DNA of 64,000 nucleotides from Spiribacter sp. 1M189 (lineage in GTDB: Bacteria > Pseudomonadota > Gammaproteobacteria > Nitrococcales > Nitrococcaceae): assembly GCF_040838345.1 (NCBI RefSeq), contig NZ_JBAKFF010000001.1:1426001-1490000 (forward strand), written 5' to 3'. Shown piece after piece: positions 1-64,000 of this stretch. Numbering within the stretch: position 1 is the stretch's first letter; each line of letters starts with the position of its first letter. Position numbers and translations under genes: made by a program. A model generated the notes under the pieces. It ran no database searches and was not told the DNA's origin. It saw nothing but the letters and a program-made list of their open reading frames with translations.

Positions 1-1
1 C

Positions 2-178
2 TCGGTCTCAGCGCTGGTCACGGCACTTCGGGCGTCACCGCGGTTTCCGGACCTGCGATTCGAGCGCCTCGGCACCCGCGCTGCGCAGGGCGGGCACGGC
101 GACCGTTTCCGCATCGTCGTTCGCAATGCGGTTGAGCGAACCGCGGAGGAACGCCGCGCACAGGGGGCGATGCAGTGA
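2..178 (+). CDS. pilN: PilN-like type IV pilus assembly protein, C-terminal fragment (partial, 5' end outside window)
   Basis: An open frame enters from the left edge and stops at the TGA at 176-178. It encodes about 58 residues ending FRIVVRNAVERTAEERRAQGAMQ. The next gene starts with a GTG at 175-177 that overlaps this stop (GTGA), so the two are translationally coupled. The assignment to PilN rests mainly on position: pilM-pilN-pilO-pilP-pilQ is the conserved order and pilO follows. PilN is a bitopic inner-membrane protein that pairs with PilO and binds PilM in the cytoplasm. Only the extreme C-terminus is visible, so the sequence alone would not identify the family. Confidence 0.6.
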   Translation, partial: SVSALVTALRASPRFPDLRFERLGTRAAQGGHGDRFRIVVRNAVERTAEERRAQGAMQ

Positions 179-1071
179 ACGGTGGGGCATGGCGAGGTAT
201 CACCCTCATGCTGCTGGTGGGCCTGATCGCCGGATGGTTCGCGATCCTTCAACCCGCAATGAGCGAACGACAGGGGGCAGAGAATGAGGCGGAACGGCTT
301 GCATCCCGCCTCGCGGCCCATCGCGCCGCGGCGGCGCGACACGATGAATGGCGTGATCAGGTAGAGCGTCTCAACCGGCAAATCCATGCGCACCCGATGC
401 GACTGCCCCCTGAAGCCGATCTCTCCGGGCTGCTGGACCATATTGCCGGCGTTGCCACGGCCAGCGGCACGCGACTGATCGGCGTGGAGCCGGCGAGCCC
501 GATCACCACAGCGGATTATCGGCAGCGCACGCTGACGGTGCGCCTCGAAGGGGACTGGAACGGGCTGGTCAGCTTGCTGACAAGGCTTGGCCATGAGACT
601 CGGGCCGTTACGATGAACCGCTTGACCCTGGCGCGCCAAAACTCCGACGCCGAGGGTCTGCCACTGACACTCACGTTGACCATCACCGGTTACTGGCAGA
701 CCGGTGACGCCGACTCCCCGGCGACCGGAACCCATCCGATGGGCTGGGTGGCATCCGATCCAGTCACCGCCAACGATCAGCTCGCGGCCCTCGACCGCAA
801 TCCGTTCCGATCCGGAGCCGTCACGCCGGGCAGCGCGGCTTACGGATTGAGCTACCTCGGCCGAATCGAGGTCGGCGACCGGGTCTGGGCGCTGCTCCGC
901 GACGCCGACGGCACCATCCACTCCCGTCTGACCGGCGCCATCCTCCCTGGCGGCGGAAGGCTCGAGCGGGTGACGCCGGCCGCCATCATCGTGCACCACC
1001 CCAGCGGCGATGAAGACCAGGGCAAGTCGGTCGTCCGGCAGCGGATTGCACTCGATAACTCAGGAGGATGA
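175..1071 (+). CDS. Fused PilO-PilP type IV pilus alignment subcomplex protein
   Basis: This 298-residue protein seems to combine two normally separate pilus proteins. Residues about 8-28 form one membrane segment (LMLLVGLIAGWFAILQP), followed by a coiled-coil-prone stretch to about residue 75 and a ferredoxin-like periplasmic region to about 190, as in PilO. From about residue 200 a linker leads to a DRNPF motif and a beta-rich domain with YLGRIEVGDRVWALLRD and IHSRLTGAILPGGG, which resembles the PilP domain that contacts the secretin PilQ. Normal PilP is a separate lipoprotein, and no separate pilP lies before pilQ. The GTG start overlaps the pilN stop, and the pilQ start overlaps this stop. 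The protein is expected to span the periplasm and link PilN to PilQ. A sequencing error joining two genes is possible but would need an exact in-frame fusion without a lipobox. Confidence 0.75.
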   Translation: MNGGAWRGITLMLLVGLIAGWFAILQPAMSERQGAENEAERLASRLAAHRAAAARHDEWRDQVERLNRQIHAHPMRLPPEADLSGLLDHIAGVATASGTRLIGVEPASPITTADYRQRTLTVRLEGDWNGLVSLLTRLGHETRAVTMNRLTLARQNSDAEGLPLTLTLTITGYWQTGDADSPATGTHPMGWVASDPVTANDQLAALDRNPFRSGAVTPGSAAYGLSYLGRIEVGDRVWALLRDADGTIHSRLTGAILPGGGRLERVTPAAIIVHHPSGDEDQGKSVVRQRIALDNSGG

Positions 1072-2228
1072 TCATGCCGGCGGTCACCAACCGGTTGCGC
1101 CACCGCATCGCTGCCCTGATTCTGATGCTGGGCGCCATGGCAGCCCACGCGGCAGCGGATCCGCCGGCACCCGTGCGTCTGGATATCCGCGACATGACGC
1201 TGCCCGAGGTCATGAACCAGGTCCGGGCCGTGACCGGAGAAAACCCTTCCGTCCTGCAGAACGACGGCCAGTCGGACCGGCCACTTCCGGCCGACACCGA
1301 TGAGCCCGGCTTGCTGCCCACGGTCTTCCTGCCGGTGAAATACGCCACGGCAGCGGACCTGGCCGACCTGATCCAGGCGCCCCGGGTCCGCGTGGACAGT
1401 CGTACCAATACACTGATCGTGGGCGGCACCCAAAGCGATCTGGAACGCGCCCGCGCGCTGGTGGAGCGGCTGGATGTGCCGGTACGCCAGGTGCTGATCG
1501 AGGCTCGACTCGTCATTGCCAGCGAGGACTTCAGCGATGAGATCGGTGTTCAATTCCGTGCCTCACGGCGCAATCAGGCCGGTGACAGTGTGATCATCAG
1601 CGGCGGCACCCTCGACGAGGAAGGCCTGATGGTCGATCTGCCGGTGGGCAACGCGGCGGGCTCGGCGGGCCTCGCCATCGGCAAGGTCGGCAGCTATCTG
1701 CTGCAGCTAGAACTCTCGGCCATGGAGAGTGAGAACCGCGGCGAGATCATCTCCAGCCCGCGGGTCGTCACCGCCAGCAACCAGCAGGCCGAAATCAAGC
1801 AGGGTGTGCAGATTCCTTTCGAGCAGGCGACCTCCAGTGGCGCCACCAGCATCGCCTTTCGCGATGCGGTGCTTGGCCTGACGGTCACGCCGCAGATCAC
1901 GCCGGATGACCAGATTCAACTCGCTCTGGCGGTCAATCAGGACAGCCGCGGCGAGGAAACGCCTGAGGGCCCCGCCATCAACACTCAGTCCGTGCGCACT
2001 CATGTTCTGGTCGCCGACGGCGAGACCGTTGTGCTGGGCGGGGTCTTCGAGCAGACCCGACGCAATGGCGTGCGTCGGGTTCCCTTGCTCTCCGATCTGC
2101 CGGTGGTGGGCGGGCTTTTCGAGCGCCGCATGCGGGTCGATGACCGCAGCGAGTTGCTGATCTTCGTCACACCCCGCATTCTCGAGGCCCCGACGGCAAT
2201 AACAAACACGGTAGAATCCGGCGGATGA
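1068..2228 (+). CDS. pilQ: PilQ type IV pilus outer-membrane secretin, short form
   Basis: The C-terminal two thirds is a clear secretin domain, with VLIEARLVIASEDFSDEIG, ISSPRVVTASNQQAEIKQG, VGGLFERRMR and ELLIFVTPRIL. It forms the outer-membrane pore through which pili pass. Residues 1-31 look like a signal peptide ending AHA. Between them lie a degenerate N0-like stretch (LDIRDMTLPEVMNQVRAVTG) and one N1/KH-like domain (VKYATAADLADLI to about residue 140). At 386 residues it is far shorter than typical PilQ (about 650-750). It lacks the peptidoglycan-binding AMIN domains. The ATG at 1068 overlaps the upstream stop by 4 nt; an internal ATG at 1074 is also possible. The stop overlaps the aroK start. 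Confidence 0.88.
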   Translation: MIMPAVTNRLRHRIAALILMLGAMAAHAAADPPAPVRLDIRDMTLPEVMNQVRAVTGENPSVLQNDGQSDRPLPADTDEPGLLPTVFLPVKYATAADLADLIQAPRVRVDSRTNTLIVGGTQSDLERARALVERLDVPVRQVLIEARLVIASEDFSDEIGVQFRASRRNQAGDSVIISGGTLDEEGLMVDLPVGNAAGSAGLAIGKVGSYLLQLELSAMESENRGEIISSPRVVTASNQQAEIKQGVQIPFEQATSSGATSIAFRDAVLGLTVTPQITPDDQIQLALAVNQDSRGEETPEGPAINTQSVRTHVLVADGETVVLGGVFEQTRRNGVRRVPLLSDLPVVGGLFERRMRVDDRSELLIFVTPRILEAPTAITNTVESGG

Positions 2229-2752
2229 CAACCATTGACCGCGTCTTTCTCATCGGTCCGATGGGGGCCGGCAAGAGCACCATCGGCCGACGCCTTGCCG
2301 AGCGGCTTGGCCTTGCCTTCGTCGACCTCGACACCGCCATCGAGACCCGGACTGGCGTCGACATTCCGCGGATCTTCGACATCGAGGGAGAAGCCGGTTT
2401 CCGCCGCCGGGAGGCGGAGCTGCTGGATGAACTCACCCTACGCCATGACCTCGTCCTGGCCACCGGAGGCGGTGCCGTGCTCGACGAAGCGAATCGTCAG
2501 CACCTGGGACAGCGCGGACTGGTCGTCTACCTGCGTGCCGACGTCGCAACCCAGCTGGCCCGCACCCGAAACAGCCAGCGGCCACTCCTGCAGGGCGAGG
2601 ACCCGGAAGGCCGACTACGATCCATTCTCGAGACCCGGGCCCCGATCTACGAATCCCTTGCCGATATCGCCATCGATACGGAAGATGGCATGCCCGATCG
2701 CATTGCAGAGCGCGTGGCGCACCAAATTCTCAATCCGGGGGTCATCCCATGA
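2225..2752 (+). CDS. aroK: Shikimate kinase
   Basis: It phosphorylates shikimate to shikimate-3-phosphate using ATP, in the cytoplasmic route to chorismate and aromatic amino acids. The 175-residue length is normal. The Walker A motif GPMGAGKST lies at residues 11-19. The shikimate-binding part includes DLDTAIE, FRRREAELL and the GGGAV loop, and the lid arginine is in RPLLQGEDPEGRLRSIL. The start ATG overlaps the pilQ stop as ATGA, and the stop overlaps aroB in the same way. The pilQ-aroK-aroB order is widely conserved in gammaproteobacteria, so expression is probably tied to the pilus operon. Confidence 0.97.
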   Translation: MTTIDRVFLIGPMGAGKSTIGRRLAERLGLAFVDLDTAIETRTGVDIPRIFDIEGEAGFRRREAELLDELTLRHDLVLATGGGAVLDEANRQHLGQRGLVVYLRADVATQLARTRNSQRPLLQGEDPEGRLRSILETRAPIYESLADIAIDTEDGMPDRIAERVAHQILNPGVIP

Positions 2753-3843
2753 AACATGATCGGCGTCTGGTCGAGGTGGCCCTCGGCAATCGCAGCTACC
2801 CCATCCATATCGGCCGAGGGCTGCTGCAGGATGCCGCGCTGATACGCGAGAGCGTACCGGCCCGGCAGGTCATGATCATCAGCAACGAAACCGTCGCCCC
2901 CCTCTACCTCGCCGCCCTCAAGACGGCGCTGGGAGAGCGCCGCATCACGGCCGTGTCGCTGCCGGATGGCGAGCAGGAAAAATGCCTGGAATCGATGCTG
3001 CCGGTCTTCGACGAAATGCTGGTCAATGGCTTCGGCCGTGACTGTCAGGTGGTCGCCCTGGGTGGTGGCGTGATCGGGGATCTGGCCGGCTTCGTGGCGG
3101 CCACCTACCAGCGCGGTGTGAATTTCGTGCAGATTCCCACCACGCTGCTGGCGATGGTCGACTCGTCGGTGGGCGGCAAGACCGGCGTCAACCATCCGCG
3201 GGGCAAGAACATGATCGGCGCGTTCCATCAACCCCGGGCGGTCATCGCCGATCTTGAGGTACTCGGGACACTACCGGACCGCGAGCTGCGTGCAGGCATG
3301 GCGGAAGTCGTCAAATATGCCCTGCTCGGTGACCGCGAATTCCTCGACTGGCTGGACGGGCATGTCGATGCGGCCCTGGCCCGTGAACCGGACGCCCTCG
3401 CCTTCATCGTCGAGCGCTGCTGCCGGAACAAGGCGGCCATCGTCGCCGCGGACGAGCGCGAGGCGGGTCAGCGCGCCCTGCTCAACCTCGGTCATACCTT
3501 CGGCCATGCCATCGAGGCCGCCCGGGGCTATGGCGACTGGCTCCATGGCGAAGCCATTGCCGCCGGCATGTGCATGGCCGCTTGCCTGTCGGCCCGCCAG
3601 GGCTGGATCAGTCGGGAAGAGCGGGACCGGGCCGTGGATCTGATCGGCCGGGTCGGCCTGCCGACCTCTCCTCCAACCGACCTGGGCGCGGAGCGCTTCC
3701 GTGAGTTCATGGCGCGGGACAAGAAAAACCGGGATGGCGAACTGCGACTGGTGCTCCTGCGCGGGTTGGGTGATGCCGTGGTGACAGCGGACTATGACGA
3801 GGCCGCATTGACCGCAACATTGGAGGGCGAGGCGGATGACTGA
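2749..3843 (+). CDS. aroB: 3-dehydroquinate synthase
   Basis: It converts 3-deoxy-D-arabino-heptulosonate 7-phosphate to 3-dehydroquinate, the second shikimate-pathway step, with NAD+ and a divalent metal. The protein is 364 residues, normal for the family. It shows the NAD-binding GGGVIGDLAGFVAATYQRG region near residue 105, the PTTLLAMVDSSVGGKTGVN motif, and metal ligands in LNLGHTFGHAIE and LHGEAIAAGM. The start overlaps the aroK stop by 4 nt, and the stop lies 8 nt inside the next gene, so the three genes are coupled. Confidence 0.97.
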   Translation: MKHDRRLVEVALGNRSYPIHIGRGLLQDAALIRESVPARQVMIISNETVAPLYLAALKTALGERRITAVSLPDGEQEKCLESMLPVFDEMLVNGFGRDCQVVALGGGVIGDLAGFVAATYQRGVNFVQIPTTLLAMVDSSVGGKTGVNHPRGKNMIGAFHQPRAVIADLEVLGTLPDRELRAGMAEVVKYALLGDREFLDWLDGHVDAALAREPDALAFIVERCCRNKAAIVAADEREAGQRALLNLGHTFGHAIEAARGYGDWLHGEAIAAGMCMAACLSARQGWISREERDRAVDLIGRVGLPTSPPTDLGAERFREFMARDKKNRDGELRLVLLRGLGDAVVTADYDEAALTATLEGEADD

Positions 3844-5008
3844 GGTTCCGGTCGATCCGCCGGGCCTGGCGCACTATGCCTCTCGACCCTCGGCCAGTCG
3901 CGGTCGACGGCACGCCGATGATCGGCCCGACCTGCGTAACGCCTTTCAGCGAGACCGCGACCGGATCATTCACAGTTCTGCGTTCCGGCGGCTCGAGTAC
4001 AAGACGCAGGTGTTCGTCAATCACGAAGGCGATCTGTTCCGCACCCGCCTGACCCATAGCCTCGAGGTGGCTCAGATCGCCCGCACCATCGCCCGTGCGC
4101 TGGGCCTCAACGAGGATCTCACCGAAGCGATCGCCCTCGCCCACGACCTAGGCCATACCCCTTTCGGCCATGCGGGCCAGGAGGCCCTGAACACCTGCAT
4201 GTCCGAATATGGCGGCTTCGAGCACAATCTGCAGTCGCTGCGCGTCGTCGACGTGCTCGAGGGCCGTTACCCGGACTTCGATGGACTCAATCTCACCTTC
4301 GAGACGCGCGAAGGGCTGGTCAAGCGCTGCCCGCTGGAGCAGGCGGAACGCCTGGGTGAGATCGGAAAACGTTTTCTCGAAGGGACCCAGCCCTCGCTGG
4401 AGGCCCAGCTCACGAATATCGCCGATGAAATCGCCTACAACAGCCACGACGTCGACGATGGGCTGCGGGCCGGCCTCCTTGAGCTCAATGCCTTGCGCGA
4501 GGTCCAGTGGATCGACTGGCTGTACACCGATATCCAGGCCAAGCACCCGGGGCTGAGTGGACGACGGCTCGTCTACCGTATCGTCCGCGAGCTGATCGCC
4601 GGTCAGGTCAATGATCTGCTGGCAGTGAGCCGCGACCGGATCGGCGATGCCGATCCGGACGGGCCCGAGGCGGTGCGGACCCTTGAGCGTCCACTCATCG
4701 CATTCAGCCCGCAGATGCAGCAGCGCCATCGGGATCTCAAGGGTTATCTGCTCGAGCACCTCTACCGTCACTATCGCGTACACCGCATGACCACGAAGGC
4801 CGCCCACGTGATCGAGTCGCTCTTCGAGATCTTCATGGGCGATGTCCGGCTACTGCCGCCGCAGTTCCGTCAGGCCGCGGAAGAGCGGGCCCGGCGGGAT
4901 GGTGAGCGTGGCCGGGCGCGGGCCGTGGCCGACTACATCGCCGGCATGACCGATCGTTTCGCCATCGACGAACATGAACGCCTGACGACACCGAAAAGGC
5001 TCACCTGA
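3836..5008 (+). CDS. dgt: dGTPase-like HD-domain deoxynucleoside triphosphate triphosphohydrolase
   Basis: This 390-residue protein belongs to the dGTPase-like HD family, which splits dNTPs into deoxynucleoside and tripolyphosphate. Its N-terminal half has the typical FQRDRDRIIHSSAFRRLEYKTQVF block. Metal-binding HD motifs follow in TRLTHSLEVAQIARTIARA and AIALAHDLGHTPFGHAGQEAL (about residues 70-120), with a later DEIAYNSHDVDDGL motif. The true substrate cannot be read from sequence. It overlaps aroB by 8 nt. In Pseudomonas a SPOR/DamX-type gene lies between aroB and gltB, so this gene occupies that slot here. Confidence 0.9.
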   Translation: MTEVPVDPPGLAHYASRPSASRGRRHADDRPDLRNAFQRDRDRIIHSSAFRRLEYKTQVFVNHEGDLFRTRLTHSLEVAQIARTIARALGLNEDLTEAIALAHDLGHTPFGHAGQEALNTCMSEYGGFEHNLQSLRVVDVLEGRYPDFDGLNLTFETREGLVKRCPLEQAERLGEIGKRFLEGTQPSLEAQLTNIADEIAYNSHDVDDGLRAGLLELNALREVQWIDWLYTDIQAKHPGLSGRRLVYRIVRELIAGQVNDLLAVSRDRIGDADPDGPEAVRTLERPLIAFSPQMQQRHRDLKGYLLEHLYRHYRVHRMTTKAAHVIESLFEIFMGDVRLLPPQFRQAAEERARRDGERGRARAVADYIAGMTDRFAIDEHERLTTPKRLT

Positions 5009-5010
5009 AG

Positions 5011-5039
5011 TTGCCGGAAAAAGGCCTGCGCGCTATATT
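5011..5039 (+). promoter_or_regulatory. Sigma-70-type promoter for gltBD
   Basis: TTGCCG at 5011-5016 and TATATT at 5034-5039 are separated by exactly 17 bp, in the 181-bp gap between dgt and gltB. The predicted start near 5046 gives a leader of about 140 nt, longer than elsewhere in the window. No convincing terminator was seen after dgt. Confidence 0.55.
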
Positions 5040-5189
5040 GTCAGCCCATTTGCCCAGTGAAACGGGAGCGGACAGAGGCCAGACGGTCCGGCCCCGGGAT
5101 CCCCGCAGCACCGAGGAGAGCACGCCGCCCGCAAGGTGGCGAGCACTCGGCGCGGCCCGCTCCCCGCAAACAATGGAGAGGCAGTTCGC

Positions 5190-11067
<5,878 letters not shown>

Positions 11068-11079
11068 GACCGACGCCGG

Positions 11080-12144
11080 ATGAGCGAACTGCAGAACGAC
11101 CGATTCCTTCGCGCGTTGGCCCGCGAGCCGGTGGACCGCACGCCAGTCTGGATCATGCGCCAGGCGGGACGCTATCTGCCCGAGTACCGGGAAATCCGGG
11201 CTCAGGCCGGCAGCTTCATGAACCTGTGCCAGAACCCGGCGCTCGCCTGCGAGGTCACCCTGCAGCCACTCCGGCGTTTCGAACTGGATGCGGCCATCCT
11301 CTTCTCCGACATCCTGACCGTACCCGACGCCATGGGCCTCGGGCTCTACTTCGAGCCGGGTGAAGGGCCGCGTTTCGAGACCACCATCCGTGATGCGGCG
11401 GCCGTGGATGCGCTTCCGGTGCCCGATGTGGACAGCGAGCTTCGCTACGTCACCGATGCGGTCAGCCTGATCCGCCGCGAACTCAACGGACGGGTGCCGC
11501 TGATCGGCTTCTCGGGTAGCCCCTGGACGCTGGCCACCTACATGGTGGAGGGCGGCAGCAGCAAGGACTTCCGGCATATCAAGGCCCTCGCCTATGACCA
11601 GCCGGCGGTGCTGGAGCGCCTGCTGGGTAAAATTGCCGCTGCGGTGACCGCCTATCTCAACGCCCAGGTCGAAGCCGGAGCGCAGGCACTGATGATTTTT
11701 GACACCTGGGGCGGCGCGCTGGCCCACGATGCCTATCCGCGTTTTTCCCTGGCGTTCGCGCAGCAGATCACCGACGGGCTGATCCGGGAGCGCGACGGAC
11801 GCCGGATCCCGGTCATTTTCTTCACCAAGGGCGGTGGGATCTGGCTCGAGCGCATCGCCGAATGCGGCGCCGATGCCCTTGGCGTGGACTGGACCCTGTC
11901 AATGACTGAAGCCCGCCGGCGGGTGGGTGATCGGGTCGCTCTGCAGGGCAATCTCGACCCCAGTATCCTTTATGCGGGTCCCGAGGTGATCGAGCGCGAG
12001 GTTGGCCGGGTACTAGCGGAATACGGCCATGGCAGCGGTCACGTCTTCAACCTCGGCCATGGCGTCCATCCGCAGATCCCGCCGGATCATGTCGCCGCCA
12101 TGGTCGAAGCCGTCAAGAACCTGAGCCCAGCCTGGCATGGGTAG
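11080..12144 (+). CDS. hemE: Uroporphyrinogen decarboxylase
   Basis: It decarboxylates the four acetate side chains of uroporphyrinogen III to give coproporphyrinogen III in haem synthesis. The 354-residue protein has the hallmark [16 protein letters not shown] near residue 25, [27 protein letters not shown], and a C-terminal [15 protein letters not shown]. gltBD-hemE is a conserved order in Pseudomonas-like genomes. The following NUDIX gene starts 8 nt before this stop, which implies translational coupling. Confidence 0.97.
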
Positions 12145-12574
12145 GAAAAAGCCGCGCATCCTCTCCGCCGGTGTCGTCATCGTGCGCGCCGAGGGCGGGG
12201 AATGGCGGTTCCTGCTGCTGCGGGCCTATCAGTACTGGGATTTCCCGAAGGGCCGGACAGAAGACGGGGAAACCCCTCTGCAGGCGGCCCGTCGCGAGGT
12301 GACCGAAGAGACCGGCATTACCGATCTGCAGTTCAACTGGGGCGAGGACTACACCGAAACCGGGCCCTACGCCCGTGGCAAGGTCGCGCGGTATTACCTG
12401 GCGGAGACCACCACACGGGAGGTCATCCTTGGAATCGCGCCCGAGCTGGGCACCCCAGAGCATCACGAATGGCGATGGGTTGACCGTCGCACGGCCTATC
12501 GACTCACCGCGCCCCGCGTACGCCAGGTGCTCGACTGGGCCCTGGAGCGGCTCCCGCCGACCCCCGCCAACTGA
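12137..12574 (+). CDS. NUDIX hydrolase (diadenosine tetraphosphatase-like)
   Basis: This 145-residue protein carries a complete Nudix box, [23 protein letters not shown] (about residues 36-58), with the REVTEE metal-binding core. Nudix enzymes hydrolyse nucleoside diphosphates linked to another group. The small size, the [12 protein letters not shown] lead-in and the late EHHEWRWV segment suggest an Ap4A-type hydrolase, but the substrate is not certain. It overlaps the end of hemE by 8 nt. The N-terminus [17 protein letters not shown] is a standard first beta strand. Confidence 0.85.
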
Positions 12575-13663
<1,089 letters not shown>

Positions 13664-13687
13664 GACCGTCCACATACGGAGGTGAAC

Positions 13688-14506
13688 ATGGATCTCTATG
13701 CCGTTTTCGGCCATCCCGTCGGGCACTCCCTCTCGCCTCGCATCCACCGGATGTTCGCCGAGGAGACCGCCCAACAGATTGAATACGAGCGCCGCGAACC
13801 GCCGCTGGACGGATTTGCCGACGCCCTGCAAAGCTTTCGTGAAGAGGGCGGCCACGGGGCCAACGTCACGGTACCGTTCAAGGAGGAAGCCTGGTCACTG
13901 GCCGATCAGCGCAGCGAGCGGGCCGAGCGGGCTGGCGCAGTCAACACGCTGGTCTGCGGCGAAATCCTCTACGGTGACAACACCGATGGCGAGGGGCTGA
14001 TCAACGACCTGCGTAACAACCTGGGCGTCGGGCTCGCCGGCAAACGCCTTCTCGTCGTCGGGGCGGGGGGCGCAGCGCGGGGTGTCCTCGGCCCGCTGCT
14101 TGCCGAGCAGCCGGCCAGCCTGGTGATTGCCAACCGGACTGCCGACCGGGCAAGGGTGCTGGCCAAGGCGTTCGATGACATCGGCAATATCGAGGGCTGC
14201 GGTCTGGATGCCCTCGAGGGCGAGCGCTTTGAGGTGGTGATCAATGCCACCTCCAGCGGGCTCGAGGGCGAAGTGCCCGACCTGCCCGAGAGCATCGTCA
14301 GCGACGGCGCCACGGCCTACGACATGCTCTACGGCGCCGAGCCGACACCGTTCCTGCGCTGGGCGGAGCGTCATGGTGCCTTTCGCGTCCGCGACGGCCT
14401 GGGCATGCTGGTGGAGCAGGCGGCCGGCGCATTCGAGCTCTGGCGCCGTATCAGGCCCAGCACGGAATCCGTGATCGAGACACTGCGCCACGACACCCGG
14501 CCCTGA
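13688..14506 (+). CDS. aroE: Shikimate dehydrogenase (NADP+)
   Basis: It reduces 3-dehydroshikimate to shikimate with NADPH. The ATG at 13688 is preferred to the GTG at 13682, which lies inside the GGAGGTG ribosome-binding site at 13678-13684; this gives 272 residues. Substrate-binding and catalytic motifs are visible: GHPVGHSLSPRIHRMF, NVTVPFKEEA with the catalytic lysine, and NTDGEG with the catalytic aspartate. The NADP fold begins LLVVGAGGAARGVL, followed by IANRTADRA with the phosphate-contacting arginine. It lies in a hemB-aroE-antiporter run with small gaps. Confidence 0.96.
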   Translation: MDLYAVFGHPVGHSLSPRIHRMFAEETAQQIEYERREPPLDGFADALQSFREEGGHGANVTVPFKEEAWSLADQRSERAERAGAVNTLVCGEILYGDNTDGEGLINDLRNNLGVGLAGKRLLVVGAGGAARGVLGPLLAEQPASLVIANRTADRARVLAKAFDDIGNIEGCGLDALEGERFEVVINATSSGLEGEVPDLPESIVSDGATAYDMLYGAEPTPFLRWAERHGAFRVRDGLGMLVEQAAGAFELWRRIRPSTESVIETLRHDTRP

Positions 14507-14511
14507 TCCCC

Positions 14512-15753
14512 ATGGCCTGGGAGGCCAACGCGACGCCGGATGCGCTATTGGTGCTCCTGGTGGGTGGCGCCACCCTGCTCGCGGTCGTCCTCCGCCACCT
14601 CTGCGAGCGCATCAAGCTGCCGCCGCTAGTGGGCTATATCCTCATCGGTCTCGGCCTGCGTCTCACCGACGGCGTCCTGCCAATCCTCCAGCCGACCGTG
14701 CTGGCCGCCTTCGAACTACTGGCGGCACTCGGTCTGGTCGCCCTACTGTTCCGGGTCGGCCTCGGCAGTGATCCTTATCGACTGCTGGAAAAGCTGCCCG
14801 GCGCCAGCCTGATCTGGGCGGTGAGCGTGATGATCTCAGGTGTCGCCGGCTACACCGCCGCCCGCTGGGCCGGATTCGAGCCGATTCCGGCCTTGGTCGC
14901 GGGCGTCGCGCTGACGGCCACCAGCATCGGTGTTTCGCTACCACCCTGGCAGGCGGCTGGGGCCCTGCGTAGCGACCGGGGTTCGCTGGTGCTGGATGTC
15001 GCCGAACTGGATGACATTTCCGGCGTCGTGCTGATGGCGCTTCTCATCAGCCTTATCCCGACGCTGAGTGCGGGCGGTGCCATTGACTGGCCGGGCGTGG
15101 GCATGACCACCGTCAGCCTCCTGGCCAGCCTCGCCGCCTTCAGCGTCGCCTGCTGGCTTTTTGCGCACTGGCTTGAACCGCCGCTGGCACGCTTGCTTGC
15201 CACGCGCGAACGCTCGCCGGCGCGGATGCTCATTGTGGTGGCCATCGGCAGCCTGATCGCCGCCCTCGCCGGCATGCTCGGCTTCTCCCTCGCCGTGGGT
15301 GCCCTGTTTGCCGGATTGGTTTTCAGCAAGGCACCCCGCCGGGTTCGCCAGGATCGCGCCTATATCGTGCTCTACGACTTCCTGGCGCCGTTTTTCTTCA
15401 TTGGTATCGGCATCAAGCTCGAGCCGGCGGCGCTGGCGGGGGCGCTGGGCGCCGGCGGCATTCTGCTGATCGCCGCGGTGGCGGGCAAATTCATTGGAAC
15501 GGCCCTTCCGGCCTTATGGACGGCGCCCAAAGGCAGCGCCCTGGTCATTGGCATGAGCATGGTGCCGCGCGCGGAAATCGCCATGGTCATCGTCGACCAG
15601 GCCGGCCGTTATGGCGACGATGTCGTCCCACCAGCGCTCTACGGCGCGATGACCATGGTCACCCTGATCACCTGCGCGGTGACGCCCAGTATGGTCCAGC
15701 ACATGCTCGAGAACGGGGGTGCCGGACGGGGTCAGTCCCGATCCTCGCGGTGA
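14512..15753 (+). CDS. CPA2-family cation:proton antiporter, membrane domain only
   Basis: This 413-residue integral membrane protein has about 11-13 hydrophobic segments and the CPA2 (Kef/Na+-H+ exchanger) signature LPPLVGYILIGLGLRL near the N-terminus. It also has GVSLPPWQAAGALRS, LVLDVAELDDISGVVLMALL with the ion-site acidic residues, and a C-terminal GMSMVPRAEIAMVI. It exchanges Na+ or K+ for protons across the inner membrane. Unlike the gene at 52289 it has no RCK/TrkA-N regulatory domain. It begins 5 nt after aroE. Its last 22 nt overlap the convergent carbonic anhydrase gene. The ion specificity is unknown. Confidence 0.85.
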   Translation: MAWEANATPDALLVLLVGGATLLAVVLRHLCERIKLPPLVGYILIGLGLRLTDGVLPILQPTVLAAFELLAALGLVALLFRVGLGSDPYRLLEKLPGASLIWAVSVMISGVAGYTAARWAGFEPIPALVAGVALTATSIGVSLPPWQAAGALRSDRGSLVLDVAELDDISGVVLMALLISLIPTLSAGGAIDWPGVGMTTVSLLASLAAFSVACWLFAHWLEPPLARLLATRERSPARMLIVVAIGSLIAALAGMLGFSLAVGALFAGLVFSKAPRRVRQDRAYIVLYDFLAPFFFIGIGIKLEPAALAGALGAGGILLIAAVAGKFIGTALPALWTAPKGSALVIGMSMVPRAEIAMVIVDQAGRYGDDVVPPALYGAMTMVTLITCAVTPSMVQHMLENGGAGRGQSRSSR

Positions 15754-16262
15754 CGATCCATCAGCCGCATGTAATGACTTGCCGAGTAGGCCAGTTGCTG
15801 GCGTTCCGTCTCCGTCAGTGCCCGGACTGGCCGCGCCGGACTTCCCAGGTAGAGTTGCCCGCCGGCCAGGTGCTTGCCCGGCGGCACAAGGGCGCCAGCG
15901 CCGAGGATGACCTCGTCCTCGACCACCGCCCCATCCAGCACCATCGCCCCCATGCCCACCAGCACCCGGCTGCCGATCCGACAGGCATGGATGACCGCGC
16001 GATGGCCCACCGTGACCGACTCGCCGACGATGGCGGGATAGCCGGACTGGTAGGGCCCCTCGTGGGCGACATGCACAATGCTGCCATCCTGAATGTTACT
16101 GCCCGCGCCGATCTCGATGCGGTGGACGTCGCCGCGCAACACCGCCGTTGGCCAGACCGATACGGAATCCCCGAGGGTGACATCACCGATCACCACGGCG
16201 CTCTCATGGACGAACGCCGACGCCGGGATGCCGGGGTAAATCCCCTGATAGGCCTCGATCAT
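15732..16262 (-). CDS. Gamma-class carbonic anhydrase family protein (YrdA-like)
   Basis: The 176 residues fold as a left-handed beta-helix of hexapeptide repeats, for example VIGDVTLGDSVSVWPTAVLRGDV and VILGAGALVPPGKHLAG. The three likely metal-ligand histidines are in SIVHVAHEG and VTVGHRAVIHAC. Many members of this family show little measurable carbonic anhydrase activity, so the function is provisional. It lies 19 nt downstream of gor on the same strand and converges with the antiporter gene. The start ATG at 16262 gives the usual N-terminus (MIEAYQGIYPGI). Confidence 0.9.
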   Translation of the reverse strand: MIEAYQGIYPGIPASAFVHESAVVIGDVTLGDSVSVWPTAVLRGDVHRIEIGAGSNIQDGSIVHVAHEGPYQSGYPAIVGESVTVGHRAVIHACRIGSRVLVGMGAMVLDGAVVEDEVILGAGALVPPGKHLAGGQLYLGSPARPVRALTETERQQLAYSASHYMRLMDRHREDRD

Positions 16263-16281
16263 CGATTGTCTCCGTGACGCA

Positions 16282-17646
16282 TCACGTCATGGTGACCAGC
16301 TCTTCGGCGCTGGTCGGATGAATGGCCACGGTGTCATCGAGATCCTGCTTGGTCGCGCCCATGCGAAGCGCCACCGCAAAGCCCTGCAGCATCTCATCAC
16401 TGCCGACACCGAAAAGGTGGATGCCGACCACGCGCTCTTCTTCGCCCACGCAGACCAGCTTCATGGTGCTGCGCTGCTTCGCCTCGGCCGGCGAGAGCGC
16501 GAAGTCCATGGGCACGAAGCCGGTCTGATAGACACGCACGGCATCGCCGTAGCGAGCGCGCGCGTCGGCCTCGGTGAGGCCAACGGTCCCGATCGGGGGG
16601 TGGGTGAAAACCACCGTCGGCACATCGCGATACTCGAGCCGGCGATCGCTCTGCCCGCCCCAGAGCCGATCCGCCAGCCGGCGCCCGGCAGCGATCGCCA
16701 CGGGCGTGAGCGGATAGGGGTTATCCGTCACGTCACCGAGCGCAAAGATATGCGGCTGATTGCTGGCCTGCCAGTCGTCCACCGGTATCGTGCCCTGCTC
16801 GCTCAGCCGCACTCCGGCCGCCTCCAGGCCGAGTCCGTCGGTATTGGGGAGGCGACCCACCGCCCAGATCACCTGGTCCAGTCCTTCCAGACTGCGGCCA
16901 TCCTCGGCATGCAATGCATAACCGCCCCAGGCGGCCTCCAGGCCCACCGGGGTGAAATGATTCACCAGGGTGGGTCCATGCTGGCCGATGGCGTCGACGT
17001 AGGCGTTCTGAATGGCCTCGTCAAAGTCGCGCAGGGGGCGTTCCCGCCGCACCACCAGCTGGACGTCGCTGCCCAACTGATGCAGCACCCCGGCAAGCTC
17101 CACCGCGATATAACCGGCACCCACGACAGCCACTTTCTCGGGGCGGTCGGCCATCTCGAAGAACCCGTCGGAGTCGATACCGAGGTCACCGCCGGGGATA
17201 CCCGGCCGACCGGGTACGCCACCGGTGGCGATCACAAAGCGCTCGGCTCGATAGCGCTCGCCGTTCACTTCCACGGTATGCGGGTCGACGAAGCGGGCAT
17301 GACCGCGGATGGTGTCCACGCCGGAGTTGCCCAGGTTACGGTCGTAAATGCCGTTGAGGCGCTCGATGTAGGCATCCCGGGCCGCGACCAGCGCTGACCA
17401 GTCGAGACGGGGACTGACGCCACTGAAGCCGTAGTCGCCGGCGCGCTCCATGACCTCGGCGGCATGCGCCGCCTGCCACATGACCTTTTTCGGCACGCAG
17501 CCCACATTCACGCAGGTCCCCCCGAGACGGGCCGATTCGACGACCGCACAGCGGGCTCCGTGCGCGGCCGCGCGTCGAGCGGTGGCGATCCCGCCGCTGC
17601 CGCCGCCAATGCAGATCAGATCATACTGGTTTTGCTCGCCGCTCAT
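16282..17646 (-). CDS. gor: Glutathione-disulfide reductase
   Basis: It reduces oxidised glutathione with NADPH through FAD and a redox disulfide. The 454-residue protein starts with an FAD-binding motif ([18 protein letters not shown]). The active-site cysteines are Cys45 and Cys50 in [14 protein letters not shown] second dinucleotide fold is [17 protein letters not shown], followed by an arginine-rich [12 protein letters not shown] typical of NADPH specificity. The C-terminus has [23 protein letters not shown] and the catalytic HPTSAEE. It is the first gene of a two-gene minus-strand unit with the gamma carbonic anhydrase. Confidence 0.95.
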
Positions 17647-17924
17647 TCCCGGCTCCTGCTGTCGATGAATGTCTCCGCCACCATTCTGGCAGAGCCACGT
17701 ACGCGTGGCCTATCGACCGCAATCAATGCGTGCCGCCCTGGCTCAGGACTCCGCCCTCGGATCAGACAGCGGTGAGGCCATGGACATTATTAACGCCCGG
17801 AAGCGACCCCGTCGAACTTCCGCCCCGGGTTCCGGCTCGAATATCCTGATCCGCATCGGCTACCCTGCCGGTTATCGAACACGGGGAACTTCCTCACCGA
17901 CGCACGGAGCACAACGGCATCATC
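17647..17924. other. Divergent intergenic region between gor and prlC
   Basis: This 278-bp gap separates divergent gor and prlC and should hold both promoters. I find no convincing -35/-10 pair. A small perfect dyad GCCACG-TACG-CGTGGC lies at 17694-17709, about 50 bp upstream of the gor start, and could be an operator. A frame crossing it (17669-17947) has no coding character. Confidence 0.5.
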
Positions 17925-19964
17925 ATGACCAATCCATTGCTCGCTGAATCCGGCCTGCCGCGCTTCTCGGAGATTCGCCCCGAGCACATCCAGCCCGCCG
18001 TGGAACAGGTGCTTGCGGACAATCGCGCCGCCATTGACGAGATCACCGCCGATAGCGCGCCGCATACCTGGCAGAGCCTGGTCGCGCCACTCGAACGGCT
18101 TGAAGACCGGCTCGAGAAGGTCTGGTCACCGGTCTCGCACCTTAACGCCGTGATGAACAGCGAGGCCCTGCGCGAGGCCTACAACGCCTGCCTGCCGCTG
18201 CTGTCCGCCTATCACACGGAGATGGGTCAGAACGCGGCACTTTACGGCGCCTTTCGCGAGCTGCGCGAGAGCGACGACTACGAGCGCCTGGAGCAGGATC
18301 AGCGCCAGACCGTGGACAATGCCCTGCGTGACTTCGAGCTGGCTGGCGTCGCCCTTGAGGACAGCGCCAAGCGTCGCTACGCGGCGATCGCCGCGCGTCT
18401 GGCCGAACTCTCCTCGAAGTTCCAGGAAAACCTGCTGGATGCCACGGATGCCTGGCACCGCGACACGACCGATCGCGAGGAACTGGCCGGCATCCCGGAA
18501 AGCGCCCTGGGCGTGATGCAGCAGAACGCCCGGCAGGCTGGTGTCGACGGCTGGCGCATCAGCCTCGACATGCCGGTGGTGCAGGCCGTTCTGGCCCACG
18601 CCCATGGCCATGAACTGCGTCGCGAGGTCTACGAGGCCTTCACCACCCGGGCCTCGGATACCGGACCCCATGCCGGACGCTGGGACAACCACCCCATCAT
18701 GGCGGAGATACTGGATCTGCGGCAGGAGCAGGCCGAGATCCTGGGGTATCCGAATTACGCGGAGCTCTCGCTGGCGCCGAAGATGGCGGATTCCGCCGCG
18801 CAGGTCGTCGCCTTTCTGGAGGATCTCGCGGGGCGCGCGAAACCCGTGGCGGAGCGGGAATACACGGAACTGCTCGCCTTTGCCCGGGAACGCGACGGCC
18901 TGGAGGTACTCGAGGCCTGGGACGTGGGCTATTACAGCGAACGGCTGCGCGAGGCCCGTTATCAGCTCTCACCCGAGGATCTGCGACCCTGGTTCCAGGC
19001 CGACCGAGTGATGGCGGGACTGTTCGCGGTGGTCGAGCGGCTGTTCGGTATCCATATCGTCGAGCGCGATGACGTCGAGACCTGGCACCCGGATGTGCGC
19101 TTCTACGAAATCCATGACGGCGAGGGAGACCTGCGCGGACAGTTCTACACCGATCTCTATGCCCGCGCCCACAAACGCGGTGGTGCCTGGATGGCCACGG
19201 CCCGGGGTCGGATGGCCCACGACGGGCGACTGCAGACGCCGGTGGCATTCTTGACCTGCAACTTCACGCCGCCCGTTGACGGTCAGCCGGCGCTCATCAC
19301 CCACGGCGAGGTCGAGACGCTATTTCATGAATTCGGCCATGGCCTGCACCACATGCTCACGCAGGTGAATGCCGCCAGCGTTGCCGGCATAAATGGCGTG
19401 GCCTGGGACGCGGTGGAACTGCCGAGCCAGTTTCTCGAGAACTGGTGCTGGGAGCGGGAGGCGCTGGATCTCTTCGCTCGCCACCACGAGACCGGCGAGC
19501 CCATTCCCGAGGCGCTCTTCGCACGCATGACCGAGGCCCGCAACTTCCAGGCCGCCATGCAGATGGTGCGTCAGCTCGAATTCTCGCTGTTCGACCTGCG
19601 ACTGCATGTCGAGCACGACCGGGCGGTTGGTGAACGGATCCTCGCACTGCTCGAGGCCGTGCGCGACCAGGTCGCCGTGGTGCGGCCACCGGCCTTCAAC
19701 CGCTTTCCCAACAGCTTTGCGCACATCTTCGCCGGCGGCTATGCCGCGGGCTACTACAGCTACAAGTGGGCGGAGGTGCTCTCGGCGGATGCCTTCGCCC
19801 GCTTCACCGAAGAGGGCATCTTCAATCCCGTCACCGGCCGCGCTTTCCTCGAGCACATTCTCGAGCGGGGCGGCTCGGAGGATGCCGCCAAGCTCTTTCG
19901 CGACTTCCGGGGCCGCGAGCCGAGTATCGAGCCGCTGCTTCGGGCGAGCGGGCTTGCCGCCTGA
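17925..19964 (+). CDS. prlC: Oligopeptidase A (M3 family metallopeptidase)
   Basis: This cytoplasmic zinc endopeptidase degrades short peptides, including cleaved signal peptides. At 679 residues it matches E. coli OpdA/PrlC. The zinc motif is ETLFHEFGHGLHHML (HEFGH, about residue 468), with the second-ligand region ENWCWEREALDLF downstream and the substrate-binding FAGGYAAGYYSYKWAEVLSAD near the C-terminus. The ATG at 17925 gives the expected N-terminus MTNPLLAESGLPRFSEI. A flavoprotein gene follows after 34 nt. Confidence 0.96.
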   Translation: MTNPLLAESGLPRFSEIRPEHIQPAVEQVLADNRAAIDEITADSAPHTWQSLVAPLERLEDRLEKVWSPVSHLNAVMNSEALREAYNACLPLLSAYHTEMGQNAALYGAFRELRESDDYERLEQDQRQTVDNALRDFELAGVALEDSAKRRYAAIAARLAELSSKFQENLLDATDAWHRDTTDREELAGIPESALGVMQQNARQAGVDGWRISLDMPVVQAVLAHAHGHELRREVYEAFTTRASDTGPHAGRWDNHPIMAEILDLRQEQAEILGYPNYAELSLAPKMADSAAQVVAFLEDLAGRAKPVAEREYTELLAFARERDGLEVLEAWDVGYYSERLREARYQLSPEDLRPWFQADRVMAGLFAVVERLFGIHIVERDDVETWHPDVRFYEIHDGEGDLRGQFYTDLYARAHKRGGAWMATARGRMAHDGRLQTPVAFLTCNFTPPVDGQPALITHGEVETLFHEFGHGLHHMLTQVNAASVAGINGVAWDAVELPSQFLENWCWEREALDLFARHHETGEPIPEALFARMTEARNFQAAMQMVRQLEFSLFDLRLHVEHDRAVGERILALLEAVRDQVAVVRPPAFNRFPNSFAHIFAGGYAAGYYSYKWAEVLSADAFARFTEEGIFNPVTGRAFLEHILERGGSEDAAKLFRDFRGREPSIEPLLRASGLAA

Positions 19965-19998
19965 GGACACCCACGATCAAAGCACCCGGCACTAGGGC

Positions 19999-21171
19999 GT
20001 GACCCACACGGCAGCCTCCTCCGGGCCGGGCACGGGCCGGAAACTGTTGCTGATCGGTGGCGGCCATAGCCATGTCGAGGTGTTGCGACGATTTGGCCGA
20101 CATCCAGTCGCGGACATGGCGCTCACCCTGCTTTCGCGCGATCGGCATACGCCTTACTCCGGCATGCTGCCGGGGTATGTGGCGGGCCACTATCGCTGGG
20201 CCGATGTGCATATCGATCTGGCCCGGCTGGCCCGATTCGCCGGGGCCCGCTTCATCCAGGACACCGCAACGGGACTGATGCTTGAGGACCGGACCGTGCG
20301 TTGCGAGAGCGGGTATGTCCTCCCCTGGGACCGCCTGTCCCTCAATATTGGTTCGACCCCGAGTCTGGAGGCGACGGGGGCTGCCGAGCATGCCGTGGCT
20401 GTCAAACCCATTCATCGCTTCAACGACCGCTGGCTGGCCCTGCTGGCGCGGGTCCGTGAGGGCAGCAGGCGGCTGCGGATCGCCGTCGTTGGCGGTGGCG
20501 CCGGAGGCGTGGAACTGCTGCTCGCCATGCAGTATCGGCTGCGTCGGGAATGCCACGCGCTCGGCCAGGATCCGGACCGACTTGCATTCGCGCTGTTCAC
20601 CCGCGGGCGGACGATCCTGCCCACGCATCCCACCGGCGTGCAGCGACGCTTCCTGCATGTGTTGGCGGAACGCGGCATCGGGCTGCATTGCGGCACGGCC
20701 GTCAGTGCCGTCGACGCGACCGGCCTTGAGACCGAGGACGGCCGGCATCATCGCGCCGATGAAGTGGTCTGGGTTACCCGCGCCGGCGGGCCCGAGTGGC
20801 TTTGCGAGACGGGGCTGGCGCTCGATTCCCAGGGCTTCATCAAGGTCCGTGAGAGCCTTCAGACCGTTACCGACCCGGACGTTTTCGCCGCGGGTGACAT
20901 CGCCAGCATGGTCCGTCACCCGCGGGAAAAGGCCGGTGTGGTCGCAGTGCGTCAGGGCCCGCCACTGGCCGCCAACCTGCGCCGGTCGCTGACCGGTCGG
21001 CCAGTCCGGGCCTGGCGTCCGCAGCGTCATTGGTTGGCCCTGATCAGTACCGGTGATCGCTACGCGGTCGCCTCCCGGGGCTGGCTGGGTTTCGGCGGTC
21101 GGTGGCTGTGGCATTGCAAGGACTGGATCGACCGCCGGTTCATGCGGCGATACCGCACACGGGACGATTGA
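19999..21171 (+). CDS. Pyridine nucleotide-disulfide oxidoreductase of the SelD-associated type
   Basis: A 390-residue FAD/NAD(P)-binding flavoprotein related to NDH-2 enzymes. The first dinucleotide fold is [18 protein letters not shown] (about residues 16-34), then [18 protein letters not shown] second fold is [18 protein letters not shown], and the FAD end is [21 protein letters not shown]. The C-terminus [20 protein letters not shown] and RRFMRRYR match the family often fused to or beside selenophosphate synthetase SelD. No selD is in this window. It starts with GTG; the alternative ATG is too far in. The actual substrate is unknown. Confidence 0.8.
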
Positions 21172-21226
21172 ACCTGCGGCACGAACCGAGCGCTCGAGCG
21201 GCCCTGCACGCCGGGCCATCACCCAG

Positions 21227-21232
21227 TACAAT
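21227..21232 (+). promoter_or_regulatory. Candidate -10 element for xth
   Basis: TACAAT at 21227-21232 lies 37 bp upstream of the GTG start of xth in the gap after the flavoprotein gene. No good -35 element is seen at 16-18 bp, so this is weak. Confidence 0.3.
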
Positions 21233-21268
21233 CGGCGCACTGTTCGTCATGCCAACCGGAGAGCGCCC

Positions 21269-22039
21269 GTGAAGCTCGCCTCGTGGAACGTCAACTCACT
21301 CAATGTGCGTCTGCCGCAGGTACTGCAATGGCTTGAGACTGCACAGCCGGATGTCCTCGGGCTGCAAGAGACCAAGCTCATCGACGAGAAATTCCCCGCC
21401 GAGGCCATTCGGGAAGTCGGCTATGAGGTCGCTTTCTCCGGCCAGAAAACCTACAACGGCGTGGCCGTCCTGGCCCGCGCGCCGCTCCAGGAGATCGCCC
21501 TCGACATACCGGGTTTCGAGGATCCGCAGCGCCGCGTCCTCGCGACCACCATCGACGGGCTGCGTTTCATCAATCTGTATGTCCCCAACGGCAAGGCGGT
21601 GGGGACGGACAAGTACGACTACAAGCTGGCCTGGCTCGCCCATCTGCGGGAATGGCTGCGCGACGAACTCGACCGCCATGAACGCGTCGCCGTCGTCGGC
21701 GATTTCAACATCGCGCCGGCCGATGCCGATGTCCATGCCCCGGCCGAGTGGGAGGAGCAGATCCTTTGCTCCACACCCGAGCGAGAGGCCCTAGCCGCCA
21801 TCCTCGAGCTCGGATTCACGGACACCTTCCGTCGCTTTGACCACCCCGAGGGCACCTTCTCGTGGTGGGATTACCGGATGAACAACTTCAAACGCAACCG
21901 CGGCCTGCGCATCGATCTGATCCTGACCAGCCCGGCGTTGACCCGGGCGCTGGAGCAAAGCGTTGTGGATGCCGTGCCACGAGGCTGGGAACGGCCATCC
22001 GACCATGCCCCCGTTGTTGCCGAGTTCCGCGCTGTCTGA
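21269..22039 (+). CDS. xthA: Exodeoxyribonuclease III
   Basis: It is an AP endonuclease and 3'-5' exonuclease of base-excision repair. I chose the GTG at 21269 (256 residues) because the protein then begins [15 protein letters not shown], the family's exact N-terminus, and GGAGAG lies at 21258-21263. The longer frame upstream has no homology. Metal and catalytic motifs are [49 protein letters not shown] and the terminal [11 protein letters not shown]. ubiD starts 28 nt downstream. Confidence 0.95.
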
Positions 22040-22067
22040 ACCGCCGGCACGTCCATCAGGAGCCCCC

Positions 22068-23546
22068 ATGCAATACCGCGACCTGCGCGACTTCATTGAC
22101 CAGCTCGAGGCCCGCGGCGAACTGAAACGGGTCTCGGCCGAGGTCGACCCGAACCTCGAGATGACCGAGATCTGCGACCGCACCCTGCGCCGAGGCGGCC
22201 CGGCCATCCTGTTCGAGAACCCCACCGGCCATTCCATGCCGGTGCTCGGCAACCTCTTCGGAACGCCGGAACGGGTCGCACTGGGCATGGGGGCCGAGAG
22301 CGTCGATGCCCTCCGGGAAATCGGCGAACTGCTGGCCTTCCTGAAGTCGCCGGAACCCCCCAAGGGCATGCGCGAGGCCTGGCAGAACCTGCCGGTGTTC
22401 CGCAAGGTGCTCGATATGGCGCCCAAGGTCCGGCGCAGCGCGCCATGCCAGAAAAACGTCATCGAGGGTGACGACGTCGATCTGGGGCAGCTGCCTATCC
22501 AGACCTGCTGGCCCGGCGATGCGGGCCCTCTCATCACCTGGGCACTGGTGATCACCCGCGGGCCCGGACAGAAACGCCAGAATCTGGGCATTTACCGCCA
22601 GCAGGTCATCGGCCGCAACCGGGTCATCATGCGCTGGCTCTCGCACCGTGGCGGCGCATTGGACTTCCGCGACTGGCAGCAGGCCCACCCCGGCGAGCCG
22701 TTCCCCATCACCGTCGCGCTGGGCGCCGACCCGGCCACCCTCCTCGGCGCCGTCACCCCGGTACCGGACAGCCTCTCCGAGTATGCCTTCGCCGGCCTGC
22801 TGCGCGGCAGCCGCACGGAACTGGTCAACTGCATGGGCTCCGACCTGCAGGTGCCGGCGTCGGCGGAGATCGTCCTCGAGGGCCATATCCAACCTGATGA
22901 CATGGCCCCCGAGGGCCCCTTCGGCGACCACACCGGCTATTACAACGAGGTGGACGACTTCCCCGTGTTCACCGTCGACCGGATCACCCATCGCGACGAT
23001 CCGATCTACCACAGCACCTATACGGGCCGGCCGCCGGACGAGCCGGCGATACTGGGCGTGGCGCTGAACGAGGTATTCGTGCCCATCCTCCAGCGTCAGT
23101 TTCCGGAGATCGTCGATTTCTACCTGCCGCCGGAGGGCTGCAGCTACCGTATGGCGGTGGTCACCATGCGCAAGCAGTATCCCGGGCATGCCAAGCGCGT
23201 CATGATGGGTGTCTGGTCGTTCCTGCGGCAGTTCATGTACACCAAATTCATTATTGTCACCGACGATGATGTGAACGCGAGGTGCTGGGAAGATGTCATT
23301 TGGGCGATGACCACGCGCATGGATCCTGCCCGGGATACGGTCTTAGTGGAGAATACGCCCATCGACTACCTGGATTTCGCTTCTCCGGTGTCGGGTCTGG
23401 GTTCGAAGATGGGCATGGATGCCACCAGCAAGTGGCCGGGCGAAACCGAGCGCGAGTGGGGCCGGGCCATTCAGATGGACCCGGCGGTCAGCGACCGAGT
23501 GGACCAACTCTGGCCCGATCTGGGCATTGACGGAGACAGCCGATGA
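22068..23546 (+). CDS. ubiD: UbiD-family 4-hydroxy-3-polyprenylbenzoate decarboxylase
   Basis: It decarboxylates 4-hydroxy-3-polyprenylbenzoate in ubiquinone synthesis, using the prenylated-FMN cofactor made by UbiX. The ATG at 22068 gives 492 residues starting [20 protein letters not shown], the usual UbiD N-terminus. Family landmarks are [26 protein letters not shown], the prFMN/metal region with [13 protein letters not shown], and [22 protein letters not shown]. The 3' end overlaps the following reductase by 4 nt (ATGA). In E. coli ubiD is followed by the flavin reductase gene fre, so this pairing resembles that arrangement. Confidence 0.95.
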
Positions 23547-24556
23547 CGCACCGCGTACGTATCGCCGATAGCGATCATGCCTTCGACGTGGAAGAGGGTG
23601 AGAGCGTGATTGATGCCGCCTTGCGGGCGGGGCTCATGCTGCCCTACAGCTGCCGCAGCGGCACCTGCGGCACGTGCATGGGCGATATTGTGGAGGGCAG
23701 CATCACCTATCCCGACGGACTGCCCGCGGCGATCGACAGCGAACAGGACAGCAACGGCAAGGCACTCTTCTGCCAGGCTCGTCCCGCCAGTGACCTGGTC
23801 ATCCGTGTCAATGAAGTCCACGACGCCGGCGACATCCGACCCCGGCGACTGCCGGCGCGGGTGGAGCGTATGGAGGAATGCGCCGCGGACGTGCGTCGAC
23901 TGTTCCTCAAACTACCCCGCGACAAACGCCTGCCCTTCCTGGCCGGCCAGTACATCGACTTCCTGCTACGCGGGGGCCAGCGCCGGAGTTTTTCCCTGGC
24001 GAACGCACCCCACGACGATGAACTCCTCGAACTGCACATCCGGCACCTGCCCGGTGGTGTCTTCTCCGGCTACGTCTTCAACGAGATGCGCGAGGGGGCC
24101 CTGCTGCGTTTCGAGGGACCACTGGGCAATTTCTTCCTCCGCGAGGACAGCGACCGCCCCATGATCCTGATGGGGGGTGGCACCGGGTTCGGTCCGATCA
24201 AGGGTATCGTCGAGCATGCCCTCTACACCGGCGTGGAACGCCCAATGCATATCTACTGGGGTGCCCGTGCCTGGCCGGATCTCTACCTCGACCATCTGCC
24301 GAGGGAGTGGGCGGCGCAGCATCCGCAGATCAGCTACACGCCGGTCCTGTCAGAGCCGGCCGAGTCCGATGGCTGGAAGGGCGCGACGGGGTTCGTGCAC
24401 CAGCAGGTCGTCAAGGATTACCCCGAACTCGGCGACTTCGACATTTACATGAGCGGACCACCACCGATGATCAACGCGGCCAGGACGGCATTCGCCGACG
24501 CCGGTCTGCCGCCGGATCGGCTATATTATGATTCCTTCGAGGCAGCACCGGAGTAG
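23543..24556 (+). CDS. 2Fe-2S ferredoxin-FNR fusion reductase (CDP-6-deoxy-glucoseen reductase/flavin reductase type)
   Basis: A 337-residue fusion. Residues about 1-90 form a plant-type 2Fe-2S ferredoxin domain with the cluster cysteines in [13 protein letters not shown] and a later FCQAR. Residues 100-335 form a ferredoxin-NADP+ reductase domain with the flavin motif [10 protein letters not shown] and the NAD(P)-binding [21 protein letters not shown]. The end [18 protein letters not shown] is typical. It probably moves electrons from NAD(P)H to an acceptor. Its translational coupling to ubiD suggests supply of reduced flavin or electrons to the UbiX/UbiD system, but that is inferred. Homologues are often labelled CDP-6-deoxy-delta-3,4-glucoseen reductase. 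Confidence 0.85.
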
Positions 24557-24593
24557 CCGTCATGACGGCGGCCCGGCAAGCGGAGCAACGTTC

Positions 24594-25343
24594 ATGAACC
24601 TGTCCAGAACCATCGCCGTGCTGCTACTTGCCGCCTTGCTGGCGGGCTGCGCCAGTAGCGGCAACCAGGCCTCCAATGATCCCCTTGAGGGCTTCAACCG
24701 GGGCGTCTATGTGTTCAACGACGAGCTGGACAACTACGTCATCGGACCGGCAAGTCGGGGCTGGACCCGCGTGACGTCGCAGGATGTCCGAAACAGCGTC
24801 AGCAACTTCTTCCACAACCTGGAATCGCCGGGCTACATTCTCAACGACCTGCTGCAGGGCAAGCCGGGCGGTGCGGGTAAGGAAACCGTGCGCTTTGTAG
24901 TCAACAGCACGGTTGGCATTCTCGGCTTCTTCGATCCGGCGTCATCCTGGCTCGGGATTGAGGGCCGGCCCGAGGACTTCGGCCAGACCCTTGGCACATG
25001 GGGCGTCGACTCGGGCCCTTACCTCGTACTGCCGCTTTTCGGGCCCTCCAGTCCGCGGGATGCCACCAGCTATCCGGTGGCCTACTACACCAACGTACTC
25101 ACCTACGTGGCGATCGACACACTGACGTTCGGTACCCTTACCGCCCTGAATATCGTCAACAGCCGGGCCGAACTGGAGGGTGCGGCGCGGTTCCGCGACG
25201 ACGCCGCGATTGATCCGTACGTGTTCACGCGATCGGCCTATCGCCAGTACCGCCGCAACGCCATATATGACGGCAACCCGCCGATGGACGAGGACCCCTA
25301 CTCGGATTTCCTAGAGGACATGAACGAGGACCCGGATATCTAG
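24594..25343 (+). CDS. mlaA: MlaA (VacJ) phospholipid-transport lipoprotein
   Basis: It is an outer-membrane lipoprotein that removes misplaced phospholipids from the outer leaflet and passes them to the Mla pathway. I chose the ATG at 24594 because it gives a textbook lipoprotein signal, MNLSRTIAVLLLAALLAGC, with lipobox cysteine Cys19. The MlaA core follows: DPLEGFNRGVYVFNDELDNYV, SNFFHNLESPGYILNDLLQG, FVVNSTVGILGFFDPAS and EDFGQTLGTWGVDSGPYLVLPLFGPS. It has 249 residues with an acidic C-terminal tail (DEDPYSDFLEDMNEDPDI). No other mla genes are adjacent. Its last 4 nt overlap the convergent HNH gene. Confidence 0.95.
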   Translation: MNLSRTIAVLLLAALLAGCASSGNQASNDPLEGFNRGVYVFNDELDNYVIGPASRGWTRVTSQDVRNSVSNFFHNLESPGYILNDLLQGKPGGAGKETVRFVVNSTVGILGFFDPASSWLGIEGRPEDFGQTLGTWGVDSGPYLVLPLFGPSSPRDATSYPVAYYTNVLTYVAIDTLTFGTLTALNIVNSRAELEGAARFRDDAAIDPYVFTRSAYRQYRRNAIYDGNPPMDEDPYSDFLEDMNEDPDI

Positions 25344-25975
25344 TGCGATTGCACCGTCGGGTCGTCAGCGCCGCTCGCGGCCAGGCGCTCCAGGCGCTGT
25401 CTGAGGGGGCTTCGGCGGGGGAAATGCGCGCGCAGGAAGGCCATCTGGTCCGCCAGTATCCGCCGTCCCTGGAGATAAACGTACTCGGCATGGGTTGGCG
25501 CAAAGGGCACTGCCAGTAGTTGCATCCCGGCCTGCTCCGGCGTCCGGTTGCCCTTGAGGTTGTTGCACCGCTTGCAGGCCGTGACCACGTTGGTCCAGGT
25601 GTCGACACCGCCGCGACTGATCGGCTTGATGTGATCCCGCGACAACTCCCGGACCCGCCGGCTCTCTCCGCAGTAGAGGCAGATATGATCATCACGCCGA
25701 AACAGCGTGGCGTTGTTCAGCGGCGGCCGGTAGCCGGGGTTGCCCTTGAGCGAGGCCTGCATGGCGCCGGCGGTGGCGATGATGGAGTTGACGTCGATCA
25801 CGCTGCGGCGCCCGGTGCGGGCACTGTAGCCGCCGCGGATCCGGTACAGCCGCCGACCGCAGGTATAGGCCACCTGATCGAGATGGTAGAGCCGGACCGC
25901 ATCCTGATAGGTGATCCACTCCAGTGGCATCCCCGATATATCGGTCCGCAGGATATGATGCTGCAGCGTTATCAC
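25340..25975 (-). CDS. HNH endonuclease family protein
   Basis: The protein has a zinc-type HNH module: CLYCGES, then ELSRDHIKPISRGGVDTWTN, then CKRCNNLKGNRTPEQAG, so four cysteines flank the DH and N residues. The N-terminal region (LRTDISGMPLEWITYQDAVRLY) is typical of the stand-alone HNH proteins common in proteobacteria. I chose the GTG at 25975, giving 211 residues, because CGAGGG sits about 9 nt upstream; a TTG at 26023 would add 16 residues. No methylase or restriction partner is adjacent. The target is unknown and it need not be a restriction enzyme. Confidence 0.8.
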   Translation of the reverse strand: MITLQHHILRTDISGMPLEWITYQDAVRLYHLDQVAYTCGRRLYRIRGGYSARTGRRSVIDVNSIIATAGAMQASLKGNPGYRPPLNNATLFRRDDHICLYCGESRRVRELSRDHIKPISRGGVDTWTNVVTACKRCNNLKGNRTPEQAGMQLLAVPFAPTHAEYVYLQGRRILADQMAFLRAHFPRRSPLRQRLERLAASGADDPTVQSH

Positions 25976-26109
25976 GCCGTTAGCCCTCGTATCACGCGCC
26001 GCGATCGCGCACAGATCGATCAATCCAGATCATCCAGCGCTTCAGCCTGATGTGCAAGCATGACAGGATAATGACCGCGCGCGGGTGGATGACCCGACAC
26101 AGGCAAGGG

Positions 26110-26136
26110 TGTTTTACTGTCCCTTTGTTGTAGAAT
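26110..26136 (+). promoter_or_regulatory. Possible promoter of the pnt operon
   Basis: TAGAAT at 26131-26136 is a good -10 element about 50 bp upstream of pntAA. The matching -35 (TGTTTT at 26110-26115, 15-bp spacer) is weak. The gene has a strong ribosome-binding site (GGACAGGAG) just before its ATG. Confidence 0.3.
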
Positions 26137-26185
26137 CGCCGGTCCGCCGGTCGAGATAGACCGCCTAAGGACAGGAGAAAACCCG

Positions 26186-27315
<1,130 letters not shown>

Positions 27316-27316
<1 letters not shown>

Positions 27317-27624
27317 TGGCGATCGAAGGCTTTGTCGCAATCTACATTTTCATGCTGGCGGGTTTCGCCGGCTTCGAGGTCATCAGTCGGGTTCCGGTCA
27401 TCCTGCATACGCCGCTGATGTCCGGCTCCAACTTTGTTCACGGCATCGTCGTGGTCGGCGCCATGGTGGTGCTGGGCCATGCCGAGACCGTCGCCGAACA
27501 GGTGGTCGGCTTCATCGCGGTCGTGCTTGCCGCCGGCAATGCGGTGGGTGGCTACGTGGTCACCGAGCGCATGCTGGAGATGTTCAAGAGCAAGGATGAG
27601 CAGAAGAAGGGGGCGCAGGAATGA
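27316..27624 (+). CDS. pntAB: NAD(P) transhydrogenase alpha subunit, part 2 (membrane domain)
   Basis: A 102-residue, three-span membrane protein that forms part of domain II, the proton channel. Hydrophobic segments are FVAIYIFMLAGFAGFEVI, FVHGIVVVGAMVVLGHA and QVVGFIAVVLAAGNAVGGYVV. The PVILHTPLMSGSNFVHG motif is a family signature. A lysine-rich tail (FKSKDEQKKGAQE) is probably cytoplasmic. It starts on the last base of the pntAA stop and overlaps pntB by 4 nt. Confidence 0.95.
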
Positions 27625-29114
27625 ATTTCATCGTCCAGCTGAGTTACCTCCTCGCGGCCATCCTCTTCATCGTCGGCCTGAAGGCCATGAGCTCGCCGAG
27701 AACGGCGCGCAAGGGCATCATCTGGGCAGGCGTCGGCATGGTCCTCGCCACCCTGGTGACTTTCCTGCACCCGGCGGTCCATGGCGTGACCAACTATGTG
27801 CTCATCGTCATCGGCATCGCCGTGGCCGGCGCACTCGCCTGGTGGTCGGGGCGGCGCGTTGGCATGACCGAAATGCCGCAGATGGTCGCGCTCTACAACG
27901 GCATGGGTGGTGGCGCCGCCGCAGCTATCGCGGGCGTCGAGATGCTGCGCGCACTCCGTACCCTGCCGGGTGATCTGCAGAATCAGGCGCAGGCCCTGGC
28001 CGCTGATGCGGGCATCAGCGTCAACGCCGCCACTGCCGCCCTGCGTGCCGACGGCGCCGGCAGCGCCGGCGTGGCGGGCGCCCTTGGCACCGACGTGGCG
28101 ATCCTCGCCATCCTCGGTGCGTTCATTGGCACCGTGGCCTTTTCCGGCTCCCTTGTGGCCTGGGCCAAGCTCGACGGGCGCATGAAGCGTAATCGCCTGG
28201 TGCCGGCGCAGCAGCTGGTCAATATCCTGGTGTTCGCGCTCGCGATCATCTTCGGGATCATGACCTTCTTCACCGACAGCCTGGCGGTCGTGGCGATCTT
28301 CTTCGCCCTCGGCCTGCTCTTCGGCGTGTTCGTGGCCGTTCCCATCGGCGGCGCCGACATGCCGGTGATCATCTCGCTGTTCAACGCGCTCACGGGCCTG
28401 GCGGTGGCATTCGAGGGTTACGCCATCGGCAACCCGGCCATGATCATCGCCGGTACGGTGGTGGGCGCCGCGGGCACGCTGCTCACGCAGCTCATGGCCA
28501 AGGCCATGAACCGGCCGATCACCAACGTCCTGTTCGCCGGCTGGGGTGCCGAGGAGGGCGCCACCAGCGAGGGGCCGGAAGGCGAGATGAAGGACGTCTC
28601 GGCCGAGGACGCCGGCATCATGATGGCCTATGCCGAACGGGTCATCATCGTGCCCGGTTACGGCATGGCCGTGGCGCAGGCGCAGCACAAGATCTGGGAG
28701 CTCGTCGAGCTTCTTCAGGACCGCGGTGTGGAGGTCAAATTCGCCATTCATCCGGTGGCGGGACGCATGCCCGGACACATGAATGTGCTTCTGGCCGAGG
28801 CCGGCGTGCCCTACGACATGATCTTCGACATGGAAGACATCAACGAAGAATTCGCCACCACCGATGTCGCCGTGGTGATCGGCGCCAACGACGTGGTCAA
28901 CCCCGCCGCCCGGGACGATCCCTCCAGCCCGATCTACGGCATGCCCATCCTCAATGTGGATGAAGCCGAGAACGTGCTGGTGATCAAGCGTGGCCGTGGC
29001 ACCGGATTCTCAGGGGTGGAAAACGCACTGTTCTTCGGTGAGAACACGCGGATGGTCTTCGGCGACGGCCAGAAGGTCGCCGGTGGCATGGTTCAGGCCG
29101 TCAAGGGCCTGTAA
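27621..29114 (+). CDS. pntB: NAD(P) transhydrogenase beta subunit
   Basis: This subunit carries the rest of membrane domain II and the NADP-binding domain III. It has about nine hydrophobic segments in residues 1-285, then the soluble domain beginning near SAEDAGIMMAYAERVIIVPGYGMAVAQAQHKIWEL. The NADP site includes GAND and DEAENVLVIKRGRGTGFSGVENALFF. It has 497 residues, a little longer than the usual 460 because of an extended loop around residues 120-145. It overlaps pntAB by ATGA. Confidence 0.96.
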   Translation: MNFIVQLSYLLAAILFIVGLKAMSSPRTARKGIIWAGVGMVLATLVTFLHPAVHGVTNYVLIVIGIAVAGALAWWSGRRVGMTEMPQMVALYNGMGGGAAAAIAGVEMLRALRTLPGDLQNQAQALAADAGISVNAATAALRADGAGSAGVAGALGTDVAILAILGAFIGTVAFSGSLVAWAKLDGRMKRNRLVPAQQLVNILVFALAIIFGIMTFFTDSLAVVAIFFALGLLFGVFVAVPIGGADMPVIISLFNALTGLAVAFEGYAIGNPAMIIAGTVVGAAGTLLTQLMAKAMNRPITNVLFAGWGAEEGATSEGPEGEMKDVSAEDAGIMMAYAERVIIVPGYGMAVAQAQHKIWELVELLQDRGVEVKFAIHPVAGRMPGHMNVLLAEAGVPYDMIFDMEDINEEFATTDVAVVIGANDVVNPAARDDPSSPIYGMPILNVDEAENVLVIKRGRGTGFSGVENALFFGENTRMVFGDGQKVAGGMVQAVKGL

Positions 29115-29131
29115 GAACAGCGGGAGCGAAC

Positions 29132-29560
29132 ATGACGGACGCGGAAACCCAGGAAACCATGGAACAGCTCACGGTGGATGCCGACGGGCTGTACCAGGAA
29201 GAAAACTTCACCGACCGCCGCGTCGGCAGCATCCAGCGGCTCACACCGGTCACCCGGGACGGCCGGCCGGACGAAAGCCGTCCGGTGCTCTACCTTGGCA
29301 ACACGCAGGTGATGACACCCGTGGGAGGGCTGCCGCTCAACTTCGAGCTCGATGCCAGCAGTCTGGAGGAGGCCGTGGCGGCATTCCCGGCGGCCGCGCA
29401 GGCGGCGCTGGAACAGACCATGGAGCAGCTCAAGGAGATGCAGCGCGAACAGGCCTCCCGCATCATGACGCCGGACCAGATGGGCGGCGGCATGGGTGGC
29501 ATGGGTGGTGGCGGCGCTCCCGGCGGTGGTGTGCCGGGCGGCGGCATCCAGCTGGGCTAA
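29132..29560 (+). CDS. Uncharacterised protein with glycine/methionine-rich tail, pnt operon
   Basis: I do not recognise this 142-residue protein. It starts 17 nt after pntB with a good ribosome-binding site (GGGAGCG), so it is probably in the pnt operon. Residues 1-105 are acidic and soluble, with SIQRLTPVTRDG and a strand-rich YLGNTQVMTPVGGLPLNFEL. An amphipathic helix follows (SLEEAVAAFPAAAQAALEQTMEQLKEMQREQ). The last 30 residues are almost only Gly, Met and Pro ([17 protein letters not shown]). No signal peptide, membrane segment or cysteine is visible. Its 3' end overlaps the convergent TIGR02444 gene by 4 nt. Confidence 0.75.
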   Translation: MTDAETQETMEQLTVDADGLYQEENFTDRRVGSIQRLTPVTRDGRPDESRPVLYLGNTQVMTPVGGLPLNFELDASSLEEAVAAFPAAAQAALEQTMEQLKEMQREQASRIMTPDQMGGGMGGMGGGGAPGGGVPGGGIQLG

Positions 29561-30114
29561 TGCGGCGACGGCCCGGCGCGGTCGCCCGCCATCGCGTCGA
29601 GGAGGCACTGCAGCGCTGCCTCCTCGACGTCACTCCAGACCTCGACAAAGCGGGCCAGGTATAGCCTGGCCACGCTCTCCGCCGAACGCACCCGCTCGAC
29701 ATCGGTGGATACTCCTGCCATCCCGGTCACGTTGTGCAGAACGTCGGTGACGACGAGTTCCTGCTGCAGGCGCTCGGTCTCGATCTCCTGGTTGAGAAGT
29801 GCCCGCCGGACATCCCTTGCGGCCTTCTCAATCTCCGCCGGCGCGGCATCCGGAAGCTCGCGCCGCACCCCGCGCAGGGGGTCAATGACCCTCTCCTGCC
29901 AGGCCTCGGCCCTTCGCAAGACCCTGTCCATGGTGTGGGCATCTCTCACGGGGTAGCCCACGGCAGACAGCCCCATGAGTGCAAGAAGGTTACTGACGCC
30001 AACCCCGTGGCGATCCTGGAGCCCAATGCAGGCCGCCGCCACCCCCTCACCAGCGTAGGTGGCGAGTGTCAGCGACCAGACTTCAGCGGCGGTCTCTTTG
30101 CTCTGCCTCGACAT
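29557..30114 (-). CDS. TIGR02444 family (DUF2390) protein
   Basis: A 185-residue protein of unknown function. Its N-terminus has the family signature, EVWSLTLATYAGEGVAAACIGLQDRHGVGVSNLLALM, which marks a group of small gammaproteobacterial proteins often found near priA. Most of the rest is predicted alpha-helical and charged (EIEKAARDVRRALLNQEIETERLQQEL). I chose the ATG at 30114; the longer frame to 30372 runs antisense over priA and has no homology. It is divergent from priA with a 68-bp gap that contains TAGAAT close to its start. Confidence 0.8.
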   Translation of the reverse strand: MSRQSKETAAEVWSLTLATYAGEGVAAACIGLQDRHGVGVSNLLALMGLSAVGYPVRDAHTMDRVLRRAEAWQERVIDPLRGVRRELPDAAPAEIEKAARDVRRALLNQEIETERLQQELVVTDVLHNVTGMAGVSTDVERVRSAESVARLYLARFVEVWSDVEEAALQCLLDAMAGDRAGPSPH

Positions 30115-30182
30115 ACGCTGGATTCTAGCAGCCTCGATTATCGGGCTTGCGCCGAATCGGCAGGCGACGAACAATCCATGGC

Positions 30183-32372
<2,190 letters not shown>

Positions 32373-32375
32373 CGC

Positions 32376-32403
32376 TTGAACCCCGAGAAAGAGGCCGGAT
32401 AAT
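32376..32403 (+). promoter_or_regulatory. Sigma-70-type promoter for argS
   Basis: TTGAAC (32376-32381) and GATAAT (32398-32403) are 16 bp apart, in the 66-bp gap between priA and argS. The predicted start near 32410 leaves a leader of about 29 nt. Confidence 0.5.
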
Positions 32404-32438
32404 GGGCGCTCTTTGCCAGCCGGATATCGAACCCGACC

Positions 32439-34199
32439 ATGAAAGAAGAACTGGCCGATCTGCTTCGTCAGGCACTGCAGTCCCTGGCCGACAGTGAGTC
32501 ACTCAGCCTGCCCGAGTCGGTGGATATCCAGCTCGAGCGGGGTCGCGGCAGCGGCCATGGGGATTACGCCAGCAATCTGGCGATGCGTCTTGCCAAACCG
32601 GTCGGTAAACCACCACGGGAGCTCGCTACGGCCCTGGTGGAGAGGCTGCCCGTCCATCCCCATGTCGATCGCGCCGAGGTCGCCGGTCCCGGCTTCATCA
32701 ATTTCTTCCTGACCCAGGATGCCGCCAACGCCGTTGTCGAGCGCATCCACCGCGAGGCGGGGGAGTTCGGCCGATCCAATCACGGCGCTGGCGAGCGGGT
32801 CATCATCGAATACGTCTCAGCCAACCCCACCGGCCCGCTTCATGTCGGACATGGCCGCGGCGCCGCATTCGGCGGAGCCCTGGGCAACGTTCTGGAGGCG
32901 GCCGGCTATGATGTGCATCACGAGTACTACGTCAATGATGCCGGCCGTCAGATCCACATCCTGGCCGTGAGTGTACTGATCCGCTACCTGGAACATCGCG
33001 GCGAGGCGATCGAGTTCCCGGCCAACGGCTATCGCGGCGATTATATCCATGCCATCGCCCGTGATCTCGAGGCCGAGGCGGGAGAACGCTACCGTATCAC
33101 CGCCTCGGAGCTGACCGATGGCCTACCCGCGGATGCCCATGCCGGCGGTGACAAGGAACGCTACATCGATGCCCTGACCGACCGGGCACGAACCCTTCTG
33201 GGCCCGACACACTACCGGGAGATCGTCGACGCCTCGATCGAGGCCATTCGGCACGACATCGAAGAGGACCTGGCCGCCTTTGGCGTTCGCTACGACCGCT
33301 GGTTCAGCGAGCGTGATCTGGTGGAGACCGGTGCCGTGGAGCGCGCCCTGCAACGTCTGCAGGCGGCTGGAACACTCTACGAACAGGATGGCGCCCAGTG
33401 GTTCCGCTCTACCGACTACGGCGACGACAAGGATCGTGTGGTCCGGCGGGCAGACGGACAGACCACCTACTTCGCCTCGGACATCGCTTATCATCTGGAT
33501 AAGTTCGAGCGCGGCTTCGGGCGCGCCATCGATGTGTTCGGAGCCGATCACCACGGCTACATGGCCCGCGTGCGGGCCAGTCTGGCGGCATTCGACCATG
33601 ACACCGCGCGCCTCGAGTTCCGGCTTGTACAGTTCGCGATCCTCTACCGTGGCCACGAGCGGCTGCCCATGTCCACCCGGTCGGGGGAGTTCGTCACACT
33701 GCGCGAACTCCGCGAGGAGGTTGGCAATGACGCTGCCCGGTTTTTCTACGTCATGCGCCGACCCGAGCAGCATCTGGACTTCGATCTCGAGCTGGCCAAG
33801 TCCCAGTCCAATGACAACCCGGTCTACTACATCCAGTATGCCCATGCGCGGGTCTGCAGCGTGCTGCGGCAGATGACCGACCGCGGCATCGATCATGACC
33901 TCGACAGGGGGCTCGGCGCCATTGACCGGCTCTCCGAGGATCACGAACAGCTCCTGCTGCAGACGCTCGGACGATATACCGAGGTGGTCGAGGGCGCGGC
34001 CATCAGCCACGAGCCCCATCAGATCGCCCAGTACCTGAGGGAACTGGCAGGCGGGTTCCATACCTACTACAACGCCCATACCTTCCTGGTCGAAGACGCG
34101 GCGCTGCGCGACGCCCGCCTGGCGCTGATTCAGGCGATCCGCCAGGTCATCCGCAATGGACTGGGGCTGCTGGGCGTGTCGGCGCCGGACCGGATGTAA
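32439..34199 (+). CDS. argS: Arginyl-tRNA synthetase
   Basis: A class I aminoacyl-tRNA synthetase of 586 residues that charges tRNA-Arg. The N-terminal Add1 domain runs to about residue 110 (GHGDYASNLAMRLAKPVGK). The HIGH motif appears as TGPLHVGHGRGAAFGGAL near residue 130, with YYVNDAGRQIHIL after it. The catalytic fold has VFGADHHGYMARVRASL, the KMSKS-equivalent loop is MSTRSGEFVTLREL, and the anticodon-binding end includes HTYYNAHTFLVEDAALRDARL. It is followed 2 nt later by the SPOR gene. Confidence 0.97.
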   Translation: MKEELADLLRQALQSLADSESLSLPESVDIQLERGRGSGHGDYASNLAMRLAKPVGKPPRELATALVERLPVHPHVDRAEVAGPGFINFFLTQDAANAVVERIHREAGEFGRSNHGAGERVIIEYVSANPTGPLHVGHGRGAAFGGALGNVLEAAGYDVHHEYYVNDAGRQIHILAVSVLIRYLEHRGEAIEFPANGYRGDYIHAIARDLEAEAGERYRITASELTDGLPADAHAGGDKERYIDALTDRARTLLGPTHYREIVDASIEAIRHDIEEDLAAFGVRYDRWFSERDLVETGAVERALQRLQAAGTLYEQDGAQWFRSTDYGDDKDRVVRRADGQTTYFASDIAYHLDKFERGFGRAIDVFGADHHGYMARVRASLAAFDHDTARLEFRLVQFAILYRGHERLPMSTRSGEFVTLRELREEVGNDAARFFYVMRRPEQHLDFDLELAKSQSNDNPVYYIQYAHARVCSVLRQMTDRGIDHDLDRGLGAIDRLSEDHEQLLLQTLGRYTEVVEGAAISHEPHQIAQYLRELAGGFHTYYNAHTFLVEDAALRDARLALIQAIRQVIRNGLGLLGVSAPDRM

Positions 34200-34201
34200 C
34201 C

Positions 34202-34864
34202 GTGGCGACCAAGGGCAAGACCAGCAAAAAACCGGCCCGCGGGAGCGGGCAGGCAAGCCGCAAGCCGAATGCCAGCGCCGGCGGGCGGCAGCGAAGCCCC
34301 GTCATATGGGGGATCACAGGACTCGCCATGGGCCTGATGGTGGCCCTGGTCGTTCATCTGGAGCATACGCGCCCGGACCGTCCCACAAGCAGTCGTACGG
34401 CAGACGGGGCCAGCGGCGAGCCGACAGCCAGTAGCGAGAGGGATCAACCACGCTTCGAGTTCTATCGTCTGCTAAGCGAGCAGGAGGTAGAAGTCGCCAG
34501 CCGCGATGCCGAGACCCTGGATAACGAGGGCGCCCTGCCCGACGCCAATGAGCCGGGAGGCGAACCGGCAACACAACCGCCCGAGTCAAACAGTGGCGAT
34601 GCGGACACCTTGGAGACCACCGGCGGTGCCCGTTACCTGCTTCAGGCGGGCTCCTTTCGAAACGCATCGGATGCCGAATCGCTAAAGGCCAGCCTGGCCC
34701 TGCTCGGCATCGAAGCGCGTATCCAGGTCGTCGAGCTTCCCGGCGGAGAAACCTGGCATCGTGTGCGCATCGGTCCGTTCGCGGATCTGCAGCGCGTCAA
34801 TGCCGCGCGGGAGCGCATGGCCGGCCAGCAGATCGACGCCATCCTGCTCCGGGCCGGCGGTTGA
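34202..34864 (+). CDS. SPOR-domain protein, FtsN-like
   Basis: A bitopic inner-membrane protein of 220 residues. A lysine- and arginine-rich cytoplasmic N-terminus (about 36 residues) precedes a single membrane segment (PVIWGITGLAMGLMVALVVHL). A low-complexity, acidic periplasmic linker follows. The C-terminal SPOR domain has YLLQAGSFRNASDAESLKASLALLG and HRVRIGPFADLQRVNAARERM, which binds denuded septal glycan. Position after argS matches the ftsN-type gene of Pseudomonas. There, hslVU normally follows, but not here. The start is GTG at 34202, 2 nt after argS. Confidence 0.85.
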   Translation: MATKGKTSKKPARGSGQASRKPNASAGGRQRSPVIWGITGLAMGLMVALVVHLEHTRPDRPTSSRTADGASGEPTASSERDQPRFEFYRLLSEQEVEVASRDAETLDNEGALPDANEPGGEPATQPPESNSGDADTLETTGGARYLLQAGSFRNASDAESLKASLALLGIEARIQVVELPGGETWHRVRIGPFADLQRVNAARERMAGQQIDAILLRAGG

Positions 34865-34874
34865 GAAACGAGCC

Positions 34875-35759
34875 TCAGAGGCTCTTGCGATTACCGGTTT
34901 CGAACAGTTGGCGCTTCAGCCGGTACAGAGCCGACGTGTCCTCTTCGCCGTAGCCCTGCTCGATCAGCCGCTCGTAATGCTTGATGGTCATTTCCACCAT
35001 GGGCAGATTCACGTCCATGGACTGCAGCAGACGTCGGCATAGATTGAGATCCTTGTGGTGCAGCACCACGCGAAAACCCGGCTCGAAGTCGCCTGCCAGG
35101 ATGCGACTCCCGCGACGCTCAAGCAGCCGACTGCCCGCTGCGCCACCAGTGAGCACCGGAAGCAACCGCTCGGTATCGAGCCCGCTGGCATCGGCGAAGG
35201 ACAATGCCTCGCTGATCGCCTGGACGATACCAGCGACCATCACCTGATTGACCGCCTTGGCCCGCTGACCATAGCCGGCCGGCCCGAAATGCGTGGCCTG
35301 GCTGCCAATGGCGAGCATGGCCGGCTGGATCCGCTCAAGCACCTCGGGGTCGCCACCGACCATGATCTGCAATGTGCCGGCCTCGGCGCCCTCCGGGCCA
35401 CCGGTCACCGGCGCATCCAGGAAAGCGACACCCTCCTCGTGCAGGCGTTCCGCCACGGTTTCCGCCGTATCCACGCCGACCGTCGAGGTATCGACGACCA
35501 CCTTGCCGGCAGCCAGCCCCGGACGCAGCGCCTCGATGACCTCCAGCAGGTCCTCATCCGCACTCACGCAGGTGATCACGACCTCGCATAGACGAGCAAG
35601 CGCCGCCGGATCGTCGGCCAGGGACACATTCAGTTCTTCGGCCACGGCCTCTCCGCGTGACCGCGTTCGGTTCCAGACCCCGGCCAGCAGCCCGGCCGAG
35701 GCGAGGTTGCGGGCCATGGCCCGACCCATGACACCAAGCCCAGCGACTCCCACCTTCAT
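34875..35759 (-). CDS. NAD(P)-dependent beta-hydroxyacid dehydrogenase (3-hydroxyisobutyrate/tartronate semialdehyde reductase family)
   Basis: The 294-residue protein begins MKVGVAGLGVMGRAMARNLASAG, the Rossmann nucleotide-binding motif, from the ATG at 35759 with GGAGGG upstream. The substrate motif is FLDAPVTGGPEGAEAGTLQIMVGG (about residues 115-138), and the catalytic lysine is in GYGQRAKAVNQVMVAG. Family members reduce or oxidise small beta-hydroxyacids such as tartronate semialdehyde or 3-hydroxyisobutyrate. No neighbouring catabolic gene fixes the substrate. It converges with the SPOR gene, leaving a 10-nt gap. Confidence 0.85.
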   Translation of the reverse strand: MKVGVAGLGVMGRAMARNLASAGLLAGVWNRTRSRGEAVAEELNVSLADDPAALARLCEVVITCVSADEDLLEVIEALRPGLAAGKVVVDTSTVGVDTAETVAERLHEEGVAFLDAPVTGGPEGAEAGTLQIMVGGDPEVLERIQPAMLAIGSQATHFGPAGYGQRAKAVNQVMVAGIVQAISEALSFADASGLDTERLLPVLTGGAAGSRLLERRGSRILAGDFEPGFRVVLHHKDLNLCRRLLQSMDVNLPMVEMTIKHYERLIEQGYGEEDTSALYRLKRQLFETGNRKSL

Positions 35760-35830
35760 GCGCTCTCCCTCCATCGGTTTGACCGAGCATTTGCCGGCAG
35801 TCTACCGCAGGCACTGCGGGGATCACACGC

Positions 35831-35858
35831 AAAAAAACGGGCGCCCGAAGGCGCCCGT
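35831..35858 (-). terminator. Intrinsic terminator of glnK-amtB
   Basis: Read on the minus strand, the 9-bp stem ACGGGCGCC with a TTCG tetraloop and GGCGCCCGT is followed by a run of seven T. It lies 25 nt after the amtB stop. There is no T-run on the plus-strand side, so it acts in one direction. Confidence 0.9.
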
Positions 35859-35883
35859 CGTGGACTCCGAAACCGGATCGGAA

Positions 35884-37119
<1,236 letters not shown>

Positions 37120-37143
37120 CGGTCAATACTCCTGAAACGGGAA

Positions 37144-37509
<366 letters not shown>

Positions 37510-37552
37510 TCAACCCTGTGCCCGTGAACGGTAAAAACTCGCCAGGGGAGAA

Positions 37553-37568
37553 TGCAGGGATCGTGCCA
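37553..37568 (-). promoter_or_regulatory. Sigma-54 (-24/-12) promoter of glnK-amtB
   Basis: The minus strand reads TGGCACG-ATCC-CTGCA. It matches the sigma-54 consensus TGGCACG-N4-TTGCW at all but one fixed base and has the required 12-bp GG-to-GC spacing. The predicted start near 37542 gives a leader of about 60 nt before glnK. Confidence 0.8.
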
Positions 37569-37629
37569 GCCGTTGCATCGCAACATTTTCAGGCGGCCAC
37601 CGATCGATGGCTGAGCGCATACGCCCGCC

Positions 37630-37646
37630 TGCACTCTACTAGTGCA
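37630..37646 (-). promoter_or_regulatory. NtrC-like enhancer site 1 upstream of glnK
   Basis: TGCACTCTACTAGTGCA is a perfect 6+5+6 dyad matching the NtrC consensus TGCACYAAAATGGTGCA in its arms. Its centre (37638) is at about -96 from the predicted sigma-54 start. Confidence 0.7.
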
Positions 37647-37662
37647 TGCTCCGCCCGTCGGA

Positions 37663-37679
37663 TGCACCAATTCTGCGCA
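37663..37679 (-). promoter_or_regulatory. NtrC-like enhancer site 2 upstream of glnK
   Basis: TGCACCAATTCTGCGCA (plus-strand reading) has one perfect half-site and one imperfect half-site. Its centre is 33 bp, about three helical turns, from site 1, at about -129. It is also close to the divergent ubiK promoter. Confidence 0.55.
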
Positions 37680-37688
37680 ACCGTCGCA

Positions 37689-37717
37689 TTGGGAAATCCC
37701 GGTCGAGCGCTTAAACT
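37689..37717 (+). promoter_or_regulatory. Possible ubiK promoter
   Basis: TTGGGA (37689-37694) and TAAACT (37712-37717) are 17 bp apart, about 28 bp upstream of the ubiK ATG. It faces away from glnK and adjoins the NtrC-like sites. Confidence 0.4.
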
Positions 37718-37744
37718 GGGAGCACAGCCAGAGAGGTGAAAACC

Positions 37745-38023
37745 ATGCTCGATCCCAAACAGCTCGACGATATGGCCAAACGTTTCTCGGAGAGTCTGCC
37801 CAGCGGCGTGCGAGACTTTCAGCAGGAGGTCGAGAAGAATGCCCGGGTAGCGCTACAGAGCGCGTTCAGCCGTATGGAGCTCGTCACCCGCGAGGAATTC
37901 GACGCCCAGGCCAAAGTGCTGGCGCGCACCCGGGAACGCCTCGAGGCCCTCGAGGCCCGCGTCGCCCAACTCGAAGGCAGCCCCGGACCCGAGGATTCCA
38001 CACCGGAGAAAGCCGGGGAGTGA
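37745..38023 (+). CDS. ubiK: Ubiquinone biosynthesis accessory factor UbiK (YqiC/BMFP family)
   Basis: A 92-residue protein of the BMFP family. It forms a membrane-fusogenic coiled coil that assists the ubiquinone-synthesis complex (UbiJ-UbiK). The N-terminal part (MLDPKQLDDMAKRFSESLPSGVRDF) is amphipathic. The central LVTREEFDAQAKVLARTRERLEALEARVAQLEG is a clear coiled coil ending in an acidic tail. I chose the ATG at 37745 because GAGAGG at 37731-37736 is 8 nt upstream; a GTG at 37736 overlaps that site. comM follows after 58 nt. Confidence 0.9.
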   Translation: MLDPKQLDDMAKRFSESLPSGVRDFQQEVEKNARVALQSAFSRMELVTREEFDAQAKVLARTRERLEALEARVAQLEGSPGPEDSTPEKAGE

Positions 38024-38081
38024 TTTGACCCGGCACTCTGCCTGATCAGATCTTCAGCTTCGCACAGGGAGGTGCGTCGCC

Positions 38082-39614
38082 ATGTCACTGGCACTGATCC
38101 GGGCCCGCGCCGCTGTCGGTATCGACGCGCCGCGGGTCAGCGTTGAGGTTCATCTGGGCGGCGGGCTGCCGTCCCTCTCCATCGTCGGCCTGCCCAATAC
38201 CGCCGTGCGTGAGGCGAGGGATCGCGTCCGCGGTGCGCTGACCACCAGCGGCTTTGAGTTCCCGCGGCGGCGCATCACCGTCAATCTCGCGCCCGCCGAT
38301 CTGCCCAAGGATGGCGCGCGTTTCGACCTGGCCATCGCGCTGGGCATCCTCGTGGCATCGCGGCAGCTCCCGGCGCAGGGGCTGGAGGATGTCGTTTTCT
38401 GCGCGGAGCTGGCCCTCTCCGGCGACCTGCGTCCCGTCAACGGCACTCTGCCGATCGCACTGCGCTGCGCGGAGGCCGGTGAGTCACTGATCGTGGCACA
38501 GGCGAATGCGGCCGAGGCGGCACTGGCGAGCCAAGCCGTGCATGGTGCGCGCCATCTACGGGAGGTCTGCCGCCACCTGACCGGTAAGCGGCGCCTTGGC
38601 AGGGCCAGCCCCAGGCAATCCTCAGCGGCGCCGTCGATGCCCGATCTCGGGGATGTGATCGGCCAGCGCCGGGCCCGGCGCGCGCTGGAGATCGCCGCCG
38701 CCGGGGGCCACAGCCTGCTTCTATCCGGGCCTCCAGGCAGCGGCAAAAGCCTCCTGGCGGCCCGGCTGCCCGGATTGCTCCCCGCCATGACCCCGGCCGA
38801 GGCCATGGAGTCAGCGGCGGTCCACTCGGTGGCGGAGGGCGAGTTCGATCCGACGGACTGGTGCCGTCGGCCATTCCGACACCCCCACCACAGCGCCTCC
38901 GCTCGCGCACTGACCGGTGGCGGCGCCAGACCTCGACCCGGGGAGATCTCCCTCGCCCACCATGGCGTCCTGTTTCTCGATGAGCTGCCGGAGTTCCCGC
39001 GCGAGGCACTGGAGGCGCTGCGCGAGCCTCTCGAGACGGCCGCCATCAGCGTGTCTCGGGCCAGCGCGAAGATCCGCTTCCCGGCCCGATTCCAGCTGGT
39101 GGCGGCCATGAACCCCTGCCCGTGTGGCCACCTGGGCGACAAGGACAACGAATGCCGTTGCACACCCAGCCAGATCCAGCAGTACCGCAACCGCATCAGC
39201 GGTCCCCTGCTGGATCGCATCGATCTGCAGATCGACGTCCCGCCGCTTCCAGCCGAGGAACTGGATACCGCCGACGTCCCGGAGACCACCGAGACGGTGC
39301 GTGAGCGGGTGTGCGCGGCGCGTGCCCGACAGATGGACCGCGACGGCATGCCCGCAGCGGCGCTGAACGCAGCGCTCACCCGCCAGCGCTGTCGGCTCGA
39401 CCAGAAAAGCCGGGGCCTGATGAAATCGGCGACCCGACAACTTGGCCTATCCGCCAGAGGGTGGCATCGGTGCCTGCGCATCGCCCGGACCATCGCGGAC
39501 CTCGAAGGCCACGATCGGGTGACGTCCACGCATGTGGGCGAGGCGCTCGCTTACCGTGAACGCCTCAGACCGTCAGATATCGCTGCACGAGCGAATCATC
39601 CAGCTCGCCCATGA
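38082..39614 (+). CDS. comM: YifB/ComM-family Mg-chelatase-like AAA+ ATPase
   Basis: A 510-residue protein. In naturally transformable bacteria ComM is a hexameric branch-migration helicase that extends heteroduplex during transformation. The N-terminal S5-like domain starts RARAAVGIDAPRVSVEVHLGGGLPSLSIVGLP. Walker A is LLLSGPPGSGKSLLAARLPG (about residue 215), Walker B is GVLFLDELPEFPREALEALREPLE, and a cysteine cluster is NPCPCGHLGDKDNECRCTPSQIQQY. A strong GGGAGGTG precedes the ATG. Together with the pilus genes it hints at competence, but no com uptake genes are here. The last 50 nt overlap the convergent urtE. Confidence 0.92.
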   Translation: MSLALIRARAAVGIDAPRVSVEVHLGGGLPSLSIVGLPNTAVREARDRVRGALTTSGFEFPRRRITVNLAPADLPKDGARFDLAIALGILVASRQLPAQGLEDVVFCAELALSGDLRPVNGTLPIALRCAEAGESLIVAQANAAEAALASQAVHGARHLREVCRHLTGKRRLGRASPRQSSAAPSMPDLGDVIGQRRARRALEIAAAGGHSLLLSGPPGSGKSLLAARLPGLLPAMTPAEAMESAAVHSVAEGEFDPTDWCRRPFRHPHHSASARALTGGGARPRPGEISLAHHGVLFLDELPEFPREALEALREPLETAAISVSRASAKIRFPARFQLVAAMNPCPCGHLGDKDNECRCTPSQIQQYRNRISGPLLDRIDLQIDVPPLPAEELDTADVPETTETVRERVCAARARQMDRDGMPAAALNAALTRQRCRLDQKSRGLMKSATRQLGLSARGWHRCLRIARTIADLEGHDRVTSTHVGEALAYRERLRPSDIAARANHPARP

Positions 39615-40254
39615 CCCCCGCGGCTACCGAGCGGCCCCGATCGAGTATGGCGAACGTATCCGCCGTACGTCGGGCAAACGGCAGTTTCTGCTCGACGAGC
39701 AGCACGGTCAGCCCCTGTTCGCGATTCAGACGGCGGATGATATCGCCGATCTCCCGAACAATATTGGGCTGGATGCCCTCGGTCGGCTCATCGAGCATCA
39801 GCAGCGAGGGCTCGAGACAGAGCGCCCGTCCGATGGCCAGCTGTTGCTGCTGCCCACCCGAGAGATCACCGCCGCGGCGATGGCGCATCTCGTGGAGGAC
39901 GGGGAAAAGATCATGGACGATCTCCGGGATGTCACGCCGCCCGATGGCGGCTCGGGCGATGCGCAGGTTTTCCTCAACAGTGAGCAGGGGAAAGATCTCA
40001 CGCCCCTGGGGCACATAGCCGATACCCCCGCGGGCGCGCCGCTCCGTGGCATCGCCGTTGATCCGCCGACCATCAAAGCGGATCTCACCAGAGGCGGCCG
40101 GCAGCAGCCCCATGATGGTTTTCAGAACGGTGGTCTTGCCAACGCCGTTTCGACCCATCAGGCAGGTGCAACCGCCAGCAGGCACCTCCAGATCGACATC
40201 CCAGAGGGTATGGCTTTCGCCGTAGAATTGATTGAGCTGACTGATCGAGAGCAC
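39565..40254 (-). CDS. urtE: Urea ABC transporter ATP-binding protein UrtE
   Basis: One of two ATPases of the high-affinity urea importer. The 229 residues carry Walker A GRNGVGKT at 34-41, the Q-loop GIGYVPQGREIFPLLTVEENL, signature DLSGGQQQQLAIGRAL, and Walker B LLMLDEPTEGIQPNIV. This is the LivF-like class. It is the last gene of urtABCDE, 3 nt after urtD. The 3' end overlaps comM on the other strand. Regulation is expected from the sigma-54 promoter upstream of urtA. Confidence 0.95.
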   Translation of the reverse strand: MLSISQLNQFYGESHTLWDVDLEVPAGGCTCLMGRNGVGKTTVLKTIMGLLPAASGEIRFDGRRINGDATERRARGGIGYVPQGREIFPLLTVEENLRIARAAIGRRDIPEIVHDLFPVLHEMRHRRGGDLSGGQQQQLAIGRALCLEPSLLMLDEPTEGIQPNIVREIGDIIRRLNREQGLTVLLVEQKLPFARRTADTFAILDRGRSVAAGVMGELDDSLVQRYLTV

Positions 40255-40257
40255 CGA

Positions 40258-41094
40258 CTATTCTCCGAGATAGACTTCCACGACACGCGGATCGGACTGC
40301 ACTTCATCCATGCTGCCCTCCGCGAGTACTCCACCCTGATGGAGCACTGTCACCTGTCGGGCAATCGAGCGGACAAACTCCATGTCATGCTCGACCACGA
40401 CCACCGAATGCCGGCCAGCAAGTCGTGTGAGCAGTTCCGCCGTCCGGTCCATCTCCTGATGCGTCATTCCAGCCACGGGCTCATCGACCAGCAGGACACG
40501 CGGGTTCTGCATGAGCAGCATGCCGATCTCAAGCCACTGCTTCTGACCATGAGAGAGCTTGCCGGCCAACTCGTGGCCGGCCTCTCCGAGCCCGATCTCT
40601 TTCAGCACGCTGTCGATCCGGTCACGGGCTTCACCCGAGAGGCGAGCCCCCAATGCCGACCACACTCCCCGGGGACCGGCCATGGCGAGCTCCAGGTTCT
40701 CGACAACTCGGTGATGCGGAAACACGGTGGGCTTCTGGAACTTGCGGCCGATGCCGGCACCGGCGATTTCAGTCTCATCCATACGCAACAGATCCAGCCT
40801 CTGGCCGAACCAGGCCGCACCGTGATCCGGGCGCGTCCGGCCGGTAATCACATCCATCATCGTGCTCTTGCCCGCGCCGTTGGGACCGATGATGCAGCGC
40901 AGTTCGCCATCGTCGATATACAGAGTGAGCTCGTTGAGCGCGCGAAAGCCATCGAAGCTCACCGTCACATCCTCGAGGTAGAGGATTGGACCATGCCGCG
41001 TATCCAGCCCTGCAGAGACCGGTTGTGCCGGCCGCACCACATCAAAGACCTGGTCGCGGCGCATGACCTCGCGGGTAGCATCCAGCCACTTCAT
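40258..41094 (-). CDS. urtD: Urea ABC transporter ATP-binding protein UrtD
   Basis: The LivG-like ATPase of the urea importer, 278 residues. It has an N-terminal extension of about 35 residues before the core (ILYLEDVTVSFDGFRALNELTLYIDDGEL). Walker A is IIGPNGAGKSTMMDVITGRTRPDHG, the family insert is GIGRKFQKPTVFPHHRVVENLELAM, the signature is KLSHGQKQWLEIGMLLMQ, and Walker B is VLLVDEPVAGMTHQE. It overlaps urtC by 4 nt and is 3 nt before urtE. Confidence 0.95.
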   Translation of the reverse strand: MKWLDATREVMRRDQVFDVVRPAQPVSAGLDTRHGPILYLEDVTVSFDGFRALNELTLYIDDGELRCIIGPNGAGKSTMMDVITGRTRPDHGAAWFGQRLDLLRMDETEIAGAGIGRKFQKPTVFPHHRVVENLELAMAGPRGVWSALGARLSGEARDRIDSVLKEIGLGEAGHELAGKLSHGQKQWLEIGMLLMQNPRVLLVDEPVAGMTHQEMDRTAELLTRLAGRHSVVVVEHDMEFVRSIARQVTVLHQGGVLAEGSMDEVQSDPRVVEVYLGE

Positions 41095-42221
41095 GATCCG
41101 TCACCCCGGCGGCGCAGCAGGCCAACCAACCCACGGGGGAAGAACAGGGTGACGGCAACGAAAAGGCCACCCAGAACGAACAGCCACAGCTCGGCCAGCA
41201 TGGCCGTGAGCAACGTCTGTGCGTAATTCACCAGCGCACCGCCGAGTGCCGCGCCGTAGAGCGTACCGCGCCCACCGACGGCCACCCAGACGACGGCCTC
41301 GATCGAGTTGAGCGGCGAGAACTCGCTGGGATTGATGATGCCGACCTGGGGCACGTAGAGCGCACCCGCCAGACCCGAGAGCATTGCCGAGACGGTCCAG
41401 ACCCAGAGTTTGTAGCGGTCGGTGCGATACCCCAGCGAACGGGTTCGCGGTTCGGCGTCACGGACTGCCGTCACCACCCGGCCCAGCCGGGAGCGCACGA
41501 TCATCCGACAGATCAGATAACTCGCCGCGAGCGCCAGCCCCGAGGCCATGAAAAGTGCCACGCGCGTACCCGGCGCCGAAATGCTGAAACCCAGGATGTC
41601 CTTGAAGTCGGTGAGCCCGTTATTTCCGCCGAAGCCCATCTCGTTGCGGAAGAATGCCAGCATGAGCGCATAGGTCATCGCCTGACTGATGATCGACAGG
41701 TAGACACCCGTGACCCGCGAGCGGAAGGCAAGCCAGCCAAAGACGAAACCCAGGAGCCCGGGCACGGCGAGGACCATGAGGGCGGCAAACCAGAAGTGGT
41801 CAAAGCCGTACCAGAACCAGGGCAGCTGTTCCCAGCCCAGAAAGACCATGAAGTCGGGTAGTAACGGATCGCCGTAGACCCCTCGGTCACCGATCTGGCG
41901 CATGAGATACATACCCATGGCATAGCCGCCGAGGGCAAAGAAGGCGCCGTGGCCGAGGCTGAGGATGCCGCAGTAGCCCCAGACCAGATCCAGTGCCAGC
42001 GCCAGCAGGGCAAAGCACAGGTAACGGCCCATCAAAGTGACCGCATAGGTGGAGACGTGAAATGGCGAATCCGCCGGCACCATGAGGTTGAGCACCGGCA
42101 CCACCACGATCATCGCCGCGAGGACGCCCAGCAGGATGCGCCCACCGAGATCGCCATGCAGGATACGCCGATGCGGCGCCTGTGGGATCAGCCGGGTTGC
42201 AGTGATTTCATTCGCCGCCAT
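41091..42221 (-). CDS. urtC: Urea ABC transporter permease UrtC
   Basis: A 376-residue LivM-like permease with about ten hydrophobic segments. Recognisable features are LVWGYCGILSLGHGAFFALGGYAMGMYLM near residue 85 and the cytoplasmic loop SRLGRVVTAVRDAEPRTRSLGYRTDRYKLWVWTVSAM, which contacts the ATPase. The C-terminus is LALIGGLFVAVTLFFPRGLVGLL-like (LFVLGGLFVAVTLFFPRGLVGLL). It starts 3 nt after urtB and overlaps urtD by 4 nt. Confidence 0.95.
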   Translation of the reverse strand: MAANEITATRLIPQAPHRRILHGDLGGRILLGVLAAMIVVVPVLNLMVPADSPFHVSTYAVTLMGRYLCFALLALALDLVWGYCGILSLGHGAFFALGGYAMGMYLMRQIGDRGVYGDPLLPDFMVFLGWEQLPWFWYGFDHFWFAALMVLAVPGLLGFVFGWLAFRSRVTGVYLSIISQAMTYALMLAFFRNEMGFGGNNGLTDFKDILGFSISAPGTRVALFMASGLALAASYLICRMIVRSRLGRVVTAVRDAEPRTRSLGYRTDRYKLWVWTVSAMLSGLAGALYVPQVGIINPSEFSPLNSIEAVVWVAVGGRGTLYGAALGGALVNYAQTLLTAMLAELWLFVLGGLFVAVTLFFPRGLVGLLRRRGDGS

Positions 42222-42224
42222 GGG

Positions 42225-43847
42225 TCAACCCTCCGCCGCGGCACGGCCGCGCTGCGGGAAAAGGCCCTGCGGGCGCTTCTGAATGAACAGGATGATGAAC
42301 ACCAGCACCAGTACCTTGGCCAGCACCGCTCCGGTCTGGGGTTCAAGGAACTTGTTCAGCACACCCAGCGACAGGCCACCCACCAGCGTGCCCCAGAGGT
42401 TGCCGACGCCACCGAAGACCACCACCAGGAAGGAGTCGATGATGTAGCCCTGCCCCAGGTTGGGCCCGACATTGGTCAGCTGAGAGAGCGCGACACCGGC
42501 CAGCCCGGCCACGCCCGCGCCGAGCCCGAAGGTCAGCGCATCAATACGCGCCGAGCTCACGCCAACCGCCCTCGCCATGGCCCGGTTCTGCGAGACGGCA
42601 CGAACCCGCAGGCCCAGCGTCGTGCGCTTGAAGATCGCCATCAGCCCGAGGAATACGAGCAGCGCGAAGGCGATGACGTAGAGCCGGTTCAGGGTCAGGC
42701 TGAACGCGGCATTCACCTCGATGGAGCCGGCCATCCAGTCGGGCGTGCTCACGCGCCGGTTGAGCGGTGAGAACACGGTGCGCACCAGCTGCTGGAGGAT
42801 CAGGCTGAGACCGAAGGTTGCCAGCAGAGTCTCCAGGGGACGGCCGTAGAGAAAGCGGATGATGCCCCGCTCGATGGCGACGCCAAAGCTGCCCGCTACC
42901 AGGAAGGCCGCCGGAATCGCCACCAGGATCGAGTACTCGATGTGATTCGGCATCAGCTGCTGGACCACATAGGTGGTATAGGCGCCCAGCATGATGAGCT
43001 CGCCATGAGCCATGTTGATCACGCCCATGACGCCGAAGGTGATGGCCAGCCCGAAGGCCGCCAGCATCAGCACCGATCCCATCGACAGGCCGAAGAAGAC
43101 CTGTTCGGCCAGCCCCCAGAGTTCCCGACGGTCCTCGATGTTTGTCAGTATCTGTGCCGCCTCGGCGCGTACGGCCGGGTCCGGGTCATCGTTGGCAAGG
43201 GTACGGACCTCGTTCCGGACCCGATCCGCCAGGGAACCGCGGAGTGACTCCAGCGCCAGCAGCCGATCAGCGGGCGCCCCGGATTGCAGGCGGGACAAAC
43301 CAATCACGAGCTCCATGTCACGCCGGATGTCCGCACGCGGCTCCTCGTCGATCAGCCCGCCAATCTGCTCGGCAATCGCGGGATCAGGGTTGTCCAGGAG
43401 CTGGCGGACCGCCTCACGACGGACAGACGGGTCATCGCTGGTCAGACCGCTGCGGGCCAGCAGGTCCCGGACTTCACCGCGAATCGCGTTATTGATCACG
43501 ACCCGACGCACCTCGTACTGGGTGGCGGAGCCGGCCGCCTCTCCGGTGACCGGGTCGGTGAGCGCGAACCCCTCATCAGTCGCCTCCGCGAGCACCACGT
43601 CACCCTCGATCACCCGAAAGTAGAGGCTGCTGTCGAGCAGCGCCTGGAGAATGGTCGTCGCCCGTGGGTGGCCGCTCCCGGCAATCGCCCTCGCGGCGGC
43701 CGCCTTGTCATCGAAGCTACGCGCATTCAGCGCGGCGACCTGTTCGGCAAACGCCGCATCGTCAGATTGGGCCTGAGCGGTTGCGCAGACCGTGACCGCC
43801 AGAAACAGGCCGACAAGAAGCTGCCAGTAGCCCGGGTTTCGTTGCAT
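42225..43847 (-). CDS. urtB: Urea ABC transporter permease UrtB with periplasmic HEAT-like extension
   Basis: A 540-residue LivH-like permease. Residues 1-26 are a signal peptide ending AQA. Residues about 30-230 form a periplasmic helical extension with HEAT-like repeats, such as DPSVRREAVRQLLDNPDPAIAEQI and DPDPAVRAEAAQILTNIEDRREL. The eight or so membrane segments follow, with LAITFGVMGVINMAHGELIMLGAYTTYVVQ and FGVAIERGIIRFLYGRPLETLLATFG. The permease loop is AVSQNRAMARAVGVSSARIDALTFGLGAGVAGLAG. Extended forms occur in proteobacterial UrtB. It lies 72 nt after urtA, across a stem-loop. Confidence 0.93.
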   Translation of the reverse strand: MQRNPGYWQLLVGLFLAVTVCATAQAQSDDAAFAEQVAALNARSFDDKAAAARAIAGSGHPRATTILQALLDSSLYFRVIEGDVVLAEATDEGFALTDPVTGEAAGSATQYEVRRVVINNAIRGEVRDLLARSGLTSDDPSVRREAVRQLLDNPDPAIAEQIGGLIDEEPRADIRRDMELVIGLSRLQSGAPADRLLALESLRGSLADRVRNEVRTLANDDPDPAVRAEAAQILTNIEDRRELWGLAEQVFFGLSMGSVLMLAAFGLAITFGVMGVINMAHGELIMLGAYTTYVVQQLMPNHIEYSILVAIPAAFLVAGSFGVAIERGIIRFLYGRPLETLLATFGLSLILQQLVRTVFSPLNRRVSTPDWMAGSIEVNAAFSLTLNRLYVIAFALLVFLGLMAIFKRTTLGLRVRAVSQNRAMARAVGVSSARIDALTFGLGAGVAGLAGVALSQLTNVGPNLGQGYIIDSFLVVVFGGVGNLWGTLVGGLSLGVLNKFLEPQTGAVLAKVLVLVFIILFIQKRPQGLFPQRGRAAAEG

Positions 43848-43865
43848 GATTCCTTATCCTGAAAG

Positions 43866-43893
43866 GCATGCCCCGCCGGCCGACGGGGCATGC
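43866..43893 (-). other. Stem-loop between urtA and urtB
   Basis: A 10-bp perfect stem GCATGCCCCG / CGGGGCATGC with an 8-nt loop lies between the urtA stop and the urtB start. No T-run follows on the minus strand. It probably protects the urtA transcript end or reduces readthrough, so the binding protein is made in excess over the permeases. Confidence 0.7.
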
Positions 43894-43919
43894 GTTCGCA
43901 TCGAATCAGACTGGTCGGC

Positions 43920-45236
43920 TCAGTCGCCGTAGTCCTGACCGGAGCACTCACCGCTCTCGACGTTGTAGTTGCCGCAAAGCAGTGGCTCACGCCAGCTGGC
44001 GATGATGTTGGCGCTCTCCGGCAGATAGTCGGACCAGGCATCGCCCGCCACCTCGCCGGCCGTCTCCCAGACCACCGCGAACTGGCCATCGGGCTGGATC
44101 TCGCCGATCATGACCGGCTTGGTGACATGATGGTTGGGCATCATCGTGGCAAAACCGCCGGTCAGGTTCGGCACCGTCACGCCGATGATCGCCTCCTTGA
44201 CCGCGTCCACGTCCGTGGTGCCGGCCCGGCGCACCGCCTCGACCCACATGTTGAAGCCGATGTAATGGGCTTCCATCGGGTCGTTGGTCACGGCGCTGGT
44301 GTCACCCTTGAACTCGTGCCACGCCTGGATGAACTCGAGGTTCTCGCGGGTCGGCGCACTCATGAAGTAGTTCCAGGCGGCCAGGTGCCCCACCAGCGGC
44401 TCGGCATCGATGCCGGCGAGCTCCTGCTCACCCACCGAGAAGGCCACCACGGGGATATCCGACGCCGACACACCCTGATTCCCGAGCTCGGTGTAGAACG
44501 GCACGTTGGCGTCGCCGTTGATCGTCGAGACGACAGCGGTCTTCTTGCCCTGGCTGCCGAATTCGCGGACCTCGGAGACGATGCTCTGCCAGTCGGAGTG
44601 CCCGAACGGCGTGTAGTTGATCATGATGTCCTCGGCGGCCACCCCGTGATCCATGAGGTACTGCTCGAGGATCTTGTTGGTGGTGCGCGGGTAGACATAA
44701 TCGGTGCCGAGCAGGGCCCAGCGCTCCACCCCGACCTCGTCCATGAGGTAGTCCACCGCGGGGATGGCCTGCTGGTTGGGGGCCGCCCCGAGATAGAACA
44801 CATTCTCGGACGACTCCTCACCCTCGTACTGCACCGGATAGAAGAGCAGCCCGTTGAGCTCCTCGAACACCGGCAGTACCGACTTGCGGGATACCGACGT
44901 CCAGGTGCCGAAAACCACGTCGACTTCATCATCCTCAAGCAGCTGACGGGCCTGCTCGGCGAAGCGCGGCCAGTCCGATGCCGGATCGACCACCACGGTC
45001 TCGAGTTCACGCCCGAGGAGGCCGCCCTCCTCGTTCTGCTCCTCGACGAGCATTTCGATGGTTTCCTTAAGCGCCGTCTCGCTGATCGCCATGGTGCCGG
45101 AGAGCGAGTGCAGCACACCGACCTTGATCGGGTCGTCCTGCGCGATCGCGTTACCACCGACCAGACCGCTCAGCGCCAGTGCCCCGGCTGCGGCCGACGT
45201 CACCACCCGGCGACGTAGCATACTCAGTTTCATCAT
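43920..45236 (-). CDS. urtA: Urea ABC transporter substrate-binding protein UrtA
   Basis: The periplasmic receptor for urea, 438 residues from the ATG at 45236 (AGGGGG lies 6 nt upstream). A twin-arginine-like signal sequence (MLRRRVVTSAAAGALALSGLVGGNAIAQ) is removed. The mature protein begins DDPIKVGVLHSLSGTMAISET, then QLLEDDEVDVVFGTWTSVSRKSVLPVFEE and NVFYLGAAPNQQAIPAVDYLM. The longer upstream frame runs over the regulatory region and is not used. It follows the urease genes on the same strand but has its own sigma-54 promoter. Confidence 0.95.
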   Translation of the reverse strand: MMKLSMLRRRVVTSAAAGALALSGLVGGNAIAQDDPIKVGVLHSLSGTMAISETALKETIEMLVEEQNEEGGLLGRELETVVVDPASDWPRFAEQARQLLEDDEVDVVFGTWTSVSRKSVLPVFEELNGLLFYPVQYEGEESSENVFYLGAAPNQQAIPAVDYLMDEVGVERWALLGTDYVYPRTTNKILEQYLMDHGVAAEDIMINYTPFGHSDWQSIVSEVREFGSQGKKTAVVSTINGDANVPFYTELGNQGVSASDIPVVAFSVGEQELAGIDAEPLVGHLAAWNYFMSAPTRENLEFIQAWHEFKGDTSAVTNDPMEAHYIGFNMWVEAVRRAGTTDVDAVKEAIIGVTVPNLTGGFATMMPNHHVTKPVMIGEIQPDGQFAVVWETAGEVAGDAWSDYLPESANIIASWREPLLCGNYNVESGECSGQDYGD

Positions 45237-45296
45237 TATTAACCCCCTGTGAGTGGAAGATTCGGGCCGCCGCTTTGCCGGCCCCCACTGCGGCTT

Positions 45297-45312
45297 TGCA
45301 GCATGCATGCCA
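45297..45312 (-). promoter_or_regulatory. Sigma-54 (-24/-12) promoter of urtABCDE
   Basis: The minus strand reads TGGCATG-CATG-CTGCA, close to TGGCACG-N4-TTGCW with correct 12-bp spacing. The predicted start is near 45286, giving a leader of about 50 nt before urtA. It lies in the 190-bp gap after ureG. Confidence 0.75.
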
Positions 45313-45376
45313 ACTCCCGAGAACCCAGTGCCATGTGCGATCGGCATGGTTGCGAAGAGAACGGCATCGGCCACGC

Positions 45377-45393
45377 TTCCCTTTACTGGTGCA
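45377..45393 (-). promoter_or_regulatory. Weak NtrC-like site upstream of urtA
   Basis: The plus strand reads TTCCCTTTACTGGTGCA; the right half TGGTGCA matches NtrC, the left half does not. The centre is at about -99. It adjoins a second TGCACC half-site at 45395-45400. Confidence 0.35.
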
Positions 45394-45407
45394 ATGCACC
45401 GCACCCC

Positions 45408-45424
45408 AGCACAAATCGGGTGCA
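45408..45424 (-). promoter_or_regulatory. NtrC-like site upstream of urtA
   Basis: The plus strand reads AGCACAAATCGGGTGCA, with both arms close to TGCACYAAAATGGTGCA. The centre (45416) is at about -130 from the predicted start and 31 bp from the weaker site. It ends 3 nt before the ureG stop codon. Confidence 0.55.
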
Positions 45425-45426
45425 GC

Positions 45427-46053
45427 TCAGGCCACTGCTGCGTTCAGCATTCCTTCACGCAGAATGAAATCGATGACGGCCTCCACCCCTTCGCCACCGA
45501 CAATGCTGGTCATGAGAAACGGCGCCTCGCCCCGCATGCGACGGCTGTCCCGGTCCATGACGTCAAGGGACGCCCCCACCTGGGGCGCCAGGTCGGTCTT
45601 GTTGATCACCAGCAGATCCGAGCGCGTGATCCCCGGTCCGCCCTTGCGGGGAATCTTGTCGCCCGCGGAGACATCGATGACATAGATCGTCAGATCGGAG
45701 AGCTCCGGCGAGAAGGTGGCCGAGAGGTTGTCGCCACCACTCTCGATGAATACCACGTCGAGATCCGGAAACTGCTGCTGGAGATCTGCGACAGCGGTGA
45801 GGTTCATGGAGGCATCCTCACGAATGGCGGTGTGCGGGCAACCGCCCGTCTCCACGCCAACGATTCGCCCGGCGGGGAGGGCTTCATGGCGGGCGAGAAA
45901 CTCCGCGTCCTCGCGCGTGTAGATGTCATTGGTCACGACGGCGATGGACAGGCGGTCGCGCAAGGCCTGGCAGAGCGCGAGCGTCAAGGCCGTCTTGCCC
46001 GAACCGACTGGCCCACCGATCCCTACGCGCAGCGGTGATGCGTGCTGTGTCAT
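45427..46053 (-). CDS. ureG: Urease accessory GTPase UreG
   Basis: A SIMIBI GTPase that drives nickel insertion into urease. From the ATG at 46053 it has 208 residues and begins [24 protein letters not shown], with the P-loop at residues 14-21. The metal-binding CPH motif is in [19 protein letters not shown]. Switch and specificity motifs are [38 protein letters not shown] and [10 protein letters not shown]. An upstream extension in the same frame overlaps ureF and is not used. It is the last urease gene, and the urt promoter region follows. Confidence 0.97.
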
Positions 46054-46078
46054 GGCTTGAAGCTCCGTATTCAGTGAT

Positions 46079-46759
46079 TCAACTGCGGAAAAGTCGCGTG
46101 TACTGGGTCTCGTGCCAGCTGCTGGCCATTGCGAGGCCGGGTGTGGTGGCACCGATCTCCTCATCGGGCAGGGCAGCGGCTGCATTGACGGCGGCCGGGA
46201 TGGCTTCGGAGATGCTGGCGAGTGCCCGCTGACCATCGCTCTGCCCCAACGGAATCAGCTTGACCGCCGCGGCCACCTGGTTCTCGCACCAGGCCCAGGC
46301 ATAACCCCGACAGGCCGCATCGACCGGGATATCCCAGGCGTGCGCAGCCAGGGCGAAGGCGGTCGCGAGGCTGACGGCGTTGCCACGGTCGAGCACCGCT
46401 GCCGCTTCGACGCCAAGGCTGTCCAGCAGGCGCGCCAGCGCCCGACCGATATGGACATCCTCGGACCGCAATTCGGCGCTCTCCCGGGACGCCAGCAGGC
46501 GGGCGGTCCAGATCGCCACAGCACCGTGATCGTCGCGCGCCCAGGCCCGATGAAGGCGGCGCAGGATCGGCAGGTCCAGGCCGGCGAGTCCCGCCTCGAG
46601 CTGTCCGGCCACCCAATGCTGCAGGCTGTCGGCGTCGTTCACCCAACCCGACTCGATCGCGGTCTCCAGACCCGCCGAATAGGCATAGGCGCCCACCGGC
46701 AGCGCCGGGCTGATGAGCTGCCAGAGCCGCAGCTCTGCCATAACCGACACATCAGTCAT
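46079..46759 (-). CDS. ureF: Urease accessory protein UreF
   Basis: The 226-residue helical protein bridges UreD and UreG in the nickel-delivery complex and acts on UreG GTP hydrolysis. Family motifs are [31 protein letters not shown] near the start and [17 protein letters not shown]-like segments ([17 protein letters not shown]). [30 protein letters not shown] is the conserved C-terminal part. The ATG at 46759 overlaps the ureE end by 8 nt; a second ATG at 46741 is possible but has no ribosome-binding site. Confidence 0.93.
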
Positions 46760-47255
46760 GAGCGGTCACGCCTGCATGGCCATGCTCGTGGCTGTGGCCG
46801 TGGCCGTGGCCGTGCCCATGGCCCGAACCGTAGGCGCCGGATTCCGGCTGAAAGGGCGCATCCTCGTGCGTCACGAACAGACCCAGACCCATGACCATCT
46901 CGTCCAGCACATGATCACGCCGATAGCGCAGCCAGCCCGCCCCGATTTCCAGGGGCATATGCCGATTGCCCAGATGATAGGCCGCCCGTACCAGCTGCCA
47001 GGGATCATCATCGCGCACCGTGCTGACCGGCTCGGGTGCGGCCTCGATGCGAACCACTCGACCCTCGGCGTCGGCAAGCCCTTCGCCATGGCGAAGGGCG
47101 GGACCGCCGCGGGGCAGCATCACGCCGGCATCACGGCCATCGGTCAGCGTGGCACGAAACCGCGCGCGTTCACGCTGGGCGATGGTCAGCACCAGGATCC
47201 CCTCGATGGGCGTGCCCTCCGTCAACGCATCGAGGCGCGTTTCAAGCTGCAGCAT
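46752..47255 (-). CDS. ureE: Urease nickel metallochaperone UreE
   Basis: It binds nickel and hands it to the urease maturation complex. I chose the ATG at 47255 (167 residues) because AGGGGG lies just upstream; a GTG at 47261 is also possible. The peptide-binding domain covers the first 75 residues (EGILVLTIAQRERARFRATLTDGR). The metal-binding domain has the key histidine region AYHLGNRHMPLEIG. The C-terminus carries a histidine-rich tail (HGHGHGHGHSHEHGH), which should bind several extra nickel ions. It lies 9 nt after ureC. Confidence 0.95.
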   Translation of the reverse strand: MLQLETRLDALTEGTPIEGILVLTIAQRERARFRATLTDGRDAGVMLPRGGPALRHGEGLADAEGRVVRIEAAPEPVSTVRDDDPWQLVRAAYHLGNRHMPLEIGAGWLRYRRDHVLDEMVMGLGLFVTHEDAPFQPESGAYGSGHGHGHGHGHSHEHGHAGVTAHD

Positions 47256-47264
47256 GTCCACCCC

Positions 47265-48968
47265 CTAGAAAAGGAAATAACGCTGTGCCAGGGGAACGAC
47301 CTCAGCCGGCTCACAGGTGAGCAGCTCGCCGTCCGCCCTTACCTCGTAGGTCTGCGCATCCACGCTGACCTCCGGCTGCCAGTCATTGAGCTTCATATCC
47401 TGCTTGCCCACGCTCCGGCAGCCGGCGACCGCGACGGCCCGCTTGGCCAGTCCCAGGCGCTCGGCAACGCCCGCCTCGACCGCGGCCCGGGAACAGAAGG
47501 TCACCGACGTCCGACCCACTGCACCGCCATAGGCGCCGAACATGCCCCGGTAGTGCACCGGCTGCGGCGTTGGAATCGATGCATTGGGATCGCCCATGGG
47601 CGCCGCCGCAATCAGTCCGCCCTTGACGATGACGCCGGGTTTGGCGCCGAAGAAGGCCGGCTTCCAGAGCACCAGATCGGCCAGCTTGCCCTCCTCGACG
47701 GAGCCCACCTCGTGCGAGATGCCATGGGCGATGGCGGGGTTGATCGTGTACTTGGCCACAAAGCGCCGGGCCCGGACGTTGTCGTTGCGATCGTTATCCT
47801 CGCCGAGGGGGCCGAACTGCACCTTCATCTTGTGTGCGGTCTGCCAGGTCCGGGAGATGACTTCGCCAACCCGGCCCATCGCCTGGGAATCGGATGCGAT
47901 CATCGAGAACGCCCCGCGATCGTGGAAAATATCCTCGGCGGCAATCGTCTCGCGGCGAATACGCGACTCGGCGAACGCCACGTCCTCGGGAATCGCCGGA
48001 TCGAGGTGATGGCAGACCATGAGCATGTCGAGATGCTCGTCGATGGTGTTGCGGGTGTAGGGGCGCGTGGGGTTGGTGGATGACGGCAGGACATTGCTCT
48101 CGCCGCAGGCCCGGATGATGTCCGGGGCGTGCCCACCACCCGCACCCTCGGTGTGATAGGTGTGGATCGTCCGTCCCTTGAACGCGGCGATGGTATCCTC
48201 GACAAATCCCGACTCGTTCAACGTGTCGGTATGGATGGCCACCTGGATATCATGCTCGTCGGCCACCGTGAGCGCGTTGTCGATCGCCGCGGGCGTGGTT
48301 CCCCAATCCTCGTGGAGCTTGAGCCCCATGGCGCCGGCCGCGATCTGCTCATGCAGGGAATCCGGCAGACTCGCATTGCCCTTGCCCATGAACCCCAGGT
48401 TCATTGGAAAGGCATCCGCCGCCTCCAGCATTCGCTCGATATTCCAGACCCCGGGTGTGCAGGTGGTGGCGTTAGTGCCCGTGGCGGGACCGGTGCCGCC
48501 CCCCAGCATGGTGGTCACTCCGGACATCAGTGCCTCTTCGATCTGCTGCGGACAGATGAAGTGGATATGGGCGTCGATGCCACCGGCGGTCACGATGCTG
48601 CCCTCGGCCGCGAGCACCTCGGTCCCCGGCCCGACCACGATATCCACACCCGGCTGTGTATCCGGATTACCCGCCTTGCCAATGCCGGCGATCCGGCCGT
48701 TGCGAATGCCGATATCGGCCTTGATCACACCGCGATAATCCAGGATCACCGCATTGGTGATCACCAGATCCATTGCGGCATGACCGGCGGCCTGGCTCTG
48801 GCCCATGCCATCGCGGATGACCTTGCCGCCGCCGAATTTCACCTCATCGCCATAGCGCGTGTGGTCCCGCTCCACCTCAATGATCAGTTCGGTGTCCCCC
48901 AGCCGTACCCGATCACCCTGGGTGGGGCCATACATCTCGGCGTAGGCGTCGCGTGGAATCGATGTCAT
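47265..48968 (-). CDS. ureC: Urease alpha subunit
   Basis: The catalytic subunit that hydrolyses urea to ammonia and carbamate. It is 567 residues, exactly the standard length. The nickel-bridging carbamylated lysine is Lys217 in GLKLHEDWG, and the catalytic His320 is in MVCHHLDP. Nickel histidines are in DAHIHFICP and [11 protein letters not shown], and the aspartate is in [11 protein letters not shown]. Residue numbers match the Klebsiella enzyme. The start overlaps ureB by 4 nt. It is the third structural gene in ureA-ureB-ureC. Confidence 0.98.
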
Positions 48969-49273
48969 GAAAGCGCTCCCATGATCTGACCGCGGAAGCC
49001 GTAGACCCGGCGCTCACCGGCATAGGCGACCAGCTGCACGTCGCGGGACTGGCCCGGCTCGAAGCGAACCGCCGTGCCGGCGGCGATATCCAGCCGATAA
49101 CCGACCGCCGCCTCGCGATCGAAGGACAGCGCGGGGTTCACCTCGTGGAAGTGATAATGCGAACCGACCTGCACGGGCCGGTCGCCGGTATTGGCGACCC
49201 GCAGCGTGATTCGCTCGCGGTCGCGATTGATCTCGATTTCGCCGGGGTCGGTCAGAATCTCGCCGGGAATCAT
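48965..49273 (-). CDS. ureB: Urease beta subunit
   Basis: A 102-residue structural subunit. The N-terminus [49 protein letters not shown] is the classic family start. The second half has [31 protein letters not shown] and GFRGQIMG. It overlaps ureC and ureA by 4 nt each. UreB also helps the accessory proteins dock on the apo-enzyme. Confidence 0.97.
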
Positions 49274-49605
49274 GACTTCACCTCCTGCAGAACGGGACCC
49301 GCCTCGGCGATGGGGTCATGGATGGTGACGAGCTTGGTGCCATCGGGGAAGGTGGCCTCCACCTGCACTTCCCGAAGTATCTCGGGAATGCCGTCCATGA
49401 CCTGAGAGCGGTTCAGAAGGCGGGTCCCCTCACTCATCAGCTCGGCGACGGTACGACCGTCACGCGCCCCTTCAACAATGGCATTAGCGATATACGCCAT
49501 GGCCTCGGGATAATTGAGCCGCACTCCGCGCTGCAGGCGTCGTTCGGCGACCATCGCAGCGGTGGCAAGCATCAGCTTGTCCTTCTCGCGTGGTGTCAGT
49601 TCCAT
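49270..49605 (-). CDS. ureA: Urease gamma subunit
   Basis: The smallest structural subunit, 111 residues, slightly longer than the common 100 because of a C-terminal extension ([16 protein letters not shown]). [39 protein letters not shown] is the canonical N-terminus. [40 protein letters not shown] is the conserved latter part. It lies 9 nt after ureD and overlaps ureB by 4 nt. Confidence 0.97.
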
Positions 49606-49614
49606 GGGATCTCC

Positions 49615-50469
49615 TCAGGTATTCCAGATACGTGGCGGACAGGCCGGGCGATCGAGCAACCGAGGCCGCAGCAGTTCCCAGGCCCGGGCCCGGAGCTGAT
49701 AGCCCTCCAGGGCGCCCGGGCCCCGCCAGCGCAGGACCAGCAGGTCATCGAAGCCGGTGACAGCCACCTCGCCCGGTAGACCGACCAACGCCTCGCGCAG
49801 GGCCTTGATATCGTCCGCGCCGGCCGGTGACGCCACCAGTGTGGCCATTGCCTGATGCCCACCAAGCCCCCAGGGCGCCGCCATGGCCTTGCCGCCGCCA
49901 TCGAGGCGTGCATGCTCCAGGAGCACCGGCATATCGCCGCGCCAGACCTCCAGGCGTTGCCGAAAACGGCCATGATCGAATGGCCGGGTACTGGCCGGCC
50001 GGCCGAAGCAGTTCAGTTCCCAGCCGAGAAGATGGGCATCCGGCGCCAGTTCAAAACAGGTCCTTGACGAGACGATCGCGCCGGGGAAGGCAATCTGTTC
50101 CTGCGGGAGCCACTCGATCACGCCACCCGGTGCCACGCGGATCCGTTGTTCGACCCGGGCTTCACCGCCCAGACTGCGATAGAACTTGGTGGCCCCGGGA
50201 CTCGTGATCACCGTCCAGGCCTTGCGCCCGACATCGATATCCACGTCCAGCCCATCGCCGCCAACAACACCGCCGGGCGGGTGCAGCAAGTAGCTGTGAC
50301 AGGGTGCGCCTTCGGGGTGGAATGGCCGTTGAACGCGCAGTGGCCCCTCATGCCGTCGATCGCTGACCACCGTGCGATCATCATGCGCGGTGTAACCGAG
50401 CCGCAGGTGCGCCCGCCAGCCCGTCCGCTGGAGGCGGGCCGGCGCATTATTCACCGCAACGACGGCCAT
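49615..50469 (-). CDS. ureD: Urease accessory protein UreD
   Basis: A scaffold in the UreD-UreF-UreG complex with a tunnel that carries nickel to urease. The 284 residues include VQRPFHPEGAPCHSYLLHPPGGVVGGD, TSPGATKFYRSLGGEARVEQRIRVAPGGVIEWLPQEQIAFPGA and GWELNCFGRPAS, all conserved in the family. The ATG at 50469 overlaps the stop of the small membrane protein (TGATG). So the order is small membrane gene, ureD, ureA, ureB, ureC, ureE, ureF, ureG. Confidence 0.95.
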   Translation of the reverse strand: MAVVAVNNAPARLQRTGWRAHLRLGYTAHDDRTVVSDRRHEGPLRVQRPFHPEGAPCHSYLLHPPGGVVGGDGLDVDIDVGRKAWTVITSPGATKFYRSLGGEARVEQRIRVAPGGVIEWLPQEQIAFPGAIVSSRTCFELAPDAHLLGWELNCFGRPASTRPFDHGRFRQRLEVWRGDMPVLLEHARLDGGGKAMAAPWGLGGHQAMATLVASPAGADDIKALREALVGLPGEVAVTGFDDLLVLRWRGPGALEGYQLRARAWELLRPRLLDRPACPPRIWNT

Positions 50470-50777
50470 CAGACGATACCGGCGACCAGCCCGGCACCGG
50501 TCAGCGCCAGCGCTGCCGAGAGACTACCGAAGGTCAACAGCGCCGGCCGCGAGCGGCGAGCCACGAACCAAGCCACACCAGCGGCAAGTGACAGGCCCGC
50601 AAGCGCCAGCATCGCACTCCCGAGAAGAGAGGCCGGCACGCCCAGAACCAGCCCCGAGTCTGCGGCGTGCCAATGCAGTAGCATGGGACTATGGTCGCTG
50701 CCGCCCGTGGCATGGGCGACAGCCAGTCCCGGCGCTGCCAGCATGACCAGGGCCAGGAGAATGGATCGCAGCTTCAT
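50469..50777 (-). CDS. Small membrane protein at the head of the urease operon
   Basis: A 102-residue protein with no family I can name. The start ATG at 50777 gives a signal peptide MKLRSILLALVMLAAPGLAVAHA. The mature N-terminus is histidine-containing (HATGGSDHSPMLLHWH). Two membrane segments follow (ASLLGSAMLALAGLSLAAGVAWFVA and ALLTFGSLSAALALTGAGLVAGIV). UreJ/HupE nickel permeases sit in this position in other operons, but they are about 190 residues, so this is shorter. A role in nickel or urea handling is suggested by position only. A perfect sigma-54 promoter lies 33 nt upstream of the start. Confidence 0.75.
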   Translation of the reverse strand: MKLRSILLALVMLAAPGLAVAHATGGSDHSPMLLHWHAADSGLVLGVPASLLGSAMLALAGLSLAAGVAWFVARRSRPALLTFGSLSAALALTGAGLVAGIV

Positions 50778-50820
50778 CGTCGTATCCCTTTTCGTTGCCT
50801 TATAACTCCTCCATCTCTTG

Positions 50821-50836
50821 AGCAAAGCCCGTGCCA
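50821..50836 (-). promoter_or_regulatory. Sigma-54 (-24/-12) promoter of the urease operon
   Basis: The minus strand reads TGGCACG-GGCT-TTGCT, an exact match to TGGCACG-N4-TTGCW. The predicted start is near 50810, 33 nt upstream of the small membrane protein gene that precedes ureD. Confidence 0.85.
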
Positions 50837-50866
50837 TGTTGGAAAGTTGGGGACGAAACAGGCGCT

Positions 50867-50883
50867 TGCACGGTAGCGGTGCG
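50867..50883 (-). promoter_or_regulatory. NtrC-like site 1 upstream of the urease operon
   Basis: The plus strand reads TGCACGGTAGCGGTGCG, with both arms close to the NtrC consensus. The centre is at about -65 from the predicted start. Confidence 0.55.
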
Positions 50884-50910
50884 TTCCGCACCGAGAGCGG
50901 GCGAGCCTTA

Positions 50911-50927
50911 TGCACCAACCTGGGTCA
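50911..50927 (-). promoter_or_regulatory. NtrC-like site 2 upstream of the urease operon
   Basis: The plus strand reads TGCACCAACCTGGGTCA, one perfect half-site and one imperfect. The centre is at about -109, 44 bp (four turns) from site 1. It lies between the urease operon and the divergent dadA-like gene. Confidence 0.55.
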
Positions 50928-50993
50928 CGCTCAGGAGGCGCCGCCCCAAACAGGAGCAGGCGCAAATTCACCGCGACTTTTCGAGGAGTCTGC

Positions 50994-52256
50994 GTGCAGA
51001 TCACAGTGATTGGTGGCGGCCTGGTCGGTGTGACCACCGCCTGGTATCTGTTGGACGAGGGTCACTCGGTGACGCTGGTGGATCGGGCAGAGGAGCTGGC
51101 ATCGGAGGCAAGCCATGCCAACGGCGCCATGCTGCATGCCAGCCATGCCGAGCCCTGGAACACGCCCCGCGCCATCGGCCAGCTCCTGCGCTGGATCGGC
51201 CGCGAGGACTCGCCCCTGCTGCTGCGCCCCCGGGAGATCCCGCACCTGGCGGGTTGGGGTCTGGGATTTCTGCGCTACAGCCGTCCGCACCATCACGCCC
51301 GCAATACAGCGGTCAATGCGCGACTCGCGGTGTATAGCCTCGCCCTGATGCGTGAGCTGGAGCAGCAGGTGGCCATCGACTACACCCAGCGCCACGAGGG
51401 CATACTGAAGATTTTCCGCAGTTTGGAAGAACTCGAGACGGCCCGAGCCGACAGCGCTCTGATGGCGGACGCCGGCGTGCGCCATGAGGCCTTGACGCCG
51501 GAGCAGATCATAGACCGGGAGCCCGCGCTGGCGGGCATCGAAAGCAGCCTGAGCGGCGGGTTTTTCTACCCCGACGACGCCAGCGGCGATGCGCGACTGT
51601 TCTGCCAGCGGCTGGGCGAGCTCGCATCACGGCGGGGGCTGGATCTGCGGCTGGGTGAATCCGTTCACCGGTTCGAATGCCGCGATGGGCGGGTCCATGC
51701 CGTTGAAACGGACAGGGGCCGCATCGAGTCCGATGCCTTTGTCCTCGCGACTGGCGCAGAGGCGCCACGCCTCGCCCGACAGGTGGGCATTCATCTGCCA
51801 ATCCGGCCGGTAAAGGGCTACTCTGCAACGCTGTCGGTGGCCGGCCTGGAGAGCGCACCGCGCCTGCCCATCATTGACGACGGCCGCAAGGTCGTCATCA
51901 CCCGACTGGGCGACCAGCTGCGCATCGCTGGAACAGCGGAGTTTGCCGGCTACGACAAGACCGTCCGGCCGAAACGGGTCGAAACCGTGCTGCACCAGGG
52001 CCTCGCCAACTTCCCCGCGCTCGCTGCGGAAGTGGACACGACAGAAGCGGAACGCTGGGCCTGTCTTCGGCCGATGACCATGGACGGACCGCCGATACTT
52101 GGCCCGAGTGGCACCCCGGGCCTCTATCTCAACACCGGTGCGGGTCATCTGGGCTGGACCTTCGCCGCCGGAGCCGGTCGGGTGGTTGCTGATATCATCA
52201 GCGGCCGGGAGCCGGCCATTGACCTGGCAGGGCTCACACTGGATCGCTACGGCTAG
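50994..52256 (+). CDS. DadA-like D-amino-acid dehydrogenase (FAD-dependent oxidoreductase)
   Basis: It oxidatively deaminates D-amino acids to 2-oxoacids and ammonia, passing electrons to the quinone pool. The GTG at 50994 has GAGGAG 6-8 nt upstream and gives 420 residues beginning with the FAD fold ITVIGGGLVGVTTAWYLLDEGHSVTLVDR. The DadA-family ASHANGAM segment, RPVKGYSATL, and the C-terminal CLRPMTMDGPPILGP and NTGAGHLGWTFAAGAGRVVADIISG are visible. Similar sequences also act on glycine or sarcosine, so the substrate is not certain. It is divergent from the urease operon and shares its NtrC-like region. Confidence 0.8.
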   Translation: MQITVIGGGLVGVTTAWYLLDEGHSVTLVDRAEELASEASHANGAMLHASHAEPWNTPRAIGQLLRWIGREDSPLLLRPREIPHLAGWGLGFLRYSRPHHHARNTAVNARLAVYSLALMRELEQQVAIDYTQRHEGILKIFRSLEELETARADSALMADAGVRHEALTPEQIIDREPALAGIESSLSGGFFYPDDASGDARLFCQRLGELASRRGLDLRLGESVHRFECRDGRVHAVETDRGRIESDAFVLATGAEAPRLARQVGIHLPIRPVKGYSATLSVAGLESAPRLPIIDDGRKVVITRLGDQLRIAGTAEFAGYDKTVRPKRVETVLHQGLANFPALAAEVDTTEAERWACLRPMTMDGPPILGPSGTPGLYLNTGAGHLGWTFAAGAGRVVADIISGREPAIDLAGLTLDRYG

Positions 52257-52288
52257 GACCGGGACGCGGGAGGGGCGCGCCGAACGAC

Positions 52289-54292
52289 ATGCACGGATTG
52301 CACAGTATTCTCATTCTGCTGGCCGCCTCCGTGGTGATCGTGGCCCTGTTCAGGCGCCTGTCCCTGCCACCGATCATCGGCTATCTGGTGGTCGGAATGG
52401 CCATCGGCCCGTCGGCGCTGGGCCTGCTCCAGGAGACGGAAGGCACCCACCTGCTCGCAGAATTCGGGGTGGTCTTCCTGCTGTTCACCATCGGCCTGGA
52501 ATTCTCCTTCCCCCAGCTCCATGCCATGCGCTGGGCAGTGGGTGTGCTGGGCGCGAGCCAGGTGCTGGTCTGCCTGGCGCTGTTCGGTCTGGTCGCCTGG
52601 TGGCTCACTGGATCGCCGGAAATAGGCGTCGTGCTGGGTGGCGCACTGGCGCTGTCCTCCACGGCCATTGTCACCAAACAGTTGACGGAACAGCTCGAGA
52701 TTCATACCCGGCACGGTCGTCGGGCCGTCGGTGTGCTGCTCTTCCAAGACCTGGCCGTCGTCCCGCTGCTGATTGCCATTCCGATTCTGGCCGGCAACAG
52801 CGATCACTCGCTGAGCGCAGAACTGGGAATATCGCTGCTCAAGGGAATCGCCGTATTCGCCGCGATGGTCTGGATCGGCCGCAAGGCCCTGCGGCCGATC
52901 TTCCACGAGGTAGCACAGGCGCGCTCCAACGAGCTGTTCACCCTGACGGTCCTGCTCATCGCCATCGCGGCCGCCTGGGCCACTTACCTCGCCGGCCTGT
53001 CACTGGCGCTGGGCGCGTTCCTGGCCGGAATCATGCTGGGTGAGACAGAATACCGGCATCAGATCGATGCCGACATTCGACCATTCCGGGACGTCCTGCT
53101 CGGCTTTTTCTTCATTACCGTCGGCATGGTCATCGACCTGCCGGTGCTCCTCACCGGGCTGCACTGGGTGCTGCTGATCGCCGCCGGGATGATGGCGACC
53201 AAGCTCGCGCTGGTCTACGCCGTCGCCCGAAGCGTGGATGCGCCGAGAGACGCCGGACGCACGGCCATCATTCTCGCCAATGGCGGCGAGTTCGGTTTCG
53301 CGCTGATCGCGCTTGCCATCAGCGACAATCTCATGACACCTCAGAACAGCCAACTGGTGCTCGCCGCGATCGTGGTCAGCATGGTCGCCGCACCGCTGCT
53401 CATCCGTCACAACGACCGACTGGTGGAACGGGTGCTCGGATCTCCCCGCAGCGCGGTGGACCCGGCCAAGGCCGAGTCCGATGTCACCCGGGTCGCAGAC
53501 CTGCTGTCTGACCATGTCGTCCTCTGCGGGTACGGTCGGACCGGCCAGAATATCGGCCGCTTTCTGGACCAGGAGGGACTGCCCTATATCGCGCTCGATC
53601 TCGACCCGGAACGCGTTCAGGAAGCGCGCAGCGCCGGTGAACCCGTCAGCTACGGTGATTGCGAACGTCGCGAGATACTCGACGCAGCGGGTCTCGGCCG
53701 GGCGCGCATGGTGGTCCTGAGCTTCGACAGCCCCGGCACCACGCTCAAGGTGCTGGAGCGCACACGGGCCGAGCGGCCCGACATCCCGGTCCTGGTCCGA
53801 ACCCGCGATGACCGCTGGATAGAGCGTTTCGAGGAGGCGGGTGCCACCGCCGTAGTGCCGGAAGTCCTCGAAGCAAGCCTGATGCTCACATCACACGTGC
53901 TAGCCCTGCTTGGCGTCCCCATGGCGAGGGTGTTCCGAAAGGTCCGCGAGGTGCGGGGCGATCGCTATCGACTGCTCAAGGGCTACTTCCACGGTGCCGA
54001 GCGGGTGGACATGGAGAAGGCCGGCCGCTTTCGGGAGCAGTTGCATGCCGTCACGCTCAACGGCAAGGCCAGTGCCATTGGCAGTCGGCTGGCCGACGTG
54101 CGGCTGGAGGATATTGGCGTGACCGTCACCGCGGTTCGTCGCGGCGGTATCCGCGGCCCCCAGCCTGACCCGGGGACGGTTCTACGGGATGGCGATGTGC
54201 TGGTTCTCTACGGCAACCCCGAAGCGCTCGAGCATGCCGAGCACATGCTGCTTGGCGGAGAGTCCGAGGCCGCCGCGGCGGGACGGGTCTGA
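52289..54292 (+). CDS. Kef-type CPA2 cation:proton antiporter with RCK domains
   Basis: A 667-residue membrane protein. Residues about 5-385 contain about 12 membrane segments with the CPA2 motifs LSLPPIIGYLVVGMAIGPSALGLL, GVVFLLFTIGLEFSFPQLHAM and LSSTAIVTKQLTE. A TrkA-N/RCK domain follows at about 405-525 (HVVLCGYGRTGQNIGRFLDQEG, GxGxxG-like), then a TrkA-C domain to the end (TAVRRGGIRGPQPDPGTVLRDGDVLVLYG). It is probably a ligand-gated K+ or Na+ efflux system for osmotic or pH control, as in KefB/KefC, though the regulator-binding partner is not here. It ends 25 nt before the convergent cytochrome gene. Confidence 0.9.
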   Translation: MHGLHSILILLAASVVIVALFRRLSLPPIIGYLVVGMAIGPSALGLLQETEGTHLLAEFGVVFLLFTIGLEFSFPQLHAMRWAVGVLGASQVLVCLALFGLVAWWLTGSPEIGVVLGGALALSSTAIVTKQLTEQLEIHTRHGRRAVGVLLFQDLAVVPLLIAIPILAGNSDHSLSAELGISLLKGIAVFAAMVWIGRKALRPIFHEVAQARSNELFTLTVLLIAIAAAWATYLAGLSLALGAFLAGIMLGETEYRHQIDADIRPFRDVLLGFFFITVGMVIDLPVLLTGLHWVLLIAAGMMATKLALVYAVARSVDAPRDAGRTAIILANGGEFGFALIALAISDNLMTPQNSQLVLAAIVVSMVAAPLLIRHNDRLVERVLGSPRSAVDPAKAESDVTRVADLLSDHVVLCGYGRTGQNIGRFLDQEGLPYIALDLDPERVQEARSAGEPVSYGDCERREILDAAGLGRARMVVLSFDSPGTTLKVLERTRAERPDIPVLVRTRDDRWIERFEEAGATAVVPEVLEASLMLTSHVLALLGVPMARVFRKVREVRGDRYRLLKGYFHGAERVDMEKAGRFREQLHAVTLNGKASAIGSRLADVRLEDIGVTVTAVRRGGIRGPQPDPGTVLRDGDVLVLYGNPEALEHAEHMLLGGESEAAAAGRV

Positions 54293-54317
54293 CACCGACC
54301 CGCCGGCTGTCGACCGA

Positions 54318-54827
54318 TCAGGACTCGGGGATCTCCAGGCCGGTCTGATCCTCGATCATCCACTCGATGGCCGCGCGGATTTCCTCTTCGCTGGCCGCGC
54401 CGCCCTGGGCCGGCATGTTCCCGTAACCATTGACGACATTGATGGTCAGCGTTTCCCAGCCCTTGTCGATGCGCTCACCCCAGCCTCCGGTATCCCCAAT
54501 GCCCGGGGCATTCAGGAAGTTGCCCTGATGACAGGCAATGCAGACCGCCTGCGTCACCTGTTCGCCGCTGCGCACCTCGGTGACGCCGCCGGCATCGGCC
54601 GGCTCTTCTGCCGAGGCGATGGCAGGTGCAGGCTCACCGCTGAGCCGCACCGCAAACGGACGCTCCAGGTTGGCCGCGGCCCGCTCCTCGGCGAGTTCCT
54701 GACGCGCCGGATCCTCATCACCGAACAGGGAGTTCGCGATTACGATGAGCAGTACGGTGACACCGACCAGGCCGGCGATCACCAGGGCGAAGTTACGAAC
54801 GAAGACACTGTCCTGCTCAGCGCTCAC
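54318..54827 (-). CDS. Membrane-anchored cytochrome c5-like protein
   Basis: The gene encodes a c-type cytochrome of 169 residues. I chose the GTG at 54827 (GAGGATAG upstream). It gives a single membrane anchor at residues 12-33 ([22 protein letters not shown]), then an alanine- and glutamate-rich linker and a class I haem domain. The haem motif is C96-I-A-C99-H100. The distal methionine is in [21 protein letters not shown], as in cytochrome c5. It should face the periplasm and carry electrons for a terminal oxidase or other respiratory enzyme. A longer frame running upstream is an artefact across the tRNA gene. Confidence 0.9.
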
Positions 54828-54935
54828 TTGACTATCCTCAATTTTTCCAACTGGGGAGGAGTATAGCGGCATTGCCCGGACCGGCAAACTGGGGGTATGC
54901 CACTTCGTACGCAAGCGGTAAACTAGGATCAAGTT

Positions 54936-55012
<77 letters not shown>

Positions 55013-55099
55013 CCTTCCCATCCGAGCATATCCCGCAAGGCCACCGCGCTGGTAATCTGTCGACATCAGCAGCCAACAACCTTGCAGGAAACAGCCATC

Positions 55100-56125
55100 G
55101 TGAAAGCGTATTTCGACAGCCGTCAGGATCTCCATCACCCCCGCACCTATTTCACGCGGGGCCAGATGCGGGCGCCCCAGGAAATTCCTGAGCGCACCGG
55201 GCATATCCGTGCTGGACTGGAGCGTGCCGGCGTGCAGGTGGCGGATGTCCATGACCATGGCATCCAGCCGATCAGCCGCATCCATGACCTGGGCTACCTG
55301 CGATTCCTGGAATCCTGTCATCGCCGCTGGAAGGCCATGCCCGAGGACTGGGGCGACGAGGTGCTGTCGAATATCTTCGTGCGCTCGCCCAACGCGCTAC
55401 GCGGGATCCTGGCCGAAGCCGCCCGGTATCTGGCGGACGGCAGCTGCCCGGTCGGGGAGCATACCTGGGAAGCCGCCTACTGGTCGGCACAGGGGGCGCT
55501 ATCGGCAGCCGATGATGTCCTCGGCGGCGACAGCCTGAGTTTCGCCCTCTGCCGCCCGCCGGGCCATCACGCCCGCGTCGATGCCGCTGGTGGATTCTGC
55601 TATCTGAATAATGCGGCGATCGCTGCCGAGGCACTGCGTGAACGCTTCCCCCGGGTCGTCGTGCTGGATACCGACGTCCATCACGGACAGGGCATCCAGG
55701 AGATCTTCTACGAGCGCGATGACGTGCTCTATATCTCCATTCACGGGGACCCGACCAATTTCTACCCGGTGGTGACCGGTTTCGAGGAGGAACGTGGCGC
55801 GGGTGCCGGCTACGGCTACAACATCAATCTGCCACTGCCCCACGGCTCCGATGCCGAGGCCTTCTTCGGACGGCTTGATGAGGCCCTGGCCGCGATCCGG
55901 TTGTTCTCACCAGACGCCCTGGTCTTCTCCAACGGCTTCGATATCTACTACGAAGACCCGCAGGCCAAGATCGGTGTCCAGTCTGCGGATATCAGTACGC
56001 TGGGCTCGCGGGTCGGGGCATTAGGTCTTCCCACTGTGGTCATTCAGGAAGGCGGGTACCACTACGACAGCCTGGCGAAGAACACGGAGGCCCTGTTGGG
56101 CGGTCTATTGAAGGACGGGCGGTGA
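55100..56125 (+). CDS. Histone deacetylase superfamily protein, acetylpolyamine amidohydrolase type
   Basis: A zinc-dependent deacetylase of 341 residues from the GTG at 55100 (an upstream TTG adds six residues). Active-site motifs are [26 protein letters not shown], the zinc ligands in [17 protein letters not shown], and [15 protein letters not shown], with the catalytic tyrosine in [12 protein letters not shown]-terminal [22 protein letters not shown] is typical of acetylpolyamine amidohydrolases. It probably removes acetyl groups from acetylated polyamines rather than from proteins. It follows the tRNA gene and converges with the thiosulfate transporter unit. Confidence 0.88.
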
Positions 56126-56138
56126 AAGCCGGCTTCGT

Positions 56139-56243
56139 TCAGGTGGTGGCGCTGACCAGGTAATCCAGCGTCACCAGCACCACAATGGCCGCCACCGTCG
56201 TGAGCAACGCCAGACGACTGTAGGGCGGGCGTTGACGGGCCAT
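56139..56243 (-). CDS. Predicted 34-residue single-span membrane protein
   Basis: A short frame beginning 1 nt after the stop of the YeeE-type transporter, reading MARQRPPYSRLALLTTVA then AIVVLVTLDYLVSATT. A basic N-terminal part (R3, R5, R10) precedes one hydrophobic segment of about 20 residues, which fits an inside-positive membrane protein. It fills the gap between two convergent genes, with a stop 13 bp from the histone-deacetylase-like gene. It has no close Shine-Dalgarno sequence and probably relies on coupling. No family is recognised. Confidence 0.5.
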   Translation of the reverse strand: MARQRPPYSRLALLTTVAAIVVLVTLDYLVSATT

Positions 56244-56244
56244 G

Positions 56245-57456
56245 TCAGTTGCTCATCCCGAACCGTGGGCGCAGTGCCACCCCCACGATGGAGCCGAGGA
56301 AACCGAAAGCGAACCAGATCCAGCCATGCAGGCTGCCCGAGGCGATGCCACTGAAGAAGGCGCCGATATTGCAGCCAAAGGCAAGGCGGGCGCCATAGCC
56401 CATGCACAGCCCGCCAATGACCGCTGCCGAGACATTGCGCGGCCCGAGCCGATTCTGGCTGCCGGCGTTGAAGCGTCCAGCAAGCCCCGCCGCGATCATG
56501 GCGCCAAACAGCAGACCCAGGGCCATGACCGACGTCACGTTGAGCAGGATGCTCTGCTCCAGTGCCTGCGCCGGATAAGGCCAGTTCCAGTAGGTGAACT
56601 GCGACATGTCGATTCCCGCGGCAGCCAATGCCTTGGCGCCCCAGATGGCGAAGGCGAAGGTGATGCCCCAGGGCGTGCCGGAGACCAGCAGCGTGAGCAA
56701 CCCAAGCCCCGCCAGCGCGATCACGCCCCAGAGCAGTGGCCATCCGCCGGTGATCAGCGTCTGTAGCCAGCTTCTTTCGGGGCGAAGGGATAGGCTTTCG
56801 ACGCTGCCATGACGGTCACGCTCCACCGCCGAGAGAACCCAGGCAAGCGCAAGGAGTACGCTCACCTGAAGCAGCACCCCGCCCAGCGGGTCCAGTGACG
56901 CCACCAGATCCACCGGGCCCAACCCAGGGCTGTCGAGCCACCAGGGCAGATGCAGGGTTCCCAGCACCGAGCCGCCAATGAACGCGATTAACGTGATCAG
57001 CATGCGCCGGTTGCCGGCACCCACGGTGAACAGCGTACCCGAACCGCAGCCGCCACCCAGTTGCATCCCGAGACCAAACAGAAAGCTGCCCAGCACGATG
57101 TAGCCGCCCACTGGCGCAATCGCACCGTTGGCATGACCACTCGCGATAACAGGGATGAATAACACCGACGCAGCGGACAGCAGAAGCAGCTGCGCCCGCA
57201 GGCCCCGGCTGCGCCTGCGGACGATAAAGTTGCGCCAGCCTGCGGTAAAGCCGAACGCCGCGTGATAGAGCGCCACGCCCAGCCCGGCGCCGATAACATA
57301 CAGCCAGACGAGGCGCGGCGTGCCGACTTGCCAGATCAGGCCACCGAGTATAAGTGCCCCGACACCGGCCACGCTGATCACGTATCGGTCAACGCGGGGA
57401 CGGCGCGGGTTATCGCCTACAGTCTCCCCGTTAATGGCCTCGGCGAGGGTACTCAT
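56245..57456 (-). CDS. YeeE/YedE (TsuA)-family thiosulfate or sulfur-compound transporter
   Basis: A 403-residue inner-membrane protein with about 9-10 hydrophobic segments. It has the two pore motifs of the thiosulfate-uptake family, GMQLGGGCGSGTLFTVGAGNRRM and GARLAFGCNIGAFFSGIASGSLHGW, each with the key cysteine. TsuA of this family imports thiosulfate in E. coli. It lies 13 nt after a periplasmic rhodanese-type gene, supporting a sulfur role. The N-terminus (about 25 residues) is cytoplasmic and proline-rich. Confidence 0.85.
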   Translation of the reverse strand: MSTLAEAINGETVGDNPRRPRVDRYVISVAGVGALILGGLIWQVGTPRLVWLYVIGAGLGVALYHAAFGFTAGWRNFIVRRRSRGLRAQLLLLSAASVLFIPVIASGHANGAIAPVGGYIVLGSFLFGLGMQLGGGCGSGTLFTVGAGNRRMLITLIAFIGGSVLGTLHLPWWLDSPGLGPVDLVASLDPLGGVLLQVSVLLALAWVLSAVERDRHGSVESLSLRPERSWLQTLITGGWPLLWGVIALAGLGLLTLLVSGTPWGITFAFAIWGAKALAAAGIDMSQFTYWNWPYPAQALEQSILLNVTSVMALGLLFGAMIAAGLAGRFNAGSQNRLGPRNVSAAVIGGLCMGYGARLAFGCNIGAFFSGIASGSLHGWIWFAFGFLGSIVGVALRPRFGMSN

Positions 57457-57469
57457 CGACGGTCAGGCC

Positions 57470-58423
57470 TCACTGCAATAGCTGACTGAGTGCCTGCTGA
57501 CCCTGAACAAGGGGCCTCGCCGGGTCCTGCGTCCACTCGGTCATCGAGCCATCGTAGAGCGCCACGTCCTCGAGCCCGCCCACCTCGGAGAGGGCAAACC
57601 AGGCGGTGGCTGCCCAGTGACCCGTGTTGCAGAAAGACACCACGGGGCCGTTCTGCTCGATGCCGGCCACCTCGATCAGGCGATTCACTTCATCGGTGTC
57701 GATGAAAGTTGCCGTGTCCTGCTCTACCAGTAACCGCTCTTCCAGGCTGGCCGCGCCGGGGATGGTGCCCGCGGCACGCGCTGCCGGGTGCTTCGCCTGA
57801 CCGGCATACTGAGCCGCCGGACGGGCATCAACGAGCTGACTGCCACTCGAATCGGCATTGGCCACGTCGGCGGTATCGGCCAGCAGCTCGGGTTGCAACT
57901 CCGCGTTGAAGGTCGCCGGGGTCACCGATGCCTCGCCAGTGGCGACCTCACCACCGGCATCGACCCAGGCACGGTAACCGCCGTTGAGAATCGCGACGTC
58001 CTCATGCCCAAGGTATTTCAGGGTCCAGTAAACCCGGGCCGCGCTGCCGAAGTCCGTCGACCCGACACCCGCCGGCACGACGACAACCGTGTCGTCGTTG
58101 TCCACGCCGAGTGAGCCAATCAATGCCTCGAGCCGATCCACCGGAGGCAGCTTGCCGGGGACAGCTCCCTCGGCCACCCGCCAACCGGCACCCGTATAAC
58201 TGGCGTAAGCCGCACCCGGAATATGTCCGGCTTCGAATCCTGCGGCATCCGTTCCGTCAATCGCCGAACGCACATCCAGCACGGCGACATCGGGATTCTC
58301 GAGATGCTCGGAAAGCCATTCCGGCTCAACCAGCGGTCCGACCTCGGGCCCGGCGTGTGCAGTGGTGGCGGCCAGCATACCCGCGAAGCCAGCGGCAATA
58401 ATGGAATGGTGCGTGACGGACAT
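57470..58423 (-). CDS. Periplasmic thiosulfate/3-mercaptopyruvate sulfurtransferase (two rhodanese domains)
   Basis: A 317-residue protein with a signal peptide (HSIIAAGFAGMLAATTAHA) and two rhodanese domains. The first has VAVLDVRSAID, and EVATGEASV follows in the linker. The second includes DARPAAQYAGQ, and its active-site loop FCNTGHWAATAWFALSEVG carries the catalytic cysteine. Such enzymes move sulfane sulfur from thiosulfate or mercaptopyruvate to an acceptor. Being next to the YeeE-type importer, it probably processes the same substrate outside the inner membrane. The first domain lacks a clear active cysteine, as is usual. Confidence 0.88.
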   Translation of the reverse strand: MSVTHHSIIAAGFAGMLAATTAHAGPEVGPLVEPEWLSEHLENPDVAVLDVRSAIDGTDAAGFEAGHIPGAAYASYTGAGWRVAEGAVPGKLPPVDRLEALIGSLGVDNDDTVVVVPAGVGSTDFGSAARVYWTLKYLGHEDVAILNGGYRAWVDAGGEVATGEASVTPATFNAELQPELLADTADVANADSSGSQLVDARPAAQYAGQAKHPAARAAGTIPGAASLEERLLVEQDTATFIDTDEVNRLIEVAGIEQNGPVVSFCNTGHWAATAWFALSEVGGLEDVALYDGSMTEWTQDPARPLVQGQQALSQLLQ

Positions 58424-58517
58424 GACGACACTCCGGTCAAGAATTTGTAAGTTGGCCAGCGTATCGGATTTTTTAGCAGCTTTAAGGACAGATTGGATTT
58501 ATAGATAGAATATTGGG

Positions 58518-58671
58518 TTATAACCGGATTTAGTCCCCGTGTTCATAGGTGGTCATCCGCAATGGCTATTCCTCACCCGAAAGTTATTACTTACTATTAT
58601 CGACAACGTCGGGCCAGGTGCCCGATACAGACTCTCCTCCTCTTGGCCGGCCACAGCGTCGGCTTTTTTTT
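58518..58671 (+). ncRNA. Candidate small regulatory RNA ending at an orphan terminator
   Basis: An intrinsic terminator at 58646-58671 faces right, yet no plus-strand gene lies upstream (both neighbours are on the minus strand). A second hairpin TCGGGC-CAGGT-GCCCGA lies at 58609-58625. Between the two is the unpaired, CU-rich ACTCTCCTCCTCTT (about 58629-58644), complementary to Shine-Dalgarno sequences. TAGAAT at 58506-58511 could be the -10 element, giving about 154 nt; the -35 is weak. The layout (hairpin, CU-rich seed, terminator with T8) is that of Hfq-type sRNAs. The start is a guess. A 39-codon frame at 58562-58681 overlaps it. Confidence 0.4.
58646..58671 (+). terminator. Intrinsic terminator, plus strand
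   Basis: GCCGGC-CACAGC-GTCGGC forms a 6-bp stem (one G-T pair) followed directly by eight T residues at 58664-58671. It is the end of the sRNA candidate. On the minus strand no T-run follows the stem, so it does not serve rdgC. Confidence 0.75.
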
Positions 58672-58701
58672 GCCCGAATGACGGGCGACGTGCCGGCTAA
58701 C

Positions 58702-59595
58702 CTACTCGAACCACGCGATCAGCCGGGGAAGGAATCGTGTCAACTCGCCGGTCATGATGGCGAAATCCGCGTCAAACCGCTCGGCTGGAGTCTCTGCCTC
58801 CCGGTCGTCGGCGTCGCTTTGGACTACGTCAGTGAACCTGAGCCGCTTAATCGACAGGTCGCTATCCAGCACGGCACTGATACGGCCGTCCCAGGTCAAC
58901 GCCAGACGGCGTACGCGCTTGCCGGCCTTGATGTGACCACGAATCTCGCCGCTGCGCAGATCCTGGCGCTTACAGCGAATCTCGGCCCCCTCGGTCTTCG
59001 GATCCTCGAAGACGGCCTCTTCCCCGGGTTCAAGGTCTGACGGAAAGCGGTCATGCGCCAGCCATTCGGTCATCACCTGATGGGGTGCGCTATCAGTCTG
59101 CAGGGGTCGGATAGGCAGACTGCCCAGCAGGGCCCGCAGATCGTCGGTCAGCAACTCTGCCTCGCGCCAGGTCGCAGCGTCGACGATCAGCCAGCGGCCC
59201 TGCAGATCCAGGTAGGCATAAGCGCGCTTGCTGCGGGTGAAGGCTCTCGGCAACAGATCCAGCGTTACCTCTTCCTTCAACCGGGCCTTCTCACGGCGTC
59301 CAAGCGGTCTTCCCATCGACTCCTCACGCTCGGCAATGCGCGCGTCGACGTTTTCGCGAACCACCGCCGGAGGCAACACCCGGGTCTCGGTCTGCAGACA
59401 GATCATCAACCGCTGTCCTGATGCGTGCACGAGCTGCTCGCCGCCGGGCTCCAGTGGTGGGACCCAGCCGCGGGATTCGGGATCATGACCGCCGACCGGA
59501 TGAAAGATACCGGCGCTGAGTCGGTCCTCGAGCTGTGCGGCGTCAAGACTGAAGGCATCGGCCAGTTGATAGACGCAGAGATTGCGAAACCACAT
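58702..59595 (-). CDS. rdgC: Recombination-associated protein RdgC
   Basis: A ring-shaped DNA-binding protein that inhibits RecA. At 297 residues it is normal. N-terminal MWFRNLCVYQLADAFSLDAAQLEDRL, GWVPPLE and GQRLMICLQTETRVLPPAVVRE are all family signatures. ELTRFLPRLIAWF at the C-terminus is also diagnostic. It lies 41 nt after purK on the same strand. Confidence 0.95.
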   Translation of the reverse strand: MWFRNLCVYQLADAFSLDAAQLEDRLSAGIFHPVGGHDPESRGWVPPLEPGGEQLVHASGQRLMICLQTETRVLPPAVVRENVDARIAEREESMGRPLGRREKARLKEEVTLDLLPRAFTRSKRAYAYLDLQGRWLIVDAATWREAELLTDDLRALLGSLPIRPLQTDSAPHQVMTEWLAHDRFPSDLEPGEEAVFEDPKTEGAEIRCKRQDLRSGEIRGHIKAGKRVRRLALTWDGRISAVLDSDLSIKRLRFTDVVQSDADDREAETPAERFDADFAIMTGELTRFLPRLIAWFE

Positions 59596-59636
59596 TGTTC
59601 GTCGAAGTTTCCTTTATCAGGAGGGAGACAAGAGCG

Positions 59637-60776
59637 TTATTCGGCCTTCAACGCCGAGCGGGCCGCCACGACCCGGCGCATCGCATCATCGCGATGGTCA
59701 CCGAATGCGGTCAGATGGCCCATCTTGCGGCCTGGGCGTGCGGCTGCCTTGCCATAGAGATGCAGATTGACAGCCGGATCGGCGAGAGCAGCGGCCCAGT
59801 CAGGCTCACCGCCCTCCCAGAGATCGCCGAGGAGATTGGCCATCGCAACCGGGGCCTTGCGAGTCGTCTCACCGAGTGGCAGACCACAGACCGCACGCAG
59901 CTGCTGGTCGAACTGACTGCTCGGGCAGGCCTCAATGGTCAGATGCCCGGAGTTGTGCGGCCGGGGCGCAAGCTCATTGACCAGGAGCTCGCCACCACGC
60001 GTGAGGAACAGTTCAACGCAAAGAACACCGACCACGTCGAGCTGCTCCATGATGGTTGCGGCAATTTCCCGCGCCCTGTCCGTCTGCGCCTCACCCACCG
60101 GCATGTCGGCGATCGACACGTCCAGGATGTGATTGGCATGACGGTTTTCGATAAGGCCGAAATCCACCAGCCCACCATCCAGCCCGCGGGCGGCGACTAC
60201 CGAGAGTTCGGCTTCGAAATCCACCAAACCCTCGAGGACCGCCGGACCGTCGCCAATCGACCGCCAGGCCCACTCCAGATCCGTATCCGCGTCGAGGCGG
60301 ACCTGACCCTTGCCGTCATATCCGAAACCGGCCGTTTTGAGGATGCAGGGCGTGCCGATCCGTGAGACCGCCACCGCGAGCCCCTGCCGATCATCCACCG
60401 CCTCGAACGGCGCCGTTGGCAGACCGGCCGCGGCCAGGGCCCGCTTCTCACGCAGTCGGTTCTGGGTAATGTGCAGCACCTCGCCACGCGGACGCACCGG
60501 CGCATGACGGGCCGCCACCTCGGTGGCAGCGGAGGCGACATTCTCGAACTCGAAGGTGACCACATCCACATCGCGGGCGAACGCGGCGATCGCATCCAGG
60601 TCGTCATAGTCGGCGACGAGCTCCCGCTCAGCGATCTGACCCGTGGGGGTATCGGTCCCGGGAGAGAGGGTTTCGACCCGATAACCCATGCGACGGGCCG
60701 CCTGGGCGAGCATCCGGCCGAGCTGACCGCTACCCAGGATACCGATCGTGGCACCGGGGAGAATCGGTGGGCTCAA
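59637..60776 (-). CDS. purK: N5-carboxyaminoimidazole ribonucleotide synthetase
   Basis: It uses ATP and bicarbonate to convert AIR to N5-CAIR in purine synthesis. It has 379 residues of an ATP-grasp fold. N-terminal [24 protein letters not shown], the substrate-specific [26 protein letters not shown] with the ATP-grasp lysine, and [29 protein letters not shown] are diagnostic. It starts 4 nt before the purE stop (ATGA), so the two are co-translated. Confidence 0.97.
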
Positions 60777-61264
60777 GGCAGCTCGTCCTCAATCACCTTG
60801 CGGGCCTGTGCCTCGCGATAAGCCTCGAGCCGCTCCGCCAGCCCTTTATCCTCGCTCGACAGCATGGAGATGGCGAAAAGCGCGGCGTTGCGCGCCCCCG
60901 CCTCACCGATTGCGAATGTCGCCACGGGCACGCCACCGGGCATCTGCACGATGGAGAGCAGAGAATCCAGCCCCTTCAGTGCACGGCTCTGGACCGGCAC
61001 ACCAAGGACGGGAACAGTGGTCTGCGCCGCCACCATGCCGGGGAGGTGCGCCGCGCCACCGGCACCGGCGATGATGGCTCTCAGCCCGCGCTCCCGCGCC
61101 GTCGCGGCATACTCATTCATGCGCGCCGGCGTCCGGTGAGCCGACACGATCCGGCACTCATGCGCCACGCCGAACTCCTTCAGCAGGGTATCGGCATGGG
61201 CCATGGTTTCCCAATCGGAACGGCTGCCCATGATGATGCCCACTCGTGGCGCGTCATCAGCCAT
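60773..61264 (-). CDS. purE: N5-carboxyaminoimidazole ribonucleotide mutase
   Basis: It moves the carboxyl group of N5-CAIR to make CAIR. I chose the ATG at 61264, giving 163 residues that start [21 protein letters not shown], the family N-terminus. The active-site SAHRTPARM and [15 protein letters not shown] motifs are present. The start lies 8 nt inside the end of phaC, so purEK follow phaC on one transcript. An upstream extension within phaC is not used. Confidence 0.96.
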
Positions 61265-63056
61265 TGCTGGGCTCCCGCACATAATGACCCGGTGCATCCT
61301 CGATGGGCTTGAGCTTGCCATCGCCCGGGGTGCGCGCCGGCACTTCCCCACCACGCTTGGGCTGCAACCACTTCACCCAGTCCAGCCACCACGAGCCCTC
61401 ATGATGCTTCGCGCCATCGAACCAGGCATCTGGATCCTTGGGGTTGCGCCCGTTGAGCCAGTAGCCGTATTTCTGCTTCTCGGGCGGATTGATCACTCCG
61501 GCGATATGGCCCGAGCCACCGAGTACGAACCGCGTGCGTCCGCCCAGCAGTCGCGACCCTCGGTAGCAGGCATGCCACGGCGCGATGTGATCTTCCTTGG
61601 CGGAGACGAAGTATGACGGCACTTCGACCTTGCCGAGGTCGATGGGCACACCATCAAGGGTGATGCCGCCCGGCTCCTTGAGCTTGTTCTCGAGGTACAT
61701 GTTGCGAAGATAGAACGCATGCATGCGCGCGGGCATGTTGGTGGAATCCTGATTCCAGAACAGCAGGTCGAAGGGGAACGGATCCTCGCCCTTGAGATAG
61801 TTATTGACGAAGAACGACCAGATCAGATCGTTCGAGCGCAGGCTGGACATGGTCGAGGCCATTTGATTTCCCGCCAGATAGCCGCGCTCATTCATCTGCT
61901 TCTCAAGCGACTGCAGCTGCTCCTCATCAATGAAGACCTCGAGCTCGCCCGGGCTGTCAAAGTCGAGCAGGGTGGTCAGGAAAGTGGCGCTGTTCACGCC
62001 ACCTTCGCCGCGCTCGGCCATCCAGGCGAGGGTCGAGGCCAGCAGTGTGCCGCCGAGGCAGTAACCAATGATATTGACATCGCGCTCGCCAATGGCCTGC
62101 TCGACGGCATCAAGAGCCGCCAGCGGCCCCAGTTTCATGTAGTCCTCGAACTGCTTTTCGGCCAGATCGGCATCCGGGTTGCACCAGGAGATGACGAACA
62201 CCGTATAGCCCTGCTCCACCAGCCACTTGACCAGCGAGTTCTTGGGCCGGAGATCGAGTATGTAGTACTTGTTGATCCAGGGTGGCACGAACAGCAGCGG
62301 CCGCCGGGCCACCTGCTCGGTGGCCGGCTCATACTGAATGAGCTGCATCAGCTCGTTCTGATAGATCACCTTGCCCGGCGTCACCGCCAGATCCTTGCCG
62401 ACCTCGAAGGCCTCGGGATGGGTCTGACGGATCTTGAGCGTGCCGTTGCCCCGCTCAAGGTCCTCAAGCAGCTTGTTCAGCCCGTCCAGCAGATTCTGAC
62501 CGCGGGTCTCGACCGTGCGCTCGAGTACTTCCGGGTTGGTCGCCAGGAAATTCGAAGGCGATGTGGCGCTGATGAACTGGCGTGTGTAGAAGTCGATCTT
62601 GCGCTGGGTCTTCTCGTCGAGCCCCTCGACGTTGTTGACGGTGTGATGAAGATAATCCGCGGTCAGCAAGTAGGACTGCTTGACGAAATCGAAGAACGGA
62701 TTCTCCTCCCAGCCCTCATGAGCGAAGCGCTTGTCGCCCTTCGCCGGCTCACGAACAGGCTCGCTGTCAACGCCCATCATCCGCAGCGTCTGGTTCTGCA
62801 TCAGGGACATGTAGTCCTGCCAGAATGACATCTGCGCCTGCACCAGCTGGACCGGATCGGCCATCAGACGGGCATACAGATCCTGGAAGAGCTTGCTCAT
62901 GTGCAATGCGTCATCCATGGAAAGCTGCTGGCCCGACTCCTGACGAGCCAGGAAATCCTTGACCAACTGCTGGCTGCGGCCGGCAATTTCGGTGAGTGAG
63001 CGCGTGAGCTCGTTGGGATCGACCTCCGGCACTCCGGTATTCTTGGATTCAGTCAT
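61257..63056 (-). CDS. phaC: Class I poly(3-hydroxyalkanoate) synthase
   Basis: It polymerises hydroxyacyl-CoA into storage granules. The 599-residue protein has the lipase-like box with Cys333 in [12 protein letters not shown]. The catalytic aspartate is in [20 protein letters not shown] and the histidine in [14 protein letters not shown]. The N-terminal part ([27 protein letters not shown]) and [32 protein letters not shown] are class I features. No phaA, phaB or phasin gene is adjacent. Its stop overlaps purE by 8 nt. The ATG at 63056 has GGAGG ten nt upstream. Confidence 0.96.
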
Positions 63057-63082
63057 GATGCGTATCGCCTCCGAGCGAACAG

Positions 63083-63892
63083 GTGAGAAAGATCATACGG
63101 CACTGCGACAAAGCGCCACAAACTTGCCGGACCCTTCCGCTGATCGCCACCGCTGACGCCGATCCGGCAAGCCTGCGCATCGTCGATGAGTGGCTGGCGA
63201 CCGAGCCCGTCGACACACCGCCCCGGGACGGCCTCTATCTCACCGCTGACAGCAATGGCCTGGCGCTCTGCCGTGCCCTGCGTCCACCTGTCTGCATGCG
63301 AGCCGAATTCCTCCGCGGTGCGCAGGGATTCCGCATGGCCCGACAACGCCACCAACGTGAGGCGATTGCCCGTGCCTGCGGCGTTGGCGGTGGGTCTTGC
63401 CCGCGGGTCGTTGATGCCACCGCCGGATTGGGCCGTGACGCGTTCATCCTTGCCGCGACGGGGGCCCAAATCATCCTGCTGGAACGCTCTGCCGTGGTGT
63501 ACGCCTTACTCGTCGACGGACTGCGGCGGGCCGCAGGCGGAGGCGCTGAGGATATCGTGTCGCGCATGACGGCCATCCACATCGAGGCTGTCGAATGGCT
63601 GCGCGGTCATGGCACCGACGAGAAACCGGACACGGTCTATCTCGATCCGATGTACAAGGGCCGGCGGCGTGCCGCTGCCGGCAAGGAACTGGCCCTGCTG
63701 CAGGCGTTGCTGGGACCGCCTGAGTCCGACGCCGAGCTGTTCGAGGCAGCCAGGACAGCAGCGTGTAACCGGGTGGTGGTGAAGCGCCATCGGCGAGCGC
63801 CAGCGCTGGCTGGCATTACGCCCGATTACCGACTCACCGGGCGCAGCACGCGTTTCGATGTCTACCGAGCAAACGGCGGCAAGGTAGGCTGA
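63083..63892 (+). CDS. rsmJ: 16S rRNA (guanine1516-N2)-methyltransferase RsmJ
   Basis: It methylates G1516 of 16S rRNA using S-adenosylmethionine. The 269-residue protein has AEFLRGAQGFRMARQRHQREAIARACG, the SAM-binding RVVDATAGLGRDAFILAATGAQIILLERS and the catalytic YLDPMYKGRRRAAAGKELALLQAL motif. The C-terminus RLTGRSTRFDVYRANGGK is typical. The GTG at 63083 has only a weak ribosome-binding site and overlaps the predicted phaC promoter, so a start further downstream cannot be excluded. It is divergent from phaC. Confidence 0.92.
   Translation: MRKIIRHCDKAPQTCRTLPLIATADADPASLRIVDEWLATEPVDTPPRDGLYLTADSNGLALCRALRPPVCMRAEFLRGAQGFRMARQRHQREAIARACGVGGGSCPRVVDATAGLGRDAFILAATGAQIILLERSAVVYALLVDGLRRAAGGGAEDIVSRMTAIHIEAVEWLRGHGTDEKPDTVYLDPMYKGRRRAAAGKELALLQALLGPPESDAELFEAARTAACNRVVVKRHRRAPALAGITPDYRLTGRSTRFDVYRANGGKVG
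63092..63121 (-). promoter_or_regulatory. Sigma-70-type promoter of phaC-purEK
   Basis: The minus strand reads TTGTGG (63116-63121), an 18-bp spacer, then TATGAT (63092-63097), with a predicted start near 63085 and a leader of about 29 nt before phaC. It lies inside the first codons annotated for rsmJ. Confidence 0.5.
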
Positions 63893-64000
63893 TGGCGCGG
63901 GATGGTGACTGATGCTTCAACGGCCAGCATGCAGGACCATGGATCGATGGCTCGGGCCGGGCGGACCAGATCCGGCTGGCCGACGAGGCGCAGGCGCAGG
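63893..64000. other. Right-edge stretch without an assignable gene
   Basis: The last 108 bases follow the rsmJ stop. Open frames run off the edge on both strands, the most protein-like on the minus strand (QPDLVRPARAIDPW), but nothing is long enough to identify. Confidence 0.5.

Follow-up and report, generated by a model that had tools for sequence, protein, structure and literature searches.

The window analyzed here, a stretch of 64,000 nucleotides, comprises contig 1 bases 1426001-1490000 of a 1.95-Mb Spiribacter genome. Toward its right-hand end, an intergenic region separates a rhodanese gene from rdgC; both neighbors lie on the minus strand, and no plus-strand gene is evident upstream, as a sequence-only reading of this DNA had pointed out. 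The features of the region, in window positions, are as follows (type A is one of two sibling classes described below):

57470-58423 (-): rhodanese-type sulfurtransferase gene (Pfam PF00581)
58424-58701 (no strand): intergenic region with the sRNA gene, flanked by the rhodanese gene and rdgC
58530-58549 (+): degenerate palindrome copy, a possible regulator site (alignment of 15 type A copies)
58551-58572 (+): conserved upstream element GGTCATCC-N5-GGCTATTCC, about -53 to -32, a probable activator or promoter element
58595-58600 (+): predicted -10 element TATTAT (a TAnn[AC]T hexamer stands at the expected distance in 13/15 type A copies)
58605-58671 (+): predicted sRNA of about 67 nt, type A sibling (comparison among copies)
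58609-58625 (+): 5' hairpin TCGGGCCAGGTGCCCGA, its position kept and its stem sequence changing across copies
58632-58646 (+): CU-rich anti-Shine-Dalgarno seed CTCTCCTCCTCTTGG, unpaired in the fold except for its last bases
58645-58663 (+): terminator stem-loop (terminator scan, alignment, and covariation counts)
58664-58671 (+): T8 tract (at least 8 T in 31/31 aligned copies)
58702-59595 (-): rdgC (Pfam PF04381)

The hairpin, CU tract, terminator, and T8 tract were all present where the sequence-only reading had placed them, and the AT-richness it had remarked on was borne out: the GC content of positions 58440-58605 is 0.39 versus 0.65 for the window, the lowest value when set against all 1277 equal-length stretches sampled. 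In the flagged stretch taken as a single sequence, the folding z-score was 0.24, a scan for the sigma-70 consensus gave no match, and one terminator-like site was found versus 0.5 expected. By single-sequence measures alone the locus is within chance; comparison across genomes is decisive.

That comparison strongly supports a plus-strand sRNA with an anti-Shine-Dalgarno seed, as had been proposed, but not the accompanying length of 140 to 155 nt. Measured from the -10 element at the conserved distance, the predicted transcript at the window locus is 65 to 68 nt long, and 66 to 72 nt were predicted for the 13/15 type A copies in which an automated search found a -10 element (its choice in the window copy was TACTAT, which overlaps TATTAT at 58595-58600). 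The long transcript was rejected because a conserved -10 element lies near 58595-58600 and the conservation farther upstream resembles operator DNA. We read the AT-rich DNA upstream of 58605 as the promoter and control region of the sRNA gene, and positions 58605-58671 (+) very probably encode a small regulatory RNA ~67 nt in length. Loss of the hairpin, CU tract, and terminator in relatives, which would have counted against such a gene, was looked for as well; all three are kept at the type A loci in 12/14 genus genomes, whereas G008 (74% complete) and G011 yielded sibling type B but no type A copy.

An Rfam scan of the window sRNA gave no family at gathering score. The sole plus-strand match in a permissive scan was RF02278 (Betaproteobacteria toxic small RNA), which likewise has a CUCCUCC tract followed by a T-rich terminator; with 12.1 bits versus a gathering score of 50 (E value, 6.7), membership was rejected. 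Elsewhere in the window, positions 48533-48819 (+) match the 5' ureB sRNA family above threshold (108.8 bits; gathering score, 40), which may be conserved ureB coding sequence read on the opposite strand.

A sibling family under two types of promoter

A DNA search matched the element in 17/40 genomes, our own included; matches beyond one near relative cover the last ~45 bases of the element and mostly number two per genome. With a covariance model built from 31 aligned copies, and a strong copy defined as one of at least 50 bits, 34 strong copies were found in 17/23 genomes of the family: 26 copies in 14/14 Spiribacter genomes, at one or two per genome, up to four in Arhodomonas (G015), and two each in G017 and G018. 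The 31 aligned copies are among these 34; two of the remaining three, those of G018 and Arhodomonas (G015) but not that of G001, were also read. The unaligned copy of G018 keeps the layout with a changed seed end (CTCTCCTCCTTCTGG; CTTCTGG), and that of Arhodomonas (G015) keeps it with an extra C and T7. An order-wide search of 54 genomes added one match above 30 bits, L060 in G024 (40 bits, poor T tract), a possible distant relative that was left out of the counts. Two CU-rich sequences with T8 and other seeds near base 1500 (L061 in G027, minus strand, with an upstream box TGCGCAATGCAACA, and L062 in G042, plus strand), likewise possible distant relatives, were also left out.

The exact CU-tract-plus-terminator pattern occurred in 2/369 genomes of the class, our own and Arhodomonas (G015), in both of which the reversed-pattern control gave 0 hits. 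In a species-genome collection it occurred in 23 stretches. Spiribacter, Arhodomonas, or related MAGs account for 16 of these; the other 7 (four Clostridia, Aminicenantes, Legionellaceae, and Bacteroidetes) had no GC hairpin by eye and were taken as chance or coding.

Seed and terminator are present in all 31 aligned copies. The stretch CTCTCCTCCTCTTGGCCG, the closing CGGC, and at least 8 T are kept in every one, with a variable loop, and the seed core reads CUCUCCUCCUC(C)UUGG throughout, the sole seed exception being one extra C in one aligned Arhodomonas copy. The covariation score and the percentage paired of the alignment exceeded those of 500/500 shuffles; both-side changes occur in 2/7 pairs of the terminator stem, a number equaled by 377/500 shuffles. 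Neighboring genes of the element vary among genomes. The family shares with Hfq-bound sRNAs an intergenic position, a Rho-independent terminator with a U-run, and a promoter of its own (judged by conservation only), and hfq (PF17209) is present in 18/18 genomes searched, our own included. A scan of five related loci against Rfam gave nothing at gathering score.

The 31 copies comprise two types, A (15 copies, the window copy among them) and B (16 copies), which carry one common 3' module under unrelated promoters, so that different signals would feed one seed. In type A, the 5' hairpin folds in 15/15 copies, with stem sequence varying at a constant position, and beats letter shuffles (P < 0.05) in 12/15; for L017 and L028, the hairpin stretch was chosen by hand to contain the stem. 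The upstream element takes the form GGTCATCC-N5-GGCT[AC]TTCC across copies. Searched as TCATCCN5GGCTMTTCC with at most one mismatch, it stood at the type A promoter in 12/14 genus genomes (reversed control, 0), which are exactly the 12 that have a type A copy; the search found 19 places in all, these 12 and another 7, each with one mismatch, away from the sRNA.

Farther upstream, ~66 bases from the predicted start, several relatives carry the palindrome TTGTGCC-N5-GGCACAA, which suggests a dimeric regulator. A search of 14 genomes for TTGTGCN7GCACAA (at most one mismatch) gave 47 places versus 30 for the reversed control, 4 of them at the sRNA, and the copy in our own genome is too degenerate for this search to find; on these results, no regulon was assigned to the palindrome. 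Outside the genus, 3/3 type A copies read adjoin an opposite-strand gene for an EEP-type nuclease, recognized from translations. In G018, a PhaR-like box, TTGCGCGCTGCAACA, lies among the promoter sequences of the type A copy (L017), so the signals received by types A and B may be divided differently outside Spiribacter.

Type B RNAs have a predicted length of 57 to 60 nt, or 62 nt in one copy where the automated search chose another -10 element, and the fold of the type B copy in our own genome has no 5' hairpin. The motif TGCN3GCAAC is present in 15/16 type B copies, and in 14/15 its first base lies 5 bases downstream of that of the -10 element; the remaining copy has TTGCN3GCAA further upstream. 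In Arhodomonas, L070 holds a tandem type B pair about 170 bases apart (4158 and 4325), the second with a box TTGCGGCGCAA that lies upstream of the -10 element and does not overlap it.

The type B box resembles the motif TG[N]TGC[N]3GCAA, which is bound by PhbF, the PHB repressor of Herbaspirillum (PMC3206438); in Spiribacter it is a putative site for PhaR, whose gene (PF07879, PF05233) is present in our own genome. Pfam also confirms the phasin (PF09361), thiolase, and GlnK (PF00543) there, and phaB and phaC were identified from translations. The sequence TGTTGCN3GCA occurs 27 times in our own genome versus 5 times for its reversed control. Sites precede a phasin gene (two), phaA, phaB, and glnK, another lies at the type B sRNA, and about half of the 27 are within genes or elsewhere. 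PhaR is a sensor of PHB in other bacteria, and it probably represses sibling B. The site before glnK lies within the window:

37573-37583 (no strand): PhaR/PhbF-like box TTGCATCGCAA, upstream of glnK (37144-37482, -) and amtB (35884-37119, -)

This box belongs to the same motif class as that at the type B sRNA, and it lies close to a sequence that resembles a sigma-54 promoter. The box before glnK-amtB is possibly a direct link of PHB storage to nitrogen control; within the window, TGCN3GCAA is not enriched (8 found versus 10 expected). Elsewhere in the genome, two facing PhaR-like boxes 30 bases apart, with a type-B-like promoter TTATATTGCACTGCAACA, adjoin a possible mechanosensitive channel gene (L134/L135; G000:C1:835825-835866).

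A complementary RNA in the PHB locus and candidate targets

When the 14 genus genomes were searched for the seed complement, the hits were the sRNA genes, scattered sites, and, in 13/14 genomes, a site that starts with CCAAGAGGAGGAG. In our own genome it belongs to a PHB-locus RNA at G000:C1:1262632-1262755, in the gene order phaC, ribokinase, PHB-locus RNA (+), phaB, phaR, phaA (-). A 14-nt perfect complement of the seed, GCCAAGAGGAGGAG, is invariant across the 13 aligned PHB-locus RNAs. The alignment further includes a downstream hairpin that shows some covariation, together with a GGGAGAC/GTCTCCC terminator followed by a T run, and the length is about 130 to 140 nt. A promoter of the form TTGCnn-N17-TAnnnT is present in 13/13 genomes. 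A PhaR-like box precedes it in 9/13, and our own genome's promoter has no clear one. Directly after the terminator in our own genome lies a PhaR-like box without an obvious promoter role (L209 2767-2778; G000:C1:1262766-1262777), and most of the 13 aligned relatives have a similar sequence there, GCTGCnnCGCAnCA. None of the codons ATG, GTG, and TTG occurs within 15 nt after the 13-nt match in 13/13 genomes (CTG does in one), and the RNA is apparently noncoding.

A model of the PHB-locus RNA scored 84 to 131 bits in 13/14 genus genomes and gave weak matches (24 to 38 bits) in seven further genomes of the order, including G017 and G018, where the match sits between phaC and phaB; the model search did not find it in Arhodomonas (G015; four sRNA copies) or G008. 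The five other weak matches (L227 to L231, in G038, G030, G022, G026, and G024; 24 to 32 bits) have GGAGGAG in 4/5 cases and, by eye, a terminal hairpin with a T run in all. An Rfam scan of the PHB-locus RNA gave nothing at gathering score.

The longest contiguous pairing between sRNA and PHB-locus RNA is 14 to 17 nt with at most one G-U pair in the 13 Spiribacter genomes and 19 nt with two to three G-U pairs in G017 and G018; 0 to 2 of 200 shuffled PHB-locus RNAs reached the observed pairing score. This statistic was adopted after duplex energies had failed to separate real from shuffled RNAs (245/1000 shuffles for type A and 58/1000 for type B equaled the real RNA). The PHB-locus RNA matches of four order genomes where no strong sRNA match turned up pair with the window sRNA over 9 to 11 nt at best; in G024, the PHB-locus RNA match pairs over 15 nt with the weak sRNA candidate L060. 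It is possible that L061 and L062, from other families of the order, are lineage-specific partners of the PHB-locus RNA.

We regard a sponge as the most likely role of this RNA. The alternative that best withstands the evidence, though unlikely, is that the sibling sRNA is real and the PHB-locus RNA is a CsrA/RsmA decoy, a plain target, or an untranslated-region element, the match arising from a strong Shine-Dalgarno-like sequence in both. The complement does contain AGGAGGAG, which resembles both a Shine-Dalgarno sequence and CsrA sites, and four of the five order genomes with weak matches outside G017 and G018 have no strong sRNA match, with GGAGGAG kept in 4/5. Yet in 13/13 genomes the match does not stop at the Shine-Dalgarno core but also takes in GCCAA, the pairing partner of UUGGC in the sRNA; G017 and G018 keep the pairing through G-U pairs; and start codons are absent after the match, apart from the single CTG. 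CsrA decoys, moreover, usually carry many GGA motifs, which also speaks against this alternative.

Far less probable is that the element is a mere strong terminator with a CU-rich leader, for instance one that ends stray intergenic transcription, and that no trans-acting RNA exists. The short intergenic region, the varying neighbor genes, and the commonness of terminators would fit, but an 18-nt conserved seed-plus-stem with variable loops would then be unexpected, as would the dispersal of its copies, the fixed distance of their two promoter types, and the conservation of a complement at another place. Least credible is that the element has spread by copying as a mobile or repetitive, terminator-like sequence. 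Such an origin would account for dispersed copies with a common core and for the one Arhodomonas tandem pair (L027, L070). It would not account for only one or two strong copies per genus genome in two classes with their own promoters, for the finding that the same 12 genus genomes, and no others, have a type A copy and the type A upstream element at the sRNA, or for the nuclease gene beside all three type A copies read outside the genus.

In a search for targets, the sequence GAGGAGGAG was found 2 to 10 bases before an ATG at 64 places in 13/14 genomes, versus 17 for the reversed control. Fifty rows of this list, with one place counted twice, were judged by eye; some lie within genes (phoH) or have no long frame after them, two are the sRNA reverse strand, and two were too short to judge. 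Recurrent candidates, identified by eye from translations, are an AcoR-like activator (5 genomes), prpC (4), a TRAP transporter (4, one of them seen outside these rows), and a second acetoacetyl-CoA-reductase-like gene (2). Close prpC orthologues have a GGAGGAG- or GGAGGGGGAG-type site in 7/10 cases, and four genomes have only a more distant prpC homologue. The site is absent, and long pairing missing, in G004, G008, and G011; the unbroken pairing is 9 nt in our own genome and in G010.

Nine start regions were tried in our own genome against 45 mechanically chosen background starts. For prpC, phaR, and phaA, the start region surpassed 45/45 of these in pairing with the seed; phaP, phaB, and the window's phaC showed no notable seed pairing (ranks 35, 24, and 35 of 45), and the starts of glnK, the rhodanese gene, and rdgC did not exceed all 45. 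We consider prpC (2-methylcitrate synthase), phaR, and phaA to be the best guesses among candidate targets.

Known systems and a possible circuit tied to carbon storage

The alpha-r8 RNAs, MmgR of Sinorhizobium meliloti and SisA to SisD of Caulobacter crescentus, are described as sRNAs of small size, associated with Hfq, that combine a weak hairpin with a single-stranded anti-Shine-Dalgarno core and a Rho-independent terminator and whose siblings have unrelated promoters; AniA/PhaR represses MmgR, which itself limits PHB (PMC12559287, PMC12542648, PMC8401924). The Spiribacter family resembles them in its hairpin (type A), single-stranded core, terminator, and several siblings. The alpha-r8 RNAs are, however, alphaproteobacterial and have the 10-nt core UUUCCUCCCU, whereas the Spiribacter core is CUCUCCUCCUCUUGG, and in most species an alpha-r8 copy lies beside an FGase gene. 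The window copy lies between the rhodanese gene and rdgC, and no N-formylglutamate amidohydrolase was recognized by eye among mechanically derived open reading frames within 1.5 kb at 13/30 loci. No alpha-r8 match appeared in the Rfam scans, which would bear on the question only if Rfam 15 includes an alpha-r8 model. Because the core differs (in 31/31 aligned copies, the 10-nt core being absent), membership was rejected, and the window sRNA is not filed with the alpha-r8 RNAs.

The PHB-locus RNA has a counterpart in CrfA of Caulobacter, described as a noncoding RNA whose G/A-rich loop pairs with the common seed of sibling anti-Shine-Dalgarno sRNAs (PMC12559287). The PHB-locus RNA is likewise apparently noncoding, with a conserved complement of a common sibling seed; it differs in adjoining phaB and having a PhaR-like box in 9/13 genomes, whereas CrfA is reported there to be induced by carbon starvation (PMC12559287). 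In Neisseria, the siblings NmsRA and NmsRB act through anti-Shine-Dalgarno motifs on carbon-metabolism mRNAs, with predicted targets including PrpB, PrpC, and GltA, so that prpC is a proposed target there as here; the two are tandem genes with two anti-Shine-Dalgarno motifs and stringent-response control, and the portion of the account available mentions neither a PhaR link nor a sponge (PMC5362039). The copies described here are dispersed, with one CU seed each; L027 of Arhodomonas is the only tandem pair. An RNA-discovery paper describes a proX motif in Spiribacter; a literature search, with most subscription journals outside it, found no report of the Spiribacter sibling sRNAs or the PHB-locus RNA.

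Our best reading is that the system works like SisA to SisD with CrfA in Caulobacter and like MmgR in Sinorhizobium, without detected homology. We consider it likely that anti-Shine-Dalgarno sibling sRNAs and a PHB-locus sponge RNA form a circuit tied to carbon storage by PhaR. The conserved family, the two promoter types, the boxes, and the complementarity are seen in the sequence. From the window locus, 58605-58671 (+) would be expressed as a trans-acting RNA of about 67 nt with a short 5' hairpin, the CUCUCCUCCUCUUGG seed, and a U8 terminator of the Hfq-bound kind, and siblings with different promoters would let different signals feed that seed. By pairing with GGAGG-type ribosome-binding sites, the seed would keep selected mRNAs from being translated, most likely those for carbon uptake, central carbon metabolism, or PHB metabolism. 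The PHB-locus RNA, with its perfect complement, would most likely act as the sponge, and PhaR, besides its probable repression of sibling B, may act on the sponge promoter. Transcription, Hfq binding, the translation block, sponging, and PhaR binding are what we infer for this circuit.

More tentatively, these RNAs could represent a storage-sensing circuit that arose outside the Alphaproteobacteria, convergent with alpha-r8 and CrfA, in which PhaR controls an anti-Shine-Dalgarno sRNA and a PHB-locus sponge while siblings such as the window copy add other signals; the PHB-locus RNA would then be an unnamed order-wide family whose partner sRNAs change by lineage. If the proposed circuit is right, translation control in halophilic Gammaproteobacteria would be coupled to PHB storage by two RNA families below every Rfam threshold, the sibling sRNAs and a probable sponge. 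Together they would provide a second case of sibling sRNAs with a sponge after that of Caulobacter (2025), without detected homology and with PhaR involved as it is for MmgR of Sinorhizobium. Repeated recruitment of anti-Shine-Dalgarno RNAs by carbon-storage sensing would thereby become testable, with the seed, the sponge, and the promoter box named.
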